A DNA stretch of 41,837 nucleotides. It comes from a virus. The DNA is taken from positions 1-41,837 of IMG/VR virus record IMGVR_UViG_3300028883_000018, one strand, 5' to 3'. The notes under the pieces are model-generated. The model did not search any database. It saw only the letters and a list, made by a program, of their open reading frames with translations, and was not told where the DNA came from. A program made the translations under genes and the position numbers. Positions 1 to 41,837 of the stretch are shown one piece after another (within the stretch, counting starts at the first letter, position 1; the number at the start of each line of letters is the position of its first letter).

Positions 1-127
1 CAGTTGCATTATTCCAAGCTCCTTCGATAATGAAATTGTCCCGTGGCATAGCTCTTTCGTTCATAACCCAGAGCCATGATGTTGTCGAATCGGTTGTTCT
101 GCCGTCAAGATTCATAACCGTATAAGG
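1..127. repeat. Terminal direct repeat, left copy (circular overlap)
   Basis: These 127 bases are identical to the last 127 bases of the window (41711-41837). The window therefore describes a circular or circularly permuted molecule of 41,710 bp. The length of 127 equals a common maximum k-mer size of short-read assemblers, so this is probably an assembly overlap and not a biological terminal repeat. The repeat falls inside one gene that reads across the junction. Confidence 0.95.
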
Positions 128-184
128 CGTTTGAGCTATCGCAGCGGTTACAAATATCAGCATGAGCATTATGATTTTTTTCAT
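1..184 (-). CDS. 5' part of exported phage protein that spans the window ends
   Basis: The start codon is ATG at 184-182 on the minus strand. The first residues, MKKIIMLMLIFVTAAIAQ, form a classic Sec signal peptide: two lysines, a hydrophobic core and an A-x-A junction followed by Gln. The frame runs off at base 1 and continues in the identical repeat at the right end (41837 down to 41478). On the circle it is one gene of 138 codons. It starts six bases after the portal stop codon. No clear Shine-Dalgarno is seen. Function is unknown; see the 41478-41837 entry for the rest. Confidence 0.8.
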   Translation of the reverse strand, partial: MKKIIMLMLIFVTAAIAQTPYTVMNLDGRTTDSTTSWLWVMNERAMPRDNFIIEGAWNNAT

Positions 185-189
185 GTTCG

Positions 190-1764
190 CTAACCATTTA
201 TTGTTGTATTAATATTTTCAAGTTGTTCGTCAATCTCATCATTGACAGGTGTTGCCGTAATCTCATCAACAACTTCTTCTTCTTCAGCAGCAATGCCGAA
301 CAGACCAAGCACCTCATAATTTGAGCGCCTTTCATCAATGATACGTTTCGCTTCGTTAATGTCTGCACCGTCATTTATCGACCCCCATTTCTTTAGGAAT
401 GCAAGAGCATCCATATTCAAGTCCTTTACTTTCTCTTTGTCCATCTGATATTCAACATCCGGCTCAATAACAAGTGCTTCATCAGGATAATCTATATGGA
501 AAGTAAGTTCACCGATATTCGTACCGTTATCAATATTTGATACTATTCTGATAATGTCTGCCAGTTGTTCTTCAAACTTTTCGGATGCCGGTAAATCTTC
601 AAACTTCATTTCAAGCGGCTCTTGCATTTCAAGCAATCTTGATATGCCTGAAGGTGGATTGCTATCGCCTTCAATCAATGAAGCAGGAACACCCAAATCT
701 CTTTGCAGTTCAAATTTACGGTCTCGCTTATACTCATCTATTGCATCAAATAAGGGCGAAGGTGAAATATATCTTAGGTCAGGTGCTGCAAGCTCATAAT
801 CTGCTTTGCCAACATTCTTTAATGCTATTATCTCATCAACAGCTCCAGTAATTTCACTTTCAGGTATATTTGTTGCCAGACGTGTTGGCGAGCTGTTATA
901 ATCCACCTGTAAGTCTGCCTGCCATGATAGCTTATTGATCTTTATATTTGTTTCTACCATCTCGAAAAGCCCACCGGAGAAGAACCCTTTGCCGCCACCA
1001 AGTCGCCAGAATACAACAGGAATCCTGCCATAAGGATTTGGCTCTCTCGATAATATCTTTATCGCTGTGCCGGCCGAATAAGTATTTTTCTCGTATTTAT
1101 ATTCGATGCGTTCTTCATCTGTCCATACTCTAAAAATGAACGCTTTTTCATTCATATTATAAACAGGATACCAGAACTCTGAAACATCAAAGAGCGACCC
1201 CTCTTTTTGCTTTATTGAAAATTGGTCAGGTGTGAATGTTCTAATATGTAGCTCACCATTAACGAAATAAGGCATCATGCCAACGATACCGTTAAGTTTT
1301 GCCAGCAAATAGCCATCCATGAGAATGCGATCGATCTTTGCATCATTGTAAATATCAGCCATAATATCCTGCGCCGTGCCATTGCCAAATATCCTGTCCG
1401 GCTTCTGATCGTACAGCTTGCACACTCTTTTTAATGTCCTTGCAACAATGCTATCAACAGGAAGTATTGAACGATGTTTGTTAAGCGTGGAGGTCTGCCT
1501 GTCAATACCATAGATATTCTTGAGATAATAGAACATCAGATTGCGGCGGTCAATTATATCTGCCTGCTCTGATCCGAAATAACAATTAAGTGCTCTGTAA
1601 TAGCACATGCGATTCATATCAATATCGGAACGGCTGAACTCTGTGCCTGCCCATAACGATTCGAACTCGGTCTTGAAAGCATCAACATAATACTCATTGG
1701 CAGTCGAAGCGAATGTCGCCTGATTGATATTTAAAAGTGCTGAATATATGCCGTAAATGTTCAT
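190..1764 (-). CDS. Phage portal protein
   Basis: Likely the dodecameric portal ring at the capsid vertex through which DNA is packaged and to which the tail attaches. The 524-residue length is typical. The protein is soluble and mixed alpha/beta. A central region (about 245-285) reads PYGRIPVVFW followed by a glycine-rich stretch and EMVETNIKINKL, as in SPP1-type portals. The C-terminus (about 490-524) is acidic and probably disordered. It lies shortly after the large terminase gene in the same direction, the standard order. It is separated by two tiny genes from terminase and followed on the circle by exported and capsid genes. Assignment rests on context plus this weak motif resemblance. 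Confidence 0.8.
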   Translation of the reverse strand: MNIYGIYSALLNINQATFASTANEYYVDAFKTEFESLWAGTEFSRSDIDMNRMCYYRALNCYFGSEQADIIDRRNLMFYYLKNIYGIDRQTSTLNKHRSILPVDSIVARTLKRVCKLYDQKPDRIFGNGTAQDIMADIYNDAKIDRILMDGYLLAKLNGIVGMMPYFVNGELHIRTFTPDQFSIKQKEGSLFDVSEFWYPVYNMNEKAFIFRVWTDEERIEYKYEKNTYSAGTAIKILSREPNPYGRIPVVFWRLGGGKGFFSGGLFEMVETNIKINKLSWQADLQVDYNSSPTRLATNIPESEITGAVDEIIALKNVGKADYELAAPDLRYISPSPLFDAIDEYKRDRKFELQRDLGVPASLIEGDSNPPSGISRLLEMQEPLEMKFEDLPASEKFEEQLADIIRIVSNIDNGTNIGELTFHIDYPDEALVIEPDVEYQMDKEKVKDLNMDALAFLKKWGSINDGADINEAKRIIDERRSNYEVLGLFGIAAEEEEVVDEITATPVNDEIDEQLENINTTING

Positions 1765-1766
1765 AT

Positions 1767-1955
1767 CTATTCCACTATTATTGCAATCTCAGTTTTTTTA
1801 ATTTCAAGCCCATTATCCATATACTCTACAACACCATCACTTTTATATATGTAATCAATTTCAAGATAGTTCGGTTTGCCGTTTATGTCAAGCATACAAA
1901 CAGGCATTTCCGGATCGTAAGTGTTTAATAGGTCAATTAGCTGTTTTACTTTCAT
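1767..1955 (-). CDS. Small conserved-type phage protein, 62 aa
   Basis: The protein begins MKVKQLIDLLNTYDPEMPV, a pattern (LIdLL..yDPe.PV) seen in many small phage proteins of unknown function. I chose the ATG at 1955 because AAAGGC lies just upstream and because the next upstream gene ends in an ATGA overlap here. The longer frame back to 2051 has poor, cysteine-rich composition and duplicates the coding of the upstream small membrane protein. Function unknown; lies between terminase and portal. Confidence 0.6.
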   Translation of the reverse strand: MKVKQLIDLLNTYDPEMPVCMLDINGKPNYLEIDYIYKSDGVVEYMDNGLEIKKTEIAIIVE

Positions 1956-2116
1956 ATCTTGCCTTTGAGTATTATTGCTGCAATCTCTATAATATTGTCT
2001 ATCGTTGTGATTATCACTGTAAGAGCAACAGCGAACGGAAGCAAGAGCCAACGAAATATTGGTCTTAGCTCAGGAGCGTTCATTGCTACGTAATTATGGA
2101 ATTTAGTGTATATCAC
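1952..2116 (-). CDS. Small membrane protein, 54 aa, GTG start
   Basis: This gene starts with GTG at 2116, overlapping the terminase stop codon, with a strong Shine-Dalgarno AGGGGGG seven bases before it. It ends in an ATGA overlap with the next gene, so three genes are translationally coupled. The product has one hydrophobic segment (RWLLLPFAVALTVIITTI) with a short polar N-terminus and a C-terminal amphipathic stretch ending KGKI. It could be a small holin-like or regulatory membrane peptide, but nothing beyond the membrane segment is diagnostic. An alternative ATG start at 2083 would give 43 aa and has no good ribosome site. Confidence 0.55.
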   Translation of the reverse strand: MIYTKFHNYVAMNAPELRPIFRWLLLPFAVALTVIITTIDNIIEIAAIILKGKI

Positions 2117-3462
2117 AACCTACCCCCCTGAATTTCACGTCTTTCTAATGGAAAATAGTTATAAGCAAAATAAGATAAAGCATCTGATCTGTGTCCGATC
2201 ATACCCGCTTCATCATTTAGCTGTCCATCTTCTTTGCGTGTCTGTCTGGTCAAATCTTTGTGCAGCCATTCGCAATGTTTTGGATTGACATACATACGTC
2301 TCAAGCCATAAGCATTTCTGAACATACCGTTCAAAGCATTTACTCTGTCCTGAATAGCTTTTGTTGGCCTTATCCTTACACGCTCAAAACTATATTTACC
2401 GTTGAATATCTCTTCAATGATCCTGTAATTTGATATGCCTGCCGATGGATGCCGACCTGTGCCGGCATAATCACCGGTAATATGCAATTTACTTTTGAAG
2501 TTGCGATCTGCCAGCCATTGGGCTACGTGGCTGGCAGTCGCTGAGGTGTTGGAATCATGGAATACAAATTCATTCGTTGCGGTATAGATCAGGTTGCCCT
2601 CGGTATCTGTAGAAGAATGCTGCACTAAAACACATGTCATTGGATTGACATTGAAGTCAAAGCAAAGGTAAGTTTCTCTGTCTGCTCTGAATTCAATATC
2701 AGTTGTGTTGTCATCTGTGTATTCGTGCCATACTCTGCCACCGATCCTTACGAAACATCCTTCGTACTCTTGCCTGAATATCTGCTCCGGCAATTGCCGT
2801 TTTGCCGCTTCTATCTCTTTTGCCGGAAGGACATCAGAGCTCATCCATGTATAAAGCACCCATTCAGGATCATCAGGATTTTCAGCCATAACGCCACCGG
2901 GTACAGGATCCGGAATGAAGCCACCACTTGCATAAAATGCCATGTCTTCATAATGTGGAAATCTGAAGTCAGGAACACCATCAAGTATTGCGAACCCTCC
3001 AGTATCTGAAAGTACCGGTCTAATGTTTTCTGCCCATGCCTGAGCTTTCACGTTAGGAATTTCAGTGATATGACATCCATGCCACGGCTGACCTTCAACA
3101 CGTGCCGGCTCATCTAATCCAATCACTTTTATTTCAGAACCATTCAGTAATGTAACCAATAAATCTGATTCCGATGGCTTGCACTCTAAGAAAGTTATCG
3201 CCTGTGCCATCTCTTTGAGCGGTTTCCAGAATATCTCTTTTGCCTGTTGCCGTGTAGGAGCACCACAAAAGTATCTGCCCTTGTTGTGCATGGCATAAGT
3301 GAATAATTTATTGCGACCTATCAATGTTTTTCTCGAACGTCTACCGGCTGGAATAACAAAGAAACGATGTTCCCAATCGTCCAAATATCTCTTTTGGATT
3401 GGCAGGATCGGATGGATTATAAATCCTTTCTCTTTCCATTCTTTGATATATTCATCAACCAT
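2113..3462 (-). CDS. terL: Terminase large subunit (packaging ATPase/nuclease)
   Basis: Motor ATPase and headful or cos nuclease that pumps DNA through the portal. Visible motifs are a deviant Walker A, AGRRSRKT, about residues 39-46; a probable Walker B region around HITEIP; and RNase-H-like nuclease motifs CFDFNVNP (about 272), HITGDYAG (about 335) and GHRSDALSY (about 425), giving the expected acidic triad. The length of 449 aa is normal. I preferred the ATG at 3462 because AGGA sits eight bases upstream; the ATG at 3471 has that same AGGA directly against it. It overlaps the preceding small gene and is followed by two tiny genes and the portal. Confidence 0.92.
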   Translation of the reverse strand: MVDEYIKEWKEKGFIIHPILPIQKRYLDDWEHRFFVIPAGRRSRKTLIGRNKLFTYAMHNKGRYFCGAPTRQQAKEIFWKPLKEMAQAITFLECKPSESDLLVTLLNGSEIKVIGLDEPARVEGQPWHGCHITEIPNVKAQAWAENIRPVLSDTGGFAILDGVPDFRFPHYEDMAFYASGGFIPDPVPGGVMAENPDDPEWVLYTWMSSDVLPAKEIEAAKRQLPEQIFRQEYEGCFVRIGGRVWHEYTDDNTTDIEFRADRETYLCFDFNVNPMTCVLVQHSSTDTEGNLIYTATNEFVFHDSNTSATASHVAQWLADRNFKSKLHITGDYAGTGRHPSAGISNYRIIEEIFNGKYSFERVRIRPTKAIQDRVNALNGMFRNAYGLRRMYVNPKHCEWLHKDLTRQTRKEDGQLNDEAGMIGHRSDALSYFAYNYFPLERREIQGGRL

Positions 3463-3736
3463 TCTTGACATCCTGTATTGCGAGCTTATCGTTGATCGCT
3501 TTTAGTTGTTCTAACATTTCAATTGAATCTTTACCGTCTCTATTGTCTGTAATTTCTACTGCCTTCATCTTGCTGAACCCATATTGGATAAGCTCCAGAA
3601 CGATCTTAACTCTTAATTCAATCGAGAGGTCTGGATCATTCAATAATGTTACAATTTCTGTTATAATATAAACACCATGTTTCTCAAGCTCTGCAATGAG
3701 CTCTTTGGGGCTTATCTTTATCCTCTTAGTCGCCAT
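3455..3736 (-). CDS. Putative small terminase subunit
   Basis: A 93-residue, highly charged, largely helical protein directly upstream of and overlapping the large terminase gene. Small terminases recognise the packaging site, are encoded in exactly this position, and have a helical DNA-binding N-terminus plus an oligomerisation region. Residues 1-35 and 40-60 look helical and the C-terminus (EMLEQLKAINDKLAIQ) is coiled-coil-like. No sequence motif is diagnostic, so the call rests on position and size. The start codon lies inside the tail of the preceding lipoprotein gene and has no obvious Shine-Dalgarno. Confidence 0.5.
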   Translation of the reverse strand: MATKRIKISPKELIAELEKHGVYIITEIVTLLNDPDLSIELRVKIVLELIQYGFSKMKAVEITDNRDGKDSIEMLEQLKAINDKLAIQDVKNG

Positions 3737-4001
3737 TGGCTTTTTTCGCTTTTATGATATACAATTCACTTTTGTATTTATACCATGCCATAACAGAATC
3801 AACGTTACCTGTTATGCAGTTCTCCACGTAAGAATAAGGCGTTATCGGATGACCTGAAAATAGCTGATAGAAAGTATTATTCTCAACAGATACTTTCACG
3901 TTCCAGCAATCAACACGAGGATTATAAGTTTTTTCTTCTTTGATCAAATATGCTGAACAACTCGTTAAGATCAGCACCAATAATATTGCAAGATATTTCA
4001 T
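3726..4001 (-). CDS. Putative phage lipoprotein, 91 aa
   Basis: Starting at the ATG at 4001 (AGGA upstream), the product begins MKYLAILLVLILTSCSAYL, a typical type II signal peptide with lipobox LTSC and the lipidated Cys at residue 15. The mature part is about 77 residues, rich in Tyr, Asn and Val. A lipoprotein between fibre-like genes and terminase could be an outer spanin-like lysis factor or a superinfection-exclusion protein; nothing visible decides. The longer frame starting at 4067 overlaps the upstream gene and hides the signal peptide. Confidence 0.6.
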   Translation of the reverse strand: MKYLAILLVLILTSCSAYLIKEEKTYNPRVDCWNVKVSVENNTFYQLFSGHPITPYSYVENCITGNVDSVMAWYKYKSELYIIKAKKANGD

Positions 4002-4011
4002 TTGTGTCCTT

Positions 4012-4302
4012 TCAATGAAAATAGATTGATGCCCTGCGTGTCTGTGCCCACATCTGGCATATATCATCGTAATTGTGAATTATTACATAATCATCTAGCG
4101 GCGTTGTCAGCTGGATAACTGAATGGCTTGCATCAAAACCAAGCTCTTCAATTTTCTCTTCGCCGTATAATTCAGTAACATCAAGAAAGCTCTCTACCTC
4201 TGCCAGGTCAAGCTGACCACGAGTAATAAGCTCTTGCGGAGGTATGCCAAGTTCTTCATTGCCTGCTTTGCGTACCCAGAAATTTGTTTTTAAGTATATC
4301 AT
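4012..4302 (-). CDS. Hypothetical protein, 96 aa
   Basis: Not recognised. A 96-residue acidic soluble protein (MIYLKTNFWVRKAG...) with no membrane segment. Its start codon overlaps the stop of the upstream fibre-like gene (TAATG), so it is probably translated by coupling. In the late minus-strand operon between the fibre-like lipoprotein and the small lipoprotein it might be a fibre-assembly partner, but that is only positional inference. Confidence 0.55.
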   Translation of the reverse strand: MIYLKTNFWVRKAGNEELGIPPQELITRGQLDLAEVESFLDVTELYGEEKIEELGFDASHSVIQLTTPLDDYVIIHNYDDICQMWAQTRRASIYFH

Positions 4303-5498
4303 TAGTCTGTTATCTCTATTAATTCAACAACGACCTGCCAATCTAAGTTTGTGCCTGCAACCCCTGTAATTGTTATCAATAAATCATTATCTGAAGCACC
4401 AGCATCTATTGTAATGGTAGGATTACTTACAAAGCCGATTGCAAGATCAGGACCATAAGCAAAAGCAACGGGATTGATAACCGGTGCCGATGTGCCCTGC
4501 CTGTAAATTATTCCTGTCATGCCGAGAGAGCCATCCGACCATATAGCCATGTTCGTTTCTGTTGCATCTTTACAAATAGCATTGATCTTGAACATTACAG
4601 CACTGTTCGCCGATATATCGCAATAGTCAGCAGCATTAAGAAAAATTATGTCGCCTGAATCGTCTGTGGTCTCGCCGATATAATGTGCTATGTAATAATT
4701 ACTTTTACTTGTGCTGCTTTCATCTGTCAGTAATGATACTTCGCCCCGCCGTTTTGCTTTGCGTTTTGCTCCGAGAGCAACGGCGTAAGGATTGCCATTG
4801 CAAGATGAGTAAGCTCCTATGCCAACACCGTAAGTATAATTATTACTTGCATCTGAGCCAATGCCAACACCATAAGTATAATTATTTTGTGAATTATAAC
4901 CAATGCCAATCCCTACATTATAATTATTCGCCGATGCCTTACCAATATTTACATTATATTCATATTCACTAACCCATGCAACGCCATTATAAACAAATAC
5001 CTCTTCAGTGTTCGCCACTATGTTATATGAACCAACAAACAATAACAATCCGCTGTTATATAATGCCGTATTCCTTATCACAAACCCCTTACCAGCATCT
5101 GCTGTTGCCGGCAATGTTATTGTTCTATTCGCTCCATTTGGATCAAGATGCTGATACTTACAGCTATCATTTGTAAGAGTCAAATTACCTGTCAAGGTCT
5201 GTACATTGATACAACCAGAATCCCCTACCGGCTGAGCACTCGCATAATTTGCAACACTATGGAAGCCAACTGTTCCCGATGAATCCAAACCATAGAAAGA
5301 AGCCGTCGGAGCAGTGTTAAAACCACGTGGATAGAAGTAGTCAGTTGTTTCAAACCAATTTATTGACGGCTCGTATAAAGTATCGATAACACCGATAAAG
5401 CCGCCGCTCTTCTCATACTTCCACGTATAAGTTGTGGCTTCACTGTTACATGAAGCCACGATTACCATCATGAGGAGAGATATGATGAAATTTTTCAT
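4302..5498 (-). CDS. Fibre-like protein with lipoprotein signal and YadA-like repeats
   Basis: The protein of 398 aa starts MKNFIISLLMMVIVASCNS, a type II signal peptide with Cys17 as the lipidation site. Residues about 180-245 hold a repeated NNY-x-x-GVGIG pattern resembling the left-handed beta-roll of YadA-type trimeric adhesin heads, followed by a basic KRKAKRRG linker. The last ~100 residues, ending GVAGTNLDWQV, match the C-terminal domain of the protein at 5626-6102. The overall plan is that of a phage fibre or receptor-binding protein, yet the export signal would place it in the cell envelope. It overlaps a tiny membrane-protein gene upstream. Confidence 0.65.
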   Translation of the reverse strand: MKNFIISLLMMVIVASCNSEATTYTWKYEKSGGFIGVIDTLYEPSINWFETTDYFYPRGFNTAPTASFYGLDSSGTVGFHSVANYASAQPVGDSGCINVQTLTGNLTLTNDSCKYQHLDPNGANRTITLPATADAGKGFVIRNTALYNSGLLLFVGSYNIVANTEEVFVYNGVAWVSEYEYNVNIGKASANNYNVGIGIGYNSQNNYTYGVGIGSDASNNYTYGVGIGAYSSCNGNPYAVALGAKRKAKRRGEVSLLTDESSTSKSNYYIAHYIGETTDDSGDIIFLNAADYCDISANSAVMFKINAICKDATETNMAIWSDGSLGMTGIIYRQGTSAPVINPVAFAYGPDLAIGFVSNPTITIDAGASDNDLLITITGVAGTNLDWQVVVELIEITD

Positions 5499-5629
5499 TG
5501 TAATTTTCTTTCTTTGTCTTCTTCAATAGTCTCTGCCATGTCCTCTCTTACCGCATTAACAAGCCAACTGGCTATCCAGCAAATGATAATAAAGAACACC
5601 AATAAAACTAATATACCAACCCATGTCAT
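5495..5629 (-). CDS. Tiny single-span membrane protein, 44 aa
   Basis: This gene is linked by ATGA overlaps to both neighbours (start at 5629 over the stop of the fibre-like gene, stop over the start at 5498). The product is MTWVGILVLLVFFIIICWIA followed by a short charged tail of about 20 residues (EDMAETIEEDKERKLQ). One N-terminal membrane span with a charged cytoplasmic tail, one gene away from the holin-like gene, suggests a role in lysis such as a holin partner or pinholin, but this is inference. Confidence 0.55.
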   Translation of the reverse strand: MTWVGILVLLVFFIIICWIASWLVNAVREDMAETIEEDKERKLQ

Positions 5630-6102
5630 AATAAATTAACCCTCCCGACAATTTGCCACTTGATATCAGTGGCTGCAATCCCTGTTACTTCAGGATAAAT
5701 AAAATAATCTGTGTTGTCTATCTGCCAATCGAAACTTATCGCAAGATCATTCGCTATTGTCTCAACAAAATATTCTTTCGATATGATGTTGCCTGATCCA
5801 CTGCGATAAAAACCAATCTTTTGTTTGTACATTGATACATATTCAGAACTGTCCTGCTTTGCCATTATCGTTGCATCTATTATCAAGCCCTGATCTTCTT
5901 CAATAGTAAACACGCTTACATCATCATCATTCAAATACAGTTGCGTTGGCGTGTCATCTTCTGTCAATCCACGCCAGACGTAATCCAAAGATAATTCAAC
6001 AGGCGTGTCATTGATAACCTGAACGGCAGACTTCGATTTGCGTCTGCGTCCCAGGATCATCCTGTTGTAATTTATCTTCTTTGGCTGTCCCTGAATTATC
6101 AT
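5626..6102 (-). CDS. Putative fibre or receptor-binding domain protein, 158 aa
   Basis: A soluble beta-rich protein. Its N-terminal ~25 residues are basic (ILGRRRKSKSA). Its last ~100 residues align by eye with the C-terminus of the 4302-5498 fibre-like protein: both have an 'SV.F.I...' strand, a GI-Y/GFYR strand, and end GIAATDIKWQI versus GVAGTNLDWQV. Such endings are common in phage tail-fibre tips. It starts inside the stop of the holin-like gene (ATGA overlap). It may be a small virion or host-binding protein related to its neighbour by duplication. Confidence 0.5.
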   Translation of the reverse strand: MIIQGQPKKINYNRMILGRRRKSKSAVQVINDTPVELSLDYVWRGLTEDDTPTQLYLNDDDVSVFTIEEDQGLIIDATIMAKQDSSEYVSMYKQKIGFYRSGSGNIISKEYFVETIANDLAISFDWQIDNTDYFIYPEVTGIAATDIKWQIVGRVNLL

Positions 6103-6584
6103 TTCTTTGTTTCGCCTGAATAATCAAAATTAACGTCTAATATCTTATCAATGCCATCAACAAGCAACCTCAAGAGGTCATCCGTCTCGTGGATTACATT
6201 GAAATCTTTGATCTCGAGCCATGCCTGTGGAGCTCTCTCTACTACATCCGTAGCTGCCTTCACAATGTTCTTGATTGCTGTCCAATACCGAACTGGATGC
6301 CATAGAACATCCCAAATAGATATTGCCGTTCCGATATTGCTGAGAATAATCTTAACGATAACCAAAAGCAGTAAGATCAATGCTGCCATGTTCTGCACAC
6401 CAAGCTCGCCTTCTGGATTCTCTCCCGGCTGAACAGGTGCAGGCATTGGAGCAGGATCGGCAACCTTCGGAGAGATAACTGCCATCCCCAATTGCTGACC
6501 TATCTTCATTGCTTCATTGTTGATGTTTGGATCGCTTGATATTGGTTTCGCCATTGTTATCAGTGTTATTTTTTTCTCTGGCAT
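6099..6584 (-). CDS. Putative holin-like membrane protein
   Basis: The 161-residue product has a Pro-rich N-terminal section (about 40-60), one strong hydrophobic segment at about 66-92 (MAALILLLLVIVKIILSN), then an amphipathic C-terminal part. It follows the lysozyme gene by one base and has TAGGACG nine bases before its ATG. Position and membrane topology suggest a holin or lysis regulator, but it is longer and has fewer spans than common holins. A membrane-anchored structural protein is the alternative. Confidence 0.45.
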   Translation of the reverse strand: MPEKKITLITMAKPISSDPNINNEAMKIGQQLGMAVISPKVADPAPMPAPVQPGENPEGELGVQNMAALILLLLVIVKIILSNIGTAISIWDVLWHPVRYWTAIKNIVKAATDVVERAPQAWLEIKDFNVIHETDDLLRLLVDGIDKILDVNFDYSGETKK

Positions 6585-6585
6585 T

Positions 6586-7113
6586 TTAACGTCCTATAAA
6601 TAATTTGTATTCTTCAATTCTTCTTTTAAATAAACCAAGAGAACCCTTGCCGTTAGTATTACACCAACGCAAAAAGTTGTATTCTAAATTGGTAAGTATT
6701 GAATCTTTGTTCAGATAGTTCTTGATACCTCCGACCATTTTCTCCCATGGCACTTTCTTATCAGCAGGAAGCATACCATTGACAATCGCTCTTAATGTAG
6801 AGCCCTCAAAAGCACCGCAACCAATATTGAAAACCAAAGACACCAAAGCGTCGAACTGATTTTGATTAAGTTCTATATCAACACAATCTTTTACACATTG
6901 TTCTGCTTCAAGAAGGTCTTGTGCCAATAATTCATCAGCTTTTGCCAAATCGATTACCATGCCAGGCCCTACCTTTTTGCCGTCAACCGAACCGGTGTGT
7001 CCATAGCCAATTGTCCATTTGCCTGCTGGACATGTATAAGCAGATAATCGAAGACCTTCTGAGTCTTTAATTATCTGCTTGCCTTTTTCTGATGTTTTCA
7101 AGTATTCGCTCAA
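6586..7113 (-). CDS. Endolysin, GH24 phage lysozyme (muramidase)
   Basis: Cleaves the MurNAc-GlcNAc bond of peptidoglycan during host lysis. The sequence DSEGLRLSAYTCPAGKW then TIGYGHTG gives the family triad with the canonical spacing: Glu19, eight residues, Cys28, five residues, Thr34 (Cys replaces the Asp of T4 lysozyme, as in many family members). The length of 175 aa is typical of a single-domain enzyme. There is no signal peptide, so a holin is needed. The start codon is TTG without a clear Shine-Dalgarno; no better start exists. A 71-bp gap precedes it. Confidence 0.93.
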   Translation of the reverse strand: MSEYLKTSEKGKQIIKDSEGLRLSAYTCPAGKWTIGYGHTGSVDGKKVGPGMVIDLAKADELLAQDLLEAEQCVKDCVDIELNQNQFDALVSLVFNIGCGAFEGSTLRAIVNGMLPADKKVPWEKMVGGIKNYLNKDSILTNLEYNFLRWCNTNGKGSLGLFKRRIEEYKLFIGR

Positions 7114-7184
7114 TTTAGTTTTTGTTCTAAATTAAAACATTATTAGTGAATACAATCCACAATCAGACTGTTTTTTTCCACATT

Positions 7185-7805
7185 CTACAACATGCCTGAT
7201 ACCTTGGTATTGAAGAGTTGTAAATCAAGAATTTCTTTTACATCATTAATAATCTTAATAACTCGCTTATCGTATGTGTCTCTTGCTGTGCCTTCTATTA
7301 TAGCGTGAATCTTATCGAAAGCATGCATAACAGTCGTATGATGCGTTTTGTTGGCTGCCGTGGCTATCTCTTGGTAGGTATATCCAAATTTTACTGCGAA
7401 CCACATGAAGATATGTCTTGCAACAGTGTGATAAGTTTCTCTGCTGTCCGATTCAATAACCTTTGGGCTCAATCCCATTGCTTTGGATATTGCGAGTTTT
7501 AACCTGTCAAGATCAGTCATTGTGTTTGTCCTGCGTTTGTATGTGCTGAGTATCTTAATGGCTGTATCAGCATCATCCACAACATACGTAACGCCTTTCG
7601 AATTTCTTATTCGCTTCATCTGATATTGCTGGAGCTTTGTTGGCAACTTACCGGGCTGTTTGACCTCGAGAGCAACGAATCTGCCATTGATACAAACTAA
7701 TAAATCGGGAGTGCCGTTTTTGTTCGCTGCGATTGTCTTTACATAGTAAATGCCCGCTTCTTTCATGTAATTAATGATTTTCGTCTGGATTTGCTGTTCG
7801 GTCAT
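7185..7805 (-). CDS. VRR-NUC nuclease fused to DnaA domain IV
   Basis: Residues 1-90 form a VRR-NUC domain of the PD-(D/E)XK superfamily: GTPDLLV (Asp34), ALEVKQPG (Glu47, Lys49) and Gln59/Gln60. Such domains act as Holliday-junction or structure-specific nucleases in phages. Residues about 118-172 match DnaA domain IV, the helix-turn-helix that binds DnaA boxes: ARHIFMWFAVKFGYTYQEIA and then KTHHTTVMHAFDKI, equivalent to the DHTTV signature of DnaA. A short linker (91-117) joins them. No AAA+ domain is present. It has a strong GGAGG site and overlaps the upstream gene. Probably a nuclease targeted to origin-like sequence. Confidence 0.8.
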   Translation of the reverse strand: MTEQQIQTKIINYMKEAGIYYVKTIAANKNGTPDLLVCINGRFVALEVKQPGKLPTKLQQYQMKRIRNSKGVTYVVDDADTAIKILSTYKRRTNTMTDLDRLKLAISKAMGLSPKVIESDSRETYHTVARHIFMWFAVKFGYTYQEIATAANKTHHTTVMHAFDKIHAIIEGTARDTYDKRVIKIINDVKEILDLQLFNTKVSGML

Positions 7806-8080
7806 TCTTCCTCCAATAACTGTTTGATCTTACTTTTGTAGTAATATATTTTGCTCAATATAGTATCCTGCTCCATCAATGTAGTATCAACTCTCATCGG
7901 TCTCGTATGATGCCACCGGAAGCGTTTGTTGTATTCGTTATCCAATGAATCTATCGTTATCTCATAATGCCGTATCATTAGCTGCCTCGCTTCTGTTTGG
8001 TGCTTAAGGAAGCCGGCAAAAGCAAAAAGTATGCCTGCCATTGCCGCTCCCATGATAAGCCCTGAGAATAGTTGTTTCAT
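7802..8080 (-). CDS. Small membrane-anchored protein, 92 aa
   Basis: An N-terminal hydrophobic segment (about 5-25, FSGLIMGAAMAGILFAFAGF) is followed by a polar helical domain with coiled-coil character ending KSKIKQLLEEE. This is the layout of an inner-membrane spanin, but it is far from its usual lysis position, so I leave the function open. GAGGAG precedes the ATG and its stop overlaps the start of the nuclease gene. Confidence 0.55.
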   Translation of the reverse strand: MKQLFSGLIMGAAMAGILFAFAGFLKHQTEARQLMIRHYEITIDSLDNEYNKRFRWHHTRPMRVDTTLMEQDTILSKIYYYKSKIKQLLEEE

Positions 8081-8089
8081 TTCTTCTCC

Positions 8090-9301
8090 TCAAAATATCT
8101 GTAATTGATTAGTAAAATGTTCTATTCTTTTGTTGGCTATCTCGCAATATTCGCTTGATAGTTCGCTTCCGATCCAACGTCTGCCAAGCTGGTGAGCCGC
8201 TATTGCCGTCGTGCCTGAGCCCATGAAGGGATCGTAAATGATCTGATCGTCTCTGGATACCATCGTTATCAGATATTTCATTAAGTCAATCGGCTTCATT
8301 GTAGGATGTCGGCTTTCTCCACGCTCTGCCGGGCTTACTTTTGCACAATAGAAGAAACGAGCGGCAAGACCGGAGGAAGGTGGGAAATGACGATGCAAAA
8401 TTTGAAATTTCCCATATATGCCATTTGGCGATTGATAGTTGTTGTTAATATCTATTTGCCTATTTACTTTATCTGTTGGCTTTATTTCGCCGCTATGTGT
8501 TTCTGGAAAAATATCAAGCACACAATCGCTGCCATCGTGAATTAGATTGGCAGGGAAGCGACCTTTGTCAATCTTATACATTTCAAAGCCATTTCCATCG
8601 GGTGCAATATCTATTTTTTTGTTATGTTTGCCTCTGCTTACGTTATTTAAGCCTGTTTTTATCCTGCTGTCAGATTCTTTAGTCTTATCAATCCCCACCC
8701 TACACGCATCAATATTTATTCCGCCGGTCTCGTGTTTCATTACGTTGAGAGCAACAGTTTTCTCACTTAGCGGTTTGCGTGCCATGCAGACGGGCTCGTG
8801 TGCTGGTTTTAGGTCTGTGCCCCAACCGTCCCAATGTTTGGCGAGGTCGGAAGAGGGGTTTGAAATAATATCAGTCCGTTCAACTGTCTTGCCCATAATT
8901 CCTGCTGATTTGCCGGCGTTTTGCCCACGATAAAATTCTCCCACAACTTCCCTTTCCTCTCCAAAATAATTATCTATCGCTTTTGAAATATCCAAACTTT
9001 TAGGGAAGCCAGAGCCATAAACCCACTCGATCATATTTCTGATCTCGAAGCCGGCATCTTCGATATTAACAGCCATCCTGTGATAAGTTCTTGCACCGGA
9101 GAATGCTAATAAATAACCTCCCGGCTTCAGCACTCTCAGACATTCTTCAAATATCTCTTTCGATGGCACATCGTAATCCCATTCTTTACCCATAAACCGA
9201 AAACCATACGGCGGATCGCTCACTATTGCATGGATATAATTATCAGGCATCCGCTTCATTGTCTCCAGACAGTTTTCGTTATATATTTTGTTTAATTCCA
9301 C
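8090..9301 (-). CDS. DNA methyltransferase, beta-class amino-methylating type
   Basis: Transfers a methyl group from S-adenosylmethionine to an exocyclic amino group of adenine or cytosine. The catalytic motif IV DPPY is at residues 29-32 and the SAM-binding motif I DPFMGSGTT at 357-365, the order of beta-class enzymes. The ~200 residues between carry the target-recognition region. DPPY favours adenine-N6. No restriction partner is visible, so it is probably an orphan enzyme protecting phage DNA. Translation starts at GTG (9301) with GAGG seven bases upstream; the gene overlaps the helicase gene by ten bases. Confidence 0.9.
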   Translation of the reverse strand: MELNKIYNENCLETMKRMPDNYIHAIVSDPPYGFRFMGKEWDYDVPSKEIFEECLRVLKPGGYLLAFSGARTYHRMAVNIEDAGFEIRNMIEWVYGSGFPKSLDISKAIDNYFGEEREVVGEFYRGQNAGKSAGIMGKTVERTDIISNPSSDLAKHWDGWGTDLKPAHEPVCMARKPLSEKTVALNVMKHETGGINIDACRVGIDKTKESDSRIKTGLNNVSRGKHNKKIDIAPDGNGFEMYKIDKGRFPANLIHDGSDCVLDIFPETHSGEIKPTDKVNRQIDINNNYQSPNGIYGKFQILHRHFPPSSGLAARFFYCAKVSPAERGESRHPTMKPIDLMKYLITMVSRDDQIIYDPFMGSGTTAIAAHQLGRRWIGSELSSEYCEIANKRIEHFTNQLQIF

Positions 9302-10521
9302 GCATAATCCTCTTTAAAATATTTCACTGTATAAGATTTTTTGTCGAGCACTGCTTTGTATATCTTTTCTTCAATACCGCCATCGCTGAACAGCCACACA
9401 ATTTTATTCTGTGCTGTCTTATCTTTGGCTTGGATGCGTGCTCTCATTTGCCAGTATAGTTCAGCGGAAAAATCTATGTTGAAAGCTATCAATACATTCG
9501 CTCTTGATAGATTAATGCCCATAGCTCCGGATCGCACTTGTGAAATAAAAACATCGGCTTCTCCTCTGTTGAACACCTCCGGATCAGTTGTAATGTTTTT
9601 CAGGTGCTTCCAAAGAAGCAATTCTTCTGCTTTGTACTTGTAGTAAACAGCGAATGGCGGCTCGTAATGTTTCGCTATGTATCTTGCCTTGCTTTCGTCT
9701 AAAATTGCTATGCCATTGTCAGTGATTATTGTCCCTGAATACAGCTGGTGCAATTTGTTCTGCAACGATACCGCCGTTTCGCATACTATCTCATGTCCGT
9801 CTTTTAGTTTGTAATATTTGTGTTTTCTCAAGTAATCTGCCAGATTGTATATGCCATCCACCATTTTCACTTTTACAACTTCTTCAGCCATGTCTGTCCG
9901 TTTGAATGATGCCTGCTTTTGCGTATATGTTATCATTAGCGGTTCAATATATGGCATGATCTTCTCTATCTTCGCCTCTGAATAATCATTGTGCGGAGTG
10001 CCATTGAAATAACGCTGTTTGATATTAACGAACTCTTTTGCCCATTTATAAAAATTCTTCCACTCTTTGAACGGTGAATTATCTGAAATCCATAATTGAT
10101 GGTAAATATCTGAATAACTTTCAGGTGTTGGAGTGCCTGACAACAATATCAAATAATTATCTTTTACGATCTCTTTCAGATTCTTTGTCCGTAATGATGG
10201 CTTGCCATGCTTCTTTAGCGAATGAGCTTCATCAACAATTATCAAATCATATCGTTTTTCGCATTTGCTTAGCTTCTCATAGTTGATAACGGTTAATGCC
10301 ATGTCAGAATACCCCGTCATCTCATAATCGCTTAGAATGCTTGAAATCGCTTTTTTCTTTGTTACAAATAATACATTCTTTGCACCAACCATTTTTGCCG
10401 TTCTGAGTGCTGTCAATGTCTTTCCTACTCTCATCTCGAATGCGAAATAGCAGATTTTATACTTTCTAAGCGTTTCTGTGCCTCTGTCGCTAAGTTCGAT
10501 CTGGTGTGGATAGTATTCCAT
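9292..10521 (-). CDS. SNF2-type superfamily 2 helicase
   Basis: An ATP-dependent DNA translocase or helicase of the compact SNF2-like type common in phages. The Walker A sequence FEMRVGKT is at about 28-35, VDEAH at 96-100, motif III SGTP at 128-131, and C-terminal motifs SGAMGINLSRA and QMRARIQ (about 345-370). At 409 aa it contains both RecA-like lobes and nothing else. It begins in the middle of the upstream deoxyribosyltransferase-like gene (90-bp overlap), with AGGGAT upstream of the ATG. Probably acts in phage replication or recombination. Confidence 0.9.
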   Translation of the reverse strand: MEYYPHQIELSDRGTETLRKYKICYFAFEMRVGKTLTALRTAKMVGAKNVLFVTKKKAISSILSDYEMTGYSDMALTVINYEKLSKCEKRYDLIIVDEAHSLKKHGKPSLRTKNLKEIVKDNYLILLSGTPTPESYSDIYHQLWISDNSPFKEWKNFYKWAKEFVNIKQRYFNGTPHNDYSEAKIEKIMPYIEPLMITYTQKQASFKRTDMAEEVVKVKMVDGIYNLADYLRKHKYYKLKDGHEIVCETAVSLQNKLHQLYSGTIITDNGIAILDESKARYIAKHYEPPFAVYYKYKAEELLLWKHLKNITTDPEVFNRGEADVFISQVRSGAMGINLSRANVLIAFNIDFSAELYWQMRARIQAKDKTAQNKIVWLFSDGGIEEKIYKAVLDKKSYTVKYFKEDYAWN

Positions 10522-10832
10522 ACTTCATCCCTGTCAATAAATTTTATATTCTTTCTTAATTTTATAGCTTCCATGATCTCGCCTGCCATGCCTTCGCTTA
10601 CGCCATCTTTGCCAGCAAAGACATGTACCTCATCGGCAAGACCAATCATTCTTTTTGCTGTCAGCATACCAAGCTCTCTTTCTTCCAGATTCTTGTCATC
10701 GAGATACCTCGCTATCTGATGCGGACAGAGCGGCACATTACCGGAGCGTATTACAGCTCCTGCCATCATTTCAGCAAACTCAAGGTTCTTCTCGAAGTCG
10801 CCACGTAATCTTGAGCAGATGAAGATTATCAT
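10431..10832 (-). CDS. Nucleoside 2-deoxyribosyltransferase-like protein (DUF4406/DUF7768 type)
   Basis: The layout IFICSRLRGDFEKN at the N-terminus, then CPHQIARYLDD, ERELGM, LADEVHVFAG and SEGMAGEI is that of the small Rossmann-like phage family related to nucleoside 2-deoxyribosyltransferases, which act on nucleobases or nucleotides. The Ser-Glu-Gly-Met segment holds the presumed catalytic Glu. Residues after about 110 (from VWNTIHTRS) are encoded by DNA that also encodes the start of the helicase, so this tail may be a species-specific extension. GGGGAAAGC precedes the ATG. Confidence 0.65.
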   Translation of the reverse strand: MIIFICSRLRGDFEKNLEFAEMMAGAVIRSGNVPLCPHQIARYLDDKNLEERELGMLTAKRMIGLADEVHVFAGKDGVSEGMAGEIMEAIKLRKNIKFIDRDEVWNTIHTRSNLATEAQKRLESIKSAISHSR

Positions 10833-11023
10833 GCTTTCCCCAATAAATGATTAGTAATAATTAATCTTTCTTCAGCAATCAATTCATTGATGAGCTTGAA
10901 CAATTTATTCCCTGCCCATTCCATTGCTTCTGATTCTCTTGCCACATTTCTCGCTCTCGAATATTTAACCGCATAAGCGAAAAGGATGTGATCTATTTCG
11001 TTTCTTAGTTCGTTTGCTGTCAT
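10829..11023 (-). CDS. Hypothetical protein, 64 aa
   Basis: Not recognised. A helical, charged protein (MTANELRNEIDHILFAYAVK...) with no membrane segment. Both ends overlap neighbouring genes by four bases (ATGA type), which supports real translation within the operon between the cytosine methyltransferase and the deoxyribosyltransferase-like gene. Confidence 0.6.
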   Translation of the reverse strand: MTANELRNEIDHILFAYAVKYSRARNVARESEAMEWAGNKLFKLINELIAEERLIITNHLLGKA

Positions 11024-11757
11024 AATTTTGCTCTTTCGATTATTGTTATAGTTTTAAATATATTATATGCCACCTGAGGCACAATAGCATTACCCAGTGC
11101 TTTTATCCTATGTCTGTCCAGTCTTGTGGATATCCCATCATCCATTCGGCAAAGTTCGGACGCAACCTGTGTCCAGTGCCGATTCCAATCATAAACACTC
11201 CGTCTAATTGGCTTTTCATTGCTCTCGCCTTGTGATTGATGCCCGGAGAAGTGTTCTTTGCTGTGTTTGCGGTGATTGTTGGCAATAATCCAGACTCTAT
11301 CCCTTTTGTGTGGTGCATTGACTGCTGAAGCTGGAATAATAAACGGTTGTGTGTCGTAACCTTCGTTTTCCATGTCAGATAGCACTTGCTCGAATACCAA
11401 TCCATCTGAGATATTAATAAGTCCGTGAACATTCTCAGCAATGACCCATGACGGCTTGACGCTTCGTATAATTCTAAACATTTCATCCCAGAGGTAACGG
11501 TCATCTGTCGTGCCTTTTCGCTTCCCGGCAAGGCTGAATGGCTGGCATGGGAATCCTCCTGAAATAATATCGACTGCTGTGAGTTCTTCTGTTTTGACAT
11601 TCTTTATAGCCTCATATTTTTTTGCATTAGGGAATCTCTTGTTTAATACTTTTAGGCAGAATTCATCTTTCTCGATCTGCCAAAGCGTTTCTATGCCGAC
11701 CCATTGAGCAGGAAGGTCAAATCCACCGATGCCGGTAAATAAGCTGCCATGTGTCAT
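11020..11757 (-). CDS. DNA cytosine-5 methyltransferase (Dcm family, short)
   Basis: Methylates C5 of cytosine in a short target. Motif I FTGIGG is at 7-12, motif IV GGFPCQPFS with catalytic Cys71, motif VI ENV at 108-110, motif VIII KRDRVWIIA at about 152, and motif X ALGNAIVPQ near the C-terminus. At 245 aa it is one of the shortest complete family members; the target-recognition region (about 165-215) is minimal and rich in His, Ser and Arg. A second frame of 165 codons is open on the same strand inside it (11103-11600). It overlaps both neighbours by four bases. Confidence 0.92.
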   Translation of the reverse strand: MTHGSLFTGIGGFDLPAQWVGIETLWQIEKDEFCLKVLNKRFPNAKKYEAIKNVKTEELTAVDIISGGFPCQPFSLAGKRKGTTDDRYLWDEMFRIIRSVKPSWVIAENVHGLINISDGLVFEQVLSDMENEGYDTQPFIIPASAVNAPHKRDRVWIIANNHRKHSKEHFSGHQSQGESNEKPIRRSVYDWNRHWTQVASELCRMDDGISTRLDRHRIKALGNAIVPQVAYNIFKTITIIERAKL

Positions 11758-11993
11758 ACCCCATACCTTTCCTGAAACTCTTTAAGATGTTGCTCGCATA
11801 CATCCATATATCCCAGCGAAGGGAATTTCTGAATAGTAATATCGGATTGCACACGCCCAACGGCAGGGAGCTTGCAACCCTCAACTTGACAGATTTCTTG
11901 GTTGTACTCGGAGAGCAAATCCCAAAATATTTTTCCATCATAGAAATTGTTTTGCAAAGTATCGCTTTTGTAACTCTTTATTTTTGTTTTCAT
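11754..11993 (-). CDS. Small putative zinc-binding protein, 79 aa
   Basis: Not recognised as a family. It has a possible metal site made of CQVEGC (about 36-41) and CEQH (about 66-69), a C-x4-C plus C-x2-H arrangement. AAAGGA lies ten bases before the ATG. It is the first gene after the iteron-rich gap at 12.0-12.26 kb in the direction of transcription. Confidence 0.6.
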   Translation of the reverse strand: MKTKIKSYKSDTLQNNFYDGKIFWDLLSEYNQEICQVEGCKLPAVGRVQSDITIQKFPSLGYMDVCEQHLKEFQERYGV

Positions 11994-12013
11994 ATCGTAA
12001 AAATCCTTTCTAT

Positions 12014-12262
12014 CTTACTACATAGTTAAATGTTTGATTTATAACAACTTAGAAAAATAGTGTAGTAAGTGTAGTAAGTTGTTTCCCATAAAGAGGTAAC
12101 GCTGCTGTGTTTCTTTTTTCTCTCCCCTATATATATTATAGTATATATATATATTTTATATAGATTATACTTACTACTTACTACAAAATGGTGTAAATTA
12201 TAGAAATATAGACAAGTTGCAATGTAGTAAGCAGCGTGAATTTTGCTTACTACACTTACTAC
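12014..12262. repeat. Iteron cluster with AT-rich core: candidate replication origin
   Basis: This ~250-bp gene-free stretch contains eight copies of the octamer GTAGTAAG or its complement CTTACTAC, at 12014, 12062, 12071, 12170, 12177, 12224, 12246 and 12255. The pair at 12062-12078 and the pair at 12246-12262 form a perfect 17-bp inverted repeat. Between them is an AT-rich block of alternating TATA (about 12128-12165). It lies directly beside the primase-polymerase/helicase gene, which fits an origin bound by a phage initiator; an operator cluster is the alternative. Confidence 0.6.
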
Positions 12263-12263
12263 A

Positions 12264-14408
12264 TTAAAATTTTGGTATGTCATTCTCGTTTTCCTGTGTT
12301 TCTTTATACATTGTGTCAGCCCATTTGATCCTCCAGACGTACTTCGATTGCTTATTTACTCTTTTCATAACACGCTGGAAGCCATTGCGAGCGAGTACTT
12401 TGCCAAGCAAGTTTGGTCTTACTTTAATAGTTCGTTTTAATCTGTCTGAAAGTTGATCAATGATCTCTGTTGAAGTTAGTTCTTTCACGTAAGGAGAGTT
12501 GTCATCATCAGCCGGTTTGTCCAAATAGTTTGTAACGTAATCATCTTCTGCAATTGATAACTGATAACGAGCATTTCTCATATTTATCTGTCTTACTTCC
12601 GTTTGATTGAACCAATAGCGGTAGCCATCATTAAGCAGATGAAGTGCCTGAGCCCATAGCTGATCTTGGTCTATCTTTGCGTCCATATCCACTTCAACAA
12701 CATTAACGACAAGGAAGCGGCGAGAGCCGGTCATGTCGAGCAAGAACTGTTCGTTATTGATAGAAGCGATAAAAGAGGCATGCCTTCTCATTGTATCTTC
12801 ATATCTGCCATAAGGTCTGCGAACCGAAATGTATGCCATGGTTATCAATGATTTGAGGTGTCCGATATTCTCGTGTGAAGCTGATTCGAGCTCATCCAGA
12901 TTTATAATGAATTTCTCAGCTATCGCTATCTTTGAGTCTTTGTCTCGTGGATCGATGTCGCCATTTTTATAATATTCTTTGATAAGCTGTTGAGGCACAA
13001 TAAATTTTTCGATAGATGTTGTTTTGCCAACGGATTGCTCTCCAATCATTACTATACATGTATGATTTACTGATTTGCCAAGAGCTGTTGCCACTGCTGC
13101 CACGAACCATTTCTTTAGATATTCATACCAATATGCAGATTGTTCCGGCTCTACTTTTATTATCTCATCGGCAAGATCAAAAAAGCGGTCTTTCTTATCC
13201 CATGTGGGCAATGATTTGAAATAATCGTCGAATGGATCGTAATCAGGCGAAAAATTTGATTCAACGATATTTTTGAGCCTGTCAAGACCAACAGGTTGTC
13301 CTACATTCTGGAAATACCTCCAGATATCTTTGATCATCCTGTCTGACATATCTTGCCATTCCTTGCCTTCTTTATATTGCAGGCGTCCTTTGATAGTATT
13401 ATATCTAAAATCATACAACTCTTTGAGCTTATTTTCGATCCATTGAGCAGATTGGTTTTTCTTCTGCTTAGTATTTGGCTCTGCATTCAGCGTTTTAACG
13501 GCTGTTGTTGCCGTTCCATATCCTTTTTGGTGTAAATCATTGGCAGCAGCTTTAAAGTCGCCTGAGTGCCTTAAATAAGCGTATGTAGCGAATTTATCGA
13601 GTGCCTTATCATTTGGGAACTCTGTTGATGTGGAGAATACGTAGAGCTTATTTGGTACGTGGTTAAATGTTGCCGATGGATGATCTGATACGCCAGGTCT
13701 TGATAGATGGTATTTCTGTCCATCCTGACGGAATATTGACCAGCCGTTATCGAGTAATTCACTTATTATGTCTCCTGAGCGGTTAAAAGCATCGCCTGGT
13801 CTGTCTTCAAACGTGTTCTGCGTATAATCATTTGAGTGGACCATCTCTGGCGGATCAATCTCATGGAAAGAGCGTGCCACTGCTAAGAGTCGATCACGTT
13901 CTTCGATAGATATTGTTGGTATTTTATCGAATGAGTTCTTTACGAGCTTGTATCCGGGAGACGGAGCTGCAATGATTATGCCTCCTTGACCACGAGTCTC
14001 AAAGATTACATCCGGCTTGCCTTCGCTATTCAGTCGCTGGGCAAGTTTCTGGTTTCCTTCTATCACTTCACAACGATAAATAATGTGATAACCTCCGGAT
14101 TGAGTTTTTTCGATGATCAGGCGATTCCAGAGGTCATCATCATTAAGGATTTCTTTGAACAATACCATATTCTCTTTAGCATCTCCGAAATGATTATCAG
14201 CGTCTATTGTCTCGAGCATTCCTGAAGGAGAGCCGCATACGATAGAAAGACCTTTCACACCATTTGCGAACCATTGCTGGACGAGCTTAAGCGTTGGTCT
14301 TTCTGTTGTGTATTGCTTCCAGCTTGAGAGCGTTGGTCGCTTTGTCGTTGGATTAGCAGGAAGAACACAGATATTGTTCTCATAATATTTAATCGCTATT
14401 TTCAGCAT
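12264..14408 (-). CDS. Primase-polymerase fused to VirE/VapE-type helicase
   Basis: A 714-residue replication protein. The N-terminal part (about 1-190) is a bifunctional DNA primase/polymerase of the archaeo-eukaryotic type, with acidic pair TIDADNHF (about 66-72), SGGYHIIYR (about 105) and a GGIIIAAPS strand. The C-terminal part (about 380-640) is a VirE/VapE-like superfamily 3-related ATPase with Walker A GEQSVGKTT (about 454-462) and Walker B IINLDELES (about 500), then an arginine-finger region SRRFLVVNV. It would open the origin and prime synthesis. It starts inside the end of the upstream small gene and ends beside the iteron cluster. Confidence 0.88.
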   Translation of the reverse strand: MLKIAIKYYENNICVLPANPTTKRPTLSSWKQYTTERPTLKLVQQWFANGVKGLSIVCGSPSGMLETIDADNHFGDAKENMVLFKEILNDDDLWNRLIIEKTQSGGYHIIYRCEVIEGNQKLAQRLNSEGKPDVIFETRGQGGIIIAAPSPGYKLVKNSFDKIPTISIEERDRLLAVARSFHEIDPPEMVHSNDYTQNTFEDRPGDAFNRSGDIISELLDNGWSIFRQDGQKYHLSRPGVSDHPSATFNHVPNKLYVFSTSTEFPNDKALDKFATYAYLRHSGDFKAAANDLHQKGYGTATTAVKTLNAEPNTKQKKNQSAQWIENKLKELYDFRYNTIKGRLQYKEGKEWQDMSDRMIKDIWRYFQNVGQPVGLDRLKNIVESNFSPDYDPFDDYFKSLPTWDKKDRFFDLADEIIKVEPEQSAYWYEYLKKWFVAAVATALGKSVNHTCIVMIGEQSVGKTTSIEKFIVPQQLIKEYYKNGDIDPRDKDSKIAIAEKFIINLDELESASHENIGHLKSLITMAYISVRRPYGRYEDTMRRHASFIASINNEQFLLDMTGSRRFLVVNVVEVDMDAKIDQDQLWAQALHLLNDGYRYWFNQTEVRQINMRNARYQLSIAEDDYVTNYLDKPADDDNSPYVKELTSTEIIDQLSDRLKRTIKVRPNLLGKVLARNGFQRVMKRVNKQSKYVWRIKWADTMYKETQENENDIPKF

Positions 14409-14598
14409 ATTTTTCTTTTAGATATTCATAATTTTTCTGAGCTACTTTTGATGTGCAAATTGTTACGTGGTCAGCAGGTATTGAGTAATCGCATGTGAGT
14501 TTATGGTCATGGTTAGTATAATAAACGCAATTTCTCTGTAGTGCTGCTTTGCATATAAAGTAATGTACTTCTTCACAATAATTTTTCTTTGGTTTCAT
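14389..14598 (-). CDS. Hypothetical Cys-rich protein, 69 aa
   Basis: Not recognised. Contains five Cys and several His residues (YCEEVHYFIC, NCVYYTNHDHKLTC, VTIC), which could bind a metal such as zinc. GGTGAAG precedes the ATG. Its last codons overlap the start of the primase-helicase gene, so the two are probably coupled. Confidence 0.55.
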   Translation of the reverse strand: MKPKKNYCEEVHYFICKAALQRNCVYYTNHDHKLTCDYSIPADHVTICTSKVAQKNYEYLKEKYAENSD

Positions 14599-14798
14599 AT
14601 TTCTTCACCTGTGTAATTTTTTAATGCTATGTCAATTAATTTATGTTTTATTACTTCCATATAGCCAAGTAAGTCGGTTTTCGCTCCATGCGACATAAAC
14701 ATTATTCCTTTATCAGTTACTGCTAAAGAGAGGTACGTAATATCCTCATTGCGAGCTAAATCTCTTGCTTCATTTAATAGTTTTTCCATATCTTTCAT
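14595..14798 (-). CDS. Hypothetical protein, 67 aa
   Basis: Not recognised. A small mixed alpha/beta protein (MKDMEKLLNEARDLARNED...). I chose the ATG at 14798 because GGAGGAG lies eight bases upstream; the earlier ATG at 14816 would use that same Shine-Dalgarno as coding sequence. It follows the formyltransferase gene and overlaps the Cys-rich gene by four bases. Confidence 0.6.
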   Translation of the reverse strand: MKDMEKLLNEARDLARNEDITYLSLAVTDKGIMFMSHGAKTDLLGYMEVIKHKLIDIALKNYTGEEI

Positions 14799-14812
14799 TT
14801 TTTTTCTCCTCC

Positions 14813-15499
14813 TCATTTAAATTCATTCGAATTATTAATTCTCTTGATACATCTATCCATCATAATGATCTCATCTCTTACCGGCATTCTCATATTTGGC
14901 TTATAGCGTTGTTCTACCGGCATTTTTGTGTTAAGTACTGAACCTACTGATCTTGCTAACATATTTATTTCCATATGATATTGCCTGTATGCTATTGAGT
15001 GGAAACTGTCATTGCGATAGATCGGCACCATTGCCTTTTCAATGATATATCCTGCATCCGGATTCTCATCAATAAAATGTGTTGTTACGCCAATTGGATG
15101 CTCATTATAGAAAGCCCATTTGAGAGCATCGAGCCCACGAGAATAAGGTAGGTATCCGGGATGGGCATTAATGATTTTGAAATTATCCGTAATAGATTTA
15201 TCTAAGATGTTAGCACCCCCGATTAATATATAATCATAATTCCATAGTCTAAGGTGTGTATGAAGATCTGCTGTTGAGCTATATTTGAGATAAAGAATGT
15301 CCAGCATACTACAGAAATCTTGATTACTGATATTTGTCTGCATTTCTGGTCTGTGCCTGTATAAAGGCTTATGCTCTGGTCTCTCGACAAACGGCATTGC
15401 CAGAAAATTAATGTAGAAACATTTAGATTTCAGTATTAACGCCAAATCCTGTGTCTTTCTGTGGCTGTATGTGTTATATGTTAATATCGCTATTTTCAT
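14813..15499 (-). CDS. Formyltransferase-fold protein (GART/Fmt family)
   Basis: A 228-aa enzyme of the family that moves formyl groups from 10-formyltetrahydrofolate to an amino group (PurN, Fmt, sugar-nucleotide formyltransferases). Counting from the ATG at 15499, the signature NAHPGYLP gives Asn111 and His113, and DENPDAGYII gives Asp148, a spacing close to that of the PurN and Fmt catalytic triad (Asn, His, Asp). The acceptor is unknown. The start at 15499 has AAAGGA four bases upstream; the longer frame to 15571 reads through an inverted-repeat leader and is unlikely. Neighbours are modification and replication genes, so the acceptor may be a nucleotide or sugar. Confidence 0.8.
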   Translation of the reverse strand: MKIAILTYNTYSHRKTQDLALILKSKCFYINFLAMPFVERPEHKPLYRHRPEMQTNISNQDFCSMLDILYLKYSSTADLHTHLRLWNYDYILIGGANILDKSITDNFKIINAHPGYLPYSRGLDALKWAFYNEHPIGVTTHFIDENPDAGYIIEKAMVPIYRNDSFHSIAYRQYHMEINMLARSVGSVLNTKMPVEQRYKPNMRMPVRDEIIMMDRCIKRINNSNEFK

Positions 15500-15510
15500 T
15501 TTATCCTTTC

Positions 15511-15615
15511 GATCATGTTTTAATTTGCAGGAGGTCAGCGTTGTTGTTTTAGAAGAATAGTAAGTTTTCATAACAAAGCTGCATATCTGCTGACCTCCGC
15601 ATTTACTGCATGATC
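15511..15615 (-). promoter_or_regulatory. Nested inverted-repeat leader before the formyltransferase gene
   Basis: Two nested perfect inverted repeats lie just upstream of the formyltransferase start: outer arms GATCATG (15511-15517 and 15609-15615) and inner arms GGAGGTCAGC with GCTGACCTCC (15530-15539 and 15589-15598), with a 49-nt apical region. Read on the minus strand the foot of the structure ends six bases before the Shine-Dalgarno AAAGGA. It could be an mRNA structure that controls translation, or a protein-binding DNA site. Confidence 0.5.
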
Positions 15616-15623
15616 CCTCCTGA

Positions 15624-16031
15624 TTAGTGATTATATTCGTAAATTAGAGTATAAAGAATACCTGCATAGTTGATAATATCTTTTAGCGATTCTTCCACTG
15701 ACTCTGCATGCCTTTTTGGATTATCCGGGTTATTCTTTATTGCGTTATTAACGGCATCAACGTGTTTGTTGAAATATACTGCCCATGTTTGGAATGGTGT
15801 CATACCGAGTGTCCTGCCAACTTCTTTGAAGTTACGATTAGCATCTTCATTGCCTGCATAGTCAAGCCCTTTAGAGCTTAATATCTCGGTGCATTCTGTC
15901 AGCAGTCCGGTGAATAATTCATTTCTTGTCTGTATATTCATTTTTGATCCTTTATTATTATTATATGGTGGATTTCCAATTATTACGTCAAATTCTTTTG
16001 GTGTGTAGTAAGTTTTGTCAGCGTCTCTCAT
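15624..16031 (-). CDS. Nmad1/DUF1599-like protein with a methyltransferase-like N-terminal stub
   Basis: Residues about 31-135 (MNIQTRNELFTGLL through the TPFQTWAVYFNKHVDAV segment to INYAGILYTLIYE) match the DUF1599 or 'nucleotide modification associated domain 1' pattern found in phages. Residues 1-30 contain EFDVIIGNPPYN, which is motif IV of an N6-adenine methyltransferase without any other part of that enzyme. Two good starts exist: 16031 (AAGGA eight bases upstream) and 15941 (AAAGGA upstream of MNIQ). The stub is therefore either translated as an N-terminal extension or is the relic of a lost methyltransferase. Confidence 0.65.
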   Translation of the reverse strand: MRDADKTYYTPKEFDVIIGNPPYNNNKGSKMNIQTRNELFTGLLTECTEILSSKGLDYAGNEDANRNFKEVGRTLGMTPFQTWAVYFNKHVDAVNNAIKNNPDNPKRHAESVEESLKDIINYAGILYTLIYEYNH

Positions 16032-16153
16032 TTCTCTTTCCTTTCTAAATACAGGCAGCCGGCAGCCGCCGTAATCCGAATACGCTAACGGCTTCTTACT
16101 CTACGTTACGTACCGTGAACCGAAACTATATGAGCCACGACTGCCATTGTTAA

Positions 16154-16678
16154 TTAAAACGGTATATCTTTATTCTCAACGTCAAGCTCTTCTTCAACCT
16201 CTGTTGGCTCTGGCTCATAAGGCATAAGCTCAACAAATTTCTCATACCATGTTTCAATAACTTTATCTCGCTTCTTCTCATCAGTGATCTTCAGGTCTTT
16301 GTAAGGTTGTTTGGATTTCAGCCATTTGTTGTCGTATTTGACCAGCAGGTTGATGTTTTCACCTTCTTTACGGACATTGAACAGGATCGGCTTATTATCG
16401 AACTTATCTATTGAGCGTAAAAAATTCATCAGGAATAAAGTGCGGTAAGAGTACATCCCAAGTTGTAGTTGATACACATCGCCATTATCTGCAATATAAA
16501 TGTCGAATTTCTTGTATTCACGGTCTTTGTATGTCATGGTGTGCGATCCAAAGCCAAGTAATATGCCTGCCAGCCCGGCGAACTGTTGATTATTATGTAC
16601 AAATTCGCCTGTTTCTTTGTCAATGGAAACCCATTTCGGCAATCCATTCTGCATCTGTTCTTGTGTCAGTAATCCCAT
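16154..16678 (-). CDS. Putative single-stranded DNA-binding protein
   Basis: A 174-aa protein with a beta-rich body (about 35-120) and an acidic C-terminal tail (EPEPTEVEEELDVENKDIPF) ending in DIPF, the hallmark tip of bacterial and phage SSBs that recruits partner proteins. It lies in the recombination-replication cluster next to a PD-(D/E)XK nuclease. The body is not a recognisable E. coli-type OB fold by eye. GAGGAT lies before the ATG. The 122 bp that follow (16032-16153) are locally GC-richer and contain no gene that I can support. Confidence 0.7.
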   Translation of the reverse strand: MGLLTQEQMQNGLPKWVSIDKETGEFVHNNQQFAGLAGILLGFGSHTMTYKDREYKKFDIYIADNGDVYQLQLGMYSYRTLFLMNFLRSIDKFDNKPILFNVRKEGENINLLVKYDNKWLKSKQPYKDLKITDEKKRDKVIETWYEKFVELMPYEPEPTEVEEELDVENKDIPF

Positions 16679-16680
16679 TA

Positions 16681-16971
16681 TTAATCCTCATTAAATATTA
16701 ATTGGACAAAAGTTTCTGTATATTCTGTCATTATTGATGTAAATAAATCTTCAAGGTCATTGATATGGCTTTCTGTCCAGTCATTGTCTTTAAGTATCTG
16801 GTAAGTTTCGATTACATGGGCAGCCGCTTCCTCCATCAGGTTAAGATATTCGAAACGTTCTTCGTCTTTTGATTCCCTTGGTTTTTCAAATCCTGGGTTT
16901 GTTTTCAGTAATGTTGCAGTTGCTTTCTCTGCTCCTTCGAGCCATGCGTTAAAATATGGATTGGGGCTCAT
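16681..16971 (-). CDS. Hypothetical protein, 96 aa
   Basis: Not recognised. An acidic helical protein (MSPNPYFNAWLEGAEKATA...) without membrane segments, with GAGGAAG upstream of its ATG and a four-base overlap with the nuclease gene. Between a RecB-like nuclease and an SSB it may be an accessory of recombination. Confidence 0.6.
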   Translation of the reverse strand: MSPNPYFNAWLEGAEKATATLLKTNPGFEKPRESKDEERFEYLNLMEEAAAHVIETYQILKDNDWTESHINDLEDLFTSIMTEYTETFVQLIFNED

Positions 16972-17891
16972 ATCGCTTCCTCATATTTAAAATTTTTGTG
17001 TTTATTAATTATAAATTGCTCTGCTGTAATTTTCTCGAATACATCGGATACCGGCTCTCCGAGTTTATACATATCTTTCTTATTGATAAGAATATCCTGT
17101 GGTTTCGGCACTAATTTATTATAGAATCTAACATAATGCATGATCTCATTTGTTGTGATCTGGTCATAAGTTTTAGTCTTGTAATTAGTAAATGTAGCGT
17201 TCGGGATGACATTCATTAACAGGTCTGCTTCAATCATATAAGTACCATAAAATGCCTCTGCATACATCTGGAGCTGTAGTTCGTGATGTGGGAAGAAGTT
17301 TGTTCCGGTCTTCCAGTCTAATAGAACCAGCTTCCTTTCCGTTTTCTTGCCTTTCTTAACGTCAATGTATGCCACGCAATCAATCAATGAAGCGTATCCG
17401 AGAGTTATTGTTTCGTCATATATGATTGGCAGCTCAATTGCCAACGGCTCAATATTAACTTCATTGAAGAACTTAAAGAAACAATGCAGATATTTCGGTG
17501 CGTCATAATGCCAGAAATTATTGTCGAAGTTCAGTTTATGATCTTGCGTATATTCATCAATATCGCTATGTAATTTGCTGAAATCATAGAAGCCGTCTAT
17601 TAGCGTTTCTGATAATCTCTCATGGATGAAAGTACCGAAATGTGCCTTCTCGTTGAGCCATTGATAGAATTTCGATAATCCCATATCTGCTTTTAGTTTT
17701 ATAATGTAATCCGGCTCCGGATAGCTCTTGTTGATGATAGATGTTACCGATGGATATAATACCGGTGCTCCGTCTATCAGCTGATAATACCAGCGTGTTG
17801 CTCTGTCCTGATACCTGTGTAATATCAATCGCTGTTTGAATATTTCATCGTTCTGCCAGAGCGGCTCAATTCTCTCTATTGTCTGATCCAT
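16968..17891 (-). CDS. PD-(D/E)XK exonuclease, RecB/Cas4-like
   Basis: A 307-aa single-domain nuclease. The motifs are FGTFIHERL (His90, Glu91), LGYASLID (Asp171), LLDWKTG (Asp192, Lys194) and QLQMYAEA (206-213), the order His, Asp, D-x-K, Q-x-x-x-Y typical of the RecB/Cas4/lambda-exonuclease-like group. In phages such enzymes resect DNA ends for strand annealing. An SSB is encoded two genes on. AGGAG precedes the ATG. No four-cysteine Fe-S cluster of the Cas4 type is visible. Confidence 0.85.
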   Translation of the reverse strand: MDQTIERIEPLWQNDEIFKQRLILHRYQDRATRWYYQLIDGAPVLYPSVTSIINKSYPEPDYIIKLKADMGLSKFYQWLNEKAHFGTFIHERLSETLIDGFYDFSKLHSDIDEYTQDHKLNFDNNFWHYDAPKYLHCFFKFFNEVNIEPLAIELPIIYDETITLGYASLIDCVAYIDVKKGKKTERKLVLLDWKTGTNFFPHHELQLQMYAEAFYGTYMIEADLLMNVIPNATFTNYKTKTYDQITTNEIMHYVRFYNKLVPKPQDILINKKDMYKLGEPVSDVFEKITAEQFIINKHKNFKYEEAI

Positions 17892-18078
17892 ATCTTCTCC
17901 TGTTGAAATCCATAATTTGGTTTAATAAATCTTTGTGGTGTGCCTTCATCATTAGTTCAGCCCATGTATAATATGAACGTCTTACTTCGCTGTCAGCACA
18001 CTCTTTGAGCTCTTTAAGTTGAAGCTCTTTTTCGTGCATGATCTCTTTTAGCTTCATCTGTAACTCATATAAATTCAT
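17866..18078 (-). CDS. Hypothetical helical protein, 70 aa
   Basis: Not recognised. A strongly charged, helical protein (MNLYELQMKLKEIMHEKELQ...) likely to form a coiled coil. Its start overlaps the stop of the preceding 47-aa gene, and its end overlaps the start of the nuclease gene by 26 bases, which suggests coupled translation with the nuclease. Confidence 0.55.
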   Translation of the reverse strand: MNLYELQMKLKEIMHEKELQLKELKECADSEVRRSYYTWAELMMKAHHKDLLNQIMDFNRRRYGSDNREN

Positions 18079-18218
18079 GCTTTGCCTCGTGTTAATCTGT
18101 CCGCAAGAAGGATCAATTTGTCAACACCTTTTGAGATGCACTCCCAGAGCACTACATCATTATTTCTTACGTACCACAACCAATGCTTGCGAACCGGTAT
18201 CTTCATAATTTTGCTCAT
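18075..18218 (-). CDS. Small basic protein, 47 aa
   Basis: This gene is tied to both neighbours by ATGA overlaps. The product (MSKIMKIPVRKHWLWYVRNN and onward to LTRGKA) is basic with four Trp and Tyr residues clustered at 13-16, no membrane span and no family I recognise. The tight packing and clean frame support it being real. Confidence 0.5.
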   Translation of the reverse strand: MSKIMKIPVRKHWLWYVRNNDVVLWECISKGVDKLILLADRLTRGKA

Positions 18219-18622
18219 GCTGCCTCCAGAATTTCGTCAAAAACACTTTGAAGCTGTTTTTCTATGATCCCAATAAATCTCTCAAACTCATAACTCTCCT
18301 GTACATCTGCAGATGTTTTTCTATCTTCAAATACTACTTTGATATTGTTAATAAAAAACTCTGCTGGCTTGTCGATTGGTATGCATACTTCTGCTTCGAA
18401 TTCAAAATCAATTTTTTTCGGCATTTTGCGATCAGAGAAAAAACATGTTGCTATCTCGTGAATTTCAAAACTTAAATTGATAATGGTAACGTCATTGTTG
18501 TTCTTTTCGATTGTAAATGTAGCCTCATTTGTGCCGACCTCGTGGTACATTTCGCAATCTCTGATAAAACGATGTACCAGCATTGCGAGTTCTCCGATAT
18601 ACTGATAATTACTATAGTGCAT
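18215..18622 (-). CDS. Hypothetical protein, 135 aa
   Basis: Not recognised. A mixed alpha/beta protein whose last ~40 residues (YEFERFIGIIEKQLQSVFDEI) are helical. I used the ATG at 18622 because AGGAG lies five bases upstream; the frame extends to 18649 but without a ribosome site. It overlaps the end of the helix-turn-helix gene. Confidence 0.55.
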   Translation of the reverse strand: MHYSNYQYIGELAMLVHRFIRDCEMYHEVGTNEATFTIEKNNNDVTIINLSFEIHEIATCFFSDRKMPKKIDFEFEAEVCIPIDKPAEFFINNIKVVFEDRKTSADVQESYEFERFIGIIEKQLQSVFDEILEAA

Positions 18623-18836
18623 ATTTTCTCCTAAGATATTTGAAATCAATTATATTTGTGTTTTGGATTGTGCCAAGCGATAAGTGCTCAGCTTCTTCAA
18701 GATTGCGTTCAGTATATAAATATCTGGCACCCACTTTGCAGCATGGCTTAAGCCATCCCTGCTCTCTCCACAGCGTCAAGGTATGTCTTGAATGTCCTGT
18801 GATCTGTGCCAGTTTATTTAAAGTAAACCGTCTCAT
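18612..18836 (-). CDS. MerR/excisionase-like winged-helix protein, 74 aa
   Basis: The N-terminal half, FTLNKLAQITGHSRHTLTLW then REQGWLKP, is a MerR-type helix-turn-helix followed by a wing (VGARYLYTERNLEEAEHL). Proteins of this size are phage excisionases or small regulators. It lies in the early operon, 4 kb from the integrase gene on the opposite strand, so an excisionase is possible but a transcriptional regulator is equally likely. Confidence 0.65.
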   Translation of the reverse strand: MRRFTLNKLAQITGHSRHTLTLWREQGWLKPCCKVGARYLYTERNLEEAEHLSLGTIQNTNIIDFKYLRRKYAL

Positions 18837-19177
18837 ATCGCTCGCATATTATAGATATTGGCATTCTCTTCTACGTATAGCTTCTGTTTTTTCGGCATCT
18901 TGTCAATGCTGATATTGAACTCATTGTCCTGGCAGCGTAATCTGCGAATGTCGAGTTCCATCTTGCCTCCGATATTCCAGCCGTTCCAATGTGTTTCGAT
19001 CTCTTGAGCAATGCCTGACAGAACGTCAATGATCCTGCCCGGATTTGCTGATCTTAATTGCATGGCGAGCATTGTCGCTGCCATCTTAATGTTGGGATCG
19101 TTCAAGCTGTCGAGGAGCTCGTTGGGATAGATTACTGGGCTTTCGTCCCAGAGTGCCATTGTTTTTTTGTTTTTCAT
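18833..19177 (-). CDS. Hypothetical protein, 114 aa
   Basis: Not recognised. Its N-terminal half contains DPNIKMAATMLAMQLRS and it ends KLYVEENANIYNMRAI. AAGGA is nine bases before the ATG. It is the first gene after the non-coding array and terminator-like hairpin, so its transcription depends on read-through or on a promoter that I cannot identify in the short gap 19178-19205. Confidence 0.55.
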   Translation of the reverse strand: MKNKKTMALWDESPVIYPNELLDSLNDPNIKMAATMLAMQLRSANPGRIIDVLSGIAQEIETHWNGWNIGGKMELDIRRLRCQDNEFNISIDKMPKKQKLYVEENANIYNMRAI

Positions 19178-19205
19178 TGTCTTAATCCTTATATTTGTGT
19201 GTTGG

Positions 19206-19239
19206 AAAAAATTATTAGCCCTTGACAGAGGGCTTTTTT
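19206..19239. terminator. Bidirectional terminator-like hairpin at the end of the array
   Basis: A 6-bp stem AGCCCT/AGGGCT (19217-19222 and 19229-19234) with a 6-nt loop. On the plus strand the stem runs straight into TTTTTA. On the minus strand it is followed by AATAATTTTTT. It sits about eight bases beyond the last array copy in the minus direction, the right place to end the array RNA, although the poly-U is closer to the stem on the plus strand. Confidence 0.6.
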
Positions 19240-19242
19240 ATT

Positions 19243-19286
19243 GGCAGGCATGCAAGAATCGAACCTGCACTAACCATTGGCTCGCT
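19243..19286 (-). repeat. Minihelix copy 1 (degenerate, terminator-proximal)
   Basis: The most diverged copy. The 5' acceptor strand GCGAGCC is intact but the 3' strand reads TGCCTGC, so only part of the 7-bp stem forms. The T-arm is kept as TGCAGG-TTCGATT-CTTGCA with one G-U pair. Its upstream flank is nearly identical to that of copy 2 for about 70 nt, indicating a recent local duplication. Confidence 0.7.
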
Positions 19287-19396
19287 TCTGTTCTGTTATG
19301 TCTTGTTGAGTTGTGTTTTGTCCTGTTATGTTATGTTTTGTTGCGTCTCTTTGTGTTAAGTTAGGTTCCTTTCCGTTACGTTTGTTTTTGACTTCA

Positions 19397-19440
19397 GGCG
19401 AGCTTGCAGGAATCGAACCTGCTCTAACCATTGGCTCGCT
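19397..19440 (-). repeat. Minihelix copy 2
   Basis: Acceptor strands GCGAGCC and AGCTCGC (one terminal mismatch) with a single A between T-arm and acceptor. T-arm GCAGG-TTCGATT-CCTGC. Followed by CTGAAGTCA. The linker next to it shows the 5-nt period most cleanly, about 19 units. Confidence 0.8.
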
Positions 19441-19545
19441 TCTGTTCTGTTATGTTTTGTTGAGTTATGTTTTGTCCTGTTATGTTATGTTTTGTTGTGT
19501 TGCTTTATGTTGAGTTAGGTAAAATTTTGTTTAGTTTTGACTTCA

Positions 19546-19588
19546 GGCGAGCCGCAGGAATCGAACCTGCTTTAACCATTGGCTCGCT
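19546..19588 (-). repeat. Minihelix copy 3
   Basis: Perfect 7-bp acceptor stem GCGAGCC/GGCTCGC directly abutting the T-arm. The linker reads AATGGTTAAA, one base different from the other copies. Followed by CTGAAGTCA. Confidence 0.8.
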
Positions 19589-19703
19589 TATTTTTTGTTG
19601 TGTTATGTTTCGTTTAGTTTCGTTAATTTATGTTATGTTAAGCTCCGTTTTGTTACATTTTATTTAGTTGGATTTGGTTAAGTTAAGTTGCGTTGTGGCT
19701 TCA

Positions 19704-19747
19704 GGCGAGCTTGCAGGAATCGAACCTGCTCTAACCATTAGCTCGCT
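19704..19747 (-). repeat. Minihelix copy 4
   Basis: Acceptor GCGAGCT pairs perfectly with AGCTCGC: compared with copy 3 both strands have changed (C-G to T-A), a compensatory change that supports an RNA stem. Followed by CTGAAGCCA. The linker between copies 4 and 5 contains a small hairpin CCCTA-ttgcg-TAGGG (19772-19786). Confidence 0.8.
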
Positions 19748-19851
19748 TACGTCTTGTTTTGATTTGTTGATCCCTATTGCGTAGGGTTTCGTTCCGATAG
19801 ATTCAATTAAGTTACGTTTAGTCGGGTTATGTTCGTTATGTTTTGACTTCA

Positions 19852-19894
19852 GGCGAGCCGCAGGAATCGAACCTGCTCTAACCATTAGCTCGCT
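19852..19894 (-). repeat. Minihelix copy 5
   Basis: Acceptor GCGAGCT with GGCTCGC gives seven pairs including one U-G wobble. The 14 bases beyond its 5' end are identical to those of copy 4, indicating duplication of neighbours. Followed by CTGAAGTCA. Confidence 0.8.
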
Positions 19895-20049
19895 TACGTC
19901 TTGTTTTGTTATGTTACGTTAGGTTTTTGTTCAGTTGTGTTTTGTTACATTACGTTCCGTATTGTACTATTAAGTTAAGTTAAGTTAAGTTATGTTGTGT
20001 TTCTTTTGGTTGTGTATCGCTAATGTCCATTTTTTTAGCATTGGCTTCA

Positions 20050-20092
20050 GGCGAGCCGCAGGAATCGAACCTGCTCTAACCATTGGCTCGCT
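20050..20092 (-). repeat. Minihelix copy 6 (leader-proximal)
   Basis: Perfect acceptor stem GCGAGCC/GGCTCGC and T-arm. Followed by CTGAAGCCA and then a longer linker (155 nt) towards copy 5, which includes five tandem AACTT units. First copy to be transcribed on the minus strand. Confidence 0.8.
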
Positions 20093-20250
20093 TAAGTTTT
20101 GTTGTGTTTAGTTGCGTTAATTTTTGTTCAGTTACGTTTTGTTGCGTTTATTTCGTTAATTTATATTCCATTTCGTTGTATCCGATAGGGTTTAGTTATA
20201 TTCGGCAAGACCCCGTTGCGTTCCATTTGGTAGCGTTATGATATAAAAAC

Positions 20251-20268
20251 TTTCAATTTTCAAAGAAC
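20251..20268 (-). promoter_or_regulatory. boxA-like antitermination sequence leading the array
   Basis: The minus strand reads GTTCTTTGAAAATTGAAA, preceded by TTTGCTCTTA. This resembles boxA of rRNA operons (core TGCTCTTTAACAA) and the related GTTCTTTGA sequences seen ahead of rRNA operons and some CRISPR arrays, where NusB/NusE binding protects long untranslated RNA from Rho. It begins 13 bases after the stop codon of the upstream gene and precedes copy 6 by about 160 nt, as expected for an untranslated RNA leader. Confidence 0.5.
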
Positions 20269-20280
20269 TAAGAGCAAAGA

Positions 20281-20778
20281 TCAGCCAACATTCAACTTCT
20301 TCATCAGGTCAATTGTAGCAAGAACATTGTATTTTTCTTGATTATCTATTTTATCAAGCAATTGCTGACTTTTCTTTTTGGTAATCTCATAGACAAGTAC
20401 ATTGAGAGCTTGAAGCTGGAAGTACTGTCTTTTATCTTCATCATCGAGCTTGGCAACATCAATTTTCTTGAGATATCGGTTGCTCCGAGTGCAGCTGTTT
20501 CTGCGTTGTGATACTCTGAAAGAACGTTCATAAGTTATGTAATCACTTTCATCAACTCGTCTGTAGCCAAGTTCACGCTCATTGATATAATAACAGCCAT
20601 CATTTTTTCTTAATTGGTCTATAGCACTTGACACAATATATCTGTTCTCAGGTGTGTTTACTTCTTTTCTCAGCTCGTTGCTCATCTCTTCATAGGTTAC
20701 CAATGCCCCGATCTCTTGCTTCCTGAGCATATCTTTTAACTCCATAATGCTCGCATTCTTTTTTATATCTATATTCAT
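20281..20778 (-). CDS. Hypothetical protein, 165 aa, upstream of the array
   Basis: Not recognised as a named family. The first ~70 residues (MELKDMLRKQEIGALVTYEE to SSAIDQLRKNDGCYYINE) look like a winged-helix domain. The middle is basic (RRNSCTRSNRYLKK), and the C-terminus is helical. A nucleic-acid-binding role is plausible from this. GGAGG lies before the ATG, which overlaps the stop of the RAMP-like gene, so both are co-translated. The array follows directly. Confidence 0.6.
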   Translation of the reverse strand: MNIDIKKNASIMELKDMLRKQEIGALVTYEEMSNELRKEVNTPENRYIVSSAIDQLRKNDGCYYINERELGYRRVDESDYITYERSFRVSQRRNSCTRSNRYLKKIDVAKLDDEDKRQYFQLQALNVLVYEITKKKSQQLLDKIDNQEKYNVLATIDLMKKLNVG

Positions 20779-21341
20779 TATTCTTCCTCCCAGCTTATGC
20801 TGTCAATGATAAATCGACCGTAAGTCCCGCCATTGCCAATCCTAAAGCGACCCAAGCCAACATAATATCCAGCATATTCAAGATGCTCTTCGAATGCGTC
20901 TTTAGTGATGATGTCGTCAATGATAGCAAAATCTACAGTGAAAGCTGGCATATCGTTGGTAATTGGGAAGTATTTTATAACTCTGTTGTTGCCGGCTGAT
21001 GATGAGGGTATAAAGCATTTTTCCTGCTCAATGTCATCTCTGGTCATCTGGAGTCTTGGGTCTTTTCCGATCAATATACCGCTTTTGAAAAATTTGGTAT
21101 AAGTTGATTTAGCACTTTTGCCAGGAGGTTTCATACCCAAGCGTTTTGCGGCTTCTTCAAGAGACAGTTTGATAGACATGGCAGGGATTTTCATTTTGCC
21201 GTCTTTGTCCCAATGGGCTTTCTCTTTCCATGTGCGTTCTTCATATTCAGCATGACCTTCTTTGTTTAATTTTTCGGTCTCGTGAAACTTGCCTTGTGAG
21301 TAAGGGCTGATGAATTTCAGTGTTGCTGTACAGGTTTTCAT
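20778..21341 (-). CDS. Conserved phage protein with RAMP-like glycine-rich C-terminus
   Basis: A 187-aa protein resembling a widespread phage family of unknown function. It begins with a strand (TCTATLKFISPYSQGK), has a Gly/Lys-rich IPAMSIKLSLEEAAKRLG-PPGK section, and ends with GYYVGLGRFRIGNGGTYGRF. That last motif resembles the glycine-rich loop of RAMP proteins (Cas5, Cas6, Cas7), which bind or process RNA. The RAMP link is by motif shape only and needs structural comparison. It has GGAGA upstream and is the first gene of a two-gene unit that leads into the minihelix array. Confidence 0.55.
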   Translation of the reverse strand: MKTCTATLKFISPYSQGKFHETEKLNKEGHAEYEERTWKEKAHWDKDGKMKIPAMSIKLSLEEAAKRLGMKPPGKSAKSTYTKFFKSGILIGKDPRLQMTRDDIEQEKCFIPSSSAGNNRVIKYFPITNDMPAFTVDFAIIDDIITKDAFEEHLEYAGYYVGLGRFRIGNGGTYGRFIIDSISWEEE

Positions 21342-21384
21342 AATATTTCTCCAAAAGATGTTAAATAAAATTATATTATATTGC

Positions 21385-21537
21385 TCATCTGAGCTTGTTT
21401 TCTTCTAAATATAAAGGCACTGCTTTTTGAACTATGGCGAATATTTCTTGATAATCAAGACCCGTCTGCATGAGCTTTACCCATAATTCACATAATTGCT
21501 TAATGTATTGTTCTTGTATGTCATTTGCTTTAGTCAT
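21385..21537 (-). CDS. Hypothetical protein, 50 aa
   Basis: Not recognised. A helical acidic peptide (MTKANDIQEQYIKQLCELWV...). I chose the ATG at 21537 because GGGGAA lies six bases upstream; the longer frame to 21642 has unnatural composition and overlaps the upstream gene. Early region. Confidence 0.5.
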   Translation of the reverse strand: MTKANDIQEQYIKQLCELWVKLMQTGLDYQEIFAIVQKAVPLYLEENKLR

Positions 21538-21775
21538 TTGATTCCCCTTCCATTTCCACAAAAAATTCAAAAATATCGGAAGCGAACTTAGGTTTGAGAA
21601 CTGCTGCGAGTGCCTGATGCTGTTCTTCCACCATGAACTCATCGAACCAGATTTTACTCATCCCGTTAGTTATGCCCCATACTGTTGCGTTCTGCGAGAC
21701 CTGCCTGCGTGCGGCAGTATAGAGCATCTGCATTGATTCTTTAATTGATTTCGGGTTGTTGTCGTCTGCTATCAT
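21530..21775 (-). CDS. Hypothetical protein, 81 aa
   Basis: Not recognised. An acidic, mostly helical protein with aromatic residues (WGITNGMSKIWFDEF) and an acidic C-terminus. AAGGA precedes the ATG. It lies between small regulator genes near the early promoter; small acidic phage proteins at this position are often inhibitors of host proteins, but that is only a possibility. Confidence 0.55.
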   Translation of the reverse strand: MIADDNNPKSIKESMQMLYTAARRQVSQNATVWGITNGMSKIWFDEFMVEEQHQALAAVLKPKFASDIFEFFVEMEGESND

Positions 21776-21920
21776 TTTGTTTATCCTTAATAATTTTTAA
21801 TACAATTTCAATTAGTTCTGCTTCGCTTAAATTTACTTTTTTACTGATCTCTTCGAGTATCCCGGCTGCTGTCTGCGTCAATCGTATTGATTTCTGTACG
21901 GTCTTTTTTTCATTTATCAT
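21741..21920 (-). CDS. Small ribbon-helix-helix-like protein, 59 aa
   Basis: The pattern KKTVQKSIRLTQTAAGILEE then ISKKVNLSEAELIEIVL matches a ribbon-helix-helix DNA-binding fold (a basic strand followed by two helices). Start at the ATG at 21920 with GGAG seven bases upstream; the TTG at 21926 is less likely. It overlaps both neighbours. Probably a dimeric early transcription regulator. Confidence 0.6.
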   Translation of the reverse strand: MINEKKTVQKSIRLTQTAAGILEEISKKVNLSEAELIEIVLKIIKDKQNDSRRQQPEIN

Positions 21921-22080
21921 GGACAAGCTCCGGCATGTTCAAATAATGCTCGATCTCTTGCTTGATGTCGAGAAGTACAGCCATCTCTCTGGCATTCTCC
22001 GGTGTTGGTCTGCAATAATCCTGAAGGAACATAATGCGAGCAATTACGCATTCGAGTTTGGTTTTCAGTTCTTTCTTCAT
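21910..22080 (-). CDS. Hypothetical helical protein, 56 aa
   Basis: Not recognised. A charged helical protein (MKKELKTKLECVIARIMFLQ...). Start at the ATG at 22080, which has GAGGAG 8 bases upstream. A second frame over the same bases (21917-22126) is rejected because its composition is not protein-like. Second gene of the leftward early operon. Confidence 0.55.
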   Translation of the reverse strand: MKKELKTKLECVIARIMFLQDYCRPTPENAREMAVLLDIKQEIEHYLNMPELVHDK

Positions 22081-22139
22081 TTTTTTTACTCTCCTCAAAT
22101 TTTTTATTTGGAAAATTGTAATACATTACTTATAATTTG

Positions 22140-22313
22140 TTAATTGTTCTTTGACAAATTGTAAATGCCAATTTCGCAAAAGCGGCGAATTGCATAACTC
22201 ATGGTTATAGCGTTTTTGTCTGCATATTGCTTGATCTTATGATCCAAGTCTTTAGGCAAACGAACGAAACGACCAGTTGTCATTTTTGCTTGTGTTTTGG
22301 TTTCGCTTTGCAT
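22140..22313 (-). CDS. Ribbon-helix-helix regulator, 57 aa
   Basis: First gene of the leftward early operon. The product has TTGRFVRLPKDLDHKIKQYA followed by DKNAITMSYAIRRFCEIG, a clear ribbon-helix-helix (CopG/Arc) pattern: a basic beta-strand and two helices. It starts with ATG at 22313 and stops with TAA at 22140. Its promoter lies 44-72 bp upstream and overlaps an operator, so it is likely part of the lysis-lysogeny switch or early control. Confidence 0.7.
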   Translation of the reverse strand: MQSETKTQAKMTTGRFVRLPKDLDHKIKQYADKNAITMSYAIRRFCEIGIYNLSKNN

Positions 22314-22356
22314 TTGTATAAGCCTTTATTTAATTTCTTAACTTAATTTCAAGTGC

Positions 22357-22385
22357 AATATAAGCAAAACTTAAACACGTGTCAA
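22357..22385 (-). promoter_or_regulatory. Sigma70-type promoter of the leftward early operon
   Basis: On the minus strand TTGACA (22385-22380), exactly 17 bp, then TATATT (22362-22357). This is near-perfect. The -35 element lies within the palindrome at 22366-22390, so the divergently encoded repressor could shut it off directly. Transcription would start about 22350 and enter the ribbon-helix-helix gene. Confidence 0.75.
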
Positions 22386-22390
22386 GTTTT
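22366..22390. promoter_or_regulatory. Palindromic operator in the divergent control region
   Basis: AAAACTT (22366-22372), ACACGTGT (22375-22382) and AAGTTTT (22384-22390) form a 25-bp near-perfect palindrome covering the -35 and spacer of the leftward promoter. A further AAGTTTT half-site at 22406-22412 and a weaker ACTT...AAGT pair near 22341-22354 suggest several binding sites for the repressor encoded at 22452. Confidence 0.65.
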
Positions 22391-22415
22391 ATTTTCATTT
22401 TTTGTAAGTTTTGGT

Positions 22416-22421
22416 TATAAT
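22416..22421 (+). promoter_or_regulatory. Probable -10 box of the repressor promoter
   Basis: A perfect TATAAT lies 31 bases before the repressor start codon. The sequence 17 bp upstream is a T-rich, non-consensus -35. The operator half-site at 22406-22412 sits in the spacer, so autoregulation is likely. Confidence 0.5.
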
Positions 22422-22451
22422 TAATTTGTTTTTCATTTTGAGTTAATAATT

Positions 22452-22841
22452 ATGAACAGAAAAAAAGATACAGGGAAGCGTTTTCATTACATAATATATC
22501 ATGTTTTGAAAATTACACAGACAGAGTTCTCTGAGCTCATAGGAGTCTCAAGAACTCAAGTGAATGCCTACGTCAAGGGCACTTCATTCCCCGGTGATGA
22601 AGTTATGCAAAGGATTCAAGAGATCGGAATCAATCCAAGATTCATAGAATATACTGACGAGGTCAAAATCTTTGCAGCAAATGAAGCTGGTGAAAAATTA
22701 AAATTAGAATTTTACAAAGACCGCTTCAATCTTGCTGATACTAAAGAGAAAGATGATCAAATCAGCAAATTGCAGCAAAAGGTTGATAAGCTGGAGTTGT
22801 TCATTCGGGAAAAATTTGTAGATTATAATGGTCAGCATTAA
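22452..22841 (+). CDS. Phage repressor-like helix-turn-helix protein (XRE/Cro family)
   Basis: A 129-aa protein with an XRE-type helix-turn-helix at about residues 20-58 (TQTEFSELIGVSRTQVNAYV), followed by a linker and a C-terminal coiled coil (EKDDQISKLQQKVDKLELFI). It lacks a LexA/CI peptidase domain, so induction would not be by RecA-stimulated self-cleavage. Divergent from the early operon with a palindromic operator between, it is the best candidate for the lysogeny repressor. Its Shine-Dalgarno is weak. Confidence 0.8.
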   Translation: MNRKKDTGKRFHYIIYHVLKITQTEFSELIGVSRTQVNAYVKGTSFPGDEVMQRIQEIGINPRFIEYTDEVKIFAANEAGEKLKLEFYKDRFNLADTKEKDDQISKLQQKVDKLELFIREKFVDYNGQH

Positions 22842-22862
22842 TAATAGTATAAGGGATTAGTT

Positions 22863-23261
22863 ATGAAGAAGTATTTTGCAATTGTTTTATTAGCGATAAT
22901 CGTTTTAGCTGGATGTAAGACAACACCTATAAAACATGAGTTGCAATGCGATAAGCCGATAGATCAGTTATTTAAATCAATTACCGGATTGATGGTTCAG
23001 GAAGGATATGACGTTGTTGCCGGCTCAATAGATATTGGCTTCCTGAAGTTTCAGCACAAAACGGATATTTGGGTAGGAGGCAAAGACACATGGGAGATAA
23101 GTTATGTTGATGGCAAGATCAATGCTTATGCTTATCTTGATGACAATACTAAAATCTACATGGGCAATTGGGTTCATCCTGACCAGCAGACATGGTACTG
23201 GACAATGCGTGAAAAACTCGAAAATCTATGCCAATACAAGATAATAGTGCATGAGAAATGA
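22863..23261 (+). CDS. Lipoprotein of the lysogeny operon
   Basis: The 132-aa product begins MKKYFAIVLLAIIVLAGCKT, a clear type II signal peptide with lipobox LAGC and lipidated Cys18. The mature part is a small mixed domain with several Trp and Tyr. It lies 21 bp after the repressor gene with AAGGGA before the ATG, and is probably co-expressed in the lysogen. Lipoproteins in this position often block superinfection or alter the cell surface; a surface-exclusion role is inferred. Confidence 0.75.
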   Translation: MKKYFAIVLLAIIVLAGCKTTPIKHELQCDKPIDQLFKSITGLMVQEGYDVVAGSIDIGFLKFQHKTDIWVGGKDTWEISYVDGKINAYAYLDDNTKIYMGNWVHPDQQTWYWTMREKLENLCQYKIIVHEK

Positions 23262-23533
23262 TCCGCAAGCTCATTAATAAGATACGAACCATTGACCGTC
23301 GGGAGCTCAAAGATGGCGAGCTGCCACCGGTAACATTAGTTTTTGATGACAATGGAGAGATGACGGCTGAGAGTACTCACGAGAACGCAATACGATTCAT
23401 CTATTACGATCTTGAGAATACTCTCCATCTGATGTATGCCAGAGGTATCTTTGACGATAACACAGAGGCATTACTTGGTGAAATCCACGAAGCGATATTG
23501 ACTTTGGAAGCATATATCAGGGATGAGCTATGA
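23258..23533 (+). CDS. Hypothetical protein, 91 aa
   Basis: Not recognised. An acidic protein with a predicted helical C-terminal half (ALLGEIHEAILTLEAYIRDE). It is joined to the lipoprotein and integrase genes by ATGA overlaps, so it belongs to the lysogeny operon. Confidence 0.6.
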   Translation: MIRKLINKIRTIDRRELKDGELPPVTLVFDDNGEMTAESTHENAIRFIYYDLENTLHLMYARGIFDDNTEALLGEIHEAILTLEAYIRDEL

Positions 23534-24582
23534 GAAGAGCAGAGAAACGGTGGCGGCATTCATGGTACAGGCAGGCATATTGCTACCCACGAACTATGAA
23601 AGATGGTTCGGTATTAGTTTACACATCCGTTGATACCGTAAGGAAAGCCACAGGCATTGAGTGGAAGCCACAGAATAAAGTGCATGCCATGCGAATACTC
23701 GAACGCAGGAGAGCGGAAGCCCACCAGCCGGCAATAGCTATTACAACAACGATAACAACGCAGGAAGCCGTTGAAACTTTCATCCAATACAAACTATCAA
23801 GGCAGAGCAAGAACACCATAAAAAGCTATATGCAGGCATTTGAGCGATACCTTACTGCAGGGCATGATCTGAACAATTACATTGCGTGGCAAAAGCATTT
23901 TGTTGAGATCAACAAATTGGTTGATATTAGCAATTCATCGAAATCGATATATCTTACACGTATCAAGACATTCTTTAAATTCTGCATGGAGAAGCGTTGG
24001 TGCGATTATAACCCTGTAAGTCAGGACATAATACCTAAAGCAGAGGCCAAAGGAGTTGCTGTGCCTTCTGATGATGAATTATTAGCGATCCTTCGACATT
24101 TGAACGCAAAAACATCGCAATATGTAAAATTTATCTGCATAACATCGATGAGACGTGCAGAAGCTCTTGCTTTAACGGCGGATAGTATCAAAGAAGATCA
24201 TATCTATATTAGAGGCAAGCAGAACCGGGATCGCATCTTCCCTACAAACATTGACATATTGAATAAATTCAATGTTCAGGATGAACTGTTCGATTTATCC
24301 GAACTGTTGCAATACATACCTTTTGGATGGATAACGACATATACGCCGAACAAGAACGTTACCAATGCCTGCGAGAAACTCGGTATTCATTATACCATGC
24401 ACTCATTTCGTAAATGGGCTATCAACAGGTGGCGATCAATAGGTATCAATACTGAGTTAAGATCATTGCTTGCAGGGCATTCAGTTGCGGTACAATATAA
24501 GCACTATGCGAGCATGGCAAATATTGACTATTTCAACGACAATTTTAGACATCATTTCACATCCATTACACATGAGAGATAA
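23530..24582 (+). CDS. int: Tyrosine-type phage integrase
   Basis: Site-specific recombinase joining attP to the host attB. The 350-aa protein has an N-terminal arm-binding part (about 1-75), a core-binding SAM-like domain (75-165) and a catalytic domain with the family residues Arg208 (ITSMRRAEAL), Lys230, His291 and Arg294 (HSFRKW), His317 (LAGHS) and nucleophile Tyr326 (YKHYASM). It is the last gene of the plus-strand operon and converges with the end of the late operon. The attachment site probably lies just downstream. Confidence 0.93.
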   Translation: MRRAEKRWRHSWYRQAYCYPRTMKDGSVLVYTSVDTVRKATGIEWKPQNKVHAMRILERRRAEAHQPAIAITTTITTQEAVETFIQYKLSRQSKNTIKSYMQAFERYLTAGHDLNNYIAWQKHFVEINKLVDISNSSKSIYLTRIKTFFKFCMEKRWCDYNPVSQDIIPKAEAKGVAVPSDDELLAILRHLNAKTSQYVKFICITSMRRAEALALTADSIKEDHIYIRGKQNRDRIFPTNIDILNKFNVQDELFDLSELLQYIPFGWITTYTPNKNVTNACEKLGIHYTMHSFRKWAINRWRSIGINTELRSLLAGHSVAVQYKHYASMANIDYFNDNFRHHFTSITHER

Positions 24583-24734
24583 TCATGTCCGTAAGTCATT
24601 GTCATATAAGGGAGAGATTGATTTCTAACAAGTATAGCACATACATCTAAAACACTGCTTGCATCAAGGATTTTATTAAATTATATGTAAATATTTGTGC
24701 AATTATTCCCTACTCATTACACATACATTACACA
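24583..24734. other. Intergenic region beside integrase; candidate attP
   Basis: A 152-bp AT-rich gap between the convergent integrase and phosphoesterase genes with no gene. TTACACAT occurs at 24566-24573, 24717-24724 and 24728-24735, the last two 11 bp apart, and could be arm-type integrase sites. No core identical to a tRNA end is visible, and no strong terminator hairpin is seen. Confidence 0.35.
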
Positions 24735-25616
24735 TCATTTGGCTTCCAGAATCTCGAAATTTACTTTTAGCTTTTGGTTAATAGTTTCAGTATAAAATCT
24801 CAGCCACCAAGCTCCAAGCGGTTTCGGTGCTGTTCCTTTCTCTACCATCCAGCCACCTGAGCCATCGCCGAACTCATCTTTATATGATGGTAGTTTTACA
24901 TGATACTGTATATCTTTATATATGTTATAGTTTTTATTAAGTCGTAAGCGTGGATATTTAACAAGCCATTGCTCGTGGTTGTGTCCTGACATTACTATAG
25001 TAGGATCGGGCAGATATGTTGCCATGCGGTTTGCTGTAATAACTCCCTTTGTAACAGGAGCGGAGCCGCCACCAGCCCCATGATGATAATATAATATATA
25101 GTTGAAGCGATTACCTTCGCTGTTCACTCCCTGCCAGATAAAAGAGAATACTACGAAACCGGCAAAATATCCATGTTGTACTTTCGAGCCTGAATGTATA
25201 AGACGTTTTATTAATCTTGCAGTTAAATCTGTTTCTTCATGCTTCAGTATTTTTGTTTCGTGGTTGCCATGACCAAGTATCAGGAAGTTCTCTGCATAAT
25301 CTTTGTAACGTTCTTCAGCATAATCGATAACACTATCGTAATAAGTTGCTTCATTAAGTTCTGGCAGAACGTCCCCTTTAGAGTGTCTTGGATCGCTACG
25401 TCCCTGCATAGAGTCGAACAGGTCGCCACAATCAATAATGCCTGCATTGCGTTCTTTTGCTTGCTTAAGATGTTTGATCTCGAGTGAAGATACTTGGTGT
25501 GGAGAATCGACATGTCGGTCGGATGACAATAAAAACCAGAACTCATCACCTACATTTTTATAATAGTTTTTGATCTGATTAACGTTCTTTGATAGATTAA
25601 TGATCTCATGTGTCAT
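24735..25616 (-). CDS. Calcineurin-like metallophosphoesterase
   Basis: A binuclear-metal phosphoesterase of 293 aa. The family motifs are in order: SDRHVD (D-x-H, about 32-37), DCGDLFD (G-D), GHGNHE (G-N-H-E, about 128-133), YYHHGAGG (H) and SGHNHEQ (G-H-x-H, about 212-218). The substrate (DNA ends, nucleotides or phosphoesters) is not evident. It is the last gene of the late operon, overlapping the distal tail gene by eleven bases, an unusual place for a repair enzyme and suggestive of a virion-associated or late function. AAAGG precedes the ATG. Confidence 0.85.
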   Translation of the reverse strand: MTHEIINLSKNVNQIKNYYKNVGDEFWFLLSSDRHVDSPHQVSSLEIKHLKQAKERNAGIIDCGDLFDSMQGRSDPRHSKGDVLPELNEATYYDSVIDYAEERYKDYAENFLILGHGNHETKILKHEETDLTARLIKRLIHSGSKVQHGYFAGFVVFSFIWQGVNSEGNRFNYILYYHHGAGGGSAPVTKGVITANRMATYLPDPTIVMSGHNHEQWLVKYPRLRLNKNYNIYKDIQYHVKLPSYKDEFGDGSGGWMVEKGTAPKPLGAWWLRFYTETINQKLKVNFEILEAK

Positions 25617-27414
25617 AGCTGCCTTTCAAATAGAATTTACATTTCGATAGTGAGTTAATTACGTCTATCTCTACCTCCACTAAATATGCTTCTTGTCCGA
25701 AAGGTGCGGATAATTCAGACAAGTTGAGGTCGTACCGGTCGCCAACATGCTGTAATAATGCTGAATGATGTGTTATTTCTACGTCATCGATAAGTGCCTG
25801 ATAGCGAGAAGAAAAGATGTTTGCCATGGCTTTTGCTGTAACATAGCCAAGCCCCGATTTACTTAACCTAGTATCAATATATTGTTTAAAAGCAATGCCA
25901 AAAGTAGAATCTGCTTCTATTTTCTTTTTAGATGGGAAGTCAGGTATTGAAGTATCATATCCGGTATCAGATGTGAAAGTTTCACCATCGCCTGTGTCAT
26001 ATTCGCAATAATCATTGACTTTGTAATATAAAGAATCTGATCCTTTATGCAATAACATCCTTACGAAGGTTCTTTCTGGTAATAAAAAGTTGACACTTGG
26101 CTGATTGTATCCTTCTTTAAACATAACAAGGTGATTATGCCAATTAAGCTCATGCTCATCAGTATTCTGAAATGCAGTGCCTGCCATTTTATATTGGATT
26201 TCGTCTATATCGTCATCAGGGATGTCTCTTATATGTGATATTGCTTCAGAGATTGTAATATCAGAAACACCTGATTTGATTTTAATTTTATCACCGACAA
26301 TATCATCGTCTTCGAGAGTGGTTGCGGTTGTACTAAACATTCTGCGAAATACCAAATTTAATGCAATTGAGCCACCGCTGTCATAGAAAAAATATGCTTT
26401 TGATTTAAACGCATCTGTTTCAAATACGAGGTAATCCCATATATTATCATATTCAAATAAATTATTCTCGCTATCAGAATCAACCAACATGCCAGCAATA
26501 TTAGTTGAATCTAATATTAATCTGCCAACAAATAACAAGTCCGTTGTTGTGAGTACTGATCCATGCGAATTTGTTTGTGTGCTATAATCATTTTCATAAA
26601 AACGCCATGATGAAAAAGGTGTTGATGTAATGTTTGTACTTGGGCTATTAGACCTCAAATAAGCCCTTAAATAAGTTTCTGCGAATGTTTCAATTGCTGT
26701 CATCATATTATATAAAGATGAATGCTCTATTTCATAATTAAGAGTAAAAGCACCATAATAATAGATATCACCTTCCGAACTATCTGTCCACCTTGTTATA
26801 TTTATATCAGCAGGATCAATCGTTGTCATGTTGAAATCAGCCCAATATTTAAATTTTACAGATGAGAATACAAGTTTTTCTATCCCCATTGTAGTTATGC
26901 TTATAATCTCATCATTCCATTTGCGGTTGATCTCTCGCTCTACCTCCGGAATATTATCCTGATAGCCCACATAAATATAATAATCTATTGTAGAGCCAAG
27001 CAATTCATAATCTAATATCTTCAGCTTCCATACATTTGGTATATAAACGTCATCAAGATAGACAGTGCCACCATAAGCCCTGATATTTGACCGTTTTGCT
27101 GGTGTGAAAGTTGAGCCGCTTACAGCCCCTGATTGACCGTTAAGTATCCATTGCTTAACGTCTGCCCAGTCGCCTGTCATATTGCCAAGATTGAGTTTGA
27201 GCTTCATCGTATTTGCACCCGGAAGACCTTTCGGCAATGGGTCAGCGAAGCCACCTTTGAGTGTTATCTCGTTGAATATCACATTATTAGGAAATTCAAC
27301 TTCTGCAGGGGATGACAAATCAACGGTATCACCTGGTACAAATTCAAGCCGATATTCATAACCGTTAGCGGCTGTAAAATCTTTATAGAATATAGTATTT
27401 TTTGTATAGCTCAT
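25606..27414 (-). CDS. Putative distal tail or baseplate protein, 602 aa
   Basis: A large beta-rich protein without signal peptide or membrane segments, two genes downstream of the tape measure in the tail operon. That is where siphophages encode distal-tail and tail-associated proteins. I see no hydrolase motif. The many aromatic and Asp/Asn-rich strands fit a structural or receptor-contacting role. The gene overlaps its upstream neighbour by four bases and has no clear Shine-Dalgarno, suggesting coupled translation. Confidence 0.6.
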   Translation of the reverse strand: MSYTKNTIFYKDFTAANGYEYRLEFVPGDTVDLSSPAEVEFPNNVIFNEITLKGGFADPLPKGLPGANTMKLKLNLGNMTGDWADVKQWILNGQSGAVSGSTFTPAKRSNIRAYGGTVYLDDVYIPNVWKLKILDYELLGSTIDYYIYVGYQDNIPEVEREINRKWNDEIISITTMGIEKLVFSSVKFKYWADFNMTTIDPADINITRWTDSSEGDIYYYGAFTLNYEIEHSSLYNMMTAIETFAETYLRAYLRSNSPSTNITSTPFSSWRFYENDYSTQTNSHGSVLTTTDLLFVGRLILDSTNIAGMLVDSDSENNLFEYDNIWDYLVFETDAFKSKAYFFYDSGGSIALNLVFRRMFSTTATTLEDDDIVGDKIKIKSGVSDITISEAISHIRDIPDDDIDEIQYKMAGTAFQNTDEHELNWHNHLVMFKEGYNQPSVNFLLPERTFVRMLLHKGSDSLYYKVNDYCEYDTGDGETFTSDTGYDTSIPDFPSKKKIEADSTFGIAFKQYIDTRLSKSGLGYVTAKAMANIFSSRYQALIDDVEITHHSALLQHVGDRYDLNLSELSAPFGQEAYLVEVEIDVINSLSKCKFYLKGSYDT

Positions 27415-27896
27415 AATGATGACGGAGCGATTAAGTTCATTGATATTTTCATGTGATTCTTGCCTGAGTTTTCTATGTCTGCACCTGTAAGATTGACAGC
27501 CATAAGTTTGCCTGTGGTCATGCCTGCTGGTCTTAGCTGATAATCGCCTGATATTTCTATCCAGTGATAATTCTTATTCAATGCTGACACACCGTAAAAA
27601 GATTCTATCGTTGTGCCCGCACCGCTTACAGGTCGCCTCATATTAATACTTTCAGGATCGAACTTGATTTTTATAGTATTTTTTGTTTCGGTATATCCGC
27701 CAAGATACTCATAATCATTGGATTCGATGTCAATGCCTTCACCGAGGTTGAGAACGTTGTAAGATTGCGTAACAACGCCTGATAAAGCGGCAACATCTGT
27801 CTTTGCAGGATATGCCTGCCCTGACACATCCGTTGTACCATCGTTATTTGTATCGCAACCGTATAGCGTTATTGCTGACCATGTAGGAGCTGCCAT
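27411..27896 (-). CDS. Putative minor tail protein, 161 aa
   Basis: A soluble, beta-rich protein (MAAPTWSAITLYGCDTNNDG...), with DTNNDGTTD resembling a calcium-binding loop. It lies directly after the tape measure and before the large distal-tail gene, so it probably forms part of the tail tip. No closer family assignment is possible by eye. Confidence 0.55.
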   Translation of the reverse strand: MAAPTWSAITLYGCDTNNDGTTDVSGQAYPAKTDVAALSGVVTQSYNVLNLGEGIDIESNDYEYLGGYTETKNTIKIKFDPESINMRRPVSGAGTTIESFYGVSALNKNYHWIEISGDYQLRPAGMTTGKLMAVNLTGADIENSGKNHMKISMNLIAPSSL

Positions 27897-27898
27897 AA

Positions 27899-30800
27899 TT
27901 AGAACCTATAACTTTCTGATTTTAATTCCTGTTTAATAGTTTGCTTGACTTCAGTTTTATGCGTGTAATATCCTTTCACAAGCGTTGCGGAGTCGAGTTT
28001 TTTCTCAACGTTAGCAAGCCTTTTGTTCATCGTCTTGAACTCTGATATTGCCTGTCTGTCATAAGTGCCAGTTTTTACTGGTTGAGATTTCAGTTTATTG
28101 CCATATTTTTGAATGAAATATTTTTCTTCTGATCCGCCGGCTCTAAGATATTCAAGAAGCCCTTTGTTGCGTTTTGTAGCATCCACAGGCATGATATATT
28201 CACCGGGAGCAGTCCATAATGGCACGGTATCTTTTGGATGAGCCGGTTTGTTATATCCTGCTGATATTTCGCCACCTTCCCATGCTCCGATCTTTGATTT
28301 TGCAACTTGTAATAAGCCCATGCCTGTTGCAATTACTGTACCTGCCAATATCTGACCGAATGGTGGGGGGATCGCTGCTGATATAGTTGTAAATATAGCC
28401 GGTATGTTAGCAAGTACTATTTTCTCAACATTGTCAATTACTGTTAATAATATTGATTTGCCAAGAGCCGCAAGAGCATTTTCACCGGAAGCAACCATTT
28501 TGCCGAAAGTCGCTCCAGCTTGGGCTGCCATGTTTGAGAATATTTCTGAAGAGTGCATTGAAAGATAATCAAGGGAGTCAATCAAAGAATTGAAACCACC
28601 ATCACCATAATCTTTAAACAGGTCTACGTAAGCCTGCATGTCGCCATAGATTTTGTCTAAAGATGTTCTGCTCTGCTCTTCAAGGATACCAAACTGTCCT
28701 GCTAATGCTTCACCAGCCAGTGCACCAATATCCGCCCATTTATCCCTCTGTATCTCTTTCTCAAGTTCTGCCTGCTGTCTTGCTATCTCAAGCTCTCTTT
28801 TTGATGCCTCTTCATAGCTTATCTCGCCATTCTTGAGTGCATCCTGTGTGTCTTTGAGCTCCTGATCTAATTGCTTGCGTTTCTCGCCGATACCATTCTC
28901 AGTAACATCCTGCTGGAACTTCAATGCGAGGTTGCGAGTGGTCTCCTGTATGTCTGCATAATAATCGGCATATTCGTCAAGTGATTCTTTTGCGTCAATC
29001 GTTGGCACAATAGGATCAAATTTGATCTGGCGGTCGAGTCCTTGAAAGATATTAAGCGATGCTGTGTCGATAGCTTCGAGTGGTGCCTGAGCTTCAAATT
29101 GAAGATTGATCTTTATCTGTTCTTTGATCTTAGAAACTGCGTCATTATATTCGTTTGTGGCTCTTGTCTGATTAACAACTTCCTGATACAATGCTTTGTA
29201 TTGATCAGTATTTTCTTTGCCAGCAATAGCGAGAAGAGCCAATTTCTTAGTTAAGTCTTCAAGAGTTGGTACTAACTCTTTGCCACTTGTATTGGTATCT
29301 TTTAAATTCTTCTTCCATCCATCAAAGCCAACCTGAGAAGCTACATTACTCAAATTAACCTGTGCACCTGTAAGCCCCATCTGCTCACCAAAAGATTTTA
29401 CTTCTACAGTCGCCTGATTAATCTCATCAACATAACCTTCATTAAAAGGCACTTCAAATTGCTGATCACCAACATCACTAAAGAAACTGCCAACGCTTGA
29501 TAAGAAACCGCCTATTCCATTGACAACATCTTCAACAACGCCATAAACGTCATTGAACGCTTCTTTCAATGGCAATATGTTATCATTAATAAAGCCAAGA
29601 ACCGCACCACCTACTTTAATGACAGTATCATATAAGTCAACTAATGGCTGAATAAAAAGATCATAAAGTATACCGCCAACAGTTGAGAATACATCCCCTA
29701 AGAACTCAAAAGCAGTTCCAAGACTATCATAAATAACATCGACAACCGCTTCCATTACTTGCCATAGTTCTCTGAAGAACTCATTTGTCTTTTGGATTGG
29801 TGTTATCAGATAGCCATAGATTTTATTTGACAGATCAACAATATATTGACCAGCATCTTGAATAAATGTTATTACAGAATTCCAAACTGATCCCCATAAT
29901 TCGAAATAAAATACTACTGGTTTGAGAGCGAAGTTTATTAAATCTGCTGCATATTCTATTAAGGTGCCAACAACGCTCAATATTGGTGCCATCGCTGTAT
30001 ATAAATTAGTTAATACTGGCAGCATTGAGCTTAATATCGGTACAAAAGATTTTTCTAAAATTGAAGAAACCGCTTTGAATATGCTTTGTAGTGGTGGCAA
30101 TATAGCTGTTACAAAAGTTTGTGCCACAGCAATCAATGGCTCTAATAAACTTAATAATGGTGTTAATAAACCGAGTATAGGCTGTATCAAGCTCCCTATG
30201 CTTTTAAAAGCCGGTTGTAATGATTGGAGCAAATCACCAAGAGTATCAATTACTGGAGACAAAGCAGTAAATACTGATGTGCCAAGATCATCAAGGATAA
30301 GACTGAATTGTCTTTTTAATCCCTCAAACCCTTTTGGTGCTATTGATTCTTCAATCAATTTGCCAGCTTCTTGACCTTGTTTTTTTATCTCATCAACTGG
30401 CAATGGTGCCGTAAAAGTCCTTCTAAATACTTCTATACCCAATTCTTCTGCAGGTGTGCCAGCAATAGCGATGTTAAGCTCTTTATTAAACGCTTCAGAT
30501 ATATTACCTGATTTGAGTGCTTGTTCTATATCCTGCTGCGATAATGTCAACGCTTCAAGCGTGCTAATGTTGCCTTTTTTGGCTTCAATTAAAATATTCT
30601 GGATGCTTGTTGCCAATGCTTTTTCAGCCCCTGTAGCACCTTTAATTATTCCATCAAAAGCATTAATACTTGTACCTTCAGAAAGGAAGGTATTCGCTTC
30701 AGATATAGCGTCTGCAAGTTTGTCAGTATCTCTTGCACCGGCTTGCACACCGCTAACAAGTACACTTGTGAATTCTTCAATACTTAATCCGGCTTCTGCT

Positions 30801-31957
30801 GCTCGTGGCGAATATTCATTAAATGTATCAAGAACATCGTCAGCAGCGTTGCCAGCTTTTTGCAATGCAAGAGAAATGTTATTTAATGCCGTTTCTCCAT
30901 CAGTATTGAAATTGATAATTGCAGTTCTTGAGTTCGCAATAACTTCCGTAATGTCTTTGTCAAAAGTTTTGCCGATACCACCAGCTTTTACAATGAATGA
31001 TTCTAATTGAGCAGGATCAAGAAATTCGCCCAACTGTTGTTCTGCCAATGCAATTGAATTTACAGCATCATTAACACTTTCCCCAACGCCTTGAGCGAAA
31101 ACATTCTGTGCTGTCTCTTTAAGCTGGTTTAACTCTGCGTCAGTTTTGCCTGTACGTGCTTGTAATACGCTAAATGTTTGTTCTAACTCTGCTCCCCTGT
31201 CAGCAAGAGCCACAATACCACCTGCAAGAAGAGCCACAGCACCAGCAGCACCAGCAGCACCAAGAGCAGGTGTGAATTTAGATGAGGCAACACTTGATAA
31301 ACTATCGATATTTGAAGAAGCAGCTGAAGTGTCAAGATTAATCTCAACATCTTTTATGTCATCAAGTTCGTTTTTGACATTTTTAATGCCGCTTATTGCG
31401 TCTTTTACATTAGCACCAATATTAAAAGTGAAATCTTTAATATTAGCTATTGCTGCTTTTACTGAGCCAATACCGCTCTCTGCCTTACTTTCATCAGCAT
31501 CAAGATCAATTGTAAAAGATGATGGCAAGGTTTCAACCTCAGAAACTACGTTCTTAATTGCTGATCTTGCTCCGGATGTGTCGGCATCAACACGGATGTT
31601 TGTATCCTCAAGATTCTCAACAGAACGCTGGACAGCATCAACAGCATTAACCGCTTGTGTAGTATCCGCATCAACATTGATGTCCGCATCTTCTAGACCA
31701 CGTACCTTTTTATCTATATCATTGAGCGATCTGACAGCCGATTGTGTTGTTGCCGTTACGTTGATATTAGAGTCCTGGATGTCCTCTGTCATCTTGGTAA
31801 CAGCAGAAATTTTCTCTTCAGCATCAGAAGTATCGGCACCAATAAGTGCCTGATATGCTTTTTTCGAGAAATCAGCAAGCAACTTAGACGCCTGCTTTAT
31901 CCCTTGCTCAACACCTTTAGTATTCGCACTAAGTTTTATTATTTCAGTTATTGCCAT
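27899..31957 (-). CDS. Tail tape measure protein
   Basis: At 1,352 aa this is the longest gene. Residues about 50-230 contain repeats of roughly 37 aa built on 'I-x-V-D-A-D-T-x-x-A' (INVDADTTQAVNAV, IRVDADTSGARSAI, FTIDLDADESKAES). A hydrophobic central region (about 555-800, with LLTPLLSLLEPLIAVAQTF) resembles the membrane-active part of tape measures, followed by coiled coils (about 1000-1110) and another hydrophobic segment near 1170-1240. At about 0.15 nm per residue a tail near 200 nm is predicted. It follows the two chaperone-like genes and overlaps the second. Confidence 0.93.
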   Translation of the reverse strand: MAITEIIKLSANTKGVEQGIKQASKLLADFSKKAYQALIGADTSDAEEKISAVTKMTEDIQDSNINVTATTQSAVRSLNDIDKKVRGLEDADINVDADTTQAVNAVDAVQRSVENLEDTNIRVDADTSGARSAIKNVVSEVETLPSSFTIDLDADESKAESGIGSVKAAIANIKDFTFNIGANVKDAISGIKNVKNELDDIKDVEINLDTSAASSNIDSLSSVASSKFTPALGAAGAAGAVALLAGGIVALADRGAELEQTFSVLQARTGKTDAELNQLKETAQNVFAQGVGESVNDAVNSIALAEQQLGEFLDPAQLESFIVKAGGIGKTFDKDITEVIANSRTAIINFNTDGETALNNISLALQKAGNAADDVLDTFNEYSPRAAEAGLSIEEFTSVLVSGVQAGARDTDKLADAISEANTFLSEGTSINAFDGIIKGATGAEKALATSIQNILIEAKKGNISTLEALTLSQQDIEQALKSGNISEAFNKELNIAIAGTPAEELGIEVFRRTFTAPLPVDEIKKQGQEAGKLIEESIAPKGFEGLKRQFSLILDDLGTSVFTALSPVIDTLGDLLQSLQPAFKSIGSLIQPILGLLTPLLSLLEPLIAVAQTFVTAILPPLQSIFKAVSSILEKSFVPILSSMLPVLTNLYTAMAPILSVVGTLIEYAADLINFALKPVVFYFELWGSVWNSVITFIQDAGQYIVDLSNKIYGYLITPIQKTNEFFRELWQVMEAVVDVIYDSLGTAFEFLGDVFSTVGGILYDLFIQPLVDLYDTVIKVGGAVLGFINDNILPLKEAFNDVYGVVEDVVNGIGGFLSSVGSFFSDVGDQQFEVPFNEGYVDEINQATVEVKSFGEQMGLTGAQVNLSNVASQVGFDGWKKNLKDTNTSGKELVPTLEDLTKKLALLAIAGKENTDQYKALYQEVVNQTRATNEYNDAVSKIKEQIKINLQFEAQAPLEAIDTASLNIFQGLDRQIKFDPIVPTIDAKESLDEYADYYADIQETTRNLALKFQQDVTENGIGEKRKQLDQELKDTQDALKNGEISYEEASKRELEIARQQAELEKEIQRDKWADIGALAGEALAGQFGILEEQSRTSLDKIYGDMQAYVDLFKDYGDGGFNSLIDSLDYLSMHSSEIFSNMAAQAGATFGKMVASGENALAALGKSILLTVIDNVEKIVLANIPAIFTTISAAIPPPFGQILAGTVIATGMGLLQVAKSKIGAWEGGEISAGYNKPAHPKDTVPLWTAPGEYIMPVDATKRNKGLLEYLRAGGSEEKYFIQKYGNKLKSQPVKTGTYDRQAISEFKTMNKRLANVEKKLDSATLVKGYYTHKTEVKQTIKQELKSESYRF

Positions 31958-32252
31958 CCGGAGGTAGCTCCTCGTATTCGTTATAAAGAATTACCGTTAA
32001 ATACTCATAGAGCTTCACTAAATCCCATGTTTCATAAACTTCCGTAAATGTTAGATTCAGGGCTTTTGCTACTTTCATAGCGTCTGCCATATACCCCCAA
32101 GATTTATTCTGATCGAGCATGTCCTCTGCTGTAAGGCAAAGGTAGCCGTCATTCTTTCGTTTTAAAGTGATCTCTCTGCTATCATCTGCTATGATCTCCC
32201 AGATCGGATTGCGATCTTTGAGGTCAAGGATCTGTGCGTCTTTATATTCCAA
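31944..32252 (-). CDS. Putative tail assembly chaperone, second part (possible frameshift product)
   Basis: A 102-codon frame between the first chaperone-like gene and the tape measure, the position of lambda gpT-like reading frames. The only start is a TTG at 32252 with no usable Shine-Dalgarno, and the frame is open upstream within the end of the previous gene. A +1 (or -2) shift, for example at TTT-C, could join it to that gene. Content is acidic and helical (DLVKLYEYLTVILYNEYEEL). Confidence 0.6.
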   Translation of the reverse strand: MEYKDAQILDLKDRNPIWEIIADDSREITLKRKNDGYLCLTAEDMLDQNKSWGYMADAMKVAKALNLTFTEVYETWDLVKLYEYLTVILYNEYEELPPDGNN

Positions 32253-32823
32253 CCTTTCGGCGAAAGGAAGAAACTTCCTGCCTTATCATTATGATGTCCT
32301 GATCATCCCAGAGGTCAAGAACGTTCTCATCAACAACTTCTTCTTTATCGCCAGGGTTCTTGATAACAGAACAATCATATATCTCTTTCAAAGAATCCGG
32401 TGCATTTTTTGGCAATGAATAGATAGAACGAAATATCTCAAAATTAACAAGCTCTGCTGTCCTTGAGTTTTCGTTCTTATATTTGCCTTCCGCTATCTCG
32501 ACAACCTCTTCAGCTGATAGCACACCTTGTTTTATCAGATAATAATTAGCATCTGTTGATGATGGATCACCGTCAAAATCTTTCAGTGCCTCCTGCATCT
32601 CTACCAATTTCTTATTTATCGGTATTGCTTTGAGTAGATTATCACATTTAGTTTTCAACTTGCCTGTTACTCTATCCACTAAATTCAGCTTATACTCTTG
32701 TCCGTCATAATATATAACGGCTGGGCGGCTGTCCACCGCCCCTGCCATCTTTAACTCACGTCCTAAGGTATCAACGCTGCTTTTTAATGTCTCAAATGCT
32801 TTACTTAAATGTTCATTTTTCAT
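32242..32823 (-). CDS. Putative tail assembly chaperone, first part
   Basis: A 193-aa helical, charged protein between the tail tube and tape measure genes, as expected of the gpG-like chaperone that loads the tape measure. The ATG at 32823 with GGGG nine bases upstream is preferred over the TTG at 32838. The end overlaps the next frame by eleven bases, consistent with a programmed frameshift producing a longer fusion. Confidence 0.6.
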   Translation of the reverse strand: MKNEHLSKAFETLKSSVDTLGRELKMAGAVDSRPAVIYYDGQEYKLNLVDRVTGKLKTKCDNLLKAIPINKKLVEMQEALKDFDGDPSSTDANYYLIKQGVLSAEEVVEIAEGKYKNENSRTAELVNFEIFRSIYSLPKNAPDSLKEIYDCSVIKNPGDKEEVVDENVLDLWDDQDIIMIRQEVSSFRRKVGI

Positions 32824-32849
32824 TAATATATTCCCCAAAAATTATAATA

Positions 32850-33419
32850 TTATGCTGATGTTATAAATGTTTCTGTGCCGACCGCCGAACTTGCAATAGT
32901 TTGAGTTGTTGCTCCTGATACCAAAGCGGTATTATAGCAAGCTGCCGGGATCGTATAAGTCTGTGTTGCGTCAATTGCCTGTATTTGGATTTTGACTTTT
33001 TTCGATTGTTTATTCTCGATTGTTTCGTCGCCTGTGTTAGGCCCGAACACTGCAAGAAGACCTTTTACACGCCGTTTGTTGTTGTGGTTAATACCGGAGT
33101 ATTCGAGCACACCGAACGATGCTGCCCCTTCACCTGCCTGTTGTATAGTTGTTTTGTCGCCATTCACATAATTATCGACAACCTCTTCAACATCTTCCGA
33201 TGTAAGATATGAGTCGAACAATGTGAGCAATGCCGCTGAGTCTTCTGCATTATCAATGTCAATCTCAATATTTTTCTTTTTGATTGCACCGGTAACGCTG
33301 ATCCCTGTGATCCTGTCGAATGTATGGGTAGCAGTAGCCTCGAAGGTAGCACCTGTAAGTGCAAAGATTTCCACTCGGTTACTGTGCCCAATCGAAGTCT
33401 TTTTTGTTACTTCAGCCAT
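32850..33419 (-). CDS. Major tail tube protein
   Basis: A 189-aa beta-rich protein (VEIFALTGATFEATATHTFD, with later ITGISVTGAIKKKN) without membrane segments. Its position after the head-tail joining genes and before chaperones and tape measure is where siphophages encode the tube. The alternating hydrophobic strands and Thr/Ala-rich C-terminus fit. AAGGA lies nine bases before the ATG. Confidence 0.7.
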   Translation of the reverse strand: MAEVTKKTSIGHSNRVEIFALTGATFEATATHTFDRITGISVTGAIKKKNIEIDIDNAEDSAALLTLFDSYLTSEDVEEVVDNYVNGDKTTIQQAGEGAASFGVLEYSGINHNNKRRVKGLLAVFGPNTGDETIENKQSKKVKIQIQAIDATQTYTIPAACYNTALVSGATTQTIASSAVGTETFITSA

Positions 33420-34857
33420 TGGTTAGTTCCTTTAATTGTTTGTATAATACTGTGCTATTTATCAAGTAATTGGTATATCTATTTGTCTCCATGAGCCACG
33501 GATGAGCCCATATCGTTGCGATATATTTTTTTATTTTAATGAGTTTCTCTTCTGCAGATATTGCCTGCCCTACATGATCAATAAGCAAGCTCAGCTCAGC
33601 CATCTTGAAGCCAGCCGCTTTGATAGTGTTCTCTACTTTCTCGTGGACAGGATATTCCCATTCTATATCTTCACGGTTGCGAAATAATCGGCATGCTGTT
33701 GCAAGCATACGTGTCTTATATCCTTCTTCACCTTCCGACCATGGAATAAAATTATATTGCGTGGTATAGAAGCCGCCAACATCTTCCGGCGTTTCTGCCA
33801 GCGATTCAAGCAAATGTTTTGCCTGTGTCGGGATGAGCCGTTCATCTGCGTCAACACTCAACACCCATTCGCCACGTGCAAGGTTTAGAGCGGCGTTTCT
33901 TGCTTCAGCAAAATCGAATATCTCAAGCTCTTCACCGTCAAAATTTACTATTGATGGCGAATAGTGCCATACTGCTTTCTGTCTTAGATTGGTTTGCTTT
34001 AATATCCGCATTGTCGGATCGTCAATATTAAAATCGGCGATTGTTTCTACAAGAACAACTTCGCAATAATCAGAAAGCACTGATATTGACTCCAACATCT
34101 CAGGAATATATTTCATGTCATCCCTGTTATAGATACATACTATTGACAGCAAGGGTTTGTCAGGGATATAAGAGATGACCTTAAATGGGCTTTCGTCAGG
34201 TGTCGGCAAATTATATCGTTTTAGTAAATGCAAATATTCTTTGTATGCCCCTTGTATGCCTCCTGTCAGCTTATAGATACTATTTTCGCCAGCAAATTGC
34301 GGTCTTGTATGCGTAACAGTTACTTTGTCGATTACGCCGAAAGGTTGATTACATAGTTTGAGCCATAGTTCAGGGAAGCCCCATCCACTTTTCGATTCTG
34401 CCAAATAATCGACAATATTGTACATCACTTCTTTTGTCATCAGAACTGCCTGCAATTCAATCCAGTTGGTATATCTGATAATTGTGTTCTTAGCAGGGCA
34501 TAGGTTCGGCGAAGTTACGTTTATCGGGTTGAGTGCCGGATGTGCAATATGAAGGTCATATTCTGCCATATACTCGAACATTTTATTGATGTCATGAGCA
34601 TTGGTCAGTATGTCATCATCAAGTAATAGATAAGCGTCATAATGATTGCCGAAAGTTTCAATGTACCATTTCGTAAGCTCGAACTTTGAGCCCTTGTGGA
34701 AATGTTCTTCCACACCCTCTTCATGCTCAATAGAATCCTGAAGATCGCTTTCATAATTAATAAGGACAACATCGAAATTGCGGTCATCTGTGATCCATTG
34801 TAAGTGCAGAGACCGTCTTGATATTGCCGATATTACCAGGTATTTATGCTGTTTCAT
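33412..34857 (-). CDS. Two-domain glycosyltransferase
   Basis: A 481-aa cytoplasmic protein. Residues about 1-220 have AYLLLDDDIL (about 76-85), a D-D-D motif like that of nucleotide-sugar-dependent transferases (DUF707-like). Residues about 228-470 form a GT2 family domain: LLSIVCIYNRDDMKYIPEML then WVLSVDADERLIP (about 328-341) with the metal-binding Asp-x-Asp. GT2-A proteins of this type extend glycans. It sits with a sulfotransferase gene between head-tail joining and tail tube genes, an insertion of accessory genes in a conserved block. A sugar on virion proteins or host glycans is the likely product. Confidence 0.82.
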   Translation of the reverse strand: MKQHKYLVISAISRRSLHLQWITDDRNFDVVLINYESDLQDSIEHEEGVEEHFHKGSKFELTKWYIETFGNHYDAYLLLDDDILTNAHDINKMFEYMAEYDLHIAHPALNPINVTSPNLCPAKNTIIRYTNWIELQAVLMTKEVMYNIVDYLAESKSGWGFPELWLKLCNQPFGVIDKVTVTHTRPQFAGENSIYKLTGGIQGAYKEYLHLLKRYNLPTPDESPFKVISYIPDKPLLSIVCIYNRDDMKYIPEMLESISVLSDYCEVVLVETIADFNIDDPTMRILKQTNLRQKAVWHYSPSIVNFDGEELEIFDFAEARNAALNLARGEWVLSVDADERLIPTQAKHLLESLAETPEDVGGFYTTQYNFIPWSEGEEGYKTRMLATACRLFRNREDIEWEYPVHEKVENTIKAAGFKMAELSLLIDHVGQAISAEEKLIKIKKYIATIWAHPWLMETNRYTNYLINSTVLYKQLKELTNG

Positions 34858-35479
34858 TAGTATTTAACTTAAATTTATCAATATTTCTATTATTAGAATC
34901 ATAGCCAAGCCAGTCGAGCAGCTCATTTAATTTGTGATCATCATTGAGCTGAGCCAATTTTAATTTGAATATTCTATCGGGATATTTCTCTATCAGACGC
35001 CTTGCCTGATTGTGATAATCTTTGACATACAAAGCAATGGCAGTCTTTTTGTCTCTTGTATATTTATCATATTTAGGGAATAATTTATCGAAGTTAGACT
35101 GTATGTACTGTCCTGGTGTGTGCATTTCGTTGAGCCAATGGTTGACAGGGAATTCATTTTTGCCTGTCCATTCATAAAATGAATTAACGGTGGCGTCTGG
35201 TTCTCGTTCCAAATATATCAACTTAATCGCTGCTGAACGTACAGCCAGACGCTCAACGTATGGCAAATGATTGAAAGATACATCGCCATAGAAGTCCATG
35301 GGCACTCGATGCAACACGTCCCAGAAATGGTTGAAAGAAATATCTCTATCGTCATACCACAGATGGGCGAGAAATCTGCTCTCATGTGTAACCCTCGTAT
35401 TTGGCTGATTAGACAGGAAAGCAGATAATGACTTCGTGCCGCAACGTCCTGTGCCGAACCCTATGACCTTAACACACAT
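34844..35479 (-). CDS. Sulfotransferase-domain protein
   Basis: A 211-aa protein that begins KVIGFGTGRCGTKSLSAFLS, the 5'-phosphosulfate-binding loop of sulfotransferases that use PAPS. A second motif region, AIKLIYLEREPDATVNSFYE, fits the 3'-phosphate-binding segment (R-x-P...S). It is compact but of normal length for bacterial and phage sulfotransferase domains. GGAGG precedes the ATG. It overlaps the glycosyltransferase gene by 14 bases, so the two probably act together, adding a sulfated sugar. Confidence 0.85.
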   Translation of the reverse strand: MCVKVIGFGTGRCGTKSLSAFLSNQPNTRVTHESRFLAHLWYDDRDISFNHFWDVLHRVPMDFYGDVSFNHLPYVERLAVRSAAIKLIYLEREPDATVNSFYEWTGKNEFPVNHWLNEMHTPGQYIQSNFDKLFPKYDKYTRDKKTAIALYVKDYHNQARRLIEKYPDRIFKLKLAQLNDDHKLNELLDWLGYDSNNRNIDKFKLNTNETA

Positions 35480-35877
35480 TATAGAACCTCCAGACGTATT
35501 TGCATAATATCGAAGTTGTCATCCTGTACAGGCTGCCAATCAACAATCCGTATTTGTCTTGGGCCTACATTTGTTTCTTTGTAAAGATTCTTGCCATTGA
35601 AAGCAGCAAAGAACGCTTTAGTTTTGGTTAAGATGTTGCTTGTATGCTTGAGATAAACGGATATTGTATCTTCCCAATCTGCGAATGAGCCGTCGCCGAA
35701 ATGTTCATCAACGCTTGCACTCTCATAATTGATAAAGATCGCTTTATCGGAGGTTGCCACACGCTGGAGCACTCCCTCGAAATCAAGCCCAAAGCCATGA
35801 TTCACCTGTTCATATTCTGTCAGGTTTGCCTTGATAATCGATTCTATTGCTGTTATGCTATCTGAATATTCTGTCAT
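35479..35877 (-). CDS. Putative tail terminator or head-tail joining protein, 132 aa
   Basis: A soluble alpha/beta protein (ITAIESIIKANLTEYEQVNH...) in the place of the tail terminator. Such proteins cap the tube and have an N-terminal helix followed by strands, as here. No diagnostic motif. It shares an overlapping start and stop with the genes on either side. Confidence 0.5.
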   Translation of the reverse strand: MTEYSDSITAIESIIKANLTEYEQVNHGFGLDFEGVLQRVATSDKAIFINYESASVDEHFGDGSFADWEDTISVYLKHTSNILTKTKAFFAAFNGKNLYKETNVGPRQIRIVDWQPVQDDNFDIMQIRLEVL

Positions 35878-36392
35878 TGTGCTATTTTCGCTATTATATT
35901 TCTTAATCTTGTTTGAGTCTTTTTGCCGAAAGAACGAAAGCCAAAAAAGTTATATCCGTTCTTTTGAAGACCTTCTGCTTTTTTCTCTGATCTCGTGTCA
36001 ATGAATAATTCTATTGAGAATGTTACCGTCCTACTGAAGAAGCCACCTTTTGGAGGTCTCGTCTTGAATTTCATGTCGGTAAATAATTCACCTGTCAGCT
36101 GCATAGTGTCTCGTAATTCACGAGATTTGAACGGTCTTTTCGATTTACGCAATAACCGTTTCATTGTCTTTGATTTGCCAACTTTGCCGGCTACAAATCT
36201 CTTTTTAAATCTTTCGTATTCAGGCGTATAACGTTTGAATCTTTTATCCTGATTATCATATCCCTGTGATGATCTCTCTCTCATAACATTCACGAGCTCC
36301 TGACCGATCAATTCAGTGATCTCTGTCAGTTTCTTCTTTGAGAGCCGTTTCTCAAGAGTTCTTTTTAGCGTTATTTCCTGCTTTGTAGCCAT
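35874..36392 (-). CDS. HK97 gp10-like / virion morphogenesis protein
   Basis: A very basic 172-aa protein (RFKRYTPEYERFKKRFVAGK, KRPFKSRELRDT). The 'D-x-R-F-x-x-Y-T-P-x-Y' pattern followed by 'L-x-x-T-G-x-L' is typical of the phage virion-morphogenesis and head-tail joining families (Mu gpG-like, HK97 gp10-like). It lies directly after the connector gene with a one-base overlap. Confidence 0.7.
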   Translation of the reverse strand: MATKQEITLKRTLEKRLSKKKLTEITELIGQELVNVMRERSSQGYDNQDKRFKRYTPEYERFKKRFVAGKVGKSKTMKRLLRKSKRPFKSRELRDTMQLTGELFTDMKFKTRPPKGGFFSRTVTFSIELFIDTRSEKKAEGLQKNGYNFFGFRSFGKKTQTRLRNIIAKIAQ

Positions 36393-36832
36393 TACAATTT
36401 TATCTTTGCTGTGGATATATCAGTGATATTGCCTGCTGAACTTTTGAGCTTCTGGAATAAACTCTTATTATTCTGATAATAAGAACAGTACCGAGCCATG
36501 CGGTCATGATTGACTGTCAGCTCTCCGCCGTTATATCTCGTGTAGAACAAACATAGCTGTTTGAATGCAAGAGATTTTTTCAGATAGTCTTCATTATAAT
36601 TAACGATGTCATCTAATGCCGATAGATCATCGCTATCATTTGGATCAAGGTTATGAGCAAAAAGTAAATCCTGCTTCATTTCCTCTTTTGCTCTGTCAAG
36701 ATAGATGTCCGTTGTTGCCGTTCCTGCAAGCTCTGATGGTGCTGTTAAAACTCCCAACGTAGCTTTGATAACATCATCGTTCATGTCAGTGATCTGTGCG
36801 GCATCTGCCTTTAATGTTGCCCATGTTGCCAT
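36392..36832 (-). CDS. Putative head-tail connector (adaptor), gp6-like
   Basis: A 146-aa helical protein with the 'DYLKKSLAFKQLCLFYTRY' helix and an acidic loop (LDPNDSDDLSALDD), resembling adaptor proteins that bind below the portal. It is placed between capsid-region genes and head-tail joining genes. A hairpin and short tandem repeat lie in the 90-bp gap upstream. Confidence 0.55.
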   Translation of the reverse strand: MATWATLKADAAQITDMNDDVIKATLGVLTAPSELAGTATTDIYLDRAKEEMKQDLLFAHNLDPNDSDDLSALDDIVNYNEDYLKKSLAFKQLCLFYTRYNGGELTVNHDRMARYCSYYQNNKSLFQKLKSSAGNITDISTAKIKL

Positions 36833-36843
36833 TTTAATAGTCT

Positions 36844-36871
36844 TTAGTTATTAGTTATTAGTTATTAGTAA
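36844..36871. repeat. 7-bp tandem repeat
   Basis: Four adjacent units of TTAGTTA (the last TTAGTAA), between the hairpin at 36887-36907 and the connector gene. Its location just upstream of the start codon means length changes could alter translation, but no role is visible. Confidence 0.6.
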
Positions 36872-36886
36872 GAACCCCACCCTTGA

Positions 36887-36907
36887 TCCCTCCCCACAAG
36901 GGAGGGA
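36887..36907. repeat. REP-like GC-rich hairpin
   Basis: TCCCTCCC and GGGAGGGA (8-bp stem) flank a 5-nt loop, next to a GGGGT-type block (CCCCACCC, 36875-36882). The unit stands out from the AT-rich phage and resembles interspersed palindromes of bacterial chromosomes. It is probably an acquired REP-like element; it could also act as an mRNA hairpin within the capsid operon. Confidence 0.5.
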
Positions 36908-36922
36908 GTGAGTGGATATATT

Positions 36923-37153
36923 TTACTTCTTTTTGCTGTTTTTCTTAGCACCGGTTGTGGGAGGTTTTACGCTCCCACTGGTTGTTGTCGCCGGTGTCGG
37001 GGGTTGTTCCAAGCAAACGAAGTTGAAATTATTGTCTAAAAAATCAATGATCTTTTTGTCGTCTGTCATTATAATTCCATCCGGCTCAGTTTCATAGCGA
37101 TTACCAGCCAAAGAGAATTTCGAGTGTCCGTATTTGCATTTATATTTTACCAT
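36923..37153 (-). CDS. Small protein with Pro/Thr/Lys-rich tail, 76 aa
   Basis: The first ~48 residues (MVKYKCKYGHSKFSLAGNRY...) resemble small phage capsid-operon proteins with an immunoglobulin-like or SH3-like strand pattern. The remainder is a disordered tail PPTPATTTSGSVKPPT then KKNSKKK. It lies 19 bp after the major capsid gene and could be a minor head protein. Confidence 0.55.
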   Translation of the reverse strand: MVKYKCKYGHSKFSLAGNRYETEPDGIIMTDDKKIIDFLDNNFNFVCLEQPPTPATTTSGSVKPPTTGAKKNSKKK

Positions 37154-37172
37154 TGCTTACCTCGCTTTTAGA

Positions 37173-38366
37173 TTAAACATCAAGACCGGTTATCATACCG
37201 TGTGCAGTTGTGCCGTTCCTGATAGTGAAAGTAAATTCAGTAAGTAAGCGTCTCATAACATAATCATCCGCTGGTGCGTCTTTTGCGTCAAGGTCTACAA
37301 GTGTTCTGCCTGCAAGATAGTTGATCTCTACCATGTCCATATTTACGACCAAAATTGCATCTTTTGGCATATTTGGTTCTGTGATAACATTGCCGATATT
37401 GCCGGGAAGATCACCGTAAATCTGAGTAATGGCTTCACCTGCTACATTTGAGCGTGGCTGTACATAGACAATTGGATTGCTGCCTGATGTGTTCAAAGCA
37501 GAAATCTTGCGTGCCTGATTGTAGTTCATAACCAAAGCATAGTTGCCTGGCATGCCGCCATCTTCAAGAATGTCTTCGAGTGTATCGTTGATATGATCCA
37601 AACTTATTGATCCGCCTGTAGTATTTACGTTGCCGGAGGTTAAGAACTGGAAGAGACCGCCTGCCATACCTTTTGTATCGGATGTTGAGCGAGCTGCACG
37701 AACACCATTGATAAGTATGTTGTTCATTTCCCACATGATTTCAAGCATCTTTTGATCCATAGCGTCAAGAAGTTTCTCTGCTGGAGCACCTGATAATTTT
37801 GACACACTGCCATAAACAGGAATGCCAAGATTAGTATTAGAAATCTGTACGGCTCTCTGTAAGATAACAGGATAGTTGTAGTTTGCGGTTGGTGCGGTAT
37901 AAGTTGACTCAGAAGCAGAAGAACCTTCAGCAACTGGCTTAACTATTTTCGCAATGTCGCCAACAACGATTGTGTCCAATGTGATTGAGTCTGCTCCGTA
38001 ATCTCGAGATATTGTTATGTCTGTGCCACTGTCAACGCTAGCGATCTTTGCTGCTCCTGCACGTCTTTGACCTGTTGAAGATTCAAAGATTATCATGTCG
38101 CCTGCTGCCATCCCTGTAGTACTTGCGAAATTAATACCTGTGCCATCGCCATTGGTATCAAATGAAGCAACGGTGAATGTTGTTTGCGATAAGCTGCGTT
38201 CCATCCACTCAAGTTTAGGTCCGGTTGACGAACCAGCTGAGCCGCCCCAATCAGGACCACGAGAGATCATTGAAAGGAGTGTCGGATATGCCTGAATCAT
38301 GCTATCGAATGCCGGCTGGACATACCTTACCGGATTCGTTAGATCATAGCTATACTCTACTGCCAT
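37173..38366 (-). CDS. Major capsid protein, HK97 fold (SU10/DUF5309-like)
   Basis: A 397-aa protein following a scaffold gene. The N-terminus AVEYSYDLTNPVRYVQPAFD, the LEWMERSLSQT segment, the QRAVQISNTNLGIPVYG segment and the helix KLLDAMDQKMLEIMWEMNNILING match the layout of SU10-type major capsid proteins. An inserted Gly/Thr-rich domain (about 65-150) is probably the surface-exposed region. No covalent cross-linking residues can be judged. AAAGGA precedes the ATG. Confidence 0.85.
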   Translation of the reverse strand: MAVEYSYDLTNPVRYVQPAFDSMIQAYPTLLSMISRGPDWGGSAGSSTGPKLEWMERSLSQTTFTVASFDTNGDGTGINFASTTGMAAGDMIIFESSTGQRRAGAAKIASVDSGTDITISRDYGADSITLDTIVVGDIAKIVKPVAEGSSASESTYTAPTANYNYPVILQRAVQISNTNLGIPVYGSVSKLSGAPAEKLLDAMDQKMLEIMWEMNNILINGVRAARSTSDTKGMAGGLFQFLTSGNVNTTGGSISLDHINDTLEDILEDGGMPGNYALVMNYNQARKISALNTSGSNPIVYVQPRSNVAGEAITQIYGDLPGNIGNVITEPNMPKDAILVVNMDMVEINYLAGRTLVDLDAKDAPADDYVMRRLLTEFTFTIRNGTTAHGMITGLDV

Positions 38367-38449
38367 GTTAAATCCTTTTTTTAATTGAATATTACTGTTT
38401 TATTTTCTTCTTCTGCCCCCCGGCACCAGCAACATTCAACTAACCGGAT

Positions 38450-39007
38450 TTAAGGTGTTGATGACCCTTGCATTAATTGCATGAGCCGTTTTTCTCTTGA
38501 TGTCATATACTCAGGAGCTTTGTTTTCACCTGCCTGTGGATTTGACATTTTTGCGTCCGGAGAATCCTTCTTTGTACCTGCCTGAGCTTTCTTTAAGAAC
38601 AATTCGAGTATTTCGATTGGCTGTTTTTCCAACATTGCCAGCTCAGATTCTTCTGCAATCTTAGCGTCCTTAATTTTAGCATAAACAGCCAAGCGGTTTT
38701 CTTCCTCTTTTTGCTCATACGCTTTGAGTTTCTCCAGATAAGTTTCACGTTCTTTTGCAATAGCTTCTTTCTCTGCTTTATACTTATCCGCTAATTCAGC
38801 GAATTTCTTTTGTTCGAGCAATGATTTCTCTTCCTGCTCTTTCTCTGCTTTCAAACGTTCCGCTTCCTTCTTTTCGAAATCTGATATTTTCGCATATAAT
38901 TGAGCGATAGTATCGTCATCTTTCTTTTCTACCGGCTTCTCAGCAGGTTTTTCTTCAGGTGTTTTTACCTGTTCTTCCGTAACTTGATCCTTAATTTCTT
39001 CTGCCAT
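38450..39007 (-). CDS. Capsid scaffold-like protein
   Basis: A 185-aa, very charged protein (Glu/Lys-rich, e.g. AERLKAEKEQEEKSLLEQKK) predicted as a long coiled coil, ending in a short basic-hydrophobic section (SREKRLMQLMQ). This is the shape of phage scaffolding proteins that interact with capsid through a C-terminal helix. It precedes the major capsid gene by 83 bp. AAGGTG upstream of the ATG. Confidence 0.75.
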   Translation of the reverse strand: MAEEIKDQVTEEQVKTPEEKPAEKPVEKKDDDTIAQLYAKISDFEKKEAERLKAEKEQEEKSLLEQKKFAELADKYKAEKEAIAKERETYLEKLKAYEQKEEENRLAVYAKIKDAKIAEESELAMLEKQPIEILELFLKKAQAGTKKDSPDAKMSNPQAGENKAPEYMTSREKRLMQLMQGSSTP

Positions 39008-39016
39008 TATATCACC

Positions 39017-39574
39017 TTATGATGTTTTCGCTTTTAGCTTAGTTAATTTAATATATGAATGTGTTGTCATGTAGCTGTCATTCTGATTAGAGCTTGCAGA
39101 TAGATAGACGTTACCTGTTGATCCGGCTGTCATGCCTGATGTATCTATCAAGCCCTTAACGATCTCTGCCACGCTTGTTTCAGAACCTACTGTCTGGTTG
39201 AAAGCGGCTGAGAAATCTGTTGGTATCGTATCATCGCCGATAGCTCCCTGACCTGTTGCACCGGATGGCAAATTGATCTTGGCTGCTACTGTTGCCCCGC
39301 CAGTACCTCCGTCATCAAAGCCAAGCATGCCTGTCAGTTCATAAACAAAGCCGGGCTCTACAGCAACGGACATGCCTGTGATTGCTGTGTCAGTTGTAAG
39401 ATTTACAGCAAGTGAAGTAAGTGAATAAGCGACATCGAATCCTCCGATATAATTCTCGTGTGCCGTTGCCTTATCTCTGTACTTGAAATTTCCATTAGCA
39501 TCTATCTCGACCTTATCGACCTTTGTCGAGATGTTGCCTCCCGTTGGTTTGTATAAATTCAATGCGTCTGCCAT
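39017..39574 (-). CDS. Putative capsid decoration or head fibre-like protein, 185 aa
   Basis: A Gly/Ala/Thr-rich beta protein (NLYKPTGGNISTKVDKVEID, then strands with TGMSVAVEPGFVYELTG). The central portion resembles beta-sandwich domains of phage surface proteins. It lies just ahead of scaffold and capsid genes with AAGGAG before the ATG. A decoration or fibre role is inferred from composition and position. Confidence 0.5.
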   Translation of the reverse strand: MADALNLYKPTGGNISTKVDKVEIDANGNFKYRDKATAHENYIGGFDVAYSLTSLAVNLTTDTAITGMSVAVEPGFVYELTGMLGFDDGGTGGATVAAKINLPSGATGQGAIGDDTIPTDFSAAFNQTVGSETSVAEIVKGLIDTSGMTAGSTGNVYLSASSNQNDSYMTTHSYIKLTKLKAKTS

Positions 39575-39589
39575 TTCTGGTCTCCTTGA

Positions 39590-39838
39590 TTATTTTTTTA
39601 TTCTTTCAATTTCAATTTGCATTTCGGTCATTTGCGTTCTTAGTTCCATGACCGATAGTTTAAGGTCTTGAATATTATTTTTTAGCTGTTCATCCGTTTT
39701 TATTCTCTCCTGCAAAGCTGCAATGTCAGTTTTGACGGTTACAAATTCAACAGCCAGCCAGGATGTTATTCCAAGCAATAGTACCCCGATGATCGTTGAT
39801 ATTTTCTGCCATATATTAGCATCTTCAGTATTTGGCAT
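39590..39838 (-). CDS. Membrane protein with coiled coil (holin- or spanin-like), 82 aa
   Basis: One N-terminal membrane span (about 13-32, STIIGVLLLGITSWLAVEFV) followed by a long coiled coil (KTDIAALQERIKTDEQLKNN and on to EIERIKK). This layout is found in small phage holin-associated and inner-spanin proteins. It is located in the head operon instead of the lysis cluster. GGAGC precedes the ATG. Confidence 0.55.
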   Translation of the reverse strand: MPNTEDANIWQKISTIIGVLLLGITSWLAVEFVTVKTDIAALQERIKTDEQLKNNIQDLKLSVMELRTQMTEMQIEIERIKK

Positions 39839-39858
39839 TGCTGCTCCTTCATTTATGT

Positions 39859-40116
39859 TTAGCCAATAGGTTCTTCTGTTATCTCTGTGATCGTTACTGT
39901 TACGTCTTCATAATCGGCAACGGCAAGAGCGATGTCAGCAGCATCGGAGAGCTCCCGCTTTACGTTAATAATATTTGATATTGAGTTTGAGCTCAATGCG
40001 TGACTTAATGCCGGTAAGCCAAGTATGGCGATAAGAATTTCTTTGTAATCGTCATTTACGATCATGCTGCCGTCTTCATCTTCTTCTTTGGGTATTATAA
40101 CTGCTATGTTATACAT
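39859..40116 (-). CDS. Hypothetical protein, 85 aa
   Basis: Not recognised. A small acidic alpha/beta protein (MYNIAVIIPKEEDEDGSMIV...). AGGAG lies six bases before the ATG, so it is well translated. Located between the exported fibre-like gene and the coiled-coil membrane protein. Confidence 0.55.
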   Translation of the reverse strand: MYNIAVIIPKEEDEDGSMIVNDDYKEILIAILGLPALSHALSSNSISNIINVKRELSDAADIALAVADYEDVTVTITEITEEPIG

Positions 40117-40161
40117 TGTTTTCTCCTATTTATTAAACTCTATTATTTAATTTGTAATTCA

Positions 40162-41478
40162 TCATTGGTTCACCATCAAAGGACTGGAACTGCACTTAAA
40201 TGAGGTAAGGGAAGCGTCGACATATAAATCCCATAATATCTTCTGTTCACCAATATCATTGCCGCTAGCATAAGCCGTTGCTGTTGTCCCTGATTTGGTA
40301 AATGAGCCATAAGCCGATTTACCATCAATCATGGCATAAAGAGTAACTTCATCATCTGCTGAAACTGCGAATGTTTTTGCATTAGGATTCCAATCATCTT
40401 CATATTCGTGTCCTGCGATTATTTCGTCATTGTATAATGATGCTAAACTACGATTTGCACTGTCTTCAAATAACCCGAAGAACATCCCATCTGTAGCACT
40501 TGTTATCATTGTAGCACTGACATATATACAATCATACGTTATCGTAGAATACATCTTAGAACGCTCAAGAGCTTTCACCACCAACGTACTACCATCATAT
40601 CCCAAGAAAGGTGTTCCTTCGCTTACCTCAAATACTCTCTCCATAACACCATCATTCTCTATCTGGAATGGATTAGGGTTAGCACTTATCGGGTCTTTGC
40701 GTGTCATGCGGATAGCGTCGATGGTGTAGGATGTAGAGCTTGCAGCGATAGCATTGATAGAAAAAGATATGCCTTTGATGTTTGACCAATCTAATGTACC
40801 ATCTTCACTGCCATCAATTTCAAGAAATGCCGATTTCTGTATTTTAATATGATTCCACCCATCAACCCAAATGCTATGTATTGCATAATAATAATAATCT
40901 GTTTGAGTACCTATATTATTGCAAGGGAACAGTATATATGCAGATGATATATTTGATTTATCGGCGATATATATACTAAACTCTATATAATCATCATCAG
41001 TACTCTCAGAACTATCCTCGAATTTGCTTAAATCCTTATCCGTAAAATCAAGAGATATAGCAAGCTCGGGTGTTGTCGCTGTTGTAATACTTATTCCCTG
41101 ACTTCCAACTTTATAATTAGTCGTATCATCCCCATGAGTAGCACTTGCCGTATTAGACCAATCAACATCCGCCCAGCTCTCATCACTCTCACAGGTAGCT
41201 ATCAGTTTCGTATTATGGTTATACATATAGAGTAAGTCATTCTGCGTAAGGGATATGCCTTTGAGCCGCTGGAGTTCGAGGTCTCTGGCTGCTTCATTTG
41301 CTGCCATTTCAGTGCCAAGCGAATCATCTGTAAAAGCACCCTGAACAACTGAGTCAGGCACAGAAGTGACACCTGTCCATGCTACAGAATCAGCTGTAAC
41401 CAATGGCAGTGCATATTTTACGTTGGTCTGTGCAAAAACTGCACACGCCGATAAAAGCCATATTATAATATATCTCAT
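40162..41478 (-). CDS. Exported fibre-like protein, 438 aa
   Basis: The N-terminus MRYIIIWLLSACAVFAQ is a Sec signal peptide with junction A-F-A followed by Gln. The mature protein is beta-rich and contains a section (about 215-265: WVDGWNHIKIQKSAF, then KGISFSINAI and YTIDAIRMTRK) resembling carbohydrate-binding jelly-roll modules. The C-terminus is strand-rich with SGTTATAYASGND. It begins in a one-base overlap with the next exported gene's stop; GAGGGA precedes the ATG. It could bind host surface glycans. A secreted product encoded among capsid genes is unusual. Confidence 0.6.
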   Translation of the reverse strand: MRYIIIWLLSACAVFAQTNVKYALPLVTADSVAWTGVTSVPDSVVQGAFTDDSLGTEMAANEAARDLELQRLKGISLTQNDLLYMYNHNTKLIATCESDESWADVDWSNTASATHGDDTTNYKVGSQGISITTATTPELAISLDFTDKDLSKFEDSSESTDDDYIEFSIYIADKSNISSAYILFPCNNIGTQTDYYYYAIHSIWVDGWNHIKIQKSAFLEIDGSEDGTLDWSNIKGISFSINAIAASSTSYTIDAIRMTRKDPISANPNPFQIENDGVMERVFEVSEGTPFLGYDGSTLVVKALERSKMYSTITYDCIYVSATMITSATDGMFFGLFEDSANRSLASLYNDEIIAGHEYEDDWNPNAKTFAVSADDEVTLYAMIDGKSAYGSFTKSGTTATAYASGNDIGEQKILWDLYVDASLTSFKCSSSPLMVNQ

Positions 41479-41837
41479 TAGTTATCCCTCATATTTGTCT
41501 TTATAAGAACATCAGCAGAATCCAAAGTATTAACATCGAACTTGAATTTCAATGCCTTCCAGCCACGGTTCTCAAGCTCTATTGCGAATGAACCATACGT
41601 TGTGTCAATGGCTATCGTCTGCAAAAGAACTCCTGAAGCCGTTGTATTAAATGAAGCAAAGGCAACAGGATCAATGCTGCCATAAATCTCAATGTCTCCG
41701 TCAAATGTGCCAGTTGCATTATTCCAAGCTCCTTCGATAATGAAATTGTCCCGTGGCATAGCTCTTTCGTTCATAACCCAGAGCCATGATGTTGTCGAAT
41801 CGGTTGTTCTGCCGTCAAGATTCATAACCGTATAAGG
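41478..41837 (-). CDS. 3' part of exported phage protein spanning the window ends
   Basis: This is the rest of the gene that starts at 184. The frame enters at the right edge and ends at 41478. After the signal peptide, mature residues form a beta-rich domain: WVMNERAMPRDNFIIEGAWN, GDIEIYGSIDP and GWKALKFKFDVNTLDSADV. The total length on the circle is 138 aa. Reading only the window gives a false start at an internal ATG (41825). It lies between portal and the 438-aa exported protein, both in the same direction. Function unknown; probably works with its exported neighbour. Confidence 0.75.
   Translation of the reverse strand, partial: PYTVMNLDGRTTDSTTSWLWVMNERAMPRDNFIIEGAWNNATGTFDGDIEIYGSIDPVAFASFNTTASGVLLQTIAIDTTYGSFAIELENRGWKALKFKFDVNTLDSADVLIKTNMRDN
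41711..41837. repeat. Terminal direct repeat, right copy
   Basis: Identical to 1-127. Marks the overlap that closes the circle; see the left copy. Confidence 0.95.

Follow-up and report, generated by a model that had tools for sequence, protein, structure and literature searches.

One open reading frame of a 41.8-kb virus record (the whole stretch of DNA analyzed here, referred to hereafter as the window) joins a VRR-NUC nuclease domain to the DNA-binding domain IV of DnaA, and the presence of both domains in this one protein is confirmed, lying far beyond chance. Our main interest is in the conserved gene pair behind this fusion; because related phages carry both parts as adjacent separate genes, VRR-NUC plus DnaA_C is apparently a recurring and undescribed module of phage DNA replication. 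The fusion and the conserved pair in many phages together suggest that phages reuse the DNA-binding domain of the host initiator in their own replication, and provide a testable role for small DnaA-like phage proteins that are currently annotated as functionless or as initiators. In our preferred reading, to which we give a probability of roughly 0.4, the fused protein is a dimeric branched-DNA resolvase that would operate with an SNF2-type helicase and be held by its DnaA half at non-canonical phage sites, having been fused from the gene pair and possibly yielding a second product from Met96.

Domain content of the fused protein

The fused frame starts at an ATG (7805–7803) with the SD ggagga and contains no internal stop. 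Its parts, and two replication genes of the window, are:

7185..7805, minus strand: fusion ORF of VRR-NUC and DnaA domain IV, 206 aa (from profiles and predicted folds)
7533..7805, minus strand: VRR-NUC nuclease domain, residues 1–91, with E3, D34, E47, K49, and Q59
7521..7532, minus strand: short linker RTNT, residues 92–95; its DNA includes an SD-like AGGA (7532–7529)
7517..7520, minus strand: ATGA with internal ATG (Met96); the +1 frame stops here
7188..7520, minus strand: DnaA domain IV-type part, residues 96–206 (Pfam Bac_DnaA_C at 7308–7499)
9292..10521, minus strand: SNF2-type helicase, a VRR-NUC neighbor in related phages
12264..14408, minus strand: Prim-Pol/VapE replication protein, same cassette

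The PHROG_93 endonuclease profile matches residues 1–100 (E=4e-23), Pfam VRR_NUC reaches 16.1 bits on the fused protein (under its curated cut-off of 23.8), and Pfam Hjc gives a weak match to the N-terminal half. VRR_NUC is recognized in 17 of the 18 members of the nuclease alignment, the exception being the window protein itself, and E3, D34, E47, K49, and Q59 are invariant across homologues (alignments of 7 and 18 sequences); phage endonucleases were also matched by tblastn, the best being that of Nitratiruptor phage NrS-1 (46% over 80 residues). AlphaFold2 predicts the nuclease fold confidently to about residue 91, and the best PDB matches of this prediction are the VRR-Nuc proteins 4qbl, 4qbn, and 4qbo. 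The nuclease half possesses the PD-(D/E)XK VRR-Nuc fold with the D, E-x-K, and Q active-site residues in place; an N-terminal nuclease domain of Holliday-junction type, proposed in an earlier note on this DNA, is borne out by PHROG_93, by the VRR_NUC-matching homologues, and by the predicted fold, and the residues that it singled out (Asp34, Glu47, Lys49, and the KTHHTTV stretch) are all found in the protein.

Standalone phage and bacterial VRR-Nuc proteins (PF08774; PMC4103454; the three structures above) have the same fold and active-site residues, and in phages are associated with an SNF2-type helicase gene, as in the window; they are single-domain proteins, whereas the fused protein adds DnaA domain IV after the nuclease. 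Those that have been characterized are dimers that cleave four-way DNA junctions (PMC4103454), and with junction-cutting relatives and a helicase neighbor, the nuclease half is best interpreted as processing branches in phage replication or recombination. By analogy with the characterized enzymes, it would resolve branched phage DNA as a dimer, with the SNF2-type helicase acting alongside it. Junction resolvases generally find their substrates through DNA structure, and not through a domain that reads sequence.

In the C-terminal half, Pfam Bac_DnaA_C matches residues 103–166 at 49.6 bits (E=4e-13; cut-off 31.5 bits), such that of the two families named in the earlier note PF08299 (Bac_DnaA_C) was recovered above its cut-off in the window protein and PF08774 (VRR-NUC) only below. 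The two halves were modeled apart, the DnaA half being of low confidence in the full-length model; modeled alone it has a mean pLDDT of 85 (AlphaFold2), and its ten best PDB matches by Foldseek are all DnaA, with domain IV structures at the top. Profile and predicted fold agree with the proposal of a C-terminal DnaA domain IV, and the AAA+ part of DnaA is missing, as had also been noted: Pfam gives no AAA+ match, which we looked for as a sign of a DnaA initiator, in the 206-aa protein.

The gene pair in related phages and the origin of the fusion

Both domains share one frame only in the window among the loci scanned by profile, and no further fusion was found in another 80 VRR-NUC loci, in 395 Bacteroidota genomes, or in the phage and plasmid collections, from which near relatives of the window record may be missing; the earlier note was likewise not aware of the architecture as a standard one. 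When viral contigs were scanned with the complete fused protein, 12 pattern matches appeared, with no relative among them; the DnaA half yielded nothing in an alignment-based scan and had no tblastn match in phages. The first 25 kb of the window are without a near match in the phage collection.

As separate genes, the two parts recur side by side. In MW202828.1 the VRR-NUC gene overlaps a distinct DnaA_C gene, and of 80 VRR-NUC loci (the best matches listed from a viral-contig scan with a VRR-NUC alignment), 42 proved in a profile search to have a same-strand DnaA_C gene less than 1 kb downstream, a count that is not a population frequency because the sample consists of best matches and the query alignment included MW202828.1, where the pair was already known. 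Counted by cluster, the pair is present in 25 of 53 at 95% identity and in 8 of 27 at 80% identity. Pfam Bac_DnaA_C is recognized in 22 of 23 aligned members of these small downstream proteins, whose genes often overlap the stop codon of VRR-NUC. Their starts precede that stop by a few to ~50 bases or else follow it, mostly by 270–410 bases; in the later-starting cases a small intervening gene is often present after VRR-NUC. A second scan, with another VRR-NUC sub-type, revealed the pair in none of the 80 loci listed, with one weak upstream profile match. The small phage DnaA_C proteins (UOF82498.1 of MW202828.1, and those of Flavobacterium phages such as snusmum9-1 gp028) comprise DnaA domain IV alone, at similar length and among early genes; they are the products of separate genes, whereas the DnaA part of the fused protein is joined to a nuclease by a link of ~4 residues.

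The usual cassette order is D5/VapE-type protein, SNF2-type helicase, VRR-NUC, and DnaA_C, with a Bacteroidota genome (G122) displaying the order primase, DnaA_C, helicase, and VRR-NUC. The pair is present in three of the 11 loci from bacterial assemblies, which are mainly Bacteroides, Phocaeicola, Prevotella, and Flavobacteriia-type, and the cassette phages are mainly those of Bacteroidota. Among the matches listed, the window primase is closest to gut-virome records and Cellulophaga phages; the host of the window phage probably belongs to Bacteroidota. In locus L109 a Mor transcription activator gene (333–575) overlaps the VRR-NUC end, in the slot of DnaA_C elsewhere, and locus L221 has a small gene after VRR-NUC (513–800) similar to it.

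The junction within the fused ORF retains the appearance of two genes. In alignments, Met96 falls on the initial Met of standalone DnaA_C proteins. It is preceded by an AGGA-type signal (24 of the 44 window genes have such a signal, compared with 12.5% of ATGs overall), and it is part of an ATGA at which the +1 frame would end, as in locus L018, where the VRR-NUC and DnaA_C genes overlap at ATGA. On these three grounds the fusion resembles an operon pair that has been joined, and its probable origin is two overlapping genes brought into a single frame; a one-base shift or a lost stop would be enough to join them. The same one-base shift brings back the ATGA overlap of L018, and this, with the occurrence of the fusion in only one record, could indicate a sequencing or assembly error in a normal overlapping pair. 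We find this improbable: the nuclease frame remains correct through the final helix of the domain (to residue 91), and any error would therefore have to lie within ~15 bases that hold no long homopolymer. The joined frame, seen in a single record, is probably real.

Met96 could alternatively be the working start, with the joined form incidental and the nuclease and DnaA_C parts acting as two separate products. The match of Met96 to the standalone start, the AGGA at good spacing before it, and the two genes of relatives all suit this explanation; the frame is nevertheless open throughout, with a strong SD at the upstream start, from which the joined protein would be expected as well, and we regard an exclusively two-product arrangement as possible without favoring it. 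Under the preferred resolvase reading, internal initiation at Met96 may give a second product, a free DnaA_C protein, in addition to the fusion.

A different role for the DnaA_C part is raised by the slot after VRR-NUC, which in a few genomes is filled by a Mor-type activator (in G373 the VRR-NUC end and the activator gene overlap), an occupancy that fits a regulator instead. DnaA_C would here be a transcription regulator that ends the early operon and turns on late genes, the nuclease having been joined to it through an accident of gene order. DnaA is itself a known transcription factor, and the lysozyme gene comes directly after the fused ORF; in other phages, however, the DnaA_C gene adjoins DnaB or helicase inside the replication genes. 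The G373 overlap keeps a late-gene regulator in consideration, unlikely as we judge it to be.

The DNA target of the DnaA half

The E. coli DnaA positions 399, 407, and 433–436 are those that we take to contact DNA, with roles as in the DnaA-box complex (1j1v). The window protein keeps Arg399, Arg407, and His-Thr-Thr 434–436, and has Thr at 401, Val at 415, and His at the base-contact position 433 (Asp in E. coli); across the family, N, D, S, H, or T occupies position 433 and Ala predominates at 435. DnaA boxes number 4 in the window (6.0 expected) and 53 in the 80 related loci (61 expected), with no enrichment in either; 12 phage records that carry the cassette contain 58, compared with 45 matches to the reversed pattern, with no clear enrichment and no dense group. 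These counts bear on enrichment and not on binding. The fused protein has in common with DnaA domain IV (PF08299; 1j1v, 3pvp) the helix-turn-helix fold and several DNA-contact positions, and differs from DnaA in its want of AAA+, in His for D433, and in belonging to a phage without canonical-box enrichment. Targeting to DnaA-box-like sequences, as put forward in the earlier note, finds no support in these counts or in the His at the D433 position.

The same results bear on the suggestion that the protein is a weapon against, or block of, the host origin, whereby the DnaA half would bind host DnaA boxes and the nuclease would cut or occupy oriC. The domain IV fold and the retained contact positions are compatible with such a role, but His replaces D433 in the window protein and relatives vary at this position (with 435 mostly Ala), the characterized standalone VRR-Nuc enzymes resolve junctions as dimers (PMC4103454), relatives keep the domains as separate proteins, the pair sits within a phage replication cassette, and PADLOC returned no match for the fused protein; we consider host-origin attack very improbable. 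Resolution of phage replication intermediates at an origin, the other role suggested, is supported in its link to phage replication, through the conserved gene neighborhood, and is not supported in its addressing by DnaA boxes.

We favor the resolvase reading, in which the DnaA half would tether the nuclease at particular phage DNA sites with a sequence other than the canonical DnaA box. It draws on the presence of both domains, the invariant catalytic residues, the pair in 42 of 80 loci listed versus 0 of 80 for the other sub-type, the cassette context, the retained contact positions, and the junction cleavage by VRR-Nuc proteins; counting against it are the one fusion example, the many VRR-NUC loci that have no DnaA_C partner, the Mor-type activators in the slot after VRR-NUC, and the failure of the box and iteron counts to yield a target site. 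A precedent is TnpA_REP subclass 2.1.2 (PMC6006769), which likewise cuts DNA and carries Bac_DnaA_C at its C terminus, and whose flanking repeats are unlike DnaA boxes; it is, however, an HUH transposase of bacterial genomes and unrelated to VRR-NUC, whereas the fused protein has no HUH Y1 core and no transposase match (Pfam, predicted-fold search), its N-terminal half being VRR-NUC.

Repeats and other features of the window

The sequence CTTACTAC is repeated eight times in about 250 bp (12014–12263), adjoining the end of the Prim-Pol/VapE gene and beside an AT-rich TATATATATA stretch, and this cluster is a candidate phage replication origin. A re-targeted DnaA domain IV might place the resolvase at set phage sites such as the CTTACTACA iterons at 12.0–12.3 kb, where it would process replication intermediates, the fused protein then being a single-chain version of a two-protein system widespread in Bacteroidota phages; we hold this more specific version to be doubtful. 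Iteron clusters were few or none in five IMG/VR cassette records and MW202828.1, and because the cluster is missing in most of the cassette phages examined, a link between the window iterons and the DnaA half is only a possibility. MW202828.1 carries, at 44264–44548, four repeats of GTGTCGTTAACGA type within 300 bp, which are possible iterons.

On the minus strand at 19250–20095, the window contains six exact-pattern copies of a tRNA-like minihelix, spaced by ~150–200 bp and alternating with NNAAC pentamer repeats. Each has a 7-bp acceptor-like stem and a 5-bp T-arm with a TTCGATT loop, without an anticodon arm; ARAGORN found no tRNA, nothing scored above the Rfam cut-off, and an exact copy was not found in viral contigs. 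Two DNA methyltransferases are present among the replication genes of the window, and a formyltransferase-fold protein is encoded among the early genes (14813–15571; Pfam Formyl_trans_N, E=3e-12).
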